Assembly: GCF_002906655.1 (NCBI RefSeq)
Contig: NZ_CP025794.1
Span: forward strand, 868,001 to 932,000
DNA length: 64,000 nt
Reading direction: 5' to 3'
Origin: Vibrio hyugaensis
Lineage (GTDB): Bacteria; Pseudomonadota; Gammaproteobacteria; Enterobacterales; Vibrionaceae
A model generated the notes under the pieces. It was not told the DNA's origin, made no database searches, and saw only the letters and a program-made list of their open reading frames with translations. Positions within the stretch are counted from its first letter, which is position 1; each line of letters starts with the position of its first letter. Below, piece by piece: positions 1 through 64,000 of the stretch. Both the position numbers and the translations under genes were made by a program.

Positions 1-319
1 CCGTATGGCCGTTATACTCTAACCCATTACTGTCATTTCGTACGCTGAAACTCATTTGTGTTGGTAACCCTTCCACACCTATCTCGTTCATCATTTGGAT
101 GAAATTAGGGTAAGTCCGGTCGTTGTAAACGATAAACCCAGTATCAATAGCGTAGTCTTTGCCAGCGACGTTCACATCGACAGTGGCGGTGTGTCCACCA
201 ATGTAGTCGTTGGCCTCAAATAACGTCACGTCATGTTCTTTGTGTAAGTAGTAACCGCAAGTCAGGCCAGAAATACCCGTTCCAATAATCGCGACTTTTT
301 TTCTTCCTACCGTGTTCAT
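1..319 (-). CDS. FAD/NAD(P)-binding oxidoreductase (COG2907-like), N-terminal part only
   Basis: The gene runs off the left edge, so only about 106 N-terminal residues are visible. Residues 8-30 form a Rossmann dinucleotide-binding motif (VAIIGTGISGLTCGYYL) followed by an acidic residue at the end of strand 2 (LFEAN) and the GGHTATV segment typical of flavin amine-oxidase-like proteins. In vibrios this family (COG2907) usually sits beside DUF1365 and cyclopropane-fatty-acid synthase genes, forming a membrane-lipid modification cluster. I infer the same here but those genes lie outside the window. It is co-directional with and 12 bases downstream of the SDR gene, so it is probably the third gene of one operon. 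Start chosen at the only plausible ATG, just after the SDR stop. Confidence 0.75.
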   Translation of the reverse strand, partial: MNTVGRKKVAIIGTGISGLTCGYYLHKEHDVTLFEANDYIGGHTATVDVNVAGKDYAIDTGFIVYNDRTYPNFIQMMNEIGVEGLPTQMSFSVRNDSNGLEYNGHT

Positions 320-331
320 GCTTCTTCCTTC

Positions 332-1057
332 TTATGATACGAGTTTTGCGGTGAGCCGAGCTTGCCAGCTGTATGGAAGCAACGAGATAAAACGTAATAT
401 TCCGGTGAATCTCGCTGGGAAATAAATATGGCTTTTGCCTGCATCCAATTGTTTTCTGATGGCTTCAGAAGCCTGATTGACCGAGATAATCATTGGCATA
501 TCAAACGTGTTTTTGTCTGTTAAAGGGGTCTCTACAAAGCCGGGAAATACGGTTACGACTTTGATGCCTTTCGCTTTCAAATCTACGGCAAGCGTGCGTG
601 CGAAATAACTGACAGCAGCTTTCGATGCTCCGTAGGCTTCAGCGCGAGGCAGCGCGATTTCAGAGGCAATAGAGCCGACGATCACAACACGGTGGCCACG
701 TTCGAATTGCGACTGGCACGCTTCGACACAATTCGCGACACCAACGACATTAACGTTCATAACACGCGCCATAAGTTGTGCATCTACCAAACCGTCATCC
801 ATATATTCACAGTCACCCGCATTAAACATCCATGTCTCGGGGGTAAACGGCAACGCATTGAGTGCGGTCTGTGTTTGTTCATAGTCAGTTATATCAAATC
901 GCAATGTAGCGATATTTTGAGATGAAGCTTCTAGCTCTGACAGAACCGCTTGATTCCGACCACAAGCGATCACCTTCCATCCAGCTAGGGCGTAATCGAG
1001 TGCGAGTTGTTTGCCGATACCCGACGTTGCTCCAGTTATCAAAACCGACTCTGTCAT
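332..1057 (-). CDS. Short-chain dehydrogenase/reductase
   Basis: A 241-residue classical SDR. It has the N-terminal cofactor motif TGATSGIG (residues 8-15), the NAG motif near residue 79, and the catalytic YGASK near residue 142, followed by a conserved PGFVETPL segment. Substrate is unknown. It lies between an NTF2-like gene, which it overlaps by four bases (ATGA), and the FAD oxidoreductase at the window edge, so the three are translationally coupled. In other vibrios this trio accompanies cyclopropane fatty acid and photolyase genes induced by light or singlet oxygen; that role is an inference from neighbourhood knowledge. Confidence 0.85.
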   Translation of the reverse strand: MTESVLITGATSGIGKQLALDYALAGWKVIACGRNQAVLSELEASSQNIATLRFDITDYEQTQTALNALPFTPETWMFNAGDCEYMDDGLVDAQLMARVMNVNVVGVANCVEACQSQFERGHRVVIVGSIASEIALPRAEAYGASKAAVSYFARTLAVDLKAKGIKVVTVFPGFVETPLTDKNTFDMPMIISVNQASEAIRKQLDAGKSHIYFPARFTGILRFISLLPYSWQARLTAKLVS

Positions 1058-1473
1058 TGCCCTAACCTCTGTTTAATGGTTCTCACTACTGACCCTAGCA
1101 AAGGTAAGTTTTCATAAAGCATCTCACCCAAATCGAAATAGTCTCGGTGATAAATAACCTGCCCCTCGCAAAATTTAAGATGCGATACGCCGTTAACAAG
1201 GATCGGGGCGCCTTTCTGCAACTTTGGATGCTGAAGATCCATCGTCCATGTCAAGAACCCAGTTTCTCCAACTTGTTGGTGATCATGAATAACAAAGTCG
1301 CAGCGTATTACATTGGAATATAGCGACTGAAAATAATCAGAAAGCGCAGGCCATCCCTCTAGGCGATGAGCAGCATCTTCAAACACCACATCCTGGTGGT
1401 ATACCCCTTCAAGCAAGTGCAAATTCGCTTTGCTCAACTTCTGATATATGTTGCCAACTGACTGAATGTCCAT
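1054..1473 (-). CDS. SnoaL/NTF2-like domain protein
   Basis: A 139-residue single-domain protein with the cone-shaped NTF2/SnoaL fold signature: an N-terminal helix (IYQKLSKANLHLL), then YHQDVVFEDAAHRLEGWPAL, then an FVIHDHQQVGETGFLTWTMDL strand region and a final HRDYFDLGEMLYENLP segment. Members bind or isomerise small hydrophobic molecules or act as accessory proteins; no specific reaction can be assigned. It is the first gene of the operon that continues with the SDR (four-base overlap) and the FAD oxidoreductase, and its promoter region carries two TTGTACA-type inverted repeats. Confidence 0.75.
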   Translation of the reverse strand: MDIQSVGNIYQKLSKANLHLLEGVYHQDVVFEDAAHRLEGWPALSDYFQSLYSNVIRCDFVIHDHQQVGETGFLTWTMDLQHPKLQKGAPILVNGVSHLKFCEGQVIYHRDYFDLGEMLYENLPLLGSVVRTIKQRLGQ

Positions 1474-1500
1474 TTCTATACTCCTACGCTACTTCAACAG

Positions 1501-1570
1501 TTGTACAAAATTATTATATGTACAAGATAGACCAAACAAGAAAAGTTGTACAAAAATATTTTTGTATAAC
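1501..1570 (-). promoter_or_regulatory. Two TTGTACA-type inverted repeats upstream of the NTF2/SDR/FAD operon
   Basis: Site 1 (1501-1525) is TTGTACA, 11 bases, TGTACAA. Site 2 (1545-1570) is a 26-bp near-perfect palindrome (GTTGTACAAAAAT and its complement with one mismatch). A TATAAT-like hexamer on the minus strand lies within site 1. MerR-family light regulators of the LitR/CarH type bind sites with TGTACA half sites, and this gene family is light-regulated in related bacteria; assignment to LitR is an inference, as no regulator gene is in view. Confidence 0.55.
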
Positions 1571-1625
1571 TTTGTTTCTGTAGAGTGATACGTGATGAAG
1601 TACGGTAGCGATCAACAGACACAAA

Positions 1626-1655
1626 AAAAGGCTTGGTTAAAAAACCAAGCCTTTT
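1626..1655. terminator. Bidirectional rho-independent terminator after htpX
   Basis: A 13-bp perfect stem (AAAAGGCTTGGTT with its complement) around an AAAA loop, with T-rich tails in both directions. It ends the htpX transcript (minus strand). Confidence 0.85.
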
Positions 1656-1695
1656 CATAGGATTAACTATTTATCTGCTGAATAATTACGAGCAG

Positions 1696-2565
1696 TTAGT
1701 ATTGTTGGCTACGAAGTGCAGCAATGCGCTTGTCTAGTGGTGGGTGGCTCATAAGAAGCTCTGTGATAGATTGCTTACCATTGATACCAAACGCCATCAT
1801 TGTGCCGTCTAGTTGAGATTCATGGCTCATCTTCAAGCGCTCAAGCGCAGCAATCATCTTCTCTTTACCGACCAATTGAGCAGCACCCGCATCAGCGTGG
1901 AATTCACGGTGACGGCTGTACCACATGGTTAGGAAGCTTGCTAGGAAACCGAATACCAGTTCTAGCACCATTGAAATACCAAAGTACACCATCATGTTAG
2001 TGCCTTGGCCTTCTTCATCATCATTAGATGCCACGATGTTTGCGATAAAGCGAGACAGGAAGATAACGAATGTATTCACCACGCCTTGCATCAATGTCAT
2101 GGTTACCATGTCGCCATTAGCAATGTGACTCACTTCGTGTGCCAATACTGCTTCAGCTTCATCACGCGTCATGTTGTGTAACAGACCAGTAGAAACCGCA
2201 ACCAGAGAGTCATCGCGCTTTGCGCCTGTCGCAAATGCGTTGATATCTGCAGCATCGTAAATTGCCACCGTTGGCATACCAATGCCCGCTTGTTGAGCTT
2301 GACGACCAACAGTTTCCAACAACCAATGCTCAGTCTCATTACGTGGGCTCTCGATGACCATACCGCCAACAGAACGTAGCGCCATGCCCTTCGACATCAT
2401 TAATGAGATAAACGCACCACCAAAGCCGAACACTGCGGCCATGACAAGTAGACCAGACAGACTGCCTGGTTGCATTCCAGTTACAGCGTAAACAATATTC
2501 AGAACAACACTAAGAACCAGCACAACGGCTAGGTTAGTTGCTAGGAATAACATAATTCGCTTCAT
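1696..2565 (-). CDS. htpX: HtpX membrane zinc metalloprotease
   Basis: A 289-residue M48-family inner-membrane protease that degrades misfolded membrane proteins alongside FtsH. Two N-terminal membrane segments (about residues 5-28 and 36-56) precede the zinc motif HEVSH at residues 143-147. Two further hydrophobic stretches follow (about 155-180 and 193-215), then the conserved [11 protein letters not shown] segment with the third zinc ligand. Length matches the gammaproteobacterial family. A good ribosome-binding site (CGGAGAAAAGTA) precedes the ATG, and a strong terminator follows. Usually induced by envelope or heat stress; a CTTGAAA-like hexamer occurs about 45 bases upstream, but I cannot support a full sigma-32 promoter. 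Confidence 0.95.
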
Positions 2566-2954
2566 TACTTTTCTCCGAGGAAGCTTATCGTTTTTTAGAA
2601 CAGGTTGTTTTTCAAGACACCTATTTTTAAAACGGATTATTATAAGAACACCTTGTTATAAGAAACAGAACGCTACAAAAGGCATTTCTGCTTGGTTTTG
2701 TGTTCCGTTGCGTTATAGATATAGTCTATCCGCGATAAAAACAAGGTTAAGCAATAAATTGCAACATTTGTTTTCGAGACTGAAATAATACACACCTTTT
2801 TACACTCTTAAATCAGTACTTTATCGTCGGTATAGACTTTGGTCTTATTGTGCGACTTTCTGTACATGCTAAATTCGGGTCAGATGAACGAAACGGAGCA
2901 TGCTCTAAAGGACAATAAAGCAGCTCTAAACTTCCATGTCTTGAGGGAAAAATC
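2566..2954. other. Intergenic region between divergent htpX and the small ORF
   Basis: 389 bases, AT-rich. It holds the htpX ribosome-binding site and presumably two divergent promoters. A repeated decamer GTTATAAGAA-like element occurs near 2636-2665. No gene recognised. Confidence 0.5.
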
Positions 2955-3122
2955 ATGGTAGAAACTAACGACTATCAAATGGCTATCGATTTACTTTGCT
3001 GTCACCTAGGTATCTCAGAGGATGAGGCAAAACAGCAACTGGGTATTTCAACAGAAGCTCAAATGGCAAAACGTGTTTCTGAAACACAGTCGGCTTTGAT
3101 GGGTCTGAGCCAAGAAAAATAA
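2955..3122 (+). CDS. Small conserved-looking protein of 55 residues
   Basis: The ORF runs from ATG to TAA with a good ribosome-binding site (TTGAGGGAAAAATC) immediately upstream. The product is acidic and mostly helical in appearance, with a CC pair at residues 15-16 and a segment (LGISEDEAKQQLGIS) that looks like two short helices joined by a turn, so a small helix-turn-helix-like or UBA-like bundle is possible. No membrane segment or signal peptide. It has its own terminator region, now occupied by an insertion sequence. I do not recognise the family; function unknown. Confidence 0.65.
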   Translation: MVETNDYQMAIDLLCCHLGISEDEAKQQLGISTEAQMAKRVSETQSALMGLSQEK

Positions 3123-3169
3123 CCAGAATCTTTATTTGTTATTCAGACACAAAAATTTACATGAAAAAA

Positions 3170-3188
3170 GGGCTGCATGATGCAGCCC
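3170..3188 (+). repeat. Left target repeat of the IS1182-type element (palindromic terminator stem)
   Basis: GGGCTGCATGATGCAGCCC, identical to 4784-4802 at the other end of the element (21 bases if the flanking A and T are counted). It is itself a 9-bp palindrome and before insertion was the stem of a terminator with A6 on the left and TTTT on the right. Confidence 0.85.
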
Positions 3189-3201
3189 TCAGATTGATGA
3201 C

Positions 3202-3233
3202 GAACCCCACCTTTTTCGGTGGGGTTCTTTTTT
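3202..3233 (+). terminator. Terminator inside the left end of the IS1182-type element
   Basis: Stem GAACCCCACC/GGTGGGGTTC with loop TTTTTC and a T6 tail. It would end transcripts entering from the small ORF side. Confidence 0.8.
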
Positions 3234-3269
3234 ATAAGCGACCGTAGGTCGCGATCGCGATATTTTTCG

Positions 3270-4706
3270 CTATACCAGATTTAATCTGTTCCAACTCTTA
3301 AACAAGTATTTAGAAGCTAATATTTGTCTTATTTGAGCCATATTGAACCCCATTTTTTGTAAATAACTCATTACTAGAGCTATCTTCTTGATGTTTTGAG
3401 CTGCGGCAGCTAACCAACACTGCATTTGCACTTTGCTTAGCCCACGGAAGCGGGCATAACGGTGCCCATGGTGCTGCTTAGCATCAGCGAAGCTTCTTTC
3501 TACCGTCTCACTTCTTCGTCTATACGTCTTCTTCCCATAGGGAGAGAGCCGCATTTGGTTCGCTCTCTCCACTGCATCTGTATAGATGTGTCTGGTGATG
3601 ACTTTCTTCATGTTTTTACTTTGAGTACAGTCATTTCGCATTGGGCAGAGCACGCATTCTTTCGGGTCTGAGTGATACTCTCTATAAGCATCTCGTGACG
3701 TCGTTTTGTAGATAAGCGTTTGCCCATTTGGACATCGATAACTGTCACTCTCTTTGTGGTAGATAAAGTGCTTCTTCTTGAACGTGTTCTTTGTTCTTGA
3801 TGGCCTACGGTAGCCGAACACACCTAAGATATTTCGGCGCTCTAATGACTCTGCCACGGGAGCGGTAAAATAGCCGGCATCGAGACCAACAGCTATAGGG
3901 TTAAGGTTGAACTGCTCTAGCGTGTAGTCCAGTCGTTCAATATAGGGTTGAGAGTCATTGATATTACCTGCCGTCGCATGAGTGTCGACGATGATCCCAT
4001 GCAGACCATCGACGGTACGATGGTCAAGGTAGAAGAAGCCTTGTGGTTTATTGTCTCTCGTCATAAAACCACTTTCTGGGTCTGTAGTACTGACTTTCGT
4101 ATTCTTTGTTTTAGGCTCGGATACTCGTGCCTTAAGCGACTTCTTTCCTTCTCGTTCTCGGTCTAATGCAACGTCTTCATCAAGCATGTCGAGGTAAGCA
4201 CTGGCTCGAACGTCTCTGACCTCATTGGTGTGTTTATTTTTGTTAGCGTTTGCTTTGAGGTGAGTGCTGTCGGTAAAGAGTTGCTGCCCAGCGACCAAGC
4301 CTTTGGCCATAGCCTGCTCAACGATGTTGATAAAGATACGTTCGAATACGTCGGTATTATTGAAGCGGCGAATACGGTTTTGGCTCAGTGTTGAAGCATG
4401 GATAACCTTCTCCGTTAACGACATGCGCAAGAACCAACGATAGGCTACATTGACTTCAATCTCTTTAACGAGCTGTCGCTCGCTTTTGATTCCGAAGAGG
4501 TAGCCAATAAAAATGATTTTGAAAAGTCGAACAGGGTCAACAGGTGGTCGACCGTTATCTTGACAATAGAGGTGAGCGACTTGGTCCCGGATAAATTCGA
4601 AGTCTATGGCTTTATCAATTTTGCGGACTAAATGGTCTTTAGGAACTAACTGCTCCATCGTCACCATTTCAAATTCGTATTGTTGAGGAGAAGGATCTTG
4701 TAGCAT
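3270..4706 (-). CDS. IS1182-family transposase
   Basis: 478 residues. The N-terminal third matches the DUF772-type region (LVRKIDKAIDFEFIRDQ, then PPVDPVRLFKIIFIGYLFGI). The DDE catalytic core follows: FTDSTHLKANANK supplies the first acidic residue, VGLDAGYFTA the second, and the ETVERSFADAKQHHGH region the glutamate. A cysteine cluster (CVLCPMRNDC) lies between, as in other members. No interruption is seen, so the element may be active. It is the only gene of the element. Confidence 0.93.
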   Translation of the reverse strand: MLQDPSPQQYEFEMVTMEQLVPKDHLVRKIDKAIDFEFIRDQVAHLYCQDNGRPPVDPVRLFKIIFIGYLFGIKSERQLVKEIEVNVAYRWFLRMSLTEKVIHASTLSQNRIRRFNNTDVFERIFINIVEQAMAKGLVAGQQLFTDSTHLKANANKNKHTNEVRDVRASAYLDMLDEDVALDREREGKKSLKARVSEPKTKNTKVSTTDPESGFMTRDNKPQGFFYLDHRTVDGLHGIIVDTHATAGNINDSQPYIERLDYTLEQFNLNPIAVGLDAGYFTAPVAESLERRNILGVFGYRRPSRTKNTFKKKHFIYHKESDSYRCPNGQTLIYKTTSRDAYREYHSDPKECVLCPMRNDCTQSKNMKKVITRHIYTDAVERANQMRLSPYGKKTYRRRSETVERSFADAKQHHGHRYARFRGLSKVQMQCWLAAAAQNIKKIALVMSYLQKMGFNMAQIRQILASKYLFKSWNRLNLV

Positions 4707-4742
4707 ATTGGAGTATCCATTTTTCGATACCCCTATTAGATC

Positions 4743-4770
4743 AAAGGTCTAGCCTGATGGCTAGACCTTT
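4743..4770 (-). terminator. Hairpin inside the right end of the IS1182-type element
   Basis: Perfect 12-bp stem AAAGGTCTAGCC with loop TGAT. It lies between bioD and the transposase start, read on the minus strand; the following tail is only weakly T-rich. It may limit read-through from bioD into the transposase. Confidence 0.55.
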
Positions 4771-4783
4771 GTCAGCAGTCTGA

Positions 4784-4802
4784 GGGCTGCATGATGCAGC
4801 CC
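4784..4802 (-). repeat. Right target repeat of the IS1182-type element (bioD-side terminator stem)
   Basis: Identical to 3170-3188. In the bioD direction the stem is intact but its original T6 tail now lies on the far side of the element. Confidence 0.85.
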
Positions 4803-4829
4803 TTTTGATTTCTGATAAAAAGTCAGCAG

Positions 4830-5513
4830 TTAAACGTTCAGTAACGGGTCCACGTTGATGTATTTGCCCAACTCTTTACGTTTTGCACTCGGGATATAAG
4901 GGATCTCACCGAGTTTTGGTGCATCTAGGCGTTCTTCAAGCATATCAATGATTTCTGCGTAGTGCTCAGTGCCCGGATTTACTCGGTTTGCCACCCAACC
5001 TACGAGATTCAAACCATCCGCTTTGATGATCTCAGCAGTGAGCAAAGCATGGCTCAAACAGCCCAGTTTAATACCGACAACCAATACAACTGGCAACTGC
5101 TCTTGCTGTACCCAAGTCGACAAGCTATCTGTATCAGACACAGGAACACGCCAACCACCAGCCCCTTCCACAAGAACAATGTCTGATTGCTCTTTGTGTT
5201 GAGCCAATTTTTCACTCAATACTTCGTACTTAATTTCTACATGTTCATGCTTTGCGGCGATGTGAGGAGAAGCTGGCAATTCCAAAGCGTATGGGTTTAC
5301 ATCATCGTACGCGATATCTAGCGTTGCCGCTTTTTGCAAATGCAACGCATCAGAATTACGCCAACCTTGCTCAGTTTTATCGCTTCCTGCTGCCACTGGT
5401 TTATAACCAATGGTATTTAGCCCTTTTGCCGCTAATGCTTGCAGAATGGCTTTAGACGCTACGGTTTTGCCTACATCAGTATCCGTACCAGCAATAAAAA
5501 AAGCATCAATCAT
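4830..5513 (-). CDS. bioD: Dethiobiotin synthetase BioD
   Basis: ATP-dependent ring closure of DAPA with CO2 to dethiobiotin. 227 residues with the P-loop GTDTDVGKT at residues 9-17, the conserved YKPVAAGSD stretch, and the [10 protein letters not shown] motif near residue 115. The ATG at 5513 is preferred over an upstream in-frame start because it overlaps the bioC stop as ATGA, giving translational coupling, and leaves the family-standard N-terminus ([13 protein letters not shown]). It is the last gene of bioBFCD. Its terminator has been split by the IS1182-type insertion. Confidence 0.95.
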
Positions 5514-6316
5514 AGATGTATTACTCCAAAACAAACCTGATAACTTGCAGGTAGAAGACCTTGATCATTTCTAAATGCTTGGTACGCGCCCTCAACTTGC
5601 AACAAAGTGCGACGGCTCGTTAGGCCATGTGAGCGCCCGCTTACGTGATTTGCACCAATGCCTTTGAGATCACGCATGACAGAAAACGCTGAATCGTACC
5701 AAACTGTGATGGGGGTCAAGTCTAGATGATGGTTGTGGCACCAAGATTGCGCTAACGCAATTTTTACCTGATTGTGGGTAATAAAGTTATTCACGTGTTG
5801 ATATGCATCAATTTTTGACCACGATTCGCGCAACTCATACAGAGAGCCATCCATTAGTGTCGAAAAGCAGCCAGTGCCTCCCTTTTTTAACACACGACGA
5901 ATTTCTCTAAGTGGGTAACTGAGATCCGCACACCACTGCAATGCCAAGCTGGAGAAAACATAATCAAAACTATCGTCCTCAAAAGACAAATTTTCAGCAT
6001 CAGCTAACTGGTACTGCATTCGGTGTGCACCACAACGCTGCTTCGCTTTATCTAACATAGCTTGTGAGATATCACCACAAACCACTTCGGCGCCACGTTG
6101 TTGGAGCAGTTGAGAGAAGTAGCCCGTACCACACCCCAAGTCTAAGACTCGTTTATTGGTTAAGTCGTCAGGCAGTTTTTGTAATAGCCTTTGTCCCACA
6201 TCACGTTGAAACGCGGCATGCCGGTCGTAGGTATCTGCTGCTTTGCCAAAAGACGACGCTATCGCCTCTTTATCTTGAAGGAAATTGTCTAACGCAACGT
6301 GCTCTGCATTATCCAT
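5510..6316 (-). CDS. bioC: Malonyl-ACP O-methyltransferase BioC
   Basis: 268 residues. SAM-dependent methylation of malonyl-ACP to start pimelate-moiety synthesis. Motif I of class I methyltransferases, [15 protein letters not shown], is at about residues 58-72, with CGDISQAML and [24 protein letters not shown] following. An N-terminal [19 protein letters not shown] segment is diagnostic of BioC. The start overlaps the bioF stop by one base (TAATG). No BioH is in the window. Confidence 0.95.
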
Positions 6317-7467
6317 TACTGCGCTCCTAATGCTTGCTTCAGTGCCATTGAAAGCGTTTGTATTTGTTCTTTAGTGTGATTGGCCGTCAGTGTAATTCGG
6401 AGTCGTGAGGTCCCTTTCGGAACCGTTGGTGGGCGAATCGCGCTCACCCAAATACCGTTTTGACGACAAGCGCTTGCAACCTGTAAGGCCAGTTCCGATT
6501 CACCAATCATAAATGGCTTAATCGAAGTTTGCGTTTCGACAAAACCGTCGAGATCGTTGAAGCTATCTCGATAAACTTCACTAAGCTCTGTAAGCTTTTC
6601 ACGTCGCCAAGACTGCTCTTGAACCATCGAGACAGCATGTGTCAGCGCGTAGGCTTGTGCTGGAGGCATCGCCGTGGAATACACATGGTGACGAGCAAAC
6701 TGAGTTAAAAAGTCTCCCGTTGCGTGATCACATAGAATGGCAGCGCCAGACATTCCAAATGCTTTGCCGAAGGTAACGATCAATATCTCGGGCTTAACCA
6801 TCGCCAATTCGCAAGAACCACCACCAGACTCACCAAGAACACCAATGCCATGAGCGTCGTCTACGGCAAGCCATGCATCATAGTTCCCAGTGACTTCAGC
6901 AATATTCGCAAGCGGTGCACAATCGCCGTCCATGCTGAATACCCCTTCGGTCACCACAAGGTTGTTATCTTCACCGCTTATGAGTGATGAAAGGTGCTCG
7001 ATGTCATTGTGCTTGAAGCGCTTCATCTTAGCCGGTGACAACGCCCCCGCTTCCATCAATGAAGCATGATTCAAACGGTCTTGAATGAGTACGTCTGATT
7101 TTTCTAGTAAGGTAAACAACAAGGCTTGATTAGCACTGAATCCCGAACTAAACAGAATTGCTCTGTCGTAGCCCAACCATTCGGTCAGTGCGGCCTCTAA
7201 ATTGCTGTGTGCTGCACTAAAGCCAGTGACCATTGGTGATGCCCCACTGCCACTGCCGTATACACTTAAACCTTGCTGCCATGCACGAACGAGCGCTTGG
7301 TCATTGGCCAAGCCCAAATAATCATTACTTGAGAAATTAATGTAGCGTCTGCCTTCGTGTTCTAAAACGGACTGGTTACCGGCAAACACCACATTCATAG
7401 AACGATTCAACCCTTGCGTTTTACGCTCAGCAAGGGCGGACTCGATACGAGATTTAAACGCTGGCAT
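6316..7467 (-). CDS. bioF: 8-amino-7-oxononanoate synthase BioF
   Basis: PLP-dependent condensation of pimeloyl-ACP with alanine. 383 residues from the chosen ATG. Visible: SSNDYLGLA, the [10 protein letters not shown] motif, and the PLP lysine in [13 protein letters not shown] take the ATG at 7467 (MPAFKSRI), which lies inside the last codons of bioB (14-base overlap) and gives the usual N-terminus; an in-frame start at 7503 would add 12 atypical residues and a longer overlap. Confidence 0.93.
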
Positions 7468-8506
7468 CGTAGAAAAGGTCGTCTTTTGTTGGACGTGCAG
7501 CAACGCGCTCTACGACGCGATCCAGCAACTCGTTTTCTTCGATTTCATCAGGTTTTTGAGACACCTCTTGGCTGTTGATGCCGAGCTTGTTAAACAGCAT
7601 CATGTCCTTGTCTTCAGAAGGGTTTGGCGTGGTCAGAAGTTTGCAGCCATAGAAGACGGAGTTTGCACCAGCCATAAAGCACAGCGCTTGCATCTGCTCG
7701 TTCATATCTTCACGGCCAGCCGATAAACGAACCGCAGACATAGGCATCATAATGCGGGCAATTGCTATCAAACGAATAAAGTCAAAGGGCTCAACGTCAT
7801 CCACTTCTTCCAGTGGTGTGCCCTTCACCTTCACGAGCATGTTGATTGGCACGCTTTCCGGATGTGTTGGTAAGTTAGCCAGTTCCACAAACAAACCTGC
7901 TCGGTCATTGGCACTTTCGCCCATGCCGATAATGCCACCAGAACAGATCTTCATTCCGGCATCACGTACGTGAGACAGGGTATCTAAACGGTCTTGGTAA
8001 GTACGTGTGGTAATGATGTTGCCGTAAAACTCAGGTGAGGTATCAAGGTTGTGGTTATAGTAATCCAGACCAGCGGTTGCCAGTTGCTTAGCTTGATCTG
8101 GCGTTAACATTCCAAGCGTCATACACGTTTCTAGACCCATGCCCTTCACACCTTTGATCATGTCGGTCAAATGCGGCATGTCACGCTCTTTCGGGTTTTT
8201 CCATGCTGCGCCCATACAAAATCGGGTTGAGCCAGCGTTTTTCGCTTTTTGTGCAGCATCGAGTACACGTTCAACTTCCATCAGACGCTCTTTTTCGATG
8301 TCTGTGGTGTAACGAGCACTCTGAGGACAGTACTTACAATCTTCTGGACAAGCACCTGTCTTAATCGACAGAAGCGTGCTTACTTGAACATGGTTGGTTT
8401 GTTGATATTGACGATGTACAAGCTGCGCTTCGAATAGGAGATCCATGAATGGTTTTTCCATGAGATCGCGCACTTCAGCATGCGTCCAGTTATGACGAAC
8501 TTCCAC
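7454..8506 (-). CDS. bioB: Biotin synthase BioB
   Basis: Radical-SAM enzyme inserting sulfur into dethiobiotin. 350 residues. The radical-SAM cysteines are in [10 protein letters not shown] (CxxxCxxC), and the [2Fe-2S] ligands include the cysteines of [16 protein letters not shown] and KICSGG. The start is a GTG at 8506 (VEVRHNW), supported by a ribosome-binding site AAAGGA six bases upstream and by family length; the ATG six codons further upstream lacks such a site. First gene of bioBFCD, transcribed away from bioA. Confidence 0.95.
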
Positions 8507-8530
8507 GTGTATTCCTTTAGTCACTTTTGT

Positions 8531-8577
8531 TGTTGTGTTGACAGTCTACTGAGTCTCGATAAACTGTCAACACAACA
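8531..8577. promoter_or_regulatory. BirA operator and face-to-face bio promoters
   Basis: A perfect 15-bp inverted repeat (TGTTGTGTTGACAGT at 8531-8545 and its complement at 8563-8577) separated by 17 bases. Each arm holds a TTGACA -35 hexamer, and the opposite arm holds the matching -10-like hexamer (TAAACT for bioA, TAGACT for bioB; 16-base spacers). The converging geometry is that of the E. coli bio operator, where BirA bound to biotinoyl-AMP blocks both promoters. BirA binding is inferred. Confidence 0.9.
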
Positions 8578-8636
8578 CAAAAGAACAAAGTTTACATCTG
8601 TTTATTTTTTAATCTCAATTATTATTGGAATCGCAC

Positions 8637-9917
8637 ATGGATCTCGCCTTCGACCGCCAGCATATCTGGCATCCTTACACTTCGACATTGACACCTCTGA
8701 CCTGCTACCCAGTAGAATCCGCAAATGGTGTTCACATTAAATTGGAAGACGGTACAGAGCTTGTCGATGGCATGTCTTCTTGGTGGTCGACGATCCACGG
8801 CTATAACCATCCGCACTTAAATCAAGCCGCTCACCAGCAGATCGATCGGGTCTCTCACGTGATGTTTGGCGGGATTACCCACCAGCCAGCAATCAGTTTG
8901 TGTAAGAAGTTGCTATCCCTCGCACCAAGTAACCTTGAACATGTATTCCTTGCCGACTCAGGCTCTGTTGCTGTAGAAGTCAGCTTGAAAATGGCGCTGC
9001 AATATTGGCATGCGAAGGGCGAACGCAGACCAAAGTTTCTTACTTTGCGACACGGTTATCACGGCGACACTTTCGCGGCAATGTCGGTTACCGACCCAGA
9101 TAACTCGATGCACTCCCTCTATAAAGGCTTTTTACCTGAGCATATCTTTGCGGAGTCACCAACTTGTGGATACTGGGACGAATGGAAGCCAGAAGATCTT
9201 GCTGACTTTGAGCACAAGATTGAGACGCACCATCAAGAACTCGCTGCGGTGATTCTAGAGCCTATCGTTCAAGGCGCCGGCGGCATGCGTATCTACCATC
9301 CAGAATTTCTCAAAGGCGTGCGTAGGCTTTGTGACAAATACGGCTTGTTATTGATTGCAGATGAGATCGCAACCGGATTTGGGCGCACAGGCAAATTGTT
9401 TGCCTGCGAACATGCAGATATTCAACCAGACATTCTGTGTGTCGGGAAAGCACTCACTGGCGGCTACATGACGCTATCAGCGACCCTAGCCAGCAAACAC
9501 GTCGCAGACACCGTTTGTGGCGGTGATGCTGGGTGTTTTATGCACGGTCCAACCTTTATGGGGAATCCACTCGCTTGTGCTGTAGCTACTGCAAGTTTGG
9601 AATTGATCGAACAAGGTGATTGGAAGCAGCAAACCCAACAAATCGAAACACTGTTTTCTGAATTACTGCCAAAACTTGAAGAATACGAGTTGGTGAAGAA
9701 CACCCGTTGGTTAGGTGCAATTGGTGTTGTAGAAACGCATCGCCCAGTGAATATGGAAACCATCCAAGCCTTGTTTGTTGAACACGGAGTTTGGATTCGT
9801 CCATTTGGCAAACTGATTTATATGATGCCGCCGTTCATCAGCAAGCCGGAAGATATTGAGAAGCTAGTTAATGCGATTGATGCTGCTTTGCAACGTAAAG
9901 ACTGCTTCGCTTCATAG
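8637..9917 (+). CDS. bioA: Adenosylmethionine-8-amino-7-oxononanoate aminotransferase BioA
   Basis: Transfers the amino group of SAM to KAPA, giving DAPA. 426 residues, class III aminotransferase. Visible: IWHPYTS at the N-terminus, DGMSSWWSTIHGYNHP, the RHGYHGDTFAAMS segment, LLIADEIATGFGRTG with the PLP aspartate, and the lysine in VGKALTGGYM. The ATG at 8637 follows a TGGAA ribosome-binding site and gives the normal start (MDLAFDRQHIWHP); an in-frame TTG at 8625 is unnecessary. Single-gene unit with its own terminator. Confidence 0.95.
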   Translation: MDLAFDRQHIWHPYTSTLTPLTCYPVESANGVHIKLEDGTELVDGMSSWWSTIHGYNHPHLNQAAHQQIDRVSHVMFGGITHQPAISLCKKLLSLAPSNLEHVFLADSGSVAVEVSLKMALQYWHAKGERRPKFLTLRHGYHGDTFAAMSVTDPDNSMHSLYKGFLPEHIFAESPTCGYWDEWKPEDLADFEHKIETHHQELAAVILEPIVQGAGGMRIYHPEFLKGVRRLCDKYGLLLIADEIATGFGRTGKLFACEHADIQPDILCVGKALTGGYMTLSATLASKHVADTVCGGDAGCFMHGPTFMGNPLACAVATASLELIEQGDWKQQTQQIETLFSELLPKLEEYELVKNTRWLGAIGVVETHRPVNMETIQALFVEHGVWIRPFGKLIYMMPPFISKPEDIEKLVNAIDAALQRKDCFAS

Positions 9918-9931
9918 TCCAATTCAACACG

Positions 9932-9966
9932 AAAACGGTTTGAGTATTAAACTCAAACCGTCTCTT
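9932..9966 (+). terminator. Rho-independent terminator of bioA
   Basis: 11-bp stem ACGGTTTGAGT with its complement, loop ATTAA, followed by a T-rich tail. Confidence 0.85.
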
Positions 9967-9986
9967 TATTTATTAGAACAGTAAAG

Positions 9987-10253
9987 CTATCGAAGTTGAC
10001 TGTCTTTACTCGCTCGTCGATTGAATAATACTTGGCGTTGAGACACCAATTCGATTGTTGACTGACATTCGATACACAAACGAACGCCTTTCATAGCAAG
10101 ACGACGCGCTTCCGGAATCTCATCACCACACTCATCGCAGTAATGGGCGCTTTCACCCTTTGTGATACTGCCACGAACACGGGAAATCTCGTCGTCTATT
10201 GTGTTTTGAATTTGTTGGCTGACGCTATCGTCGTTTGCCCACCCTACGGCCAT
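9987..10253 (-). CDS. ybiI: DksA/TraR-type C4 zinc-finger protein (YbiI-like)
   Basis: 88 residues, the same length as E. coli YbiI and with the same termini (MAVGWANDD at the start, KDSQLR at the end). The zinc finger is CDECGDEIPEARR...CIEC, four cysteines spaced as in DksA/TraR proteins, which bind the secondary channel of RNA polymerase. The long coiled-coil of DksA is missing, leaving only a short helix, so regulatory action on polymerase is a family-level inference. Stands alone. Confidence 0.88.
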   Translation of the reverse strand: MAVGWANDDSVSQQIQNTIDDEISRVRGSITKGESAHYCDECGDEIPEARRLAMKGVRLCIECQSTIELVSQRQVLFNRRASKDSQLR

Positions 10254-10390
10254 AAGCCCTCCTCGTTACTTGAATGAGAAAATCTACTTACCGTGGTAAG
10301 GTGGATGATTATATCGATTACAAATAACAAGATAATTAGGGTAAATTTGAAAACACTATTACACTTTGGTAATAATCATTCTGTAATCGA

Positions 10391-10831
10391 TTATTCGGCT
10401 CTCTCTTGGAAAAGCAATGCAAGGTGACTCATACTCCCTTCCTCACATTGGAAATACTGCGTGTGCTCTGACTCTCTCAAAGTAACACTGAGTATCTTAT
10501 CTGCCTCATTAAACTCCTCGCTAAAGTACTCACTGACTAATATGACGCGCTCACCAATACTAAATTCCAGTGACTTCTCATCTACCAACGCTCGATGGTA
10601 ATGTTCGACACTATAATCTTGAGGTTTTATCCGCTGTAAAACTGGGCTTTGATTCACAATGGACTTATTAAAGATAAGCCCGCCTTTGCCTTGCTCTATC
10701 GAAATACTAAAGTTCATAGTTTGGTTTACCGCGCATTCAAAGACTTTTCTATGCGAGGTGTTAGCAACAGCAAACGTGCTCATCATGGCAGCACCTAAAC
10801 CCCAAATAACCACCAATCGTTTCATTACCAT
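10391..10831 (-). CDS. Secreted protein of unknown function
   Basis: 146 residues. A signal peptide is likely (MVMKRLVVIWGLGAAMMSTFAVANT, cleavage after AVA near residue 23). The mature part has two cysteines (FECAVNQ and FQCEEGS) that could form one disulfide and is otherwise beta-rich in appearance. The start overlaps the 3' end of the upstream gene by seven bases, so the two secreted proteins are coupled. The internal ATG two codons on is an alternative start. No family recognised. Confidence 0.65.
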   Translation of the reverse strand: MVMKRLVVIWGLGAAMMSTFAVANTSHRKVFECAVNQTMNFSISIEQGKGGLIFNKSIVNQSPVLQRIKPQDYSVEHYHRALVDEKSLEFSIGERVILVSEYFSEEFNEADKILSVTLRESEHTQYFQCEEGSMSHLALLFQERAE

Positions 10832-11556
10832 TCAGACAACACAGTAAATAGCGCTTGTTCAGACATACGGGTTAATACATACCCATGTGAAGATGAATAA
10901 GAGCCACTGAGTACACTATTCTCTTTCGTAATAACGATATCTTCGATGCCATCAAGATTGTAATCACCTTTTGCTACAACCGTAATAACTTGAAAACCGT
11001 CAGTCGAGTCGTAGTACTCCGCTCTCAATTCGCTGACGATCCGAGTTCTTTGGATGTGGTCCGCTTCATCCCACGTTGATAGCTTCTTTGCTTTCTTCGC
11101 ACTCTCGTCAGAAATAACAAAAGCAAGCGCACTTGGAGCTAAACTAGGAAAGCTATCATCTAACTTAAAATCCGATATAAATGAGCGCTTAGAGGCAGCT
11201 AACTTTGCCATCTCACTCCATGTTTGACACTGTGTTAAGTACGCTTTAAACGCACCGTATTCATAAGCTTTAGCCGCAGTAAAGCCCGCTGAGTTTGCAG
11301 TAGCTAAGTCTTTGCAATTAGACACTGAGTTTGTGTCATCAGACGCACTTCTCAACTCAAGCTCATACCCCCAGTCTAGTGAATTACGCAGCTGCATATT
11401 TTCTTTGGAAGGTTGCGCTACTTCGCGCGCGAAAAAGAGGTCGGTTCGCTCACTATCTAAGTAACGAGGCTGAATAAATTCACTTGCGACGACACTCTCG
11501 CTAGCGAGCAAGGTGAGCGCAAAAGTAGCAAGCAATGAAAAATGGTTTAGTGACAT
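10825..11556 (-). CDS. Secreted protein with FG-GAP-like calcium loop, unknown function
   Basis: 243 residues from the ATG at 11556. Residues 1-25 look like a signal peptide (NHFSLLATFALTLLASESVVAS). Near the C-terminus, GDYNLDGIEDIVITKEN matches the D-x-N-x-D-G-x-x-D calcium-binding loop seen in FG-GAP/dockerin-like proteins. Two cysteines (NCKDLA and TQCQTW) may pair. It is translated just before the 146-residue secreted protein, and the pair probably works together in the periplasm or outside. An in-frame TTG at 11577 is less likely as start. Confidence 0.65.
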   Translation of the reverse strand: MSLNHFSLLATFALTLLASESVVASEFIQPRYLDSERTDLFFAREVAQPSKENMQLRNSLDWGYELELRSASDDTNSVSNCKDLATANSAGFTAAKAYEYGAFKAYLTQCQTWSEMAKLAASKRSFISDFKLDDSFPSLAPSALAFVISDESAKKAKKLSTWDEADHIQRTRIVSELRAEYYDSTDGFQVITVVAKGDYNLDGIEDIVITKENSVLSGSYSSSHGYVLTRMSEQALFTVLSEW

Positions 11557-11723
11557 AACGTTTAGCAACAAGGACAAATAAGGCCGTTAGATTGTCACGT
11601 TGAAAACCGCTTAGAAAAATATCATTTGTTACGCACTATCAGATTCTGGGCGAACTCATCATTACACGGTGCATTAATATACAAACAGTACGTTTTCACG
11701 CGACGCAGATAACAAAAAACCCA

Positions 11724-11733
11724 GCACTGAGGC
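11724..11733. repeat. Left 10-bp target duplication of the IS50-like element
   Basis: GCACTGAGGC, identical to 13239-13248. It contains the loop and part of one arm of the original serS terminator (stem AAAACCCAGC/GCTGGGTTTT). Confidence 0.9.
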
Positions 11734-11734
11734 C

Positions 11735-11769
11735 TGTCTCTTGATCACAAGTCTAGTGATCAAGAGACA
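11735..11769. repeat. 14-bp perfect hairpin at the left end of the IS50-like element
   Basis: TGTCTCTTGATCAC, seven-base loop, then its complement. One arm is the terminal repeat; the other lies in the transposase 3' coding sequence, and the stop codon falls in the loop. Confidence 0.85.
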
Positions 11770-13132
11770 TTGCGAGTTCGTAGCCTTCAAGGATGGTTTG
11801 TAGTTTAAACCATCCTTCCCAAAGCACCTTTATTGAAGCTCTACCCGTCCTCTTGGTATCTTTCCAACCGCCTAATTTAGCGAGATTTTTGTACGCCCAG
11901 CCCATATCGGGCACTTCTTTAGGTAACGTCTTACTTTCTAGTTTCAACCACAGTAGCTTCCAAGCTTTTTTGCCCAATACCTTTTCACAACTTTCTTTCG
12001 TTAGCTCATCAACTTCTTTAATGAAGCGTAACGCCAATAAACGCGTAGCAACAAAGGCATAGATGACACTTAATCTCTCTAAGTTATCTTTACTTTGTAG
12101 CCTGAGTGACTCCACATCTGTCCCTTCACTTTTCCAGACTTTATGAAAATCTTCAATCAGCCATCTGCGCTCGTAATAACCGATAATTCTCATAGCGTCT
12201 TCAACGTTGTTTATTGGCTCCGACGTCAAGAGGTGCCATGCTAACTTGTCTTTTGATGTCCCTTGCTCAAGGCAACCAACATAATAAACAGGTATGCCTG
12301 CGTGCTCTTTTTTGTTTGCCGGAGCCTTTAATGTCACCTGACCATATTTAACATCAAGCTTTACATCTCTCGCTTTTCTCCCTCCTTTTTGGGGGATGGT
12401 AAGCTCTTTTGTCTCGACGCTTGGTAACGCTTGCGCATAGTCGTAAAGCTTTTGAGCGTGCTCTTCTAGACAACGACTTTGCATTGAACGAACGACAAAA
12501 CGCTGCTGATGTTGACGTTTATAAGTTAAGTATTCGAATAGGTCAGCTTCTCGGTCACAGACCGAGATAACATCTAACATTTTATCCCCTAGGCGTTCAA
12601 CGACACGGCGAGAAGCTTGCTCCCATTTGTAACTCTCTTTCTCCTTATAAGGACGAGTCGCGTGTTGGTGCTTTTGCCCACGCTTAGTAATATCTCGGCT
12701 CCATCGTTGCTGCTCTATCAGGCCAACAATGGTCTGACTTTGTGGTGCAAAAAGTAACGTCGAATGTACGTGGAGAGCTCGAATTCTATCGCCTTGATTC
12801 GTGTGCCCGAGTTCATCTTTTATACTTCGATGCGGAAAACTGAGCGTTGTTGTATCTTCAAGCGCGAGTAATTCCTCATGCTCGTTAGCTCGGGATACAG
12901 TTGATTGAAAGCCTGCTTCTGCGATGTCTTTTGCATCGATGTTTTCATTGCGGATAAAGCGATATGCACCTTCCATATCGGCGGGAGAAAAAGGAAGTTT
13001 AGCCACGGAGACTCCTGGTTGATTAGCAATGGAAGTCGCTAAACTGATGAGGCGTTGTGTTCTTCGAGGGTCTTTAAGTTGTGCTTGTCCAAATTGTTCT
13101 TGTGCCCAAAGTTTAGCGTCTGAGTGTGTCAT
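11753..13132 (-). CDS. IS4-family transposase, IS50/Tn5-like
   Basis: 459 residues, close to the 476 of Tn5 transposase. The N-terminal DNA-binding region (WAQEQFGQAQLKDPRRTQRLISLA) is followed by the DDE core: LLALEDTTTLSF gives the first aspartate, VISVCDREADLFEYL the second, and YERRWLIEDFHKVWKSEGT the YREK-like glutamate region. C-terminal helices for dimerisation follow. No disruption is seen. The last five codons (MSLDH) are encoded by a reverse copy of the terminal repeat. Confidence 0.93.
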   Translation of the reverse strand: MTHSDAKLWAQEQFGQAQLKDPRRTQRLISLATSIANQPGVSVAKLPFSPADMEGAYRFIRNENIDAKDIAEAGFQSTVSRANEHEELLALEDTTTLSFPHRSIKDELGHTNQGDRIRALHVHSTLLFAPQSQTIVGLIEQQRWSRDITKRGQKHQHATRPYKEKESYKWEQASRRVVERLGDKMLDVISVCDREADLFEYLTYKRQHQQRFVVRSMQSRCLEEHAQKLYDYAQALPSVETKELTIPQKGGRKARDVKLDVKYGQVTLKAPANKKEHAGIPVYYVGCLEQGTSKDKLAWHLLTSEPINNVEDAMRIIGYYERRWLIEDFHKVWKSEGTDVESLRLQSKDNLERLSVIYAFVATRLLALRFIKEVDELTKESCEKVLGKKAWKLLWLKLESKTLPKEVPDMGWAYKNLAKLGGWKDTKRTGRASIKVLWEGWFKLQTILEGYELAMSLDH

Positions 13133-13190
13133 CTTAGTGTTTCAGTAAGGATTACTAAGTGATCAGATCGCACACACGTGAAAGAGTTCA

Positions 13191-13223
13191 AAAAAAATCC
13201 CCAAGCTACAAGCTTGGGGATTT
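13191..13223 (-). terminator. Terminator inside the right end of the IS50-like element
   Basis: Stem AAATCCCCAAGCT with its complement around a three-base loop, with a run of seven T on the minus strand. It would stop transcripts entering from serS and so replaces the terminator the element disrupted. Confidence 0.8.
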
Positions 13224-13238
13224 GTGTATAAGAGACAG

Positions 13239-13248
13239 GCACTGAGGC
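13239..13248. repeat. Right 10-bp target duplication of the IS50-like element
   Basis: GCACTGAGGC, identical to 11724-11733. Confidence 0.9.
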
Positions 13249-13277
13249 TGGGTTTTGATGTTCTAGTGGTTAATGCA

Positions 13278-14639
<1,362 letters not shown>

Positions 14640-14676
14640 TTAAAAAAATTTACTGAACAAATGTATCCAAAAACGC

Positions 14677-16026
14677 CTACTTTTCATAGCGCTTTTGTGG
14701 GCTATTTGCGTCTAAAGTAGCCAAGTAATCTAACTTTTCGCCGATTTTGGTCTCTAGACCACGATTTGTCGGCTGATAGTACCTACGATCGCCCATTTCA
14801 GGTGGCAAATATTGCTCACCAGCAGCGTAAGCGCCAGGCTCATCGTGCGCGTAACGATACTCTGCCCCATAACCCATATCTTTCATCAAACTGGTTGGTG
14901 CGTTTCGAAGGTGATGCGGCACTTCATATTCAGGTAAGTTATGAGCGTCCGTGAGCGCTTGTTTCCACGCCACATATACCGCATTACTTTTTGGCGCACA
15001 CGCTAAGTACACGATCGCCTGTGCAATCGCACGTTCACCTTCTGCTGGACCAACACGGGTAAAGCAATCCCAAGCAGACAGTGCCACTTGCATTGCGCGA
15101 GGGTCAGCGTTGCCTACATCTTCAGAAGCAATCGCCAATAAACGTCGAGCAATGTACAAAGGATCACAGCCAGCAGCAATCATACGCGCAGACCAATACA
15201 GCGCGGCATCAGGGTTAGAGCCACGAATCGACTTGTGTACAGCAGAAATAAGGTCGTACCAAATATCGCCCTTGTTATCGAAACGGGAAACCTTCTCTCC
15301 CGCCACTTCAGCAAGCAGCCTTAAGCTTATCTCTTTTTCGCCTTGCTCATTGTCCTCTGCCATATCGTAGAGTAGCTCAAGGTAATTGAGAGACATACGA
15401 GCGTCGCCGTTAACCAGCTCAGCTAAACGGTCCAGTACATTGTCGGCAAAGTTCGCAGGCGTATTACCAAGGCCGCGTTGTTTGTCGTTAATCGCTTGAT
15501 TCAGTGCCAGTGAGATTTCATCCTTATCGAGAGACGTCAGCTTGTACACGCGAGCACGAGACAACAATGCGTTATTCAGCTCAAACGATGGGTTCTCTGT
15601 CGTCGCACCGATAAAAGTCACCGTGCCATCTTCGATATGTGGCAAAAACGCGTCTTGCTGTGATTTATTAAAGCGATGCACCTCATCCACGAATAGGATG
15701 GTACGACGACCCGCCATTTTGTTCTCACGCGCTTTCTCGATAGCAGCACGAATCTCTTTCACGCCTGAGGTCACAGCTGATACACGTTCTACTTCTGCGT
15801 TGGCGTAGTTTGCCGCCACTTCCGCTAGCGTCGTCTTACCTGTGCCCGGAGGCCCCCACAGAATCATGGAGTGAATATGTCCAGCCTCTAACGCACGGCG
15901 TAGCGGCTTGCCAGGATCTAAAATGTGCTGCTGACCGATGTACTGTTCAATCGTTTCCGGTCTCATACGTGCAGCAAGGGGACGAAAATCTTCGTCCCCC
16001 GAGAAATCTAATGTGTAATTGCTCAC
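14677..16026 (-). CDS. rarA: Replication-associated recombination protein RarA (MgsA)
   Basis: 449-residue AAA+ ATPase related to clamp loaders, acting at stalled forks. Walker [14 protein letters not shown] is near residue 59, Walker [16 protein letters not shown] near 113, sensor 1 [10 protein letters not shown] near 140. The C-terminal MgsA domain ([31 protein letters not shown]) is complete. Seven bases separate it from the lolA stop, so lolA-rarA form an operon, with serS 91 bases further downstream. Confidence 0.95.
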
Positions 16027-16032
16027 TACCTA

Positions 16033-16659
16033 TTAATTCCTTTGGTCATCCACTTCCACACCATCTGGAATTGTGAATGTAAATCTGTCTGCTTTGGGTT
16101 TACCAAGCTTCACATTTTTGAACGTGAACAAGCCTTTTTGCCCATCTTGTTCCACTACATTGAAGCCTTTTACCACACCTTTGGCATCAATATTAATCTG
16201 GAATTGACCTTGTGTGGAGTCTACCGCCGTAGGAATGAGGGTGAATTCGTCACCTTTTTGCGAAATCTTGTAGTTATCCCAATCACTTGCACGATTACGA
16301 GTTAACAAAACAAATGGCGTTTGCTCAGTAGCTTGTTCTTGCCAGTAAATACTCACTTGCTCGATAAATGGGCTGTAGTACCACAACGTTTTACCATCAG
16401 AGACAAGCAAGTTCTCATCCGGGAATGTGGTGCTCCAACGGAACAGACTTGGACGAGAAATCTCAACCGTTCCTTCCCCTTCCATGACGGTTTCACCTTC
16501 AGGACTGATGACCTGTTGAGAAAAATCCGCACTGAAGCCTTCGTTTATCGCTAGGCGTTTGCTTAGTTCATCTTTTGGAGACGCTGCATGTGCAGTTGAA
16601 AAGAGAGAGAAGCTTAAAACAAGCGCAGAGAATAGTTTCGCTGGAAATAGTTTTTTCAT
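16033..16659 (-). CDS. lolA: Outer-membrane lipoprotein carrier LolA
   Basis: Periplasmic chaperone carrying lipoproteins from LolCDE to LolB. 208 residues. The signal peptide ends near residue 25 (FSTAHAAS). The mature part carries family features: [54 protein letters not shown], and a C-terminal QPKADRF-like segment ([19 protein letters not shown]). Between ftsK (75 bases upstream) and rarA (7 bases downstream). Confidence 0.95.
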
Positions 16660-16733
16660 TCAGATACCTATCAGAGGGTCAAAGACCTAAAGTTGCTCAC
16701 CTCAGTTCGACTGAGGTGAGTAAGACAAGTTCA

Positions 16734-19700
16734 TTAATCTTTTGGTGGCGCAGGAGCAAGGACTTCGCGGTTTCCGTTATGGCCCGGCGCACTCACGATG
16801 CCTTGTGCTTCCAGTTGCTCTACGATACGCGCAGCTCGGTTGTAACCAATCTTGAATCGACGTTGAACGCCCGATACAGAACCGCGACGAGACTGAACGA
16901 CGTGTTCCACAACTTGATCGAACAATGGATCGACTTCTTCGTCAGATTCCATTTGTTCACCCGGTAGCAAGGCTTCAGGACCTTGGTCACCACTGATGAT
17001 TTCATCAATGTAGTTTGGCTTACCGCGCGCTTTCCAGTTATTTACAACAGCATGAACATCATCATCCGATGCAAAAGCACCGTGAACACGTGTCGTATGA
17101 CTAGAACCAGGCGGTAAGTAAAGCATATCACCCATACCAAGTAGCGACTCTGCGCCACCTTGGTCAAGAATGGTACGTGAGTCGGTCTTCGTCGATACCG
17201 TAAACGCAACACGAGTTGGGATGTTTGCTTTAATGAGACCAGTAATTACATCAACCGATGGACGCTGAGTCGCAAGGATTAAGTGAATACCTGCTGCACG
17301 AGCTTTCTGAGCAAGACGCGCAATCAGTTCTTCAACTTTCTTACCCACAACCATCATAAGGTCGGCAAATTCATCGACAACCACAACGATGTAAGGCAGT
17401 TTTTCTAGCAACGGCGGCTCAGTATCCATACTGTCGCCTTCTTGCCAGAATGGGTCGTGAATTGGGTGGCCAGCATCTGCTGCCATCTTCAACTTCTCGT
17501 TAAAGCCTTTCACGTTACGCACGCCCAATGCAGACATCAGTTTGTAACGACGCTCCATCTCGCCTACACACCAACGTAGTGCGTTAGACGCATCTTTCAT
17601 ATCAGTTACAACTTCAGAAAGAAGATGAGGAATACCTTCGTAGATTGAAAGCTCCAACATTTTAGGGTCGATCATGATGAAACGTAGGTCTTCTGGAGAC
17701 GCTTTGTAAAGCATACTCAAGATCATCACGTTTACACCGACTGATTTACCAGAACCAGTGGTACCAGCAACCAGCACGTGAGGCATCTTCGCAATGTCGG
17801 CAATCACCGCTTCACCCGCGATGTCTTGACCAAGAACGACCGTTGTTGGTGACGTGGCTTGTTCAAACTGAGGGCTACTGATTACATCAGATAGGAATAC
17901 CGTCTGACGGCTCATGTTAGGAAGCTCTAGACCGATGTATGGTTTACCCGGAATCACTTCAACAACACGCACGGCCATAGCAGAAAGTGCACGCGCTAAG
18001 TCCATTGATAGACCAGAGATTCGACTTACTTTCACACCCGGAGCCAAATCTAGCTCAAAACGAGTGATAACCGGACCTGGGTAAATCCCCACAACATCCG
18101 CTTTGATTTTGTAGTCTGCAAGCTTGGTTTCAACCAAACGAGCCACTTGTTCTAGCGCATCACGATCAATAAAGTTTTCACGTTTCTCAGGGTGGTACAA
18201 CAATTCAATAGTCGGCAATGGCTCTTCTGGTACTGGCAAGTTTTGATCTTGCTGTACCAAGAACGGGTTTTGCTTCGCCGCGACCTTCGCTTGAGCACTC
18301 GAAACCAGATTTTGGAACGCTGCTACGTCTTGATCGCCTTCTTGAACTTCTTCTACCTCGACTTCTTGAGGAGCAGGTTCAAACGTTGCCGAAGGTGCCT
18401 GCGGTTGAGCTTGAGGTTGAACGGCAACTTGCGGTTGCACATTCTGAGTTGGTGTTACTGTTGATTGCTGTGGTTCAGCGTGAACAGGTTGAGCTTGATG
18501 AACAGTTTGCGGTGCTACGAATTCATCTTCTTCATCCAATACATCAAAGTTAGAAATCGTTGGTTCGATGTGTTGGTTCGGCTCTGTCTGTTCAGTGATG
18601 TTATCAAGAGAAGCCGAATCAATCATTGGCTCATCTTGCTGATGTACTGTGTCTTGAGCAACATAAGACTGCTGAATTTGCTCCGCTTCGAACTGCTCGT
18701 ATTCAGAGTACATTGATTCATGCTCAACAGGCTCAGACACAAAAGGTTCAGCTTGAGCGATCTGCTCACGTTGCACATACGGTTCAGCCTGAACGTCAAC
18801 TTGAGGTTGAACTGGCGCTTGGTATGAAGCTTGTTCTGATTGCGCAGCATAAGCAGGCTGAACAGGTGTCGGCTCAATAGGTTGCTGTATCGGCGCTGCG
18901 ACATTTTCTTGTGCAACTGGCACTGGTTGAACTTCATCCGCCCAGTCATCCGCTTGTTGTGCCGCGGCTTCTAACTCTTCAATCGTGACATTAAGTTGCT
19001 TAGTGCGTTCAACCGTTGGGTCCACGTTGTCAGTGTTTACTGCTTGAACAGGCTCAACAGGCTGTGCTTGAACAGGTGCCGCTTGAGCAGCAGTTTGAGC
19101 AATAGAGGCAGGGATAACAACTGACTGCGGAGCAGGCTCGGCCGGTTTCGGTGAAACAGACTGAGATGTAGCTTGTTCTGCCGCCGCGGATTGAGGCATG
19201 TAGATTGGGTACTCATGCGCAGGAACCGACTCTTTTGGTTCATCCACTTCGTACGCGGTTAAGTGCGGTAGCGGCTCATCTTCCAGATCGTCACCACGAC
19301 GTTTCGTCATAACACGATCGTCAACAAACTCATCCAATTGTGGTTCTAGCGTTTCTTGCTCTGAGCCACGTGCCTTATTAGTGACTGCAGCAATCAGACC
19401 CAAAGCGCGATCGCCAAGCCACTCGACAATTTTTAACCAAGAGATACCACTAAATAGCGTAAAGCCTGCGCCCCACAAGAACAGTAATACCAAGGTTGTG
19501 CCAAGCACATTCAACGTTGGTAACGCGAGACTCGTCAGCACATCACCAACAACACCGCCAGAAGAGAAATACCAAATGTCGTCAAAGTTAATGTCTGCAA
19601 GACCACAGCTGGTAAGAATAAGGATAACTAAACCTAATAGACGGGTTCCCCACAGCATTAGGTCAATTGGATCGTCCTCTGAGCGTTTACGACAGATCAC

Positions 19701-20009
19701 CCATGCCCCTGCAGTAAGCAAGAATGGCAGTGGATACGCTAGGGAACCAAATGTGAAAAATAGCGTGTCGGCAAGCCAAGCGCCGAACAAACCACCAGCG
19801 TTATCGATCTCTCCGCCCCAAGCAGTTTGGGACCAAGACGGATCGGCTGGGCTAAACGTAAATAGTGCAACGGCCAACAATACCGAACTAAGAACGCCAA
19901 CGATAAAGCAGCACTCTTTTAAGCGTTGGAAGCCATTAAGACGCGAAGACTGAGGCTCTTCACTGGTTTTGATGATGGTTTCGACTTTCTTTGCGTTCTC
20001 TTTGAACAT
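16734..20009 (-). CDS. ftsK: DNA translocase FtsK
   Basis: 1091 residues. Division-septum DNA pump that clears chromosome termini and activates XerCD at dif. Four to five N-terminal membrane segments lie within about residues 30-200. A long low-complexity linker rich in Gln, Pro, Val and Glu spans about residues 220-590. The motor follows, with Walker [15 protein letters not shown], Walker [15 protein letters not shown], and a C-terminal winged-helix gamma domain ([24 protein letters not shown]) that reads KOPS sequences. Shorter than E. coli FtsK (1329) because of the linker. Confidence 0.97.
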
Positions 20010-20052
20010 AAATCAACTTGAATATGGAAATGAATTAGGAATAAGCAAAACA

Positions 20053-20078
20053 TTCCGAGCGGCAAAAGCCGCTCGGTA
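20053..20078 (-). terminator. Hairpin between lrp and ftsK
   Basis: 9-bp GC-rich stem CCGAGCGGC with AAAA loop; on the minus strand a short T-containing tail follows. A second weaker hairpin (GAAAGCGG, 20125-20149) lies closer to lrp. Together they probably end the lrp transcript. Confidence 0.6.
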
Positions 20079-20160
20079 AATTGATTTAACCATATCAAAG
20101 AGAAAAACCCAATTACTCTATCGAGAAAGCGGAAGCATTTACCGCTTTCTTTGCAAGAAT

Positions 20161-20655
20161 TTAACGAGTTTTAATCACAAGCTGGTTACTTTGCTTCACT
20201 TCTTCCATAACTACGTAGGTGCGAGTGTCATTTACGCCAGGTAGACGTAGTAACGTATCGCCAAGTAGTCGACGGTAAGCACCCATATCAGATACACGGG
20301 TTTTTAGAAGATAGTCGAAATCACCTGATACTAGATGACACTCTTGAATGTCGTCTAGCTTTTGAACAGCTGCGTTAAACTGTTCGAATACATCTGGCGC
20401 ACCACGGTTAAGCGTAATTTCTACGAATACCAATAGTGATGCATCTAGGAACTGCGGGTTTAATAGCGCAGTGTAACCTGTGATGTAACCTTGACGCTCT
20501 AAGCGACGCACACGCTCCAAACACGGCGTTGGAGAAAGTCCTACACGTTTTGAAAGTTCAACGTTCGAAATACGACCGTCTTTCTGCAGTTCATTAAGAA
20601 TGTTGCGGTCGATACGGTCTAGTTCCTTGGACGGCTTCTTATAGTTCTCTGCCAT
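20161..20655 (-). CDS. lrp: Leucine-responsive regulatory protein Lrp
   Basis: 164 residues, the length of enterobacterial Lrp. N-terminal winged helix-turn-helix (LDRIDRNILNELQKDGRISNVELSKRVGLSPTPCLERVRRLE, roughly residues 11-52), then an AsnC/RAM effector domain with GDFDYLLKTRV. Global regulator of amino-acid metabolism. Divergent from ald, a classic Lrp-family target arrangement, with a 22-bp palindrome between them. Confidence 0.95.
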   Translation of the reverse strand: MAENYKKPSKELDRIDRNILNELQKDGRISNVELSKRVGLSPTPCLERVRRLERQGYITGYTALLNPQFLDASLLVFVEITLNRGAPDVFEQFNAAVQKLDDIQECHLVSGDFDYLLKTRVSDMGAYRRLLGDTLLRLPGVNDTRTYVVMEEVKQSNQLVIKTR

Positions 20656-20705
20656 TTTTTATTCCACCTTATTACTTCCTTGCAAAAAAATATACTACAA
20701 CTTTT

Positions 20706-20727
20706 TAATATTTGGTGCCAAATATTA
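20706..20727. promoter_or_regulatory. Palindrome in the lrp-ald intergenic region
   Basis: TAATATTTGG, two bases, then its perfect complement. AT-rich ends with a TTTGG/CCAAA core resemble AsnC/Lrp-family operators. It is 50 bases upstream of the lrp ATG and about 85 upstream of ald, so it may serve Lrp autoregulation, ald control or both (inference). Confidence 0.6.
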
Positions 20728-20811
20728 CAAATCAACATCTATACTAGATATTAATTCGACAATAACACCCTACAAACAGTTAATACAACCATTTTAGAAA
20801 GAGGACACAGG

Positions 20812-21936
20812 ATGATCATTGGCGTACCTAAGGAAATCAAAAACCACGAATACCGTGTGGGAATGATCCCAGCTAGCGTGAGAGAACTTATCTCACATGG
20901 TCACCAAGTTTTAGTTGAGACCAATGCAGGTGCCGGCATTGGTTTTTCAGACGATGATTACATCGCTGTAGGCGCATCCATTCTTCCTACTGCTGCAGAC
21001 GTCTTTGCGAAAGCAGACATGATTGTAAAAGTAAAAGAACCACAAACCGTCGAGAGAGCAATGCTCCGCGAAGGGCAGATTTTATTTACTTATTTACACC
21101 TAGCACCAGATTTTCCACAAACTGATGAGCTAATCAAGAGCAAAGCTGTCTGTATAGCGTATGAGACTGTAACAGATAATATGGGTCGTTTGCCACTGTT
21201 AGCACCAATGTCAGAAGTAGCAGGTCGGATGTCTATCCAAGCTGGTGCACAAACGCTGGAAAAATCACACGGTGGCCGTGGTTTACTGCTAGGTGGTGTA
21301 CCTGGTGTTGAGCCTGCGAAAGTCGTTGTTGTTGGCGGTGGTGTCGTTGGTGCGAACGCAGCTCGTATGGCTGTTGGTCTTCGTGCTGACGTAACAATCC
21401 TAGACCGCAACGTAGATACACTGCGTAAACTAGACGAAGAATTCCAAGGCCGCGCGAAAGTGGTTTATTCTACAGAAGACGCGATCGAGAAGCATGTTCT
21501 AGAAGCTGACCTAGTGATTGGTGCAGTTCTAATCCCTGGTGCAGCTGCTCCTAAACTAGTAACAAAAGAGCACATCGCTAAGATGAAGCCAGGCGCAGCG
21601 GTCGTTGACGTAGCAATCGACCAAGGTGGCTGTTTTGAAACTTCTCACGCAACGACACACGCAGAGCCAACTTACATCGTTGACGAAGTTGTTCACTACT
21701 GTGTGGCTAACATGCCGGGTGCCGTTGCTCGCACATCAACATTTGCACTGAACAACGCAACACTGCCTTACATCGTAAAACTCGCGAATAAAGGCTACCG
21801 TGAAGCGCTTCTAGCAGATAACGGATTCCTAGAAGGCTTGAACGTTATCCACGGTAAAGTGACTTGTAAAGAGGTTGCTGAGAGCTTTGACCTAGAATAC
21901 GTTGAACCAGAGAAAGCTATCGCAATGTTCAACTAA
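20812..21936 (+). CDS. ald: Alanine dehydrogenase
   Basis: NAD-dependent reversible deamination of L-alanine to pyruvate. 374 residues. N-terminal substrate domain with IGVPKEIKNHEYRVGMIP and the lysine of VKVKEPQ, then a Rossmann domain with VVVVGGGVVGANAARMAVG around residues 169-186. The conserved VVDVAIDQGGCFETSHATTH follows. Ribosome-binding site GAGG precedes the ATG. Monocistronic with its own terminator. Confidence 0.96.
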   Translation: MIIGVPKEIKNHEYRVGMIPASVRELISHGHQVLVETNAGAGIGFSDDDYIAVGASILPTAADVFAKADMIVKVKEPQTVERAMLREGQILFTYLHLAPDFPQTDELIKSKAVCIAYETVTDNMGRLPLLAPMSEVAGRMSIQAGAQTLEKSHGGRGLLLGGVPGVEPAKVVVVGGGVVGANAARMAVGLRADVTILDRNVDTLRKLDEEFQGRAKVVYSTEDAIEKHVLEADLVIGAVLIPGAAAPKLVTKEHIAKMKPGAAVVDVAIDQGGCFETSHATTHAEPTYIVDEVVHYCVANMPGAVARTSTFALNNATLPYIVKLANKGYREALLADNGFLEGLNVIHGKVTCKEVAESFDLEYVEPEKAIAMFN

Positions 21937-21973
21937 TGACAAAATAACGCACAAATTGTCACGTTTTGTTTAC

Positions 21974-22003
21974 AAAAGCCCACTGAGAAGTGGGCTTTTT
22001 TGT
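21974..22003 (+). terminator. Rho-independent terminator of ald
   Basis: 10-bp stem AAAAGCCCAC with loop TGAGAA, then a T6 run. Confidence 0.9.
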
Positions 22004-22029
22004 ATAGAGCATTTAATTATAAAAAAGAT

Positions 22030-23226
22030 CTAAAACTTATAAGCACAAATTAAAATGTTTCGAGGTGTAACTGATTTAGCGCAAAATTCTGCCAATCTAA
22101 CACGATAACCACGTTCTTCAAGATAAAGTGCTTTGTCTAAAGCAAGCCAAATCTCCAATGGTCGTTGAAACACCAATTGAACCAAACTCAAACGCTCCAT
22201 CTGCCAAAAACGCTGCTCAGCCAAGTTTTCAAACTTCGAGAAGTCAATATCTTGAGTCAACTCGATATCCTTTTGCTCTGCGGCCCAATGGCACAAAGAT
22301 TCAAAACCATCACTTAATTGCGACTTACGAATACTCGGCACCGGTTGATATTCGGTCACCCCTAACGCTTGTCGCGTGATCAAATCAAACCCTAAGCGAA
22401 ACACCATTTCTTGCTGACGATGACGGCGCACACGCTCACCTCCAGTCACAGTTTGCTGTAAAGGAATACGAAGCTCTTGCTTGGACAAAGAAAGAGAAGA
22501 AGCGCTGCCCTGCTCCGACATTGGCTGATATTGCTCAGACTGAATCAAATGGTAACAGCAAGGCGAGATTGTCATCGCGGCGATGCCGTTTTCGCTGCCG
22601 TACTGCATTAATCGAACATGGAGATCGCCACATGCGTGCAATGCCACCGCATGTTGTGTCGGCTTGAACACGGCTTTTGCCGCAGAATCAAACGCGTCAC
22701 CTTGAATAAACGTCATGTTCCAATGATGCTCATTCGCCGCTTGTTGCCCTGAATCACACAGTGCTTGTTGGAATTCAAAGCTCGTCACTGGCTGGTTCGT
22801 TTGTGTGGTAAGAATTCGCCCTAAATAGCCTTTGCCTGAGCACCACTCTAACCATTCTTTGCCGTGATGATGTTGAATAGCCGCCTCGCCCATCGAACTT
22901 ATTTGCTCTAACTTGCGGCCAGGAATACCACTGTCTAGACCGCGAGCAAGCTCCAATCCATTTAATGAAAGTGTTTCTAAACGAGTAAGAGCGGCAAGCT
23001 GTTCAAGATCAGGTAAACAAGTTCCGATCGCTTTTAATAAAAGCTCAGGTTCTGATTTGTATTCTTCGATCTGAGAAGGAGTAAGAGACGCTAACCATCG
23101 ACACAACTGAGGGTGTTGCTCTTGCCAAGGTAATGATGCGTGAACGCTGCTTTTAAAGGGCTCAAATCGCCACAACGATTGATTCTCGATTAAGCAGTCA
23201 TTAATAAATTGAAATTGCGTTTTCAT
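22030..23226 (-). CDS. SAM-dependent methyltransferase (Methyltransf_32 type)
   Basis: 398 residues from ATG 23226, which follows GGGGAG; a longer in-frame reading upstream would overlap cysB and is not supported. A central class I methyltransferase core is visible: LEWCSGKGYLGRIL (motif I), then VALHACGDLHVRLMQYG and a SPCCYHLI motif. The CGDL/CCYH combination is found in the METTL25/GSTCD-like and Trm13-like group, whose known members act on RNA; the substrate here is unknown. Convergent with ald and codirectional with cysB upstream. Confidence 0.8.
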   Translation of the reverse strand: MKTQFQFINDCLIENQSLWRFEPFKSSVHASLPWQEQHPQLCRWLASLTPSQIEEYKSEPELLLKAIGTCLPDLEQLAALTRLETLSLNGLELARGLDSGIPGRKLEQISSMGEAAIQHHHGKEWLEWCSGKGYLGRILTTQTNQPVTSFEFQQALCDSGQQAANEHHWNMTFIQGDAFDSAAKAVFKPTQHAVALHACGDLHVRLMQYGSENGIAAMTISPCCYHLIQSEQYQPMSEQGSASSLSLSKQELRIPLQQTVTGGERVRRHRQQEMVFRLGFDLITRQALGVTEYQPVPSIRKSQLSDGFESLCHWAAEQKDIELTQDIDFSKFENLAEQRFWQMERLSLVQLVFQRPLEIWLALDKALYLEERGYRVRLAEFCAKSVTPRNILICAYKF

Positions 23227-23278
23227 AGCTCCCCTACAACGAGCGCATTGTAGAGGGAATCGAAACTTGAATGAAGTG

Positions 23279-24607
<1,329 letters not shown>

Positions 24608-25372
24608 ATGAATTTGACTTTAATAATCGCTTTGGTTGCCATCCTACTGGTATTGATCCTTGGCTATAACATCATGTTGCAGTACAAGGTAAAAGTAGAG
24701 ACCGCGAAAAGACAGGAGTCTGCTCGCTATGTGGCGCTGATTGACGGTACTGAAGAGCTCATCGGGCACGCTCATCATATTCCTTTCAGCAAGGACTTAC
24801 TGCTGTGTCTTAACAACCGTATTCTTGATGCACTTGAAAGCATGCGCGACCTTGATCCAAAGAACAAGCAGCTCGTGCAGCGCATCGAAAACATGAAGCA
24901 GCAAATTTCTCAATTGAATGAGAGCAGCGCAAACGGCGAAAGCACCACATTCAAGATGCCGAGCAGCGATAAACAAGCCATTGTAATGTTAAAGCTCGTC
25001 AAACGTCTTCGTGATGCGGTTCGTAATGAGCACAACAAAGGCCGTTTAGATACGCAAACTTACGTAACAGAGAACGCGCGTCTGGAAACCATGCAGATTC
25101 GAATTAACATCGAAAACGTTATAAAGCGTGCGAATGATTCTATTGCTCGTGGCCAGCCAGGCACTGCACTGCAACTGCTTCGTAAAGGCATTGATGCCCT
25201 AAGTACAAAGAACGATGCGTACTCGATTCAAGCAAAACAAAAGCTGGAAGAAATGCTTGGTGATCTAGACAAGAAACGCCAAGACAAGAATGAAGCAGAG
25301 ATGCAGCAGCTTGCCGATAAAGAACGCGACAGTGATATGGATGCGCTCTTCGGCGAAAAGAAAAAGTGGTAA
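24608..25372 (+). CDS. Membrane-anchored coiled-coil protein, unknown function
   Basis: 254 residues. Residues 3-22 form one N-terminal transmembrane anchor (LTLIIALVAILLVLILGYNI). The rest is strongly helical, charged and rich in heptad-like patterns, with a final KDKKRQDKNEAEMQQLADKERD-type acidic-basic tail ending in EKKKW. The segment GQPGTALQLLRKGIDAL resembles a TPR helix. The start at 24608 gives the anchor at the extreme N-terminus; a longer frame reading from 24563 lacks a ribosome-binding site. A terminator (25404-25428) separates it from miaE. I do not recognise a characterised homologue. Confidence 0.75.
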   Translation: MNLTLIIALVAILLVLILGYNIMLQYKVKVETAKRQESARYVALIDGTEELIGHAHHIPFSKDLLLCLNNRILDALESMRDLDPKNKQLVQRIENMKQQISQLNESSANGESTTFKMPSSDKQAIVMLKLVKRLRDAVRNEHNKGRLDTQTYVTENARLETMQIRINIENVIKRANDSIARGQPGTALQLLRKGIDALSTKNDAYSIQAKQKLEEMLGDLDKKRQDKNEAEMQQLADKERDSDMDALFGEKKKW

Positions 25373-25403
25373 ACTCTCCACAAGCTTTTCGCACTACTCG
25401 ATT

Positions 25404-25428
25404 AAAGGCTGCGTTTGCGGCCTTTTTT
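25404..25428 (+). terminator. Terminator after the coiled-coil gene
   Basis: Stem AAAGGC-TGC/GCG-GCCTTT with loop GTTT and a T6 tail. Confidence 0.75.
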
Positions 25429-25495
25429 GTATCTTGTATTTGCTCAAGATGCCGATGGTTACACCAAAACAGAATACAAAGTACTAAGAACTAAA

Positions 25496-26275
25496 ATGAT
25501 TAATCTCGACGCCTATCAGGACCTTCTTGCTCCAATTAACCAATTCTTGCAATGCAGCACCCCAGATGAATGGGTTGAGGAAGCAAAGAAACCCGAAAAC
25601 CTGCCAACGATTTTAGTAGATCACCTACTGTGTGAACTCAAAGCAGGTCAGTCTGCTATGCTTTTAATCCGCAAATACGCAGTAGACGACGCAAGCTCAC
25701 TTGCCCTACTTGATTGGTTCAAACCTTATGAGGACTTCGCTTACCGCAAAACTGGCTCACTCGAGACCTTAAAAGGTAAGAGCAACATTTCCAAAGCGAT
25801 TATTGCTAAGTCGGATTCACCATACAGCCAAGATCTTATTGATAAGATGGTTCTGCTGATCAAAGAAGAGCTGCACCACTTCTACCAAGTTCTAGAAATC
25901 ATGGAAAGCCGTAGCGTGGAATACAAAAACATTCCGGCAAGCCGCTATGCCAAAACGCTGCTTTCGCACATGAAGACATACGAGCCAGAAACTTTGATTG
26001 ATAAGCTCATCATCGGTGCCTACATCGAAGCTCGCTCGTGTGAACGTTTCGCCAAACTGGCTCCGCACATGGATGACGATATCGCCAAGTTCTATGTTTC
26101 TCTATTGCGTTCAGAAGCACGCCATTACCAAGATTACCTAGTTCTGGCAGAACAAATTGCAGGAAAAGACATCAGCGAGCGTGTGGCGGAATTTGGTCGC
26201 ATCGAAGCAGAACTGATTTCAACACCAGATGAAGATTTTAAGTTCCACAGTGGCGTTCCAGTGTTAGCGGCGTAG
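25496..26275 (+). CDS. miaE: tRNA-(ms2io6A) hydroxylase MiaE
   Basis: 259 residues. Non-haem di-iron monooxygenase that hydroxylates the isopentenyl group of ms2i6A at position 37 of tRNAs. Ferritin-like four-helix core with the iron ligands visible as KEELHHFYQV, EARSCERF and RSEARHYQDY (E-x-x-H patterns). The ATG at 25496 (MINLDAYQDLL) is preferred; the frame is open further upstream through the terminator of the previous gene, which is not plausible coding sequence. Confidence 0.93.
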   Translation: MINLDAYQDLLAPINQFLQCSTPDEWVEEAKKPENLPTILVDHLLCELKAGQSAMLLIRKYAVDDASSLALLDWFKPYEDFAYRKTGSLETLKGKSNISKAIIAKSDSPYSQDLIDKMVLLIKEELHHFYQVLEIMESRSVEYKNIPASRYAKTLLSHMKTYEPETLIDKLIIGAYIEARSCERFAKLAPHMDDDIAKFYVSLLRSEARHYQDYLVLAEQIAGKDISERVAEFGRIEAELISTPDEDFKFHSGVPVLAA

Positions 26276-26300
26276 ATCATAAACCCGACGTTAAATAGCA

Positions 26301-26329
26301 AAAAGCCGGACATCGCGTCCGGCTTTTCT
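26301..26329 (+). terminator. Rho-independent terminator of miaE
   Basis: 11-bp stem AAAAGCCGGAC with its complement, loop ATCGC. Confidence 0.88.
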
Positions 26330-26385
26330 GTATCTTGTTCGTCGCTTTCGAGAATAACACATTTCAGGCTACTCGTAGCATAAAA

Positions 26386-26420
26386 GTCGTCACCCCAGCA
26401 AGACTAAGGATCTACTTTCT
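26386..26420. repeat. Short interspersed repeat, family B copy 1
   Basis: Begins GTCGTCACCCCAGCAAGACT and ends in ATCTACTTTC. Related to 42234-42273 (GTCGTTCCAGCAAGCCTAGG at its start). It abuts the MITE-like element. Confidence 0.5.
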
Positions 26421-26428
26421 ACGAGACT

Positions 26429-26651
26429 AGGGTCTGTTGACCTTTTGAGCTGATTTTTGCAGCGAATTGTTGGACATTTATACAAGGCAGAGACTTTACT
26501 GTGTAGCTAGCCTACATGAGAAGTCGATAACGCAGTAGAAATGACCAACAAACGCTGCCCGAAGGGTTCGGCTAGGCGCCCCCGGCTAAAACGATTTTGA
26601 CTAGGTGTCCCTATCCGAACAAAATTCAACCGCGAAAGGCCAACAGACCCT
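26429..26651. mobile_element. MITE-like element, 223 bp, no coding capacity
   Basis: Near-perfect terminal inverted repeats: AGGGTCTGTTGACCTTT at the left and, complemented, AGGGTCTGTTGGCCTTT at the right. With the flanking bases, TA stands at both outer ends, which fits a TA target duplication as made by IS630/Tc1-type transposases. The interior has short GC-rich stretches (GCCCGAAGGGTTCGGC) that can fold. No ORF. The mobilising transposase is not in the window. Confidence 0.7.
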
Positions 26652-26679
26652 AATTAGTTAAGAGTCGGCTGCTCGCAAA

Positions 26680-27708
26680 CTAAGAACGCGCACTCAACTC
26701 AATACGTTGTAAATTCGCATCAATACTCTGGTCGCCTTTGAGCCTTTCCCAAAGCTGCCCTAACAAATCTAAGCTGCGTTCACTTGGATAACGCTCAGTC
26801 GATTCTAATAGCTGCCACTCACCGTTCGCTCCCTTCTCAGCAAAGATAAACTCGAACGACAAGTTGTTAGACATACCCAAACGTAGGTCCGACACAATCA
26901 ATGCATCGTCTTCTACGCGGTAGTTGAGGTAATCGTGAGAGAAAGCCTTAAGCCCTTTCAATGTATCGGGCTTGTCAGCCAATGGCCAACTCCCAAGTGG
27001 GTGAGAGACAAAATCAATATGGTCGCTGCCATCAAGAACAGACGCCAATCCTTCCCAATATTGCCCTTCATCCATGACCACTACACGCCACAAGAATGTG
27101 TTAAACGGCGTTGGCGTAATCAATACCTGTTGGTTCGGTAAGTTCTGCGCAAGTAAGTTTTGCTCAACCCGAGACGAGATCATCTGCTGAGAAGCATAAC
27201 CCCAGCCAAGATAAAGCGTCGAAATCAGCACCACGCTTTGGCACCAGCGTCCACCGCGCGTTTTAGAAAACAGTGCCACACCAATCGCCAATAATAATGG
27301 CAAGGTATAAAGCGGATCGATAATGAACACATTCCGCAGCTCAAAATAGCCCTCAAACGGCCAGATCAGCTGCGTGCCATAAGTGGTCATCGCATCCAAC
27401 AAGGTATGTGTAACAAACACGCTTACAGTCAGAAAGAAAACGCGTGAAAGATTCCAGAAAGCATCTGGTCGCCAACGACAATAAAGCCACGAGATCAACA
27501 ACGCAAAAGGAGGCAAAACGAGTAGAGAGTGGCTAAAGCCTCGATGCTTAATCGTATTTTGCACCGCATCGCCATAATCTAGCATCACGTCTAAATCTGG
27601 CAATGTTCCCAGTAGTGCGCCTGACAGCAGTACTTTCGCGTTACAATGTTTACCTGCAATTGCGCCAGCAACCGTTGCGCCCAAAGCTGCTTGTGTGATT
27701 GAATCCAT
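26680..27708 (-). CDS. YdjM-family inner-membrane metal-dependent hydrolase
   Basis: 342 residues. The N-terminal half is the PF04307-type domain: MDSITQAALGATVAG, then GTLPDLDVMLDYGD and HRGFSHSLLVLP, whose conserved D and H residues suggest metal binding, among about five membrane segments (roughly residues 12-32, 60-78, 85-105, 128-150, 160-178). The C-terminal third is soluble. In E. coli YdjM is LexA-regulated; no LexA box was seen here. Substrate unknown. Confidence 0.85.
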   Translation of the reverse strand: MDSITQAALGATVAGAIAGKHCNAKVLLSGALLGTLPDLDVMLDYGDAVQNTIKHRGFSHSLLVLPPFALLISWLYCRWRPDAFWNLSRVFFLTVSVFVTHTLLDAMTTYGTQLIWPFEGYFELRNVFIIDPLYTLPLLLAIGVALFSKTRGGRWCQSVVLISTLYLGWGYASQQMISSRVEQNLLAQNLPNQQVLITPTPFNTFLWRVVVMDEGQYWEGLASVLDGSDHIDFVSHPLGSWPLADKPDTLKGLKAFSHDYLNYRVEDDALIVSDLRLGMSNNLSFEFIFAEKGANGEWQLLESTERYPSERSLDLLGQLWERLKGDQSIDANLQRIELSARS

Positions 27709-27885
27709 ACCCTGTTATCTATACTCATTCATGACAAAGATTGATTGAGTCGAAAACTAAAACGCAATCTCATGAGTGTCAAACAACTCACCCAATTTAC
27801 TTCTCTTCTTTACTTACTTTTACACAACACTTGCCGATCAAATGTAGAGCGCATTCAAGAGCATGAGATTACGTCATGATTCAGG

Positions 27886-28137
27886 TTACAGCGTTCTTTC
27901 AGCATCCGAGATTTTCTTCACTAACGCTTCTCGGCGCAGATCGAGTATTTCATCGATCAATTTCTCTTTCGCATTGATGCCAAAATGCTGAGCGTAGTTT
28001 TTCACTTTTTCAATTTCATTCGGGTGTAAACGGTACACCTCTTTTTTTAAACGCGCTTCGGCTTCACTTTTAATAAAGCCTTGGCTTTGCAACAATTTAA
28101 TGATGGCTTCATCGGTTTGGTTTACGTCTCGTGTCAT
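27886..28137 (-). CDS. Small helical protein of unknown function
   Basis: 83 residues, highly charged, with no membrane segment. The sequence is almost entirely predicted helix: TDEAIIKLLQSQGF, then EAEARLKKEVYRL, then IEKVKNYAQHFG and EILDLRREALVKKISDAE. This suggests a three- or four-helix bundle, possibly nucleic-acid or protein binding. The frame is coding-like and in a quiet region with only a modest ribosome-binding site (GGAACACC) upstream. No family recognised. Confidence 0.6.
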   Translation of the reverse strand: MTRDVNQTDEAIIKLLQSQGFIKSEAEARLKKEVYRLHPNEIEKVKNYAQHFGINAKEKLIDEILDLRREALVKKISDAERTL

Positions 28138-28824
28138 GGTGTTCCAGTTTAAAAGTCTGCGTTTTCCGTAATGCGGCTTGTGCTTTCAAGTCGCACAACT
28201 TATAGACCAAACATGACAACGTTATTGCAGACCAAGGTCATTTATTAGCAAAATATGAAATGCACCTATAAAAGAAAACGCTCGCTCTTCGCCAAACGGT
28301 TCATCCAAATGATAAAAAGCAGAATCTAAGACTAAGGGTGAACGACCTAATCTAAACCATAACAAACGGAAGCTTTATTTTTTCAAGGCCGGATTGCACC
28401 TCCGGTTTTATTTTCATCACGGCCCTTTCTTGCTCAACGGGTTCCCTAAATATGAAAGTAAGAATCCTCACGTTCTGTGCTTTGGAGACAGAACCTTTCA
28501 AGAGCATAAAAATCGATCTGCTTCACATAAATCATATTATATTGGCTATTCTTTGACCAAACCAACCAGCCCCGCAGCATTCACACACTCAATTTCAGAA
28601 GCAAAATCATAATCCACAAAGCATAAGTGACGGGTTACATTGTCAATAATTGCCGTTGGTCACTTTTTGAACAGCACTAATTTCAATATTTGTGCTTTCC
28701 CACTCCACTCCATACTTTGCATAGTCAACATTGTTCATATTTGTGTTATTTAAATACAAGCAAGGCCAATTTCTTTGCATTTCGTGAAGAATGAAGTTAA
28801 CCGCTGAAAACCATGGAGAACAAT
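28138..28824. other. Gene-poor stretch before the alginate lyase gene
   Basis: 687 bases. No convincing gene on either strand. The right end must hold the PL7 promoter. On the minus strand, 28546-28659 reads as about 37 codons that might be the tail of a lost gene (see rejected list). Confidence 0.5.
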
Positions 28825-30168
28825 ATGAAGAATACCCTCACGAATATTGTCGGTAGTGCGTTGTTACTGACAACATTTGCCTCACATAGCGCTCAAGTGA
28901 ATTTAGTTAACCCTAGCTTTGAAGAAAACTTTTCTGGTTGGACAGAAGTCGATCCTACCGCAGTGTCTGGTGTTGCTTACGACGGTGCTAAATCGGCAAA
29001 ATTCCAAGGCGACGGTGCTCGACTAGAGCAAACCATCACGGTCAGTAGTAATACGGAATACACGCTAACCGCATATGTACAAGGAGAAGCCAACATTGGT
29101 GTGGATGTGGGTCAATACACCTACAGTCAAGCGGCATCCAACAGTGATTGGGCGAAAACAACAGTCACATTCAACTCATCAAACGCAACCGAAATCACCA
29201 TCTTCGGCGAATACAATACTGCCGAAGGACGTGTCGATTTGTTCGAACTCTCATCATCAGAGCTCGTCGCCCCACCGACGACGTCCTTACCTATGTTCGA
29301 TCTGGAACCATCTGCTTCACCTTCGGTCAACTTTCCATTAAACGGTTGGAAGTTGGATTTACCCGTTGATGAAAACGGCAACGCTTCTGGCAAATCAAGG
29401 GAAGTCAAAGAAGACGAATTGCAAAGCGGATACGAAAGTACAGAATTTTTTTATACAGGTGATGATGGTGGCCTCGTCTTTATCTCTCCGGTTCAGGGAG
29501 CAACCACCTCAAGCAATACCAAGTACACCCGTTCTGAAATTCGTGAAATGCTACGCAAAGGCGACACCAGTATCGCCACCAAAGGCATTACAAAGAATAA
29601 CTGGGTTTTTTCGAGTGCTCCAATCGACGACCAAAATGCGTCTGGCGGTGTTGACGGCGTATTAGAAGCAACGCTTGCAGTGAATGCTGTAACTTCAACG
29701 GGTGATAGCAACCAAGTAGGACGAGTTATCGTTGGTCAGATCCACGCCAATAATGATGAACCGATTCGACTTTACTATCGCTTATTACCAGGTCACACCA
29801 AAGGCTCACTGTATTTTGCGCATGAACCTAACGCAGAAGCCTCTACAGACAAAGAGCAATTCATCAACTTAATTGGCAGCTCCGCTGATAATGCCTCTGA
29901 ACCATCTGATGGTATCGCACTAAATGAGCTTTTCTTATATCGTATCGAAGTTCAAGGTAATCAGTTGATCGTGACAATTCAGCGAGATAACTACGAAGAC
30001 GTGACAGAAACAGTCGACATGACGACGAGTGGTTACGATGTTGGCGGTCAGTACATGTACTTTAAAGCAGGCGTCTACAACCAAAATAACACTGGTGACC
30101 CGACAGATTACGTGCAAGCGACATTCTACCTCCTCACCAATACCCATGTGGGGTATGTCGGCAACTAA
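28825..30168 (+). CDS. Secreted alginate lyase, CBM plus PL7 catalytic domain
   Basis: 447 residues. Signal peptide about 1-24 (ending ASHSAQ). Residues ~26-145 form a beta-sandwich carbohydrate-binding module (VNLVNPSFEENFSGW start, typical of CBM4/9-like and related modules). A Pro/Ser/Thr linker follows. The PL7 jelly-roll (~170-447) has the three family motifs: YTRSEIREML (R-S-E-I-R), GQIHA, and YFKAGVYNQN. Endolytic beta-elimination of polymeric alginate outside the cell is the family activity. Start: ATG 28825 has GGAG six bases upstream; ATG 28813 would overlap that site. Confidence 0.93.
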   Translation: MKNTLTNIVGSALLLTTFASHSAQVNLVNPSFEENFSGWTEVDPTAVSGVAYDGAKSAKFQGDGARLEQTITVSSNTEYTLTAYVQGEANIGVDVGQYTYSQAASNSDWAKTTVTFNSSNATEITIFGEYNTAEGRVDLFELSSSELVAPPTTSLPMFDLEPSASPSVNFPLNGWKLDLPVDENGNASGKSREVKEDELQSGYESTEFFYTGDDGGLVFISPVQGATTSSNTKYTRSEIREMLRKGDTSIATKGITKNNWVFSSAPIDDQNASGGVDGVLEATLAVNAVTSTGDSNQVGRVIVGQIHANNDEPIRLYYRLLPGHTKGSLYFAHEPNAEASTDKEQFINLIGSSADNASEPSDGIALNELFLYRIEVQGNQLIVTIQRDNYEDVTETVDMTTSGYDVGGQYMYFKAGVYNQNNTGDPTDYVQATFYLLTNTHVGYVGN

Positions 30169-30485
30169 CCCAATAGCTCACAACCATGCGGAAGGCTAAC
30201 CACCTTCCGTATTCTTGAGTATCACAACCCTATAGAGCTTAGATAGAAGCGTGTTATAGACAAAACAAATGGCATAAATTCACGATTTATTGTCTTAGTT
30301 ATAAAACTTGATTCAGCCCTCACTTTCCCCCCAACCCTTGTTATAAAAGTTAGATCCCTCGCACTATTCTCTTGATTAGCAAGTGATCTGACCATCATTT
30401 AGCCACATCGTATATATCGCACTCACTTGTCATACAATATCATTTCTTTTGTAAGTTTAGGCACGAACACCAAAAGGAATTCACG
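30169..30485. other. Intergenic region upstream of the TTT transporter operon
   Basis: 317 bases. A 7-bp hairpin (CGGAAGG, 30188-30210) may end the PL7 transcript. The GntR-type palindrome at 30427 lies 48 bases before the next gene. Confidence 0.55.
30427..30438. promoter_or_regulatory. FadR/GntR-type operator before the TTT operon
   Basis: TTGTCATACAAT, i.e. TTGT-N3-ACAA, the FadR-subfamily consensus. Identical core recurs at 56027 and 62636. See the finding on the shared regulon. Confidence 0.65.
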
Positions 30486-30959
30486 ATGAAAAGTCACGTT
30501 GAAATCGCCATGGATGCCGTTGAATTAGTTAAGCCATCCATAGAGCGACTGTTCGAACGCACCAACAGGAAGGAACTACATATCGTGGTGATGGATCCAA
30601 GGATCAAACCTTGGGAATCCTCATTCAATGAAGCCATCCTTTACCAAACCTCTTTAGGTACCCCAGAAGAATGGACTATTCCATTCGATGAATTTGCACG
30701 TAACAAAGCACACCAAGCATGGCGTAACTCACGTCCAAACATTCACAACCAAACCACTCAAACATCTTCACTGCAAGAGAACGACTTACTGTTTTTTGGC
30801 TCCTTTGTACACGGCGACGTTGTTGTTGCGTGCAGTGGTGTCGAACAATGGTATGACATGCTCGTCAGTGGCTGGATTGCGGTCGCTTTTGAGCAACTCT
30901 GCATGAGCGAATATCAAAAAAACAAAACAAACCACCCTACACAAGCTTATAAAAACTAA
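30486..30959 (+). CDS. Unknown protein, first gene of the TTT transporter operon
   Basis: 157 residues, soluble, no signal peptide. The pattern MDAVELVKPSIERLFERTNRKELHIVVMDPRI, then DLLFFGSFVHGDVVVACSGVEQWYDMLVSGW, suggests an alpha/beta fold resembling small GlcG/HbpS-like proteins, but I cannot confirm it. Well-formed ribosome-binding site (AAAAGGAATTCACG). Only 22 bases separate it from tctC, so it is part of the operon and may bind the same substrate or regulate the transporter. Confidence 0.7.
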   Translation: MKSHVEIAMDAVELVKPSIERLFERTNRKELHIVVMDPRIKPWESSFNEAILYQTSLGTPEEWTIPFDEFARNKAHQAWRNSRPNIHNQTTQTSSLQENDLLFFGSFVHGDVVVACSGVEQWYDMLVSGWIAVAFEQLCMSEYQKNKTNHPTQAYKN

Positions 30960-30981
30960 CGGAAACAAAAGGTCGATTATT

Positions 30982-31908
30982 ATGAACAAGCTTCTTAAAT
31001 CTCTACTTGTCGCCGCTGGCATCATGGTTTCTGCAACTGCCGTTGCCGCTGATTATCCAACCAAGAACATTCGCCTCATTGTGCCGTTTGGCGCAGGTGG
31101 CGGCACAGACGCAGTTGGCCGCACACTAGCGAACTCTGCCAAAGATATTCTGGGACAAAACATCGCCGTGATGAACCGAACTGGTGGCGCAGGTGCGGTT
31201 GGCATGAGCTTTGGGGCACAGCAACGCCCTGATGGTTACACCTTAACTGTCGTAACGCGTGAAATTGCTTCTCTGCCACAAATGGGCTTGATGCAACATG
31301 ACGCGAGCGATTTCAAACTCATCCGAATGGTAAACCTCGACCCTGCGGTGGTACTGGTTCATAAAGACAGCCCATACAACACGATTAACGATTTGATCGC
31401 CGAAGCGAAGAAAGGCGATGGCCGCGTGAAGTTTGCTTCTACCGCAGCACCAAACTTCTACTTAATGGCGTTGGAGCAAAATCAAGGCATCAAACTTAAT
31501 GCGATTCCTTACAACGGCGCGTCTGAAGCGATTCCTGCGGTATTGGGTAAACATACGGATGTCACCATGGTGACGCCAGGGGAAGCTATTGCGCAACTGC
31601 GTTCTGGCCAATTGAAAGCGCTGGGTGTGATGTCAGATGAACGTATCGAATACATTGCTGACGTTCCAACATTGAAAGAGCAAGGTGTCGACGTTGTAAC
31701 AGGAACATGGCGTGGTATTGGCGCTCCGAAAAATACTCCAGATGAAGTCATTGAAACACTAGGTAAAGCCTTTGATGAAGCAATGGCATCGGCAGAATTC
31801 AAAGAGTTCATGGAAAAAGGAGCAATGACCATTCACAACATGGATGCAGAAGCATTCACACAGTTTGTAGACCAAGACAGCAAATCGCTGAGCAAACTGA
31901 TCCAATAA
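30982..31908 (+). CDS. tctC: TTT-family periplasmic substrate-binding protein (TctC/Bug)
   Basis: 308 residues. Signal peptide 1-23 (ending TAVAAD). Family landmarks: NIRLIVPFGAGGGTDAVGRTLA near the mature start, NRTGGAGAVGMSFGAQQRPDGYTL, and MVTPGEAIAQLRSGQLKALGV. TctC-type proteins bind carboxylates such as citrate, but ligands are diverse. Here the gene follows a secreted alginate lyase and shares an operator motif with uronate genes, so uronate or oligoalginate is a reasonable candidate ligand (inference). Confidence 0.9.
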   Translation: MNKLLKSLLVAAGIMVSATAVAADYPTKNIRLIVPFGAGGGTDAVGRTLANSAKDILGQNIAVMNRTGGAGAVGMSFGAQQRPDGYTLTVVTREIASLPQMGLMQHDASDFKLIRMVNLDPAVVLVHKDSPYNTINDLIAEAKKGDGRVKFASTAAPNFYLMALEQNQGIKLNAIPYNGASEAIPAVLGKHTDVTMVTPGEAIAQLRSGQLKALGVMSDERIEYIADVPTLKEQGVDVVTGTWRGIGAPKNTPDEVIETLGKAFDEAMASAEFKEFMEKGAMTIHNMDAEAFTQFVDQDSKSLSKLIQ

Positions 31909-31923
31909 GTGATGTTCTGAAAC

Positions 31924-31948
31924 GAAGAGCATCGCTTTGATGCTCTTC
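31924..31948 (+). promoter_or_regulatory. tctC-tctB intercistronic hairpin
   Basis: Perfect 10-bp stem GAAGAGCATC with loop GCTTT, no T tail. Probably stabilises the tctC message so that binding protein exceeds membrane subunits; inferred from position. Confidence 0.6.
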
Positions 31949-31966
31949 GATATGAGGAGAAGCGAC

Positions 31967-32518
31967 ATGAGTCAAAATAGCCTACAACAAAAAGGCTCAC
32001 AGCCAACTATTTCGGACAATAATCAAGTACCGAAAAACAATCATTCATCATCCAATGCTTCAACCCTATCGCTATTCGATAGAGACATCATCTTCCCTTG
32101 CTTGATGATCGTCATCAGCGCCATCATTTTGGTGATCATCAGCCAATTCGACAAGCCACACTTTCAAGACGCCAGCGTAAACGCTCAGTTCTTCCCAAGT
32201 GTTATCGCCATCGCTCAGATCATCATCTGCATTGCCTTAATCGCACAACGCAAACTTAAAGCCCCTTTGAAAACCAACTCCCTACCACTGTTTTCTAAGA
32301 TGGCCGTATTTGGCATTGGCTTTTTGATCGCTTATGCCGTTCTTATCAACCTCGTCGGTTACCTAATCGCAAGTCTGATTGCCTTCACGGTTTACCTAAT
32401 GTGCTTCAAAGTCAAAAAACCGTTGTATTACCTGATTGCTTGGGTATTTGTTTTTGGCGTTTATTACCTATTCGGGGAAGTCTTTTACATCTCACTTCCG
32501 CAAGGTTTGTTTTATTAA
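31967..32518 (+). CDS. tctB: TTT-family small membrane subunit TctB
   Basis: 183 residues. A polar N-terminal tail of about 40 residues rich in Ser/Asn/Gln precedes four membrane segments (about 47-66, 78-97, 108-130, 135-178 as two helices close together). This matches the small four-helix TctB subunit. ATG 31967 follows AGGAGA by six bases; the frame upstream to 31937 is not needed. Confidence 0.85.
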   Translation: MSQNSLQQKGSQPTISDNNQVPKNNHSSSNASTLSLFDRDIIFPCLMIVISAIILVIISQFDKPHFQDASVNAQFFPSVIAIAQIIICIALIAQRKLKAPLKTNSLPLFSKMAVFGIGFLIAYAVLINLVGYLIASLIAFTVYLMCFKVKKPLYYLIAWVFVFGVYYLFGEVFYISLPQGLFY

Positions 32519-32527
32519 GGAGAGGCT

Positions 32528-34018
32528 ATGTTTGAACACTTACTTAATGGCCTACTGACTGCATTTAGCCCTGAAGTATTGCCTATCTTAATCTTTGGCG
32601 TCGTTGGCGGTATTATCCTCGGTGCTTTGCCGGGCTTAACCGCCACCATGGGTGTCGCGATCTTATTGCCATTCACCTTTGGTATGGAATCCACTCCTGC
32701 TCTCGTCATGTTGATCGGTGTTTATATCGGCGGAATTTATGGCGGCTCAATTGCGGCAATATTATTAAAAACCCCCGGCACACCAGCTTCTGCCGCGACC
32801 GTATTGGATGGACATACCTTAGCAGCTAAAGGTCAAGCCGCGCGCGCACTCAGTATCTCTGCCGTCGCCTCTTTTGTGGGGGGATTACTAAGTACCATCG
32901 TATTAATTGCAATCTCTCCTTTACTAGCGAACTTTGCATTGCGCTTCAACGCACCAGAATACTTCGCCCTTGCATTGTTTGGTTTAACTATCATCGTGAG
33001 TGTTTCTTCGCAAAACATCTTGAAAGGCTTGTTGGCAGGCACGATTGGCTTACTGGTGTCTACCATCGGATTAGATCCAATCAGCAGCGTCCCTCGCTTC
33101 ACCTTTGGTGTGATGGATCTTTATAGCGGCATTAATGTAATTCCGGTTCTGATTGGTTTGTTTGCTTTGTCTGAGGCCATCAACCAAATTGAAAAAATCC
33201 TCAAAGAGAAGCAATCAGAAGTCCCGAACTTTGACCGTAAACTACTCAGCAAAAAAGACCTTAAAACCATTCTGCCAACCGCGACCAAAAGTGGCCTTAT
33301 CGGTACCGCTATTGGTTCAGTTCCGGGGGCTGGTGCAGATGTGTCTGCGTTTGTTTGTTATAACGAAGCAAAACGTGCCGCGAAGAAACCGGAAGAGTTT
33401 GGCAAAGGCTCATTGCATGGTTTAGCAGCAGCCGAATCGGGTAACAACGGCGTGACGGGGGGCTCATTGGTTCCCTTACTGACCCTCGGTGTTCCGGGAG
33501 ATGCAGTAGCCGCCGTACTACTTGGTGCCCTCATCGTACAAGGTTTAACGCCAGGGCCATTGTTGTTTGCTCAAAACCCTGAAGTAGTATACGGCGTATT
33601 TAGCTCGATGCTAGTCGCAAACGTCGTGATGCTTTTGGTTGGCTTACTTGGTATTCGCTTCTTCTGCCGAATCATTGAAGTGCCAAAAATGCTGATGATT
33701 CCAATCATCATCTTCTTGTCGGTTGTTGGTGCTTATGCCATCAACAACTCAATGTTTGATGTAGGTATCGCCATCGCCTTTGGTTTGCTTGGTTTCGTGC
33801 TTGGTAAGATGGACATTCCATCCTCTCCTATCCTATTAGCGATCATTCTTGGGCCAATGGCAGAAACCAATCTACGCAAAGCCTTGCTCATGTACGATAA
33901 CTCCTGGTCATTCCTTTACGAACGACCAATTGCGCTAGCGTTTGTTTTGCTGGCTATCTTCTCTGTGTATTCGACATTAAAAATGAAGAAGAAAGCCCAA
34001 CCTCAAACGACTACTTAG
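32528..34018 (+). CDS. tctA: TTT-family large membrane subunit TctA
   Basis: 496 residues, about eleven to twelve membrane segments. The duplicated family signatures are visible: GALPGLTATMGVAILLPFTF near the N-terminus and GSVPGAGADVSAFVCYNEAKR in the second half, each carrying the conserved P-G loop that lines the transport site. Strong ribosome-binding site (AAGGAGAGGCT). Ends the operon, followed by two hairpins. Confidence 0.93.
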   Translation: MFEHLLNGLLTAFSPEVLPILIFGVVGGIILGALPGLTATMGVAILLPFTFGMESTPALVMLIGVYIGGIYGGSIAAILLKTPGTPASAATVLDGHTLAAKGQAARALSISAVASFVGGLLSTIVLIAISPLLANFALRFNAPEYFALALFGLTIIVSVSSQNILKGLLAGTIGLLVSTIGLDPISSVPRFTFGVMDLYSGINVIPVLIGLFALSEAINQIEKILKEKQSEVPNFDRKLLSKKDLKTILPTATKSGLIGTAIGSVPGAGADVSAFVCYNEAKRAAKKPEEFGKGSLHGLAAAESGNNGVTGGSLVPLLTLGVPGDAVAAVLLGALIVQGLTPGPLLFAQNPEVVYGVFSSMLVANVVMLLVGLLGIRFFCRIIEVPKMLMIPIIIFLSVVGAYAINNSMFDVGIAIAFGLLGFVLGKMDIPSSPILLAIILGPMAETNLRKALLMYDNSWSFLYERPIALAFVLLAIFSVYSTLKMKKKAQPQTTT

Positions 34019-34061
34019 CGATACACTTTATTGAGAGAGTTTCCCTCTCTCAATCCAACAA

Positions 34062-34089
34062 AAAGCCGGACATTCACGTCCGGCTTTGT
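34062..34089. terminator. Terminator between tctA and the collagenase gene
   Basis: 10-bp stem AAAGCCGGAC with loop ATTCAC; usable in both directions for the convergent genes. The stem is the same as the miaE terminator at 26301. A second hairpin (TTGAGAGAG, 34031-34053) sits just before it. Confidence 0.8.
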
Positions 34090-34109
34090 GTTAATGAAAT
34101 GCAGAGTTC

Positions 34110-36560
34110 TTAGTGGAAATACACCAGCATCTCGACGTCATCCCCTTGCTGAACAGCATTCAATGAGAAGTGTACGTAGCCTTCATCTGTCACTGGGATT
34201 TGCAGGTATTCATTGCTGCCCCAGTAGTTTGATGCGTACTCGTGTTGCTCTGCGGTTGGCCAATAACTACGGCTTGCGTATAAATCAACATTGCCACTGT
34301 CTGCATCGCTATTTTTATCCGTTAGCCACACTCGCACTTCTTGCACACCCTGAGGAACATAAACCGCCGCATAGCGTTGTTGATGCACCGTTAAGGTTTT
34401 GGCCTGACCCGACTCTAACACCACAGGCGTTAAGTCATCTTGCTCTTGCGTTGGCGGCGTTGGTGTTTCAGTCTCTAAAGAAGCAACGAGGGTCACTGCG
34501 CTAAAGTCCGTTCGACCAGCGATGCTGATGTAGTAACGGCCCGCCTTAATATAACCCGATTGCTCCGGCTCAAACGTCACAAATTCATTGCTGCCATCGC
34601 CATATTGGCTGAACTCAAAATCGTAGTAATGCGCTTCTTTCTCAAAGCTCATGTACAAATCCGCATCGCCCTGGCTATCGCCGTGAATCGTAACTTCAAA
34701 GTGGGTACTGTTCTCAGGTACATCAACATAGAACAACTGCTCACTGTAAGCCGCACCACTTAACACCACACTTTGATTTGCTGCGAGTTGCGTTACTTGA
34801 TCAGAAGGCTCTGTCGGCTCACCCGGATTTGGTTCTGGGTTTGGATCAGGCAGCTGTGGTTCGCTAGAGACAGAATCTAACCAACGCTCAAACTCGCCAT
34901 TGTATTGCTCACCCAATAATTGAACTTGTTTTGCCCACTCAGCAAACTGACCAGAGCGAGAAAGCGCCAGTAAGCTATCCACTTCTTGCGGATGCTCTTC
35001 CAACATAAAGCGTACCGCTAAGTAGCCCCAACGATAAACGCGATTGGTATCATGAGAGTAAGTGGTCGCCAACACATCGGATAGGCTCATTTTACCATCG
35101 GCAATCAAACCAATCGCTGCGTCGTAACCTTGCTTGTAATGCATGTACTCAGCAAAGCCCTCTAACCACCACACAATGTAACCATGCGCCAAGTTATCGC
35201 TAAAAGAACCATATTGGTTGAATCGTGCATCAAGGTAATGGGTGTATTCATGCTCCAAGTTGAGAATGGATAACTCGTCACCATTAGCGTAACGGTAAGC
35301 CACAAAGCGCGCCACGTTGCCTGCTTGTGCAGGATTTCCTTCAAGATACTGACCGCCGTTGTCCGTGGTGTTGCCAAACAAGAAAGACGAGTAATCCACG
35401 TAGCTGCTTTTGTTGGCAAACACCGCCACTTCTACTCGCTCATTGTTGTCGTCTGCCACTGGTTGTTGACCAGTATTCGCCACTTGGTGGAAGTCCGTCT
35501 CTTTCGCTGCCAGCACATCACACGCTCCAATCGCTTGTGCTTCAGTCAAGTCTTGGGAACGGATAATCGCTGGGCCTTGGCACTCGTAACGGTTCGGTAG
35601 CACTCGCGCCGCTAAATCACGCTTCGCTTGGTCTAAATCCAGACCATTCAAACCTTCTGGTGCGAAGTAGCTCATCATCTCAACTGCCGCTAGCCAAAGT
35701 TTGTCGTGTTCGCTACCAAGTGGATTTTGATCCATCACTTGTTGCATAGCTATCAATGCTTTTTGTTTTGTCGCTTTATCTGGACTTGCCAATAAACGAC
35801 CCGTTTCACGCACTGCGTTATAAACCAAGAAACTTGCGTCCGTATCTAACGCCCAAGCATTATCACGGGCGAATGTCACTAATGTATCGATGTGTTGAGT
35901 ATGGCTTGCCATATAGCGGTAAAAATCATCTCTCGCCGCATGCCCTGCCATTGCTCGGAACAAGTTATTTAACCCATCTACCCACTGAGTATCCTTCGCG
36001 GTTTCAAGGTTGAAATGACCCAGCGCCGCGAGTTGGGCCTCCATCGTGAGCGGCAGTTGCTTCACGTTATCAACCATCAAGGTTAGGCTTTTCATTGCGT
36101 CCACTTGTTCGCGACCTTGGTCTAAGGCGTGTGGATTGGCTAAAAACGCATTAATCGACTGGGCAAAACGTTGGCTCAACGCGTCAGAAAAGTTCGGCGC
36201 TTGCGCGTTATAACGAACGTAATAAGCGGCGCGGACAAACTCACCCAGATTTTCGAGTTTACGTGCTTGTTCAGCTTTACCTCTATAGCGTGTAATTTCT
36301 TGATTCAATGCAATTTGGATACGGCTTAAGCTCACTTCGCTGTAGATATCGTTTAACGAATCGGCAGGTGCAGAGAACCAAGAACCGTAACAATTGTAAT
36401 CCGCTGCAGAAACCGCAGAAGCGAGATCAGCTACTTGCTGAAGATCGTTAACATCACATTGTTCTTGAGCAAATGAAAAACAGGACACACTGGCGAGCAT
36501 GCATGCAAGCGCCAAGCGATGACGCGGGAATAGACGGGTATGAGACATAACAACACTCAT
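34110..36560 (-). CDS. Secreted collagenase, peptidase family M9
   Basis: 816 residues. Signal peptide ends near residue 31 (CFSFAQE). The M9N activator region covers about 40-330 and the catalytic domain follows, with the zinc motif [11 protein letters not shown] and, about 25 residues on, [11 protein letters not shown] supplying the glutamate ligand. After a proline-rich linker ([16 protein letters not shown]) there are two beta-sandwich PPC-type domains (about 580-690 and 705-816) that help bind collagen. Size matches Vibrio collagenases of about 814 residues. ATG 36548 (MSHTRLF) is an equally possible start. Exported enzyme, useful for invading or feeding on animal tissue. Confidence 0.93.
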
Positions 36561-37068
36561 TAATTAGTTATATATTTGAGGGCGCTGTTATATTCCTTAC
36601 AACAAACAAGGTGAATTGAGTTGCATAGGATTTATGAAGTTAGTTCAGAAATTAGATATTTAACTCTAATTTATAAAGACAAAACCAACATATTCATTTG
36701 CTCGTAAGTCATCAAAACGGTTAACAAACACACTAGGGCATCCCAAGAGCCAATCCGACTTTAACTGTCTTTGTCACAAATTGGTCCGCTTTTTTATCTA
36801 GTTTCCTTTAGTTAACTACATTATCTTTTAGAATATCATGCTGTATAGAATGTGACTCTACATTTCTAACGTCCGAATTTATACCTATATAGCTAGTTTG
36901 ACATTGTGTATTTCATTACTTTTCTTATGTATAAGATTATAATGTTATGGTAGGCTTTAATGAACATACGTTAATATTATAAACAGCCTACCTTTATTTG
37001 TAATCATCTCTTTTAGATAATTACAATCATATGATATAAAAGTATTCTCACTATGTTAATTTTAAGAT
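36561..37068. other. AT-rich gene-free border of the defence segment
   Basis: 508 bases of about 30% GC by eye with no supported gene. It separates the normal-composition collagenase gene from the equally AT-rich Kiwa genes and looks like the edge of transferred DNA. No integrase, tRNA or att repeat seen. Confidence 0.55.
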
Positions 37069-38019
37069 TTAAACTCTATCTTTCACTTTTGCATGATAGT
37101 TTTGTCTAGTCAACTCAGAAATAAGGAACTCTTCATCTAGTAACTTTAGAAAGTTATCACATCTAACTAGACTATTTAAGTCAAACTTACTCCCATCCTC
37201 ACTAAATTTCAATTTATCTTTAAATACAGGATGCTTCAATGCATAGTCAATTAGTTTTTCATTAGAAATATTATTTTCTACAACTGCTGAACCATTAAAT
37301 ATTTTCACAAACTTTCTAGCAAACCTTATATCATTTTCAAGTTTACTTTCAAACTTATTACAACATTCAACTAAAGACATTGATTTTAGTTCGACAACAT
37401 ACTCTTTAGCTTTGCTTTTTAATATCTTATCAAAAGCAAAATCTTTCTCAAATTTAGTGGCGTCCTTTACTAAATAATAATCTTTTACTCTAGCAAAGAT
37501 AAAGTTCTCGTTTAATCGAATAACATCTTCACTAATTGGTACAATTCTATTACCACTAAAAGTTACCATTAGCCGTGACTTATGTTTAAACAGATTGACA
37601 GGCTGAATTAAATTGTAAAAGCTCATAGTTTCACCATTACTACTTTTAAGCCTTACAATAACCGCATGCACATCACTCAGACCTGAGTGCTTTACGGGGT
37701 ATGCCTCAAGAGTTTTGTTCGCTGGTAAAGTATGCGCAGTATCAATTGCATCTAGCTCAGCTAATCTATCGTCAAAGTCATAGAAATACAGGGCGTTGGG
37801 TCTTCCATCATTCTGAGATAACGGTAAACATTCAAACCCCAAATTATCAGCAAACGTTTCTTTTATCGATGATACATACTTTTGCTTATACTCATGTAAC
37901 GCAGTATTATCAATATCAGAATCGAAAACATTATTGAATTTATCTAAGAAGAAAACTTTAATACCAATACAATTATCTACAACCGTCTTTATATCGTTCT
38001 TAACATCGTTTTTATTCAT
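37069..38019 (-). CDS. kwaB: Kiwa anti-phage protein KwaB (DUF4868)
   Basis: 316 residues, the size of the E. coli KwaB (about 315). The DUF4868 pattern is visible: a long N-terminal region with ALYFYDFDDRLAELDAI, then SGLSDVHAVIVRLKSSNGETMSFYNLIQPVN and LMVTFSGNRIVPISEDVIRLNENFIFARVKDYYLVKDATKFEK across the middle, and a helical C-terminal half. Soluble; known to act with membrane protein KwaA to stop phage replication. ATG 38019 overlaps the kwaA stop as ATGA; the longer in-frame start at 38043 is unlikely. Strong AT bias compared with neighbours. Confidence 0.88.
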   Translation of the reverse strand: MNKNDVKNDIKTVVDNCIGIKVFFLDKFNNVFDSDIDNTALHEYKQKYVSSIKETFADNLGFECLPLSQNDGRPNALYFYDFDDRLAELDAIDTAHTLPANKTLEAYPVKHSGLSDVHAVIVRLKSSNGETMSFYNLIQPVNLFKHKSRLMVTFSGNRIVPISEDVIRLNENFIFARVKDYYLVKDATKFEKDFAFDKILKSKAKEYVVELKSMSLVECCNKFESKLENDIRFARKFVKIFNGSAVVENNISNEKLIDYALKHPVFKDKLKFSEDGSKFDLNSLVRCDNFLKLLDEEFLISELTRQNYHAKVKDRV

Positions 38020-38597
38020 AACTTTATATCTCGCGCAAAACATACAGAATTTGAAAGGAACTTATAACTAACATTATCACCAATCTTTATTTCATTTTTT
38101 GTAATTATTAATATTGATTGATAGAAAGCATTACTATCAGACAGATCAGTTTTATACAGTTTATAACCAAATATAGCTAAAGTCGGGTTTGCATAATACT
38201 TCTCTGTTCTTACAAAGATAACCCCTATAACTAATATTAGGATTAGATATGCAATCACTTTGTTTAAGCTATCAAAACTCATCCCAGCAAATGGCACAAT
38301 ATACGTAGCTAAAAAAGTAAGACTTTCATAATCCTCTCCCTCACAACGCATAACTTTTAATGTATCTTCGCCACCACCTTTTAAATAATATTTAAATTGC
38401 CTACGTAAATACTCACAATAAATTATCTGAATTATTGAAAACAAGAATAAAAAATCTTCAGATTTTACTTTTTTGAAGTCAAAATCATTCAATAAAAGAA
38501 TAAAATCAAGCCTAAAAGTTAGGACTGCAACAATCACAAACAGAAAGTAAAGAGAGAGTAAATACAACTGTGATTGCTCTCTAGTCCCCAGTTTCAT
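38016..38597 (-). CDS. kwaA: Kiwa anti-phage membrane protein KwaA
   Basis: 193 residues with four hydrophobic segments: about 10-36 (LYLLSLYFLFVIVAVLTF), 47-64, 92-110 and 113-131 (VIAYLILILVIGVIF). A four-helix membrane protein immediately before a DUF4868 gene, with ATGA overlap, is the defining layout of Kiwa. The C-terminal 60 residues are soluble and end FLSNSVCFARDIKL. Ribosome-binding site AGGAAAA. The stop of the SRA-HNH gene is 33 bases upstream. Confidence 0.83.
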   Translation of the reverse strand: MKLGTREQSQLYLLSLYFLFVIVAVLTFRLDFILLLNDFDFKKVKSEDFLFLFSIIQIIYCEYLRRQFKYYLKGGGEDTLKVMRCEGEDYESLTFLATYIVPFAGMSFDSLNKVIAYLILILVIGVIFVRTEKYYANPTLAIFGYKLYKTDLSDSNAFYQSILIITKNEIKIGDNVSYKFLSNSVCFARDIKL

Positions 38598-38630
38598 TTT
38601 TATTTTCCTGACTAAAATCGTTCATAATTA

Positions 38631-39485
38631 TCACTTAAAATAATGTTCACGATGATACTGGAGAAACGCCTGTTCAATCTTGTGCTTTTTGTTCAGCGTT
38701 AACTGTTCGTCTAGGCCAATCAAACTGAAATCATCCGCGATTGAGAACACACCGTTATCAAACATCACGTGATGGTTTGGACATAAGCACAGGATATTTT
38801 CGACCACATCAGGGCCGCGATGCGGTTCACCCAACGGTTGAATGTGTGCAGCTTCTGCGTAGTGCCCTGCTCCAGTATCAATGGCTAAACCGCATACTTG
38901 GCATTGATATTGATGCCAGTCTTTTACCTGCTTTGCCTTGTTGTAATCTCGGACGATCTTGTTGACCGTAACGGCTTGGCGGGACGTTACCTCATAACGT
39001 GCTTTGGTTGTGTCTTGCACCTCTGCCGCAGGTTCCGAATCAATTTGGACAAGTTTGTAGCGCCATACTTTGAAGCCAGAAAGTCCTCGCTCGCACCAAT
39101 AGTCTTCAACGCGGTATAAACCCGCGTATTGATAACCTTTGACTGGAGAGTAATGGCTTTGGTGTTTATGGCTTCGAGTAACGCGAACAGGTAAGCCCTC
39201 TAGCTTGTTTCTAGCCAGAGCGAGGTTGGTGCGTTCTAATTTTTGATCGGCAATTTGTTTATTGCTGTTTTCGTCACGGCCACCTGCTCCGGTATAGATG
39301 ATGACGTTGCCAAAATCTTCGTCGTCTTCATAACCACCGGAAAGCACGATTGAGTCAGCGCCTTCTTTAGCGCCGCCACTGATACCAGCCTGCGTTGGGG
39401 GATGAATGCCAGATTTGGCTAACGCGGCTCGATTTTCGAACATGTCACCGACCTCAGTATCGGGTATGTGTCCAAAAACTCTCAT
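38631..39485 (-). CDS. SRA-HNH modification-dependent restriction endonuclease (type IV)
   Basis: 284 residues. Residues 1-150 are an SRA/YDG domain, which flips out 5-methyl- or 5-hydroxymethylcytosine: VFGHIPDTEVGDMFENRAAL, GADSIVLSGGYEDDED, VIIYTGAGGRD, and a YQYAGLYRVEDYW segment. Residues 195-243 are an HNH nuclease: CQVCG, AAHIQPLGEPHRGPD, and NILCLCPNHHVMFD with the catalytic HH. The order SRA then HNH matches TagI-type enzymes. Predicted to cut phage or foreign DNA with modified cytosine. Unlike Kiwa downstream, base composition is normal for the genome. Confidence 0.88.
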   Translation of the reverse strand: MRVFGHIPDTEVGDMFENRAALAKSGIHPPTQAGISGGAKEGADSIVLSGGYEDDEDFGNVIIYTGAGGRDENSNKQIADQKLERTNLALARNKLEGLPVRVTRSHKHQSHYSPVKGYQYAGLYRVEDYWCERGLSGFKVWRYKLVQIDSEPAAEVQDTTKARYEVTSRQAVTVNKIVRDYNKAKQVKDWHQYQCQVCGLAIDTGAGHYAEAAHIQPLGEPHRGPDVVENILCLCPNHHVMFDNGVFSIADDFSLIGLDEQLTLNKKHKIEQAFLQYHREHYFK

Positions 39486-39825
39486 AGTAAACCCTTGTCT
39501 GTGTACTACTCAGCGGAAAAACGTGTCGAGAGGAGTGACGAATTTCCAACTGACACATGCACTAACGGTATCACATTCAATCAGGTTAATATGCGTGAAA
39601 CCTTCTCATTTTTCACAAGAAGTTTTTATGGTGACAATCGTTTATTTTCATATAGATAGCGAGCAGCATCGGGTAAACGACATGGTCAATTTTACATCTC
39701 AAACAAAACGAAGATCACAACTTATTATCAAAGTCCGACGTGCGGTTTTCTGTCATCCATATTTAACGTGCTAGTCATAATTATCAATAAGAATAATCAC
39801 GCTAATTCGACTTATGGACAGACAG
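39486..39825. other. Intergenic region between SRA-HNH and the sphingomyelinase
   Basis: 340 bases holding two divergent promoters. No supported gene; short frames here are not coding-like. Confidence 0.5.
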
Positions 39826-41154
39826 ATGAAATTGACACAATGGATTGTTGGGCTAAGTGGCTTACTCACATTACCAAGCCTTGCAGACACAGATGTATAC
39901 CTTACGAATAACTCAAACCAACCGTTAACTATTCAGGTAAAACATGAGGGCAGCGATTTACTGGAATACGGTGAAGAATGGCAACAACATGTGCAAGTGC
40001 TTGGTCCTTGGGAGACCAAATCAATCCTGAGCTTTAACCGTTGGGAAGGTGTAAAAACCGGCCAGAATTATCGCTTTGAGACGGTGGTTTCTAACCCGCG
40101 GGGTGAAAACATAACGTTAAACCAAGTGATGGAAGGCCATTGGTATAATTCAACGATTGAATATGGCTTGTCGGCTACGGACGTCAGCTTAGCGCTGAAA
40201 AACGATCGCAATATTCACCGTTCTAGCACCGATGCGTTTGGCACTCGCACTTCAGAACTGGCTTTTAAATCGGCCAGCACGGCTCGTTACGATGATTTGT
40301 ATTACACCATCACACCGAACAAGGTCGATGAAGTTGTCGATATCGATGAGCAAAACCTCAAATTGATGACTTATAACATTTGGGCGCTGCCTGCGATTGC
40401 TTCACACATTGGTGATCGTTACGAACTGATTCCTGATTACGTCAAAGGTTACGATGTGCTGGCACTACAAGAAGTGTTTGCCAGCGGCCGTGATGCGTTC
40501 TTGCGTGAACTTGCAAAAGAATACCCTTACCAGACTAAGATGCTGGATAAAGAGGGGTTCAACATTTACGACGGCGGCGTGATCATCGTTAGCCGTTACC
40601 CTATCGTCAATCAGGCGCAATATGTGTTCCCAGATTGTAGTGGTACCGACTGTTTTGCCGATAAAGGCGTGAACTATGCAGAGATAATTAAAGGTGGCCA
40701 AGCTTACCATGTGTTTGCAACGCATACAGCGTCTCTCGATACAGACACTTCGCGAGACTATCGTCAGCGTCAGTTCAAGCAAATACGCTCGATGGCTCAG
40801 TCTTTGAATATTCCAAGCGATGAAACCGTGATTTACAGCGGCGATTTTAACGTGAATAAGCTTAAGTTCCCGGGGGATTACCAACAGATGTTGGCAAACC
40901 TGAGCGCGATTGAACCACAATATTCGGGCTATACTGCATCAACGTTTGATCCTCGCATCAATAACTTTGCAGGAGAGGCTTTATCCGGCGGTGAAAATGT
41001 GGAATACCTAGATTACGTGATGGTGAGTAACGAGTACGGTTTGAAATCGTTCAATGACAACCGTGTTGATGTTCCTCGTTCAACGGCAGAGAGTTTGTGG
41101 AAGCACTTCAACCTGTCGGATCACTTCCCTGTTAGCGCTGTGATCAAGCCATGA
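39826..41154 (+). CDS. Secreted sphingomyelinase-like phosphodiesterase
   Basis: 442 residues from ATG 39826 (an ATG at 39814 is also possible). Signal peptide 1-20 (ending LPSLAD). An N-terminal beta-rich domain (about 22-170) precedes an endonuclease/exonuclease/phosphatase fold with sphingomyelinase landmarks: KLMTYNIWALP, DVLALQEVFASG (metal-binding Glu), ATHTASLDTD, YSGDFNVNKLKF, and the terminal SDHFPVSAVI with the catalytic Asp-His. Family enzymes cleave sphingomyelin to ceramide and phosphocholine and lyse host cells. Two cysteines (PDCSGTDCFAD) likely pair. Stop overlaps the next gene by four bases. Confidence 0.88.
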   Translation: MKLTQWIVGLSGLLTLPSLADTDVYLTNNSNQPLTIQVKHEGSDLLEYGEEWQQHVQVLGPWETKSILSFNRWEGVKTGQNYRFETVVSNPRGENITLNQVMEGHWYNSTIEYGLSATDVSLALKNDRNIHRSSTDAFGTRTSELAFKSASTARYDDLYYTITPNKVDEVVDIDEQNLKLMTYNIWALPAIASHIGDRYELIPDYVKGYDVLALQEVFASGRDAFLRELAKEYPYQTKMLDKEGFNIYDGGVIIVSRYPIVNQAQYVFPDCSGTDCFADKGVNYAEIIKGGQAYHVFATHTASLDTDTSRDYRQRQFKQIRSMAQSLNIPSDETVIYSGDFNVNKLKFPGDYQQMLANLSAIEPQYSGYTASTFDPRINNFAGEALSGGENVEYLDYVMVSNEYGLKSFNDNRVDVPRSTAESLWKHFNLSDHFPVSAVIKP

Positions 41155-42104
41155 AACGTAATGCGTTAATCACTGCGTCCGTCGTACTGGCGGGCATGGT
41201 TTTATTTTGGATGAACGATAACAAACGCGAGAGCTTAATATCGCTCTCCCCTGCTTTTGACCGAGCCCCTAATTCACAAACTGAGAGCACGGCTTCAGTT
41301 GCATCCAGCTTGATTTCTAATTCAAAAACCAAGGCCAAAGATACTGCGTCCCCGCTTGAGGTCCTCGCCGAGGGATTGAATCAGTCACAAGGTCGCGCTT
41401 TAAAAACAGAAATTGAGACGTTTTGGCACACTTGTATGTCCGACCACAATTGTGAAACCAAACTTGCTGAGTTAGAAGCTTATTTGTTCGAAGAGCGTTT
41501 TGCTTTAGTGGCGAACTACCATCAACTTAATAGTCTGTGGCAACAAAGCGTGGGTAGTTTATTGTTTGATGAGCAACAACCACTCGCCTCTCGAGTGGCG
41601 TTATTAAAAGCACAAGCAAGCAAGATATGGGGTGAGTTGGCAGAAGTAATTTTTGCTGATGAATTTGCCCTTTACGATTTTAGTTTGCAGGCAGAGCTGT
41701 TGGATTCGACTCCCGCTCAAGACTACGTGCAAGCCTTTGACGATTTAGTTAGAGAGTGGCAAGGCAATGAGGAAACGTTGGGATTAGCCAGCGAGCAAGC
41801 AAAGTACGAGCGCGCGGTGGCGTTAATTCCGGATAACGTGAGCCAGACAGAGCGCGAGGCTTTGATTGAAGAGCTTCAACAAACTTACCTTTCTGAGCAA
41901 GAGAGTGACGAGATACGCGCTCGCGAACAACAAGTCGCTGAGCAAAAGCAGCAAGTTCGTGATTATCAGAGTGAGTTGCAACAGCTTGAATCCAAACTAG
42001 CAACGCAAAGAGCGGCCAGCCACTCGGGTTTATCGGACTCGGAATGGCAGCGTTATTACCAACAAGAGGTGGCGGATTTTCGTCGCAAGTTCTTTGCGGG
42101 TTAA
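41151..42104 (+). CDS. Lipase-chaperone (LifO)-like membrane-anchored protein
   Basis: 317 residues. One N-terminal anchor (ITASVVLAGMVLFWM), a variable Ser/Thr-rich spacer to about residue 65, then an all-helical charged region. The segment PDNVSQTEREALIEELQQTYLSEQE is close to the helix pair of lipase-specific foldases (pattern LSEAEREAAIAELRQ...F.PEE), and YDFSLQ resembles the RxxFDY region in degraded form. Such chaperones fold a lipase encoded next to them. Here the partner, by ATGA overlap, is a sphingomyelinase. Family assignment is moderate. Confidence 0.65.
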   Translation: MKRNALITASVVLAGMVLFWMNDNKRESLISLSPAFDRAPNSQTESTASVASSLISNSKTKAKDTASPLEVLAEGLNQSQGRALKTEIETFWHTCMSDHNCETKLAELEAYLFEERFALVANYHQLNSLWQQSVGSLLFDEQQPLASRVALLKAQASKIWGELAEVIFADEFALYDFSLQAELLDSTPAQDYVQAFDDLVREWQGNEETLGLASEQAKYERAVALIPDNVSQTEREALIEELQQTYLSEQESDEIRAREQQVAEQKQQVRDYQSELQQLESKLATQRAASHSGLSDSEWQRYYQQEVADFRRKFFAG

Positions 42105-42133
42105 TGACTCTTCTGTATGAGCAATTGGAACTA

Positions 42134-42175
42134 GAGATTCCCTACTCGCTCATTCTTCGCTCTGGGGAATGACGC
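42134..42175. repeat. Short interspersed repeat, family A copy 1
   Basis: Starts GAGATTCCCTACTCGCTCAT and ends TGGGGAATGACGC. About 80% identical by eye to 60271-60312. Imperfectly palindromic. Confidence 0.6.
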
Positions 42176-42233
42176 AGTCGGGCATCTCAGTGCGAAGTGA
42201 GCCCCTATAAACCACCTCTCAAACCTCAAACGA

Positions 42234-42273
42234 GTCGTTCCAGCAAGCCTAGGCGCGACTAGGAATCTGGTTT
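42234..42273. repeat. Short interspersed repeat, family B copy 2
   Basis: Starts GTCGTTCCAGCAAGCCTAGG, ends GAATCTGGTTTC. Related to 26386-26420. Confidence 0.5.
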
Positions 42274-42290
42274 CCGCGAATGCTTGATAC

Positions 42291-42321
42291 AAGAGGTCGC
42301 CCACTTAAAGCGACCTTTTGT
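42291..42321 (+). terminator. Terminator of the sphingomyelinase/chaperone operon
   Basis: Stem AGGTCGC/GCGACCT around a nine-base loop, then a short T run. Confidence 0.7.
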
Positions 42322-42349
42322 TATTCATTCTGTTGGTACAACTCAAGAG

Positions 42350-42904
42350 TTACAACACGCGTAAGCATTCTTCTGGCGGCAAGCTTAGGAGCGAGTTGGC
42401 GAAGTTGATCTTCTCATCTCGCCATCTCAATGCGGCCTCTCGGCTTTCTTGCGAGTGTCGGTCGGCCTGAAAGTAGCTTTGTCTTGGTAGTCCGTTCGCT
42501 GGTGTCATCACCATAGATTGTTCATTCAAACGAATCGTAAATAGGAACTGACCACGTTGCCCTGTTTGCGCAGCTGGGTGGTGCAATGTGGTATCACAGC
42601 AATAACGTTTATCGCGTAGTGCACGGCATGTGTATTCAAAGACATCTTGAGCACCACGCCCAGGAAACGCGGTATAAACACTAATACCATCACGTTGCAA
42701 AGACTGATCACCCGCCGCCAGTTGCACCGCGTATTGGATCATCCTAAAGCCCAGAACCACACCACCAATACTGTTCAATCCACTATATTGAATTGCGCCT
42801 TCTAAGCTCAGACGAAGTTTGTCTTCCCCTTCATAAAGAAAAAGATCAGGCGATGCCCAATCACTCTTTGGAATAAGCAGTTGAGTAATATCCGAGTGTT
42901 CCAT
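42350..42904 (-). CDS. Unknown protein, possibly FmdE-like
   Basis: 184 residues from ATG 42904, which follows GGAG by six bases; the frame upstream is open but lacks a start signal. No membrane segment. SIGGVVLGFRMIQYAVQLAA followed by ISVYTAFPGRGAQDVFEYTCRAL resembles the start of FmdE-type domains (GH.CPG..lG.raa... then C.vDaiq), but the usual Cys-Pro-Gly is absent, so this is weak. It lies convergently to the chaperone operon and downstream of trpS2 by orientation (195 bases). Confidence 0.6.
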   Translation of the reverse strand: MEHSDITQLLIPKSDWASPDLFLYEGEDKLRLSLEGAIQYSGLNSIGGVVLGFRMIQYAVQLAAGDQSLQRDGISVYTAFPGRGAQDVFEYTCRALRDKRYCCDTTLHHPAAQTGQRGQFLFTIRLNEQSMVMTPANGLPRQSYFQADRHSQESREAALRWRDEKINFANSLLSLPPEECLRVL

Positions 42905-43098
42905 GCTGGTCTCCGCAACAATGAGTGTGTTTGAGACCACAAACATATCGTAATGAGAATTATTATCAATGAATTTAAAGAAAAACTGAGAGAATGAAAA
43001 GGCACGGCTCACTACAATACATCGTGCCTATATCAGAAATGCCAATCCGCTGAACTCAAATTGAACTCCTTGAGCCAAACCGGATTTCGATCGTAACT

Positions 43099-44121
43099 TC
43101 AGAACAGATTCAAGCCAAAGACCCCTTTCACATCAAATAGCACTTGCTCGGTTTTCTCACGCGAACGTTGGCTGCCTTGTTTTAGAATTTCGACAAGTTG
43201 TGCTTTGTCATCTAAGAACATGGCGCGTTTTTCTCGGATTGGACGAAGCATCTCTTGCAGACACTCTTCCAACACATTCTTGGTTGTTCCGTCACCCAGT
43301 CCACCATGGCGATAATACGCTTTTAACTCTGCCACATAAGCTTTATCAGTATGGAACGCATCAAGGTAAGTGAACACGATGTTGCCTTCTACTTTGCCTG
43401 GATCTTCAATACGTAAGTGGTTTGGATCGGTGTACATGGATTTCACCGCCGCTCTGATTTCTTTCCCTGTCGCCCCTAAGTTGATTGCGTTACCCATACT
43501 TTTCGACATTTTGTTTTTGCCATCAGTGCTTGGCAAACGTGGCGCGTCACTGAGCAGTGGACGACACTCTTTCAGAATGGCTTTTCCGCCAAGATGGTTT
43601 ATCTTTCTCACGATTTTATTGGTTTGCTCTAGCATTGGCAATTGGTCATCACCAACAGGGACAAGTGTTGCGTGAAAGCCGGTAATGTCGGCCGCTTGAG
43701 ATATTGGGTAAGTCAAAAATCCAGCCGGAATGGAACGCTCAAACCCTTTGCTTTGGATTTCGTTTTTCACCGTCGGGTTACGCTCCAAGCGTGCGATAGA
43801 AACCAAGTTGCTGTAGTACATGGTTAGCTCAGCAAGCGCCGGAACTTGAGACTGCAAGCAGATGGTGGTTTGAATCGGGTCGATACCAACGGCAAGATAA
43901 TCCGCCACTACGTTCAAGATATTGGAAGAGACTTTGGAAGGATTGTGCGCGTTATCGGTTAAACCCTGCATATCGGCAACGAGAATAGTTTGATCGTGCT
44001 GAGTTTGTAGCGCAACACGCTGTTGTAGTGAGCCGACGTAATGACCTAAATGCAGAGGGCCTGTGGCTCGGTCGCCAGTGAGAATGACTTCGCGTTGTTG
44101 AGTGTTTTGTGTGGTATCCAT
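43099..44121 (-). CDS. trpS: Tryptophanyl-tRNA synthetase, auxiliary type
   Basis: 340 residues, class I. The HIGH-type motif reads TGPLHLGHYVGSL (residues about 20-32) and KMSKS is intact near residue 205. The N-terminus (REVILTGDRATGPLHLGHY) and the insertion-poor sequence mark the second TrpRS group found in addition to the housekeeping enzyme in many gammaproteobacteria. The housekeeping trpS is usually beside gph/rpe, which are not here. Preceded by a Trp-codon leader and a sequestered ribosome-binding site. In Streptomyces an auxiliary TrpRS of this kind confers indolmycin resistance and is controlled by a Trp leader. Confidence 0.92.
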   Translation of the reverse strand: MDTTQNTQQREVILTGDRATGPLHLGHYVGSLQQRVALQTQHDQTILVADMQGLTDNAHNPSKVSSNILNVVADYLAVGIDPIQTTICLQSQVPALAELTMYYSNLVSIARLERNPTVKNEIQSKGFERSIPAGFLTYPISQAADITGFHATLVPVGDDQLPMLEQTNKIVRKINHLGGKAILKECRPLLSDAPRLPSTDGKNKMSKSMGNAINLGATGKEIRAAVKSMYTDPNHLRIEDPGKVEGNIVFTYLDAFHTDKAYVAELKAYYRHGGLGDGTTKNVLEECLQEMLRPIREKRAMFLDDKAQLVEILKQGSQRSREKTEQVLFDVKGVFGLNLF

Positions 44122-44124
44122 AAC

Positions 44125-44161
44125 TTATCTCCGAATAAAAATAGATCGCTACTGGAGATAA
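44125..44161 (-). promoter_or_regulatory. Stem sequestering the trpS2 ribosome-binding site
   Basis: TTATCTCC and GGAGATAA form a perfect 8-bp stem with a 21-base loop. On the mRNA the downstream arm is the Shine-Dalgarno sequence seven bases before the trpS2 ATG, so the stem would block translation unless opened. Confidence 0.7.
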
Positions 44162-44222
44162 AAAGATATGACACTCTTAGCTACCGTCCAGCAGCGTAAG
44201 AATGCGAGGATTCCGCGCCGCT

Positions 44223-44276
44223 CTAATTAGAGCGCCACCAGAAGAAGTTTGATGAAGGTGTGAATGTCGTTTTCAT
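44223..44276 (-). CDS. Trp leader peptide of trpS2, 17 residues
   Basis: Reads MKTTFTPSSNFFWWRSN then TAG. Two adjacent TGG codons (44235-44240) lie four codons before the stop. The stop codon sits in a perfect palindrome CGCTCTAATTAGAGCG (44219-44234), so a ribosome stalled on the Trp codons would prevent that stem from forming. Tandem control codons in a short ORF directly upstream of a TrpRS gene are the hallmark of ribosome-mediated attenuation. Its ribosome-binding site is weak, which is a caveat. Confidence 0.65.
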   Translation of the reverse strand: MKTTFTPSSNFFWWRSN

Positions 44277-44887
44277 GCTTTTAAAACTAACAAGGAGCAG
44301 AGCTGAAAACAACCCTACTCCTTGTACAATTTGATTTTTCAGTTTTGGCACGCATTGCCAGCACGGCATCAAATCTGGATATACATGGCGATGACCAGTG
44401 CAGCGCCAAATAGGCTACCCGATACAAACGCACACAATACCGCTTTATTCTGTTTGCTTCTCATCCTTTACTTCTCGACTTTAGAGCACGTAGAGCAACG
44501 CTGATTGCTGCGCTCTCATACTAAGTTGAACAGTGATAAATCCTTTCCGGTGAATCGATACGCCAAACAATCTTCGGTTCACTCTGTTGCACACAGCGTT
44601 ACGATTTTTGGCGAAAACTTAAACCACTTAGTCCAAGAAGTGTGATGGCGTTAGAACAAGTTAAATAAGAACCGACATTGTTTACTAAACAGCGTTTATT
44701 AAATTAGGCGGGTCTCAATAGAAGAATACGTGCGATTGGTTGCGCTTAACAGCCCACGGTGACGGTTTCAAAATTCGGTTCTGTTTCTTCTCCCGAAGTT
44801 TGGGTATATAGCCATTCTCTAACGCTTCTGCAGTTTAAGCGAACCCAATGTTGAGTTTATTTTTACCCGGCGCTTCTGAATCAGAAA
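44277..44887. other. Intergenic region upstream of the trpS2 leader
   Basis: About 610 bases without a supported gene. Holds an 8-bp inverted repeat (ACAAGGAG, 44289-44327) near the presumed trpS2 promoter; the rest shows nothing recognisable. Confidence 0.45.
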
Positions 44888-44907
44888 CGGAGGCATCCGC
44901 GCCTCCG
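44888..44907 (-). terminator. Probable terminator of kdgR
   Basis: Stem CGGAGGC/GCCTCCG with six-base loop; modest T content after it on the minus strand. Confidence 0.55.
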
Positions 44908-44946
44908 CTTCAGTTAAGTACTTCAGTTAAGTACTTCAGTTAAGTA
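44908..44946. repeat. Three perfect 13-bp tandem repeats
   Basis: CTTCAGTTAAGTA three times in a row, ten bases past the kdgR stop. A small VNTR suited to strain typing. Confidence 0.9.
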
Positions 44947-44956
44947 ATAGTACCGA

Positions 44957-45742
44957 TCATGCAGGATATTCGTGGAAACCCATTTTCTCGGAGATCACGC
45001 GGCCAGCATTGTGTAGCATGGATACGTACTCTTCACGACGAGACTCTTCAAAGCGCACCGTTGGGAACGACATGGACACACCCGCAACCACATGCCCAAA
45101 GCGGTCATAGACAGGAACCGCGACACAATATAAGCCAGGTTCTTGCTCTTCGTTATCTTCCGCGTAATGCTGCTTACGAACTAACTCAAGCTCTTTGAGC
45201 AAAGATTCAACGTCTTTATGAGTATTTTTTGTATGACAAATAAACTCAATATCTTTCAATGATTCTCTGACAAATGCTTCTTCGCGTTCCGCTAAAAGTA
45301 CTTTACCAATCGCGGTACTGTAGAGTGGATTGCGGCGTCCGACACGTGAGTGCATTCGCAATGAGTATTTAGCATCCAGTTTATGGATGTAGATGATCGC
45401 GTCTTCATCTAATGCTCCAAGGTGTAATGCTTCCCCTGTTACATCGGCGATCTTGGTCATCTCGATGTCTGCTAATTCGATAAGATCTACATACTCTAGC
45501 GACTTCGCTCCCAATTCAAACAAACGAATAGTTAAGCTGTACTTATCGGCTTCACCCTCTTGGGATACATAGCCTAACGTCTTCATTGTTTGAAGAAAAC
45601 GGTAAGTCGTCGCCTTCGACATCATCAATCGTTGAGACAAATCCGACACGCCAATTTCTTTCTGCTCGCCTAACGCTTCTAAGATACTAAAGACCTTTAG
45701 AACGGAAGAGACGGATTCTGGTTGTGTGTTCTTTTCTGCCAT
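44957..45742 (-). CDS. kdgR: IclR-family regulator KdgR
   Basis: 261 residues from ATG 45742 (MAEKNTQPES), close to the 263 of E. coli KdgR. N-terminal helix-turn-helix (SSVLKVFSILEALGEQKEIG, then SQRLMMSKATTYRFLQTM) and a C-terminal IclR effector domain with LHLGALDEDAIIYIHKLD, RVGRRNPLYSTAIGKVLLA and GLYCVAVPVYDRFGHVVAGVS. KdgR represses uronate catabolism and is released by KDG-type intermediates. Divergent from kduD. An earlier in-frame start (45793) would put 17 atypical residues in front. Confidence 0.88.
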   Translation of the reverse strand: MAEKNTQPESVSSVLKVFSILEALGEQKEIGVSDLSQRLMMSKATTYRFLQTMKTLGYVSQEGEADKYSLTIRLFELGAKSLEYVDLIELADIEMTKIADVTGEALHLGALDEDAIIYIHKLDAKYSLRMHSRVGRRNPLYSTAIGKVLLAEREEAFVRESLKDIEFICHTKNTHKDVESLLKELELVRKQHYAEDNEEQEPGLYCVAVPVYDRFGHVVAGVSMSFPTVRFEESRREEYVSMLHNAGRVISEKMGFHEYPA

Positions 45743-45987
45743 ATTTTCGCTTTTCCACATCAATGTTTCAGCCAGTATACCTTTAGTGTTCAAAAAAAAT
45801 GAAAAGCTTTTTCAATAAAAAATCTTATTTGTATGATAAATCGTCGCGTAAAGGTGACGTACATCATAAAATTTTTAAAACACCTTTTCATTTTAGTTGA
45901 TCGCCTGATTTCATTTCTATAAAGTGACCTCATCTGATGGCAATAAGTCATACATTAATACTTAATTTGCATGGTAAGGAACTCATT
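45743..45987. promoter_or_regulatory. kdgR-kduD divergent control region
   Basis: Four candidate sites: a KdgR-like site AAAACACCTTTTCATTTT (45877-45894); a palindrome TGAAAAGCTTTTTCA (45800-45814); a CRP-like GGTGACGTACATCATA (45853-45868); and a GntR-type half-matching TTGTATGATAA (45829-45839). A further GTCATACAT half site lies 32 bases before kduD. The mixture fits dual control by KdgR and a GntR-type regulator plus catabolite activation (inference). Confidence 0.55.
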
Positions 45988-46749
45988 ATGATTCTCGATT
46001 CGTTCAATCTTGAAGGAAAAGTCGCTGTTGTGACTGGGTGTAATACTGGACTTGGTCAAGGTATGGCGTTGGGTTTGGCTAGCGCAGGCTGTGACATTGT
46101 CGGCGTGAACATTTCTGAACCAACAGAAACCAAACTACAGATCGAAGCGCTTGGTCGCCGCTTTTTGGATGTACGTGCGAATCTTATGGTTCTAGACAAT
46201 ATTCCGAGCATCATTGATCAAGCTGTTACTACGTTTGGCAAGGTCGATATCTTGGTAAACAACGCTGGCATCATTCGTCGTAATGACGCTCTCGAATTCA
46301 GTGAGCAAGATTGGGATGACGTAATGGACATCAACGTCAAGTCGGTCTTTTTTATGTCTCAAGCCGCAGCCAAGCAGTTCATTGCTCAAGGTACTGGCGG
46401 CAAGATCATTAACGTGGCGTCCATGCTTTCATTCCAAGGTGGTATCCGCGTGCCTTCATACACGGCATCGAAAAGCGGCGTGATGGGCGTAACGCGTTTA
46501 ATGGCGAATGAATGGGCAAGCAAAGGTATTAACGTAAATGCGATTGCGCCGGGCTATATGGCGACTAACAACACCGCAGCTCTGCAAGCAGATGAAGAAC
46601 GAAATAAAGCAATCGTCGAGCGCATCCCTGCAGAGCGGTGGGGTACACCAAAAGATCTGGCAGGGCCGTGTGTCTTCCTTGCGTCTTCTGCTTCTGATTA
46701 CGTGAACGGCTATACCATCGCGGTCGATGGCGGCTGGTTAGCTCGTTAA
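45988..46749 (+). CDS. kduD: 2-dehydro-3-deoxy-D-gluconate 5-dehydrogenase KduD
   Basis: 253 residues, SDR family. TGCNTGLGQGMA is the cofactor motif (residues ~15-26), NNAGIIRR and YTASKSG (catalytic Tyr-Lys) follow, and the C-terminus YVNGYTIAVDGGWLAR matches KduD. Interconverts 2,5-diketo-3-deoxygluconate and KDG. ATG 45988 follows AAGGA by seven bases; longer in-frame readings are rejected. First of a three-gene unit with a KdgF cupin and an RpiB-like isomerase. Confidence 0.9.
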   Translation: MILDSFNLEGKVAVVTGCNTGLGQGMALGLASAGCDIVGVNISEPTETKLQIEALGRRFLDVRANLMVLDNIPSIIDQAVTTFGKVDILVNNAGIIRRNDALEFSEQDWDDVMDINVKSVFFMSQAAAKQFIAQGTGGKIINVASMLSFQGGIRVPSYTASKSGVMGVTRLMANEWASKGINVNAIAPGYMATNNTAALQADEERNKAIVERIPAERWGTPKDLAGPCVFLASSASDYVNGYTIAVDGGWLAR

Positions 46750-46759
46750 GGAGAAAGTG

Positions 46760-47080
46760 ATGTTTGTATTTAATAAAGACATTGCTCTGGAAGATCTTGG
46801 CGATGGTATCAAACGCAAAGTTTTGGCTTACAGTGACAACATGATGAGCGTCGAAGTGTATTTCGACAAAGGTGCGGTCGGCGCTTTGCACAGTCACCCT
46901 CATGAGCAAATTACTTATGTGCTCTCCGGTGAGTTTGAATTCACCATTGGCGACGAGACGAAAGTCGTCAAAGCCGGAGATGCGCTATATAAGCAGCCGA
47001 ACATCATTCATGGCTGTACTTGTTTAAGCGAAGGTGTGTTGCTCGATAACTTCACGCCTATGCGCAAAGATTTTGTCTAA
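46760..47080 (+). CDS. kdgF: KdgF-like cupin, copy 1
   Basis: 106 residues, single cupin. The metal-binding motif GALHSHPHEQITYVLSGEFEF (residues ~33-53, split: GALHSHPHEQ and YVLSGEFEF) and the second motif AGDALYKQPNIIHG are intact. KdgF catalyses conversion of the 4,5-unsaturated monouronates from pectin or alginate to linear ketouronates. ATG 46760 has AAGGAG upstream and is one codon inside a GTG-ATG pair. Paralogue of the cupin at 62159. Confidence 0.88.
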   Translation: MFVFNKDIALEDLGDGIKRKVLAYSDNMMSVEVYFDKGAVGALHSHPHEQITYVLSGEFEFTIGDETKVVKAGDALYKQPNIIHGCTCLSEGVLLDNFTPMRKDFV

Positions 47081-47108
47081 ATTTAAAAGATTATTATTGG
47101 AGAAACCC

Positions 47109-47750
47109 ATGAAAATTGCACTGATGATGGAAAATAGCCAAGCGGGTAAAAACGCGATTGTGCTAAACGAGCTTGAGCAAGTGGCTCGTTCACAAGAATA
47201 CTCAGTATTTAACGTAGGCATGAGTGATGAAAACGATCATCACCTAACTTACATCCACCTAGGCATCATGGCGAGCATCTTAATCAATTCTAAAGCAGTG
47301 GATTTCATCGTGACTGGCTGTGGTACAGGGCAAGGTGCCATGATGTCATTGAATATTCATCCGGGCATTGTTTGTGGCTACTGCTTAGATCCATCTGACG
47401 CATTCTTGTTTAATCAAATTAACAACGGCAATGCCTTATCGCTTGCGTTCGCAAAGGGCTACGGCTGGGGTGCAGAATTGAACGTTCGTTATATTTTCGA
47501 GAAAGCATTCACAACCGGAGATCGCGGCCAAGGTTATCCACTAGAGCGAGCAGAGCCACAGCAGCGAAATGCTGCCATTCTTAACGATGTGAAGTCTGCT
47601 GTCGTAAAAGAAAACTACCTCGATACGTTAAAAGCCATTGACCCAGAACTGGTAAAAACTGCAGTAAGTGGCATGCGTTTCCAGCAGTGTTTCTTTGAGC
47701 ACTGTCAAGATGCGGAGATCGAAGCATTCGTACGCGAAATCTTAGCTTAA
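47109..47750 (+). CDS. RpiB/LacAB-family sugar isomerase, DhuI-like
   Basis: 213 residues. RpiB-type N-terminal domain: MKIALMMENSQAGKN, HHLTYIHLGIMASIL, VDFIVTGCGTGQGAMMSLN (the anion-binding GCGTGQG loop with catalytic Cys), and HPGIVCGYCLDPSDAFL. The C-terminal ~60 residues are an extension absent from plain RpiB. Streptococcal DhuI, a DKI isomerase that replaces KduI, belongs to this family. With kduD and kdgF beside it and no kduI in view, this is the likely isomerase of the set (inference). Ribosome-binding site TTGGAG. Confidence 0.8.
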   Translation: MKIALMMENSQAGKNAIVLNELEQVARSQEYSVFNVGMSDENDHHLTYIHLGIMASILINSKAVDFIVTGCGTGQGAMMSLNIHPGIVCGYCLDPSDAFLFNQINNGNALSLAFAKGYGWGAELNVRYIFEKAFTTGDRGQGYPLERAEPQQRNAAILNDVKSAVVKENYLDTLKAIDPELVKTAVSGMRFQQCFFEHCQDAEIEAFVREILA

Positions 47751-47761
47751 TGTCTTAAATC

Positions 47762-47803
47762 CCGTTGCCGCTTTTCTTCCATCTTTAAGCGGCAACGGTT
47801 TTA
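47762..47803 (+). terminator. Terminator of the kduD-kdgF-isomerase operon
   Basis: 12-bp stem CCGTTGCCGCTT with a 13-base loop, then TTTT. Confidence 0.82.
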
Positions 47804-48126
47804 CGCATATATTCCACTACAAAATATAATAATACATATCACTCTTTCTTAGCGTGGTATATTTTCTAATTCCTTCAAAATAAAATCGTATCATCGCCCT
47901 ACCTCCCCTCCAATCAAAACCAATTTAAAACACAATATTTCAATCACTTAATCTAAAAATCTATAAGCAAAACCATTTCTTTATTGTTTAAATAACAAAA
48001 TTGAAATGCGTTTCATTTGTCACATTTTTTGTGTTTCCTGTTCGATCTTTTGTCATACATATTAAATAATGAACCAACGTTTTAAAAAACAGAAACCTTA
48101 TTTTTAAAATCACTAGGGGTACAAAA
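47804..48126. promoter_or_regulatory. Control region of the first symporter operon
   Basis: A GntR-type site TTGTCATACAT (48050-48060, one mismatch) lies 67 bases before the gene, and a palindrome TGAAATGCGTTTCA (48002-48015) lies further up. The palindrome resembles a KdgR site but its centre is one base short. No gene in this stretch. Confidence 0.5.
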
Positions 48127-49893
48127 ATGAACATAGATATACTCGTAGTCGCCGTTTACTTTGTGTTTATGATCGCCGTGGGGATCATCTTTAAACGCTT
48201 GGCCGGTAACTCAACCAGTGACTACTTTAGAGGTGGCGGCAAGATGTTGTGGTGGATGGTAGGCGCAACGGCGTTTATGACCCAGTTCAGTGCGTGGACG
48301 TTTACCGGTGCAGCAGGCAAGGCCTTTACTGACGGCTTTCCGATCATGGTGATCTTCATGGCGAATGCGTTTGGCTTCTTGTTGTCTTGGTTATTCTTCT
48401 CGTACCGTTTCCGTCAAATGCGAGTAGTGACACCTGTAGAGGGTGTGCGCCGCCGCTTTGGTGCGACGAACGAGCAAGTGTTCACTTGGGCAACAATGCC
48501 AACCAGTATTGTTTACACAGGTATTTGGTTGAATGGCTTGGCGCTGTTCGTGAGTGCGGTGTTCAAAATTGACATCGAGACCACCATCATAGTCACGGGT
48601 TTGATCGTTCTGTTTATTTCTGTGATTGGCGGCTCATGGGGCGTTGTGGCGTCAGACTTTGTCCAAATGGTTGTCATCATGGCCGTAACTGTAGTGTGTG
48701 CCGTAGCGGCGATCATTAAGATCGGTGGCCCAAGTAACTTGATCGAGCAGTTCCCTACCGATTCAATCATGGGACCGGGTATGAACTACCCATTGCTGTT
48801 CGTCGCTTGGTTTATCTTCATGTTCGTTAAGCAGTTGCAAAACATCAACAACATGCAGGACTCTTATCGTTTTCTTACTGCAAAAGATTCTATCAACGCA
48901 CGTAAAGCGGCTCTGCTTGCCTTTGTGTTGATGCTTGTTGGCCCTGCGATTTGGTTTATGCCTCCTTGGGTAACTGCAGTTATCTACCCAGACGCAGCAC
49001 TTGCGCACGTCGATGCACTTGGCGGAAAAGCAGCCGATGCGGTTTACCTTGTGTTTGTAGAACGTGTGATGCCAGTCGGCATGGTTGGCCTACTTATGTC
49101 TGCCGTGTTTGCAGCCACCATGTCTTCAATGGATTCTGGCCTCAACCGAAATGCGGGGGTTTTCGTTCGTAACTTCTACAACCCAATCATCAATAAAGAT
49201 GCGTCTGAACGTCAGCTTATGCGTGTCAGCCAAGCGGTAACCGTTGTGTTTGGTGTACTGATCATCATGGTCGCATTGTTCATCAATTCATTGCGTGGTT
49301 TGAGCTTATTCGACGCAATGATGTACGTGAGTACCTTACTTCAAATGCCGATCTTGGTGCCGTTATTCTTCGGCATGTTCATCAAGAAAACGCCGGATTG
49401 GGCAGCATGGGCAACGCTTGCTGTTGGTATGGTGGTCTCTTATCTCGTGAGCTTTGTGATCACACCTGACGTTATCGCTAACATGCTAAATCTTGAAAAT
49501 GGCTTTACCAGCCGTGAAGCGTCTGACCTGATTGTAATGAACGGCATCATCGGTCATCTACTGATTACGGGTGGCTTCTTCTGCTTAACCACTAAGTTCT
49601 ACAAAGCACCTCAAGAAGCGCGCGCAAAAGAGCTTTCGGAATTTTGGACGGATGTTGATACACCAGTGGTGGAAGCTGAAGGACAAGATGAAGTGGATCG
49701 TCAACAACGCAGCATGCTTGGCAAACTGATCTTGGTGTTTGGTGCTTTGGTTATCACCATGGTGTTGATTCCAAATCCATTCTGGGGACGCATGGCCTTC
49801 CTATTCTGTGGTGGCGTTGTGCTTACCGTTGGTGCCTTGCTTCTTAAGAGCGCCAAGAAAACTGAAGTACTGTCGACACAGTTACAACACTAA
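48127..49893 (+). CDS. SSS-family sodium/uronate symporter, copy 1 (ToaA/ToaB type)
   Basis: 588 residues, about 14 membrane segments. Landmarks: SDYFRGGGKMLWWMVGATAFMTQFSAWTFTGAAG (seen in pieces at residues ~31-64), RFGATNEQVFTW, and the AATMSSMDSGLNRNAG stretch typical of the sodium site in this group. The family member ToaA/ToaB in V. splendidus imports unsaturated alginate products. Paralogue of 58156-59913, with near-identical N-terminal motifs. Followed at 130 bases by uxaC, with a stem-loop between, so the substrate may include hexuronates. Confidence 0.9.
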   Translation: MNIDILVVAVYFVFMIAVGIIFKRLAGNSTSDYFRGGGKMLWWMVGATAFMTQFSAWTFTGAAGKAFTDGFPIMVIFMANAFGFLLSWLFFSYRFRQMRVVTPVEGVRRRFGATNEQVFTWATMPTSIVYTGIWLNGLALFVSAVFKIDIETTIIVTGLIVLFISVIGGSWGVVASDFVQMVVIMAVTVVCAVAAIIKIGGPSNLIEQFPTDSIMGPGMNYPLLFVAWFIFMFVKQLQNINNMQDSYRFLTAKDSINARKAALLAFVLMLVGPAIWFMPPWVTAVIYPDAALAHVDALGGKAADAVYLVFVERVMPVGMVGLLMSAVFAATMSSMDSGLNRNAGVFVRNFYNPIINKDASERQLMRVSQAVTVVFGVLIIMVALFINSLRGLSLFDAMMYVSTLLQMPILVPLFFGMFIKKTPDWAAWATLAVGMVVSYLVSFVITPDVIANMLNLENGFTSREASDLIVMNGIIGHLLITGGFFCLTTKFYKAPQEARAKELSEFWTDVDTPVVEAEGQDEVDRQQRSMLGKLILVFGALVITMVLIPNPFWGRMAFLFCGGVVLTVGALLLKSAKKTEVLSTQLQH

Positions 49894-49915
49894 CTCTCGT
49901 TTGAATTCAGACCTT

Positions 49916-49939
49916 GGAGGCTCGAAGGGTTGAGCCTCC
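49916..49939 (+). promoter_or_regulatory. Stem-loop between symporter and uxaC
   Basis: 8-bp perfect stem GGAGGCTC with eight-base loop and no T tail. Likely an mRNA processing or stability element, not a full terminator. Confidence 0.5.
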
Positions 49940-50023
49940 TACATTCACAACGAACAACAGACAAGTCTTGAGTCAGTCATTTTTTGCAGAGTGACTCGCT
50001 GAATACTTTTTGAGGCAAGAACC

Positions 50024-51454
50024 ATGAATCAAGATTACATTCACGATAATTTTCTTCTCTCCAGCCCACTTGCTCAGGATCTGTATCATCGCTTTGCCGC
50101 ACCGATGCCGATCATAGACTTTCACAATCACCTTGAAGCAAAAAACATTTGGCAGGACACAAAACACGAGAACCTCACCCAAGCATGGCTTAATAGCGAT
50201 CACTATGTGTGGAGAGCGATGCGAAGTAATGGAATCGACGAGCACTACATCACTGGTGATGCAACGGACACAGAAAAGTTCGCCAAATGGTGTGAAGCAG
50301 TGCCTTACTTGATTGGCAATCCCCTTTATCAATGGTCTCATCTGGAGTTAAAACGTTTCTTTGATTGCGATTTATTACTCAATCCAGACAATCAAAAAGA
50401 CATCTGGGGGTTAAGCCACCAGCAATTCAAACAAGGAAACAACAGTACTCGTGATGTACTGAAACAATTAAACGTCGAAACCTTGTGTACCACGGATTCG
50501 CCTTTATCCGACCTTGAGCATCATCTTGCGCTCAAAGCGTCTGACTTTGACGTACAAGTGTTACCGACGTTCCGTGCTGACGAATTGTTTTGTTTCAACC
50601 AAACCGACAAGTTTCATCCGCTACTCAAACACTTATCGAAGTTAACCGATACCTCAATTGGCACTTTCCAAGATTATCTTTGTGCAATCCAAACAAGGCT
50701 AGATGTCTTTCATGAAGTGGGTTGTCGTTTATCTGATTCGGGCTTGCCAAGCGTTAACTTTGAGCCATGCAGTGAGGAGCAAGCAGAACTCATCTTCCAA
50801 CAGCTTCTACAAAACCAAGCGATTACCCAAACTGCACTCGTTCAACTGACATCCAGATTGTTTTTCGAGCTAGGCCAACGTTACTACCAACTCGGCTGGA
50901 GCATGCAACTTCATATAGGCGTTTTGATGAACGTCAATGAAAGACGCAAAGCTCAACTTGGTGGAGGAACGGGTTTTAGCGTCATTAACAGTGATTCGTA
51001 TGCCCACGCCCTTTCCCAGTTACTGAGTGAACTGGATCGAAGTTCGTGTTTGCCTAATACGGTACTCTTTAATCTTAACTCCAACGATAACCCAGTACTT
51101 AGCTGCATGGCGGGTGCGTTTCAGGACAGCGATACGGTCGCGGGGAAGATTCAATTTGGCGCAGCATGGTGGTTTAACGACCATAAAGACGGCATCGAGG
51201 CACAACTGACGACGCTCAAAAATCTCGGCGCGCTCGGACGTTTTATCGGCATGCTGACAGACTCTCGCAATGTCTTCTCTTTTAGCCGACATGAATATTT
51301 TCGCCGAGTATTGTGCAACCTATTAGCAAGATGGGTCGAGGATGGAGAAATACCTCACGACGAACCATTACTCAAACAAACCATAGAGAACATTTGTTAC
51401 TACAACGCCAAACGCTACTTTCGCTTCAATTCTGATCAAGGCTTAGAGGGGTAA
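50024..51454 (+). CDS. uxaC: Uronate isomerase UxaC
   Basis: 476 residues. Amidohydrolase-fold isomerase converting D-glucuronate to D-fructuronate and D-galacturonate to D-tagaturonate. PIIDFHNHLEAKNIW carries the H-x-H; the conserved TTDSPLSDLEHH, LHIGVLMNVNERR (HIG), NLNSNDNPVLSCMAG, and AAWWFNDHKDGIEAQL complete the pattern. Starts with ATG 50024 after TTGAGGCAAGA. Five bases before the lyase gene, so co-translated. Neither uxuA nor uxuB is in the window. Confidence 0.92.
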   Translation: MNQDYIHDNFLLSSPLAQDLYHRFAAPMPIIDFHNHLEAKNIWQDTKHENLTQAWLNSDHYVWRAMRSNGIDEHYITGDATDTEKFAKWCEAVPYLIGNPLYQWSHLELKRFFDCDLLLNPDNQKDIWGLSHQQFKQGNNSTRDVLKQLNVETLCTTDSPLSDLEHHLALKASDFDVQVLPTFRADELFCFNQTDKFHPLLKHLSKLTDTSIGTFQDYLCAIQTRLDVFHEVGCRLSDSGLPSVNFEPCSEEQAELIFQQLLQNQAITQTALVQLTSRLFFELGQRYYQLGWSMQLHIGVLMNVNERRKAQLGGGTGFSVINSDSYAHALSQLLSELDRSSCLPNTVLFNLNSNDNPVLSCMAGAFQDSDTVAGKIQFGAAWWFNDHKDGIEAQLTTLKNLGALGRFIGMLTDSRNVFSFSRHEYFRRVLCNLLARWVEDGEIPHDEPLLKQTIENICYYNAKRYFRFNSDQGLEG

Positions 51455-51459
51455 TCGCC

Positions 51460-53498
51460 ATGCTGCAATTTTCAAACAAAGAAATGGAGAACATTCGTCA
51501 TCGCGCGACGCCTTCTGTCATCAAAGCGCTTATTGAAGATAACCAAATTGTGCTTAATCACGAAGTCCTAGTTCCTGAAGACGGACGAGCGACTTGGAAC
51601 CTATTCTATTATTGCCCTGAGCATGGAGTGAGACTGACTTGGGATCGGAATAAGCCAACGTCTCATTGTTGCCCTGTTGATGGCAAAACGTTTACTGGTG
51701 AGCCGTACGACGGTGCATGGTGGCGCTGGTTGAATGGGTTAAACGCCAAGGCGTGTTATGACTTGGGACTGTTGTGGCATCTGACCAATGAAGACCGTTA
51801 TCTAAACAAAGTGAAACAAATACTGCTCCAGTATGCAAAATACTACCCAGACTACGAGGTACACGGCGGCATTCCTTACAATGGCCCTGGTAAAGCAAAC
51901 GCACAAACCTTGTGTGAGGCGAACTGTCACCTTGATTTCGCGAGAGGCTATGACTTCATCAAGCAAGCTCTAACGCTAGAACAGCAAGCCTATATCGAAC
52001 TGCGATTACTGCGAGAAGGTGCGGACTTTCTGGTGGAGCATCGCACCGCTCAGCTGCATAACCATGAGATGAAGATAAACGCGACCATCGGTGTGATTGG
52101 CCTTATTCTTGATGAACAACGTTATCTCGATTTCGCACTCAACACCGAATACGGACTGCACTATCAGCTAGAACACGGTTGTATCGGGGAAGGCATGTGG
52201 TTTGAAGGCTCGATCCACTATCACTACTACGCGTTACAAGCCTTGTTGAATTTCGAGAAAATGGCACATCAAACCCCGTACTCTGTCAGCTCGAATCCTA
52301 ACTACTTAAAGTTACTGAAATTCCCGCTACAGTTGGTAATGAACACCGGGGATTTCCCTCGTTTGAACGATTTATCGCAGGACAAGAAAAGCTCACTCAT
52401 GCTCACTTGTTTGAATTTGCCTACAAGCAAACACCGTGTGAAGAATTTGCTCGTGCCTTAGCCAGCATCTATCAAAACATCAGTCGCGATAACATCAATG
52501 CTTTGCTCTATGGCGTGGATGAACTTCCTCAAGTTAGTCCGTTACTCTGTCATTCAACACACAGCGAAGCCGCTGGCTTGAGCATTGCCCATCATCCAAC
52601 ATTGAATAATGCTCTGTTGTACAAGCACGCGCCGTATGGCGGTGAGCATGACCATTATGACCGACTCGGCTTTATCCTAACGCGTAATGGCAAAGAGATT
52701 TTGCCAGATTTAGGCACGACAGGTTATGGCGCAGAACTGCATTACGGCTATTACAAAAACACCGCAACACACAATACACTTGTGGTAAATCAGCAAAACC
52801 AGTCCCCAATCCACCCGCAATTACTTGGTTATACACAAACCGAGGATTACACCACCATTGATGCCGTTGTGGATTGGTCACAACCAGAAGCCAGTGTCGA
52901 TAGCCACACCATCGTGCAATGGGATAAAGAGGCGTATCAAGATGTTGTGTTCCGTCGTGCCTTCATTTGGCTTGATGATATCGCCATTGAACTTAACACG
53001 ATCCTCAACCCACACAACCAACAATTGGATCTGACTTATCACGTTCGAGGTGAACATCTTCTCCAACTAGAAAACGGGGCTTGGAAGCCAATTACGAACC
53101 CGTTATCCGGAGCATTAGCACAAATGACAAACACGCAATTGAGCGAGCCAAACACAGCATTCACTCTGCACTATGAAATCGAAGGACAAGCGGATTTCCG
53201 ACAAAGCATTTATACCGACTCCCCTGTTGAAGTACTCAGCGGTAATGCACCAGACAATCCGGCGACGTCCGATCTGGCTTACTCTTTGATTCGCTCTCAA
53301 CAAAATGCACTACGCACTCTTGTCGTGCACGAGCTTTCTGAAAGTACGACGTACCAAGTAGATGAGCTCGCCTGGGGAGAAAGCAGTATCTACTTCGTTT
53401 TATCAAGCATGAAAGGCGACGCACACATCAGTTGTACGCGAATGATGTACGATTTCAAATCCGCGAAGTTGTCCACATTTGAACGTCTTTCTAACTAG
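51460..53498 (+). pseudogene. Heparinase II/III-type (PL15-like) exo-lyase, broken by a one-base deletion
   Basis: Two overlapping frames (51460-52461 and 52371-53498) make one protein of about 679 residues if a T is restored in the TTT at 52371-52373 (GAT TTT ATC). The joined product reads FPRLND then FIAGQEKLTHAHLFEFAYK. Domains: an N-terminal insert with CPEHG and CPVDGKTF cysteine pairs, an alpha/alpha-barrel with HNHEMKINATIGVIGL and MWFEGSIHYHYYAL, and a C-terminal beta-sandwich with YGGEHDHYDRLGFILTRNGK. PL15 oligoalginate lyases have this plan. Either a real inactivation or a sequencing slip. RBS AGAGGGG before ATG. Confidence 0.82.
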
Positions 53499-53514
53499 TA
53501 TTTCCGTTCTCAAC

Positions 53515-53539
53515 CAAGGCCAGTGAACCGCTGGCCTTG
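53515..53539 (+). terminator. Terminator of the symporter-uxaC-lyase operon
   Basis: 9-bp perfect stem CAAGGCCAG with seven-base loop. T tail is short. Confidence 0.65.
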
Positions 53540-53702
53540 TACTTATCACTCGTCAATAATTCCGCCACGAAAATAATGCCCGGCTATTCAATAAGTCGTC
53601 ACGATAACAATTCGTTAGAGAAGAATGACGCCGATCATCTTTTAAACAAAATCATGTAATTTCCTTATAAAATCTAGGGCGAAATACTCAACCGCTAACT
53701 AA

Positions 53703-55919
<2,217 letters not shown>

Positions 55920-55956
55920 AGGCTACGGTTTTCAGTTCCGATTATCCTTCTCTCCT

Positions 55957-55985
55957 AAGAGCCGACTCACTCGGCTCTTTTTTCT
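55957..55985 (+). terminator. Rho-independent terminator of katG
   Basis: 9-bp stem AAGAGCCGA, loop CTCAC, T6 tail. Confidence 0.88.
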
Positions 55986-56296
55986 CTCTTTTTATGGCTG
56001 GCTTTAGTATTTCTAGCATTAAGTACAATTGTCATACAATTAAGGTTATTCAGTAGACAAAAGTTTCCCGCTTTAACCTTATTCTTTGCTTTGTGTTTGT
56101 GGCTTTGATGATTGAAGCTCTCAACACTAAAATCCGTCACAAACCAAGAGAATTCGAGCCAATGGGCCAACCAACCTCTCACTTTTGCCAAAAAACATCG
56201 ATAAAACCATATTCACTGCATTTTCCGATTGCAAATTCCAACTGAAGACTTAATATAAAGCCATATAATCATACAATACGATATTTGGAGTCTGAT
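55986..56296. promoter_or_regulatory. dehR control region with GntR-type operators
   Basis: 56027-56041 is AATTGTCATACAATT, a perfect 6-bp inverted repeat around CAT. 56266-56277 (TAATCATACAAT) is a weaker copy 20 bases before dehR. No gene seen in this stretch. Confidence 0.65.
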
Positions 56297-57175
56297 ATGA
56301 CAAAACCTGTCATTGGTTTCATCGGCCTTGGTCTGATGGGTGGAAACATGGTTGAGAACTTACAAAACCGTGGTTACGAATTAAACGTAATGGATTTGAA
56401 TAAAGACGCTGTGGCAGCTTGTGTTGCTCGCGGTGCTAAAGCAGCAAACACACCAAAAGAACTTGCTGAAGCAAGTGACATCGTGATGCTATGTCTAACG
56501 ACTTCTGAAGTTGTAGAAAAAATCGTTTACGGTGAAGAAGGTATCCTAGCAGGTATCAAAGAAGGCGCGACACTGATCGACTTCGGTACATCTATCCCAG
56601 CTTCTACTCGTAAGATCGGTGCTGATCTAGCGGCGAAAGGCGCAGGTATGATTGATGCGCCTCTAGGCCGTACTCCTGCTCACGCTAAAGATGGTCTTCT
56701 GAACATCATGGCAGCTGGTGACATCGAAACCTTTAACAAAGTTAAACCTGTTCTTGATGAGCAAGGCGAGAACGTATTCCACCTAGGCGCACTAGGTTCT
56801 GGTCACGTGACTAAGCTAGTAAACAACTTCATGGGCATGACGACTGTTGCAACCATGTCTCAAGCGTTTGCCGTTGCTAAACGTGCTGGTGTTGATGGTC
56901 AACAGCTATTTGACATCATGTCTGCTGGTCCTTCGAACTCTCCTTTCATGCAGTTCTGTAAGTTCTACGCTGTAGACGGCGAAGAGAAGCTAGGTTTCTC
57001 AATCGCGAACGCAAACAAAGATCTAGGTTACTTCCTAGAAATGGTTAAAGACCTAGGTACTGAGTCTCTAATCGCAGAGGGCACTTCTAAGAGCCTACAA
57101 GCAGCAGTAGACCAAGGTCTTGGTCAGAATGACGTTCCAGTTATCTTTGACTACTTTGCTGAACTAGAAGGTTAA
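56297..57175 (+). CDS. dehR: DEH reductase DehR (3-hydroxyisobutyrate dehydrogenase family)
   Basis: 292 residues. N-terminal Rossmann motif VIGFIGLGLMGGNMVENL, the substrate loop DAPLGRTPAHAKDGLLNIM, the catalytic lysine segment GSGHVTKLVNNFMG, and a helical C-terminal domain. This family member in alginate-using vibrios reduces 4-deoxy-L-erythro-5-hexoseulose uronate (DEH) to KDG. Start ATG 56297 has TTGGAG six bases upstream. Codon use is that of a highly expressed gene. Operator sites upstream are shared with other uronate operons. Confidence 0.88.
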   Translation: MTKPVIGFIGLGLMGGNMVENLQNRGYELNVMDLNKDAVAACVARGAKAANTPKELAEASDIVMLCLTTSEVVEKIVYGEEGILAGIKEGATLIDFGTSIPASTRKIGADLAAKGAGMIDAPLGRTPAHAKDGLLNIMAAGDIETFNKVKPVLDEQGENVFHLGALGSGHVTKLVNNFMGMTTVATMSQAFAVAKRAGVDGQQLFDIMSAGPSNSPFMQFCKFYAVDGEEKLGFSIANANKDLGYFLEMVKDLGTESLIAEGTSKSLQAAVDQGLGQNDVPVIFDYFAELEG

Positions 57176-57197
57176 TCCCCTTCTAATATTATTTTTC

Positions 57198-57232
57198 AAA
57201 GCCTTGCTAACCTCGTAGCAAGGCTTTTTTGT
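57198..57232 (+). terminator. Rho-independent terminator of dehR
   Basis: 12-bp stem AAAGCCTTGCTA, loop ACCTCG, T6 tail. Confidence 0.9.
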
Positions 57233-57453
57233 TCTTGTCGAATAGCATTCTTTTGGCGTTCATCACTCATTCGTCAGTCCTTCTCTCCTCTCACTCATTC
57301 CATTGGTAATTCTGGAAAAAGATCTCGTCGATTAGAATAGTTGAGCACACCAAAGCCTCTCTAGTTGGCAGGATAATGACTATCGGTTTTTGAGAACTGT
57401 CTAGCGAGACTCCGACAGATTCAAATGAGCATCGTGCACCTTCGGGAATCCCC
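57233..57453. other. Intergenic stretch after dehR
   Basis: About 220 bases with nothing recognised. Confidence 0.4.
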
Positions 57454-57713
57454 TCACTCATCTGCTTGCTTCTGAGTCATTGGCTTACTAATGAGTATCG
57501 CAACGGCTTTGTCATTGACGTTACGCACCTGCAACGCATTATTCAAATCCACCGCCCACACACAAGACGCCTCCAAAAATCATTTGTTAGTTGAGAGCCA
57601 TTAACGTCAATCTTACATGTTTCTAGCTGACGAATATCAGGGAGGTCCGTCTGCACGCTTGTAACCCAAAACAACGATAGCGACAGCAGCGACATTAAAA
57701 ATTCTTTGATCAT
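57454..57713 (-). pseudogene. Small exported protein broken by a one-base deletion
   Basis: From ATG 57713, which has AAAAGGAG seven bases upstream, the frame gives a likely signal peptide (MIKEFLMSLLSLSLFWVTSV) and continues LPDIRQLETCKIDVNGSQL. It shifts out of frame at the A5 run (57575-57579 on the plus strand; T5 on the message). Adding one T lets it read on as NDFLEASCVWAVDLNNALQV and then to TGA at 57454, about 86 residues with a plausible Cys pair. Without the repair the frame ends at 57543. Function unknown. Confidence 0.5.
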
Positions 57714-58095
57714 CGCTTTACTCCTTTTCCCGGCAAAATAAACGTGTTTCATAATATCTATCTCGGTATTTGTATTGAAATCCAACGCGTCACTGTTTAC
57801 AGCGTCAATATGACTAACAGCTGCGCCACTCACCTCTAGGTAAATACTCAAAGGACAAACTTATAGAATCACGCTCTAATGGCATCAAGGGTGCTAGGTG
57901 GAATCGAAGAGCAGATCACGCATGCGTTAACGTTCTATCATGGGGATCTGCATTGCGGTCATTCAGTCAATTTGAATGAAGAGAGATGAACGTGAAGTAG
58001 CGTTAAGATTGCGGATAGTATTAACATCCACGATTTGGGCAGGCTTCAAACCAGTTAAGCGTCAAATTTATGCAGTTGAGTCCTTGCTCAAACAA
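57714..58095. other. Gene-free stretch between the broken small gene and the second symporter
   Basis: About 380 bases. A promoter for the small gene must lie at the left; otherwise nothing recognised. Confidence 0.4.
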
Positions 58096-58129
58096 AAAAA
58101 TCCCACAGTGTAATCACTGTGGGATTTTT
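58096..58129 (-). terminator. Terminator of the second symporter gene
   Basis: 15-bp perfect stem AAAAATCCCACAGTG with TAAT loop; works in either direction. Confidence 0.9.
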
Positions 58130-58155
58130 ATTAGAGAAAGCCAGTTAAGTGCGAC

Positions 58156-59913
58156 TTAGCTTTTCGCGTTAGCAAGCTTTGGGTTTTTAGGCCCTCTCGC
58201 AGCGTTCACCAGTAGAACACCTACTGAGAGAACAATCGCACCACACAAGATGAACAGTAGTCGACCTGATGGTTCGTTCGGAATCAGAGCCATCGCTAGG
58301 ATACCGAAGCCAGCTACGCTGATTAGCTTACCAAGCATACCACGCTGTTTTGTATCTAGGTTTTGCTGCTCTTCACTGTCAGCCACAAGTGGCGTGTTCC
58401 AGTTCTCGAACAATTGATCCACTTCCTTCTCACGTTCAGGCGATAGACCTTTGTAGAAGCGTGTTGTCAGTAGGAAGAAACCACCAGTAAAGACAACGTG
58501 TGCCGCTAAGCTCAAGCCAACTTTCAGGTCGGCCCACTCACGAGTTGTAAACGCTTGCTCTAGGCCAAATAGGTGCTGTACGTCTTCTGCTTGTAACGAG
58601 ATACCGAAGATGTAAGAAACAAGACCACCAACAACCAATGTTGCCCAACCAGCCCAATCTGGCGTCTTACGAATCCACATACCAAGTAGTACAGGAATCA
58701 ACATTGGGAAGCCAATCAACGCACCCACGTTCAGTACGATATCGAACAGGCTCAAGTGACGCAGTGAGTTAATGAATAGACCGATACCAATGATGATGAA
58801 GCCCATTACGATAGTCGTCGCTTTACTCACGATAACCAGCTCTTTCTGCGACGCTTGTGGGCGCACGATTGGGCTGTAGAAGTTCATCACGAAGATACCA
58901 GCGTTACGGTTCAGGCCTGAGTCCATAGAAGACATGGTTGCCGCAAACATCGCTGACATCAGAAGACCCACCATACCTGCTGGCATTACGTTTTGTACGA
59001 ATGCTAGGTAAGCTGCATCACCACCTACTGAGCCGTATTGCTCTGCGAAATCAGGCATGAATGCCGCTACGTACCAAGGTGGTAGGAACCAAATGATAGG
59101 ACCAACAATCATCAGCACACATGCAAGGCCAGCCGCTTTACGCGCGTTTTCACTGTCTTTTGCACAAAGGTAACGGTAAGCGTTGATGCTGTTGTTCATT
59201 ACACCGAACTGCTTAACAAAGATGAACACTACCCAAAGGATAAAGATACTGACGTAGTTCAGGTTGTTACCCAGCATAAAGTCGCCGTGGAAGTTCGACA
59301 CAATGTTGCCGATACCGCCACCATGGAAGTAAGCCGCCACTGCACAAGTGATCGTTACCGCCATGATAACTAGCATCTGCATAAAATCAGACGCTACAAC
59401 GGCCCAAGAACCACCGGTTACCGCCATCAGCATCAGAACCAGACCAGTTACGATGATGGTCGCTTCCATTGGAATGTTGAAGACCGCTGCCACAAAGATT
59501 GCAAGACCGTTCAGCCAAATACCCGCTGAGATCAAGCTGTCTGGCATACCCGCCCAAGTGAAGAACTGCTCTGAAGTCTTACCAAAACGTTGGCGAATCG
59601 CTTCAATTGCCGTTACTACACGTAGTTGACGGAACTTTGGAGCAAAGTAGAGGTAGTTCATGAAGTAGCCAAATGCATTGGCTAAGAATAGGATTACAAC
59701 AACGAAACCGTCGTTGAACGCGCGTCCTGCGGCACCTGTAAACGTCCATGCTGAAAATTGCGTCATGAAGGCGGTAGCACCTACCATCCACCATAACATC
59801 TTACCGCCCCCTCGGAAGTAGTCACTGGTTGATGTAGTGAATTTACGGAACATCCAACCAATAGCAACTAAGAAGAAGAAGTAGGCAAGAACAACAAGAG
59901 TATCAATAGTCAT
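58156..59913 (-). CDS. SSS-family sodium/uronate symporter, copy 2 (ToaA/ToaB type)
   Basis: 585 residues, about 14 membrane segments, clearly paralogous to 48127-49893: both share SDYFRGGGKMLWWMVGATAF and AATMSSMDSGLNRNAG exactly. Differences concentrate in the middle (NNLNYVSIFILWVVF against MNYPLLFVAWFIF) and in the last 80 residues. Two TTGT-N3-ACAA operators lie 63 and 195 bases upstream. Probable importer of unsaturated alginate monomers and oligomers at the inner membrane. It is alone in its transcript, ended by a strong terminator. Confidence 0.9.
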   Translation of the reverse strand: MTIDTLVVLAYFFFLVAIGWMFRKFTTSTSDYFRGGGKMLWWMVGATAFMTQFSAWTFTGAAGRAFNDGFVVVILFLANAFGYFMNYLYFAPKFRQLRVVTAIEAIRQRFGKTSEQFFTWAGMPDSLISAGIWLNGLAIFVAAVFNIPMEATIIVTGLVLMLMAVTGGSWAVVASDFMQMLVIMAVTITCAVAAYFHGGGIGNIVSNFHGDFMLGNNLNYVSIFILWVVFIFVKQFGVMNNSINAYRYLCAKDSENARKAAGLACVLMIVGPIIWFLPPWYVAAFMPDFAEQYGSVGGDAAYLAFVQNVMPAGMVGLLMSAMFAATMSSMDSGLNRNAGIFVMNFYSPIVRPQASQKELVIVSKATTIVMGFIIIGIGLFINSLRHLSLFDIVLNVGALIGFPMLIPVLLGMWIRKTPDWAGWATLVVGGLVSYIFGISLQAEDVQHLFGLEQAFTTREWADLKVGLSLAAHVVFTGGFFLLTTRFYKGLSPEREKEVDQLFENWNTPLVADSEEQQNLDTKQRGMLGKLISVAGFGILAMALIPNEPSGRLLFILCGAIVLSVGVLLVNAARGPKNPKLANAKS

Positions 59914-60422
59914 TTTTTCAGCCTTTCAAGTTTGATCATTTTCTAACACCTAGACTACTCTGTTCATTATTTTATTTGTACTACAATAAGCTTTAATTGT
60001 GATCTAGAACATAAGTTATTTCGTTAAGAAAATGACAGGAAATCCTTTATTTTCTTGGCCTATTGAGGTTCAAAGGTAGAATGACCAAGCTAGCCATTAG
60101 CTTTATATTGTAATACAAATAATATATTAGCGATTCATTAAAGTATGGAATATTTTACTTTCCACTGCTTTGTCCGTAGATCAAAAATGCGTGGCATTTA
60201 TTGGAAGGAAACGTAATAAAATGTTTCGATGAATGGGGAAGTAAATACAAAGAGAGTCCGCATGCAAACTGAGATCCCCGACTCGCTCCTTCGTCGCTCT
60301 CGAGGATGACGCAAGGCAAGTTCAGCGCTTTCCGTTCCCACCTTTCAAATCTCGTTTCTCGATTCTAACCTCTCGTTTCTGGTTTCTTTTTCTCGCATCT
60401 CCAATCTCATCTCTTTCAAATA
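59914..60422. promoter_or_regulatory. Control region of the second symporter, with a family A repeat
   Basis: Operators TTGTACTACAAT (59976-59987) and TTGTAATACAA (60108-60118) fit TTGT-N3-ACAA. Between them is TGTGATCTAGAACATA (59998-60013), a CRP-like half-matching site. The stretch from 60271 is an interspersed repeat. No gene. Confidence 0.6.
60271..60312. repeat. Short interspersed repeat, family A copy 2
   Basis: Starts GAGATCCCCGACTCGCTCCT, ends CGAGGATGACGC. Counterpart of 42134-42175. Confidence 0.6.
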
Positions 60423-60427
60423 CAAAA

Positions 60428-60453
60428 AAAGCGAGCCCTGAGGCTCGCTTTGC
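60428..60453 (-). terminator. Terminator of the kdgF-kdgK-eda operon
   Basis: 10-bp stem AAAGCGAGCC with CTGA loop and T7 on the minus strand. Confidence 0.9.
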
Positions 60454-60489
60454 ATTCTTTTCGCTAGTTTTATCGGGGTGTTACGACAC

Positions 60490-61113
60490 TTATGCTACGT
60501 GAGCAACCGCATCGCGAACGAGCTTACCTAACTCGTCCCACTTACCTTCATCGATAAGTTTGGTTGGAACCATCCAAGTACCACCACATGCCAGCACTGA
60601 AGGGATAGACAAGTACTCATCTACATTACCTAGGCTAACGCCGCCTGTAGGCATGAATTTTACAGGGTAAACCGCTGTCAGTGCTTTAAGCATACCTACG
60701 CCGCCTGATGGCTCAGCCGGGAAAAACTTCAGCGTGCGAAGACCCATTTCCATTGCTTGTTCAACAAGGCTTGGGTTGTTTACGCCCGGTACGATTGCTA
60801 CGTTCTTGTCGATACAGTATTGAACTGTACGAGGGTTAAAACCAGGGCTAACGATAAAGTCCACGCCTGCATCAACCGCTTCGTCCACTTGCTCGTTAGT
60901 TAAGATAGTACCTGCACCGATCAGCATTTCAGGGAACTCAGCGCGCATTGCACGAATTGCTTCTGCTGCACACTCTGTGCGGAACGTGATTTCTGCGCAA
61001 GGCATACCGTTTTCAACCAAAGTACGGCCTAGAGGGATCGCGTCTTCTGCTTTGTTGATGGCAATAACAGGGATTACTTTTAGGTTTGCTAGTTGTTCGT
61101 TTAATGTCGTCAT
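60490..61113 (-). CDS. eda: KDPG aldolase Eda
   Basis: 207 residues. Cleaves 2-keto-3-deoxy-6-phosphogluconate to pyruvate and glyceraldehyde-3-phosphate. Class I aldolase barrel: AEITFRTECAAEAIRAMRAEFP with the catalytic Glu, GAGTILTNEQVDEAVDAGVDFIVSPG (in two strands), the Schiff-base lysine in LKFFPAEPSGG, and PTGGVSLGNVDEYL. Last gene of the operon, 78 bases after kdgK. Completes the alginate route in this window. Confidence 0.95.
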   Translation of the reverse strand: MTTLNEQLANLKVIPVIAINKAEDAIPLGRTLVENGMPCAEITFRTECAAEAIRAMRAEFPEMLIGAGTILTNEQVDEAVDAGVDFIVSPGFNPRTVQYCIDKNVAIVPGVNNPSLVEQAMEMGLRTLKFFPAEPSGGVGMLKALTAVYPVKFMPTGGVSLGNVDEYLSIPSVLACGGTWMVPTKLIDEGKWDELGKLVRDAVAHVA

Positions 61114-61191
61114 AAGAGTGTACTCGTCGTCGTTAACTTGAGTTCAATAAGTCAAAGCAGTCAGTTGAAACCTCAACTGACTGCAGAAGAA

Positions 61192-62124
61192 TTACAATGG
61201 AAGATCTGGCATTACGTCGCGTGGAATAATGGCACCTTTGTGCTGAATTACTGCGCCTGCCATGCAGTGACCTGAATATGCGGCTTCTACAGCATTTCCA
61301 CCTGTTAGGCGTTTTGCCAAGAAACCTGCACTGAATGAATCACCCGCTGCGGTGGTATCGATCACGTTGTCCACTTTATCTGGTGCCACGTATTGCGCTT
61401 CACCATTTGCGACAACTAAACAATCTTTGCTACCACGTTTAATGATGATCTCATCCACGCCTAATGAAGACGTTCTTTCAATGCATTGCTCTAGGTGTTC
61501 ATCACCAAACAGCATTTGCTCATCATCGAAAGTCAGCAGTGCAATATCTGTGTGCTTAAGGATCTTAAGGTACCAAGACATTGCATTTTCACGGCTTACC
61601 CACAACTTCGGACGGTAGTTGTTATCAAAGATAACTTTGCCACCTTGAGCCTTAAAACGCTCAAGGAAGCCGAATAACTGCCTCTTACCTTCTTCTGTCA
61701 GGATCGCAAGCGTAATACCGCTCAAGTAAACCGCATCGTACGAGTATAGTTGGTCGACTAATGCAGGAGACTCATTCTGTTCGAATAAGAACTTCGCCGC
61801 CGCTTCATTACGCCAATAGTGGAAGTAACGTTCGCCTGTCTCATCAGTTTCGATGTAGTAAATACCTGGCTGCTTTTCAGTTACAGACAGTACTAGACTG
61901 GTATCAATACCCTCTTCTTGCCACGCCGTTAGCATTTCTTGGCTAAAAGGATCGTTACCTAGTGCGGTTACATAACTGGTTTTAATGTCGTGAGCTTTTG
62001 TCAAACGAGATAAATACAGCGCCGTATTTAACGTATCACCACCGAATGACTGTTGTAGCTGACCTTCCTTTTTCTGTAGCTCAACCATACATTCGCCAAT
62101 GACCGCGATGTTTAATGATTTCAT
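61192..62124 (-). CDS. kdgK: 2-dehydro-3-deoxygluconokinase KdgK
   Basis: 310 residues, PfkB family. The N-terminal GECMVELQ and FGGDTLNTALYLSRL are KdgK-type substrate motifs, and the C-terminal DTTAAGDSFSAGFLA is the PfkB signature with the catalytic Asp in the GD pair. Phosphorylates KDG to KDPG. Lies 34 bases after kdgF and 78 before eda, so the three form one unit. Confidence 0.95.
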   Translation of the reverse strand: MKSLNIAVIGECMVELQKKEGQLQQSFGGDTLNTALYLSRLTKAHDIKTSYVTALGNDPFSQEMLTAWQEEGIDTSLVLSVTEKQPGIYYIETDETGERYFHYWRNEAAAKFLFEQNESPALVDQLYSYDAVYLSGITLAILTEEGKRQLFGFLERFKAQGGKVIFDNNYRPKLWVSRENAMSWYLKILKHTDIALLTFDDEQMLFGDEHLEQCIERTSSLGVDEIIIKRGSKDCLVVANGEAQYVAPDKVDNVIDTTAAGDSFSAGFLAKRLTGGNAVEAAYSGHCMAGAVIQHKGAIIPRDVMPDLPL

Positions 62125-62158
62125 GTTGTCACCTTAGCAACTGAGGTTGCGCTATAGA

Positions 62159-62494
62159 TTACTTTAAGAAGTCTTCACGAGCTGGGTTGAAGATATCCAG
62201 AAGGATGCTGTCTTGCTCTAGTGCCACCGCACCGTGCATCATGTGCTTACGTGCGAAGTATGCGTCGCCTTCTTTCAATACTTTTTTCTCACCTTCAATT
62301 TCAGCTTCAAAGCTACCACGTACTACGTAACCGATTTGGTCATGAATTTCGTGTGTATGTGGTGCACCAATTGCGCCTTTATCGAAACATAGGTGAACCG
62401 CCATTAGGTCATCAGTGTAAGCAACGATCTTGCGTTTGATACCGCCGCCTAGCTCTTCCCATGGGTTCTCATCTAATACAAAAAAAGAATTCAT
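62159..62494 (-). CDS. kdgF: KdgF-like cupin, copy 2
   Basis: 111 residues. Cupin motifs GAPHTHEIHDQIGYVVRGSFE and EGDAYFARKHMMHGAV (seen as HTHEIHDQ and YFARKHMMHG). Roughly half the residues match the copy at 46760. Start at ATG 62494, which has AGGAG seven bases upstream; the ATG two codons earlier is too close to that site. Linearises unsaturated monouronates released by PL15/PL17 lyases. First gene of kdgF-kdgK-eda. Confidence 0.9.
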   Translation of the reverse strand: MNSFFVLDENPWEELGGGIKRKIVAYTDDLMAVHLCFDKGAIGAPHTHEIHDQIGYVVRGSFEAEIEGEKKVLKEGDAYFARKHMMHGAVALEQDSILLDIFNPAREDFLK

Positions 62495-62889
62495 CGTCAT
62501 ACTCCTAAAAAGTCTCTATTAAAGCCAACCCTGAAATTCACTCTCTTATTACCATTAGCGCTCTTAATAAAAGCAAAACTCAAAGAGAAAGGATTCGCTG
62601 CTGAATTGATAACGAGCATATCCGATCTCTCTTAATTGTCATACAATATATCTAAAAATATGTGATATCCATCATGTAGACGTGCCAGAGGCACTCTTTT
62701 TAAGGATTAATAAGGTGGAAACATAAGTATCCACACCACATATCACACCAATAAAAATCAACTACTTACATGATTTCACGTGATATCACTCTCCCTTTTT
62801 GTCATAAATCCTACAAACAAACTTAATATTGTATTACTTTATAGAAAGTTTAAGAAAACAACACACTTCATCTGAGGGTGGTAAAGAAA
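62495..62889. promoter_or_regulatory. Divergent control region of kdgF-kdgK-eda and the PL17 lyase
   Basis: TTGTCATACAA (62636-62646), a degenerate copy TTGTATTACTT (62829-62839) 51 bases before the PL17 start, and TTGTCATAAAT (62799-62809). A CRP-like TGTGATATCCATCATG is at 62661-62676. No gene. Confidence 0.62.
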
Positions 62890-64000
62890 ATGACTACACA
62901 ACCGATTTTGTTGACTGAATCAGAAATCGAACTACTAAGAAAGGAAGTCGGAAAGCCGAGCTTGATGGGTAAGACCATCGCAGCAAACTGCAAGGAATTA
63001 GAAGCTTTCATGCGTCTGCCTCTAGACGTACCTGGCCACGGCGAAGCAGGCGGTTACGAACACAACCGTCACAAGCAAAACTACACTTACATGAACTTAG
63101 CGGGTCGCTTGTTCTTGATCACTCAAGAAGAAAAATACGCACAGTTTGTTAAAGACCTTCTTGCTATCTATGCAGAGAAGTACTTAACGTTTGATTTTCA
63201 CGTTCAGAAAAACACTAACCCAACAGGTCGTCTTTTCCACCAGATCCTTAATGAACACTGTTGGTTAATGTTTACTAGTCTCGCATACTCTTGCGTAGCT
63301 TCAACGATGACTGAAGAAGAACGCACAGCGGTTGTTGAACGTATCTTCGAACCAATGCTAGACATGTTCACCGTGAAATACGCTCACGATTTCGACCGTA
63401 TTCACAACCACGGTATTTGGGCGGTAGCTGCAGTGGGTATTTGTGGCTTGGCTATCGGTAAACGCGAGTACATGGACATGTCAGTATACGGTCTAGATCG
63501 TAACGATACTGGCGGCTTCCTAGCGCAAATTTCTCAACTTTTCGCGCCTTCTGGTTACTATATGGAAGGCCCTTACTACCACCGCTACGCAATTCGCCCT
63601 ACATGTGTCTTTGCTGAAGTAGTACACCGTCACATGCCTGAAGTAGATATCTACAATTACAAAGGTAAAGTGATTGGCAACACAGTACAAGCGATGTTAG
63701 CAACGGCTTACCCGAACGGTGAGTTCCCAGCGTTGAACGATGCATCTCGCACCATGAGCATTACTGACATGGGCGTACAAGTTGCCGTTAGCGTGTACAG
63801 CAAGCATTACGGTTTGGACGACAACATCCTAGGCATGGCGAAAATCCAGAACGCAGTATGGATGCACCCATGTGGTTTAGAGCTTTCCCAAGCTTACGAT
63901 AAAGCAACTGCTGACCGTGAAATTGGCATGCCTTTCTGGCCAAGTGTTGAGTTAAACGAAGGCCCAGAAGGCAACAACGGTGCACAAGGTTTTATTCGCA
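62890..64000 (+). CDS. PL17 oligoalginate lyase, N-terminal half (runs off the window)
   Basis: 370 residues visible; the family is about 700-740 long, so the C-terminal beta-sandwich is missing. The alpha/alpha-barrel is present with catalytic and substrate-binding features: GGYEHNRHKQNYTYMNLAG, GRLFHQILNEHCWL, RIHNHGIWAVAAVGICGLA (Asn-His), and GYYMEGPYYHRYAIRPTC (catalytic Tyr-His region). PL17 enzymes remove unsaturated monouronate from oligoalginate ends. No signal peptide at the start (MTTQPILLTESEIELL), so cytoplasmic here. Start ATG 62890 after GGGTGGTAAAGA. Confidence 0.9.
   Translation, partial: MTTQPILLTESEIELLRKEVGKPSLMGKTIAANCKELEAFMRLPLDVPGHGEAGGYEHNRHKQNYTYMNLAGRLFLITQEEKYAQFVKDLLAIYAEKYLTFDFHVQKNTNPTGRLFHQILNEHCWLMFTSLAYSCVASTMTEEERTAVVERIFEPMLDMFTVKYAHDFDRIHNHGIWAVAAVGICGLAIGKREYMDMSVYGLDRNDTGGFLAQISQLFAPSGYYMEGPYYHRYAIRPTCVFAEVVHRHMPEVDIYNYKGKVIGNTVQAMLATAYPNGEFPALNDASRTMSITDMGVQVAVSVYSKHYGLDDNILGMAKIQNAVWMHPCGLELSQAYDKATADREIGMPFWPSVELNEGPEGNNGAQGFIR

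Follow-up and report, generated by a model that had tools for sequence, protein, structure and literature searches.

Kiwa genes behind a TagI-like endonuclease gene in a variable chromosomal slot of Vibrio hyugaensis

Results

Organization of the locus

The window (the whole stretch of 64,000 nucleotides that was analysed, from V. hyugaensis contig NZ_CP025794.1) carried a gene for a TagI-like SRA-HNH endonuclease followed by the Kiwa genes kwaA and kwaB, in a chromosomal slot whose contents vary between related genomes and of which Kiwa is one. The preferred reading, with a probability of about 0.7, is that this slot is swappable, that Kiwa stands behind the SRA-HNH gene and is probably expressed from its promoter, and that the two defences would be additive. 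The parts are ordinary while the pairing looks recent and local, and the kwaAB segment most likely replaced other DNA behind the SRA-HNH gene.

All three ORFs were intact on the minus strand in the order SRA-HNH, kwaA and kwaB, and their coordinates agreed with those given before from the sequence alone. A gap of 33 bases separated the end of the SRA-HNH gene (38631) from the start of kwaA (38597), and the stop codon of kwaA overlapped the likely ATG of kwaB (38019) by 4 bases (ATGA); the program-made ORF list puts the start of kwaB at an earlier ATG, 38043. The features of the locus were as follows, with positions of the window.

34110..36560, minus strand: flank, secreted collagenase-like peptidase (M9), used as synteny marker only (Pfam Peptidase_M9)
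~36678..38633, no strand: segment without counterpart in V. jasicida and V. sinaloensis, kwaAB and ~390 bases past kwaB (blastn breakpoints, junction sequences, GC)
37069..38019, minus strand: kwaB, Kiwa DNA-binding component, 316 aa (NF041623; PDB KwaB 9mrx)
38016..38597, minus strand: kwaA, Kiwa membrane component, 193 aa (NF041622; PDB KwaA 9mrg)
38598..38630, minus strand: gap of 33 bases between SRA-HNH and kwaA with a plausible kwaA ribosome-binding site, AGGA (sequence by eye)
38631..39485, minus strand: predicted SRA-HNH modification-dependent endonuclease gene, TagI-like, 284 aa (Pfam SAD_SRA and HNH_2; TagI 6ghs match)
39814..41154, plus strand: flank, Exo_endo_phos protein, divergent from SRA-HNH and presumably sphingomyelinase-like by name, used as synteny marker only (Pfam Exo_endo_phos)

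About 80 bases past kwaB, an 8-base perfect inverted repeat was seen by eye at 36949-36992 as a possible transcript end. Read on the plus strand, a T-rich run comes after the repeat, which is absent from the output of the terminator scan.

SRA-HNH endonuclease

The SRA-HNH protein contained a SAD_SRA domain (2.4e-50, residues 4-149) and then an HNH_2 domain (1.1e-13, residues 195-249) in one chain, which is the domain order of TagI-type enzymes. TagI (6ghs) was the closest solved relative by sequence and matched near full length (E=7.4e-75). The residues named for TagI in PMC6212794 were mapped onto the protein, with the HNH part taken from an ungapped alignment. Pocket and thumb residues Q35, I38, Y55 and D58 of TagI corresponded to Q32, I35, Y52 and D55; Y67, T68, G69 and G71 to Y64, T65, G66 and G68; and the HNH catalytic set H229, N245, H254, D258 and N259 to H214, N230, H239, D243 and N244. 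In the alignment to TagI, the catalytic His-Asn-His, the metal Asp and the structural zinc pairs were all present, and the zinc ligands were C195, C198, C235 and H238. The protein differed from TagI at His33 of the thumb loop (Pro30 here), at His70 (Ala67 here) and in the second zinc pair, which is CxxD in TagI and CxxH (C235/H238) here, a variant that the accessible text of the TagI paper reports for other family members (PMC6212794).

By analogy with TagI, the enzyme is predicted to recognise 5mC or 5hmC and to cleave through its HNH domain, and the earlier proposal of an enzyme that cuts DNA with modified cytosine holds by homology, for both identity and predicted activity. The DNA of wild-type T4 is glucosylated. 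Since TagI did not cleave glucosylated 5hmC according to the available part of its description (PMC6212794), wild-type T4 would be the wrong phage to test the SRA-HNH enzyme.

The C5-cytosine methylase family (PF00145) had no match in the own genome at E 0.001, so the host's own DNA is not expected to offer 5mC to the SRA-HNH enzyme. Among 60 genomes, PF00145 was present in 2 of the 13 SRA-HNH carriers versus 23 of the 47 non-carriers (Fisher p 0.054 for all genomes, kinship ignored), and in Vibrio alone in 0/6 carriers (Fisher p 0.03, kinship ignored). The non-carriers were genomes G001-G050 minus the three SRA-HNH carriers among them; G017, with a partial SRA-HNH match (1.5e-25), was scored as a non-carrier and G574, with a match over the HNH part only, as a carrier. 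The scarcity of methylases among carriers fits a cutter of modified cytosine and proves nothing.

Kiwa genes

The two genes downstream were adjacent and each scored above its curated NCBIfam cut-off (KwaA NF041622, 165 bits with a cut-off of 100; KwaB NF041623, 249 bits with a cut-off of 200). The best PADLOC models gave 2.9e-57 for KwaA and 1.7e-69 for KwaB, and the solved Kiwa structures 9mrg (KwaA) and 9mrx (KwaB) gave 1.2e-40 and 3.9e-25. A crude hydropathy test found two strong segments in KwaA and none in KwaB, as expected for a membrane and a soluble protein. Both genes, their order, the NCBIfam scores and the matches to solved proteins were the same as in known Kiwa, and the earlier assignment to Kiwa, acting at the membrane early in infection, likewise stands on homology. 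Unlike known Kiwa, the pair lies 33 bases behind a restriction gene. In the available text on studied systems, the Kiwa proteins assemble at injection sites into a membrane lattice of KwaA tetramers and KwaB dimers. KwaB binds the DNA that enters but does not cut it (PMC12904381), and it blocks replication and late transcription (PMC12904381, PMC13190303).

The closest KwaB proteins outside the own cluster showed 71-74% identity, and one of them was named, that of Aliivibrio sp. EL58. The first 100 residues shown of KwaB from genome G524 (L093) were identical to those of Aliivibrio sp. EL58 KwaB. DNA homology of kwaAB to the Aliivibrio-type loci L093 and L094 was limited to 38590-37058, which begins 7 bases into kwaA and ends shortly past kwaB. 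In G524, kwaA was split into two frames (L093:2435-3012), and the near relative G516 (L094) had an intact kwaA.

The slot in related genomes

Both flanking genes of the window were also found in V. jasicida (L017) and V. sinaloensis AD048 (L018), where the SRA-HNH protein was 97% and 96% identical to that of the window and neither locus had Kiwa. These two were the only orthologous sites with SRA-HNH compared. The order in V. jasicida was SRA-HNH, a 117-aa GFA-family protein and the collagenase gene, in V. sinaloensis SRA-HNH, proteins of 297 aa and 157 aa, GFA and collagenase, and in the window SRA-HNH, kwaA, kwaB, about 500 bases and collagenase. The kwaAB segment thus occupies the place of the GFA-family gene of both relatives. 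No GFA remnant was found in the window, and the ~390 bases after kwaB matched none of the loci compared.

Homology of the window to V. jasicida (94.6%, blastn) ran to 38634, broke and resumed at ~36677. The three sequences diverged in the last SRA-HNH codon or directly after it, within a base of each other, with V. sinaloensis differing one base earlier than the split between the window and V. jasicida. The representative of the SRA-HNH 90% protein cluster had yet another tail. The GC content stepped sharply from 0.476 in SRA-HNH to 0.292 in kwaA and 0.311 in kwaB, with ~30% over the segment ~36678-38633. This GC content and the rarity of the pairing, read against two comparable sites, are what suggests that Kiwa was gained and not lost.

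In addition, identity at third codon positions between the window and V. jasicida was 0.866 in SRA-HNH versus 0.629 and 0.651 in the flanking genes, which points either to interspecies exchange of the SRA-HNH stretch after divergence of the flanks or to unusual constraint. In genome G030, the same flanks enclosed one chemotaxis-type gene (MCPsignal) and neither SRA-HNH nor GFA, which shows that SRA-HNH is not fixed at the slot. The G030 site, the V. jasicida site with only a GFA-family protein behind SRA-HNH and the high third-position identity, which probably reflects exchange of the SRA-HNH stretch between species, would all fit a generic variable spot whose contents are unrelated to SRA-HNH and where defence genes are nothing special. 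However, three different contents were seen directly behind SRA-HNH here, and two of them resemble defence pairs. Such a spot is a serious possibility at somewhat under even odds; it is compatible with most of the swappable-slot reading and differs from it only on why Kiwa is there.

The second of these defence-like contents is the V. sinaloensis pair (L018:8886-10249), a soluble protein of 297 aa and a membrane protein of 157 aa whose genes overlap by 4 bases. It is probably a RexAB/CarolAnn-like defence. In the RexAB, Sbash and CarolAnn prophage defences, a soluble DUF4747-type gene likewise overlaps a small membrane-protein gene; unlike these, the V. sinaloensis pair lies outside any recognised prophage. 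The DUF4747 label comes from precomputed results of a newer Pfam version, and the Pfam version used here gave no match. The 297-aa protein is widespread, with 571 relatives at E 1e-5, and the best PADLOC 2023 match of the pair (E 0.033) was not convincing.

Recurrence of the pairing

Adjacency alone calls for no chance model, as all genes have neighbours, and recurrence is what counts. Among 329 Vibrionaceae genomes, KwaB above cut-off was found in 13 (20 at E 0.001) and SRA-HNH at E 1e-30 in 13. Both parts occurred in one genome, the own, also when the 20 KwaB genomes were used, with 0.51 genomes expected if the two were independent. A sample of 148 relatives, which overlaps with the 329 genomes, had KwaB above cut-off in 8, SRA-HNH (E 1e-20) in 6 and both in 1. 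In the class-wide sample of 369 genomes, KwaB above cut-off was found in the own genome only (5/369 at E 0.001), as was SRA-HNH at E 1e-40. A species-wide collection of genomes contained 19 loci with SRA-HNH, in none of which a profile search found KwaA or KwaB, and among the Kiwa loci examined (most with 1,500 bases per side, four with more) SRA-HNH was present in the own locus only. The KwaB 90% cluster had 4 members or contigs, so up to three besides the own, and a few sister strains with the same KwaB cluster may share the pairing. The SRA-HNH 90% cluster had 236 members, which may be redundant, and the sizes of 236 and 4 fit the rarity of the pairing.

The sequence-only reading had proposed that the three genes form one joint defence unit and had named absence of the adjacency from all other genomes with either part as the outcome that speaks against it. 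The adjacency was absent in every genome set searched, and V. jasicida and V. sinaloensis have a near-same SRA-HNH without Kiwa; the joint unit was not supported. A functional unit, in which selection joined SRA-HNH and Kiwa for mutual help, for example with cut phage DNA feeding KwaB or with one layer for modified and another for plain phages, is quite improbable. It could draw on the shared strand and the 33-base gap, on the RexAB-resembling soluble and membrane pair at the same site in V. sinaloensis and on Marinomonas polaris, where the genes 70 bases behind SRA-HNH are a Septu-like candidate pair (PADLOC PDC-M01A/B). The accessible parts of the sources also give precedent for type IV restriction neighbouring another system (PMC8565348) and for restriction coordinated with later-acting immunity (PMC13373217). 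However, besides the lack of a second genome with both parts among the 329 Vibrionaceae and the 0/19 SRA-HNH loci with KwaA or KwaB, the next ORF downstream of SRA-HNH was convergent in 9 of these 19 loci (naive calls).

A wider proposal, that SRA-HNH genes of this subfamily stay in place at the head of modular defence operons and provide promoter and front-line cutter to exchangeable, complete two-gene second-layer systems, is doubtful. Exchange would proceed by recombination with the SRA-HNH gene and the flank downstream as anchors, and the cargo would be Kiwa here, the RexAB-like pair in V. sinaloensis (same boundary) and the Septu-like candidate pair in Marinomonas.

Complementary cover is already in print for BREX with type IV restriction on a plasmid, as far as the accessible text of PMC8565348 goes. 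As in that island, a modification-dependent enzyme stands here beside a system of other specificity; unlike it, the second system here is Kiwa, the locus is three chromosomal genes and no recurrence was found. None of the papers listed in a literature search, which covered mostly work outside subscription, pairs SRA-HNH with Kiwa in its title or the start of its abstract. KwaB is counted among the cargo of Tn7-like transposons in PMC8649781, in the available text of which the pairing with SRA-HNH is not named.

Transcription of the three genes

The layout, with one strand and a 33-base gap, makes a single SRA-HNH-kwaAB transcript plausible. In the other Vibrionaceae Kiwa loci above cut-off, the nearest upstream ORF (at least 60 aa, naive ORF calls) was at least 134 bases from kwaA in 11 of 12, a distance that usually leaves Kiwa space for its own promoter; the one locus with an ORF adjoining kwaA upstream was L001. 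Kiwa here has almost no upstream DNA of its own, so the SRA-HNH promoter most likely drives it. The sole promoter candidate upstream of SRA-HNH was a poor 9-of-12 match at 39637-39608.

Two unrelated transcription units that touch by chance, with a Kiwa promoter in the SRA-HNH 3' end or in the gap, are unlikely; the usual distance of Kiwa from upstream ORFs elsewhere would agree with them, and a promoter within the SRA-HNH 3' end could still drive Kiwa. However, the DNA upstream of kwaA is not common to its closest named relatives, and the low-power scan of the minus strand gave no promoter-like site in 38598-39470 and neither a promoter-like nor a terminator-like site in the 33-base gap. This silence means little, as the scan found 10 promoter-like sites versus a mean of 12.6 in shuffles.

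Proposed mechanism

In the swappable-slot reading, a TagI-like endonuclease gene would occupy a variable slot between a divergent secreted-protein gene and a collagenase gene, and a Kiwa pair, among named relatives most Aliivibrio-like, would have displaced what stood behind it. The junction would lie at the SRA-HNH stop codon, leaving almost no own DNA upstream of kwaA, and kwaAB would be transcribed from the SRA-HNH promoter. Going by the literature on relatives, SRA-HNH would flip 5mC or 5hmC into its SRA pocket and cut as an HNH dimer, KwaA would gather at phage injection sites and KwaB would bind the incoming DNA and block replication and late transcription. The two defences would act independently and additively.

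If this reading is true, the locus is a small natural experiment in the swapping of defence modules behind a restriction gene and in the way a newly arrived system comes by its promoter. A near-same SRA-HNH stands before each of the three alleles (no second system, RexAB-like and Kiwa), and their comparison could show whether the effects of stacked defences are additive, multiplicative or interdependent. If there was only a chance landing, this is one more Kiwa locus.

Candidate routes of insertion

Several routes of insertion were considered. Insertion by an integron, by a transposon or next to a tRNA was rejected: the window has no tRNA, a scan of 36000-40500 against Rfam gave nothing that reached the gathering scores, and none of the repeats found in 36500-38750 pairs both breakpoints. 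Inspection of the ORF lists by eye found no transposase at the breakpoints. Prophage origin was rejected as a search of 50,697 phage records with KwaB gave nothing at E 1e-5 and no close relative of KwaB turned up among viral contigs; SRA-HNH matched in part two records of a single archaeal virus, and L109 was its one locus on a viral contig. Plasmid origin was also rejected: of 72,556 records, two contained KwaB (E 1e-8) and one contained SRA-HNH (E 1e-20); in the incomplete gene table of the plasmid with SRA-HNH, no adjoining gene was named as defence. Homologous recombination is a guess at the route.

Other neighbourhoods and features of the window

A GFA-family protein behind SRA-HNH, as in V. 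jasicida and V. sinaloensis, was also seen in Marinomonas balearica (L022:8895-9251), 39 bases after SRA-HNH and with an Mrr-type gene upstream. The Marinomonas polaris locus in which SRA-HNH is followed by the Septu-like PDC-M01 pair (L020:4957-11249) had an integrase-like ORF and a toxin-antitoxin-like pair upstream (ORF list, by eye). In three Hymenobacter loci (L029, L031 and L035, ~8001-9430), a second, shorter SRA-type match lay directly behind SRA-HNH. Within the window, transposase-like ORFs were seen by eye at 3270-4706 and 11753-13132, far from SRA-HNH-kwaAB. Finally, two ORFs of 333 and 363 aa at 51460-53498, in different frames and with a 55-base overlap, resemble one gene split by a frameshift, which we take to be of alginate-lyase type.
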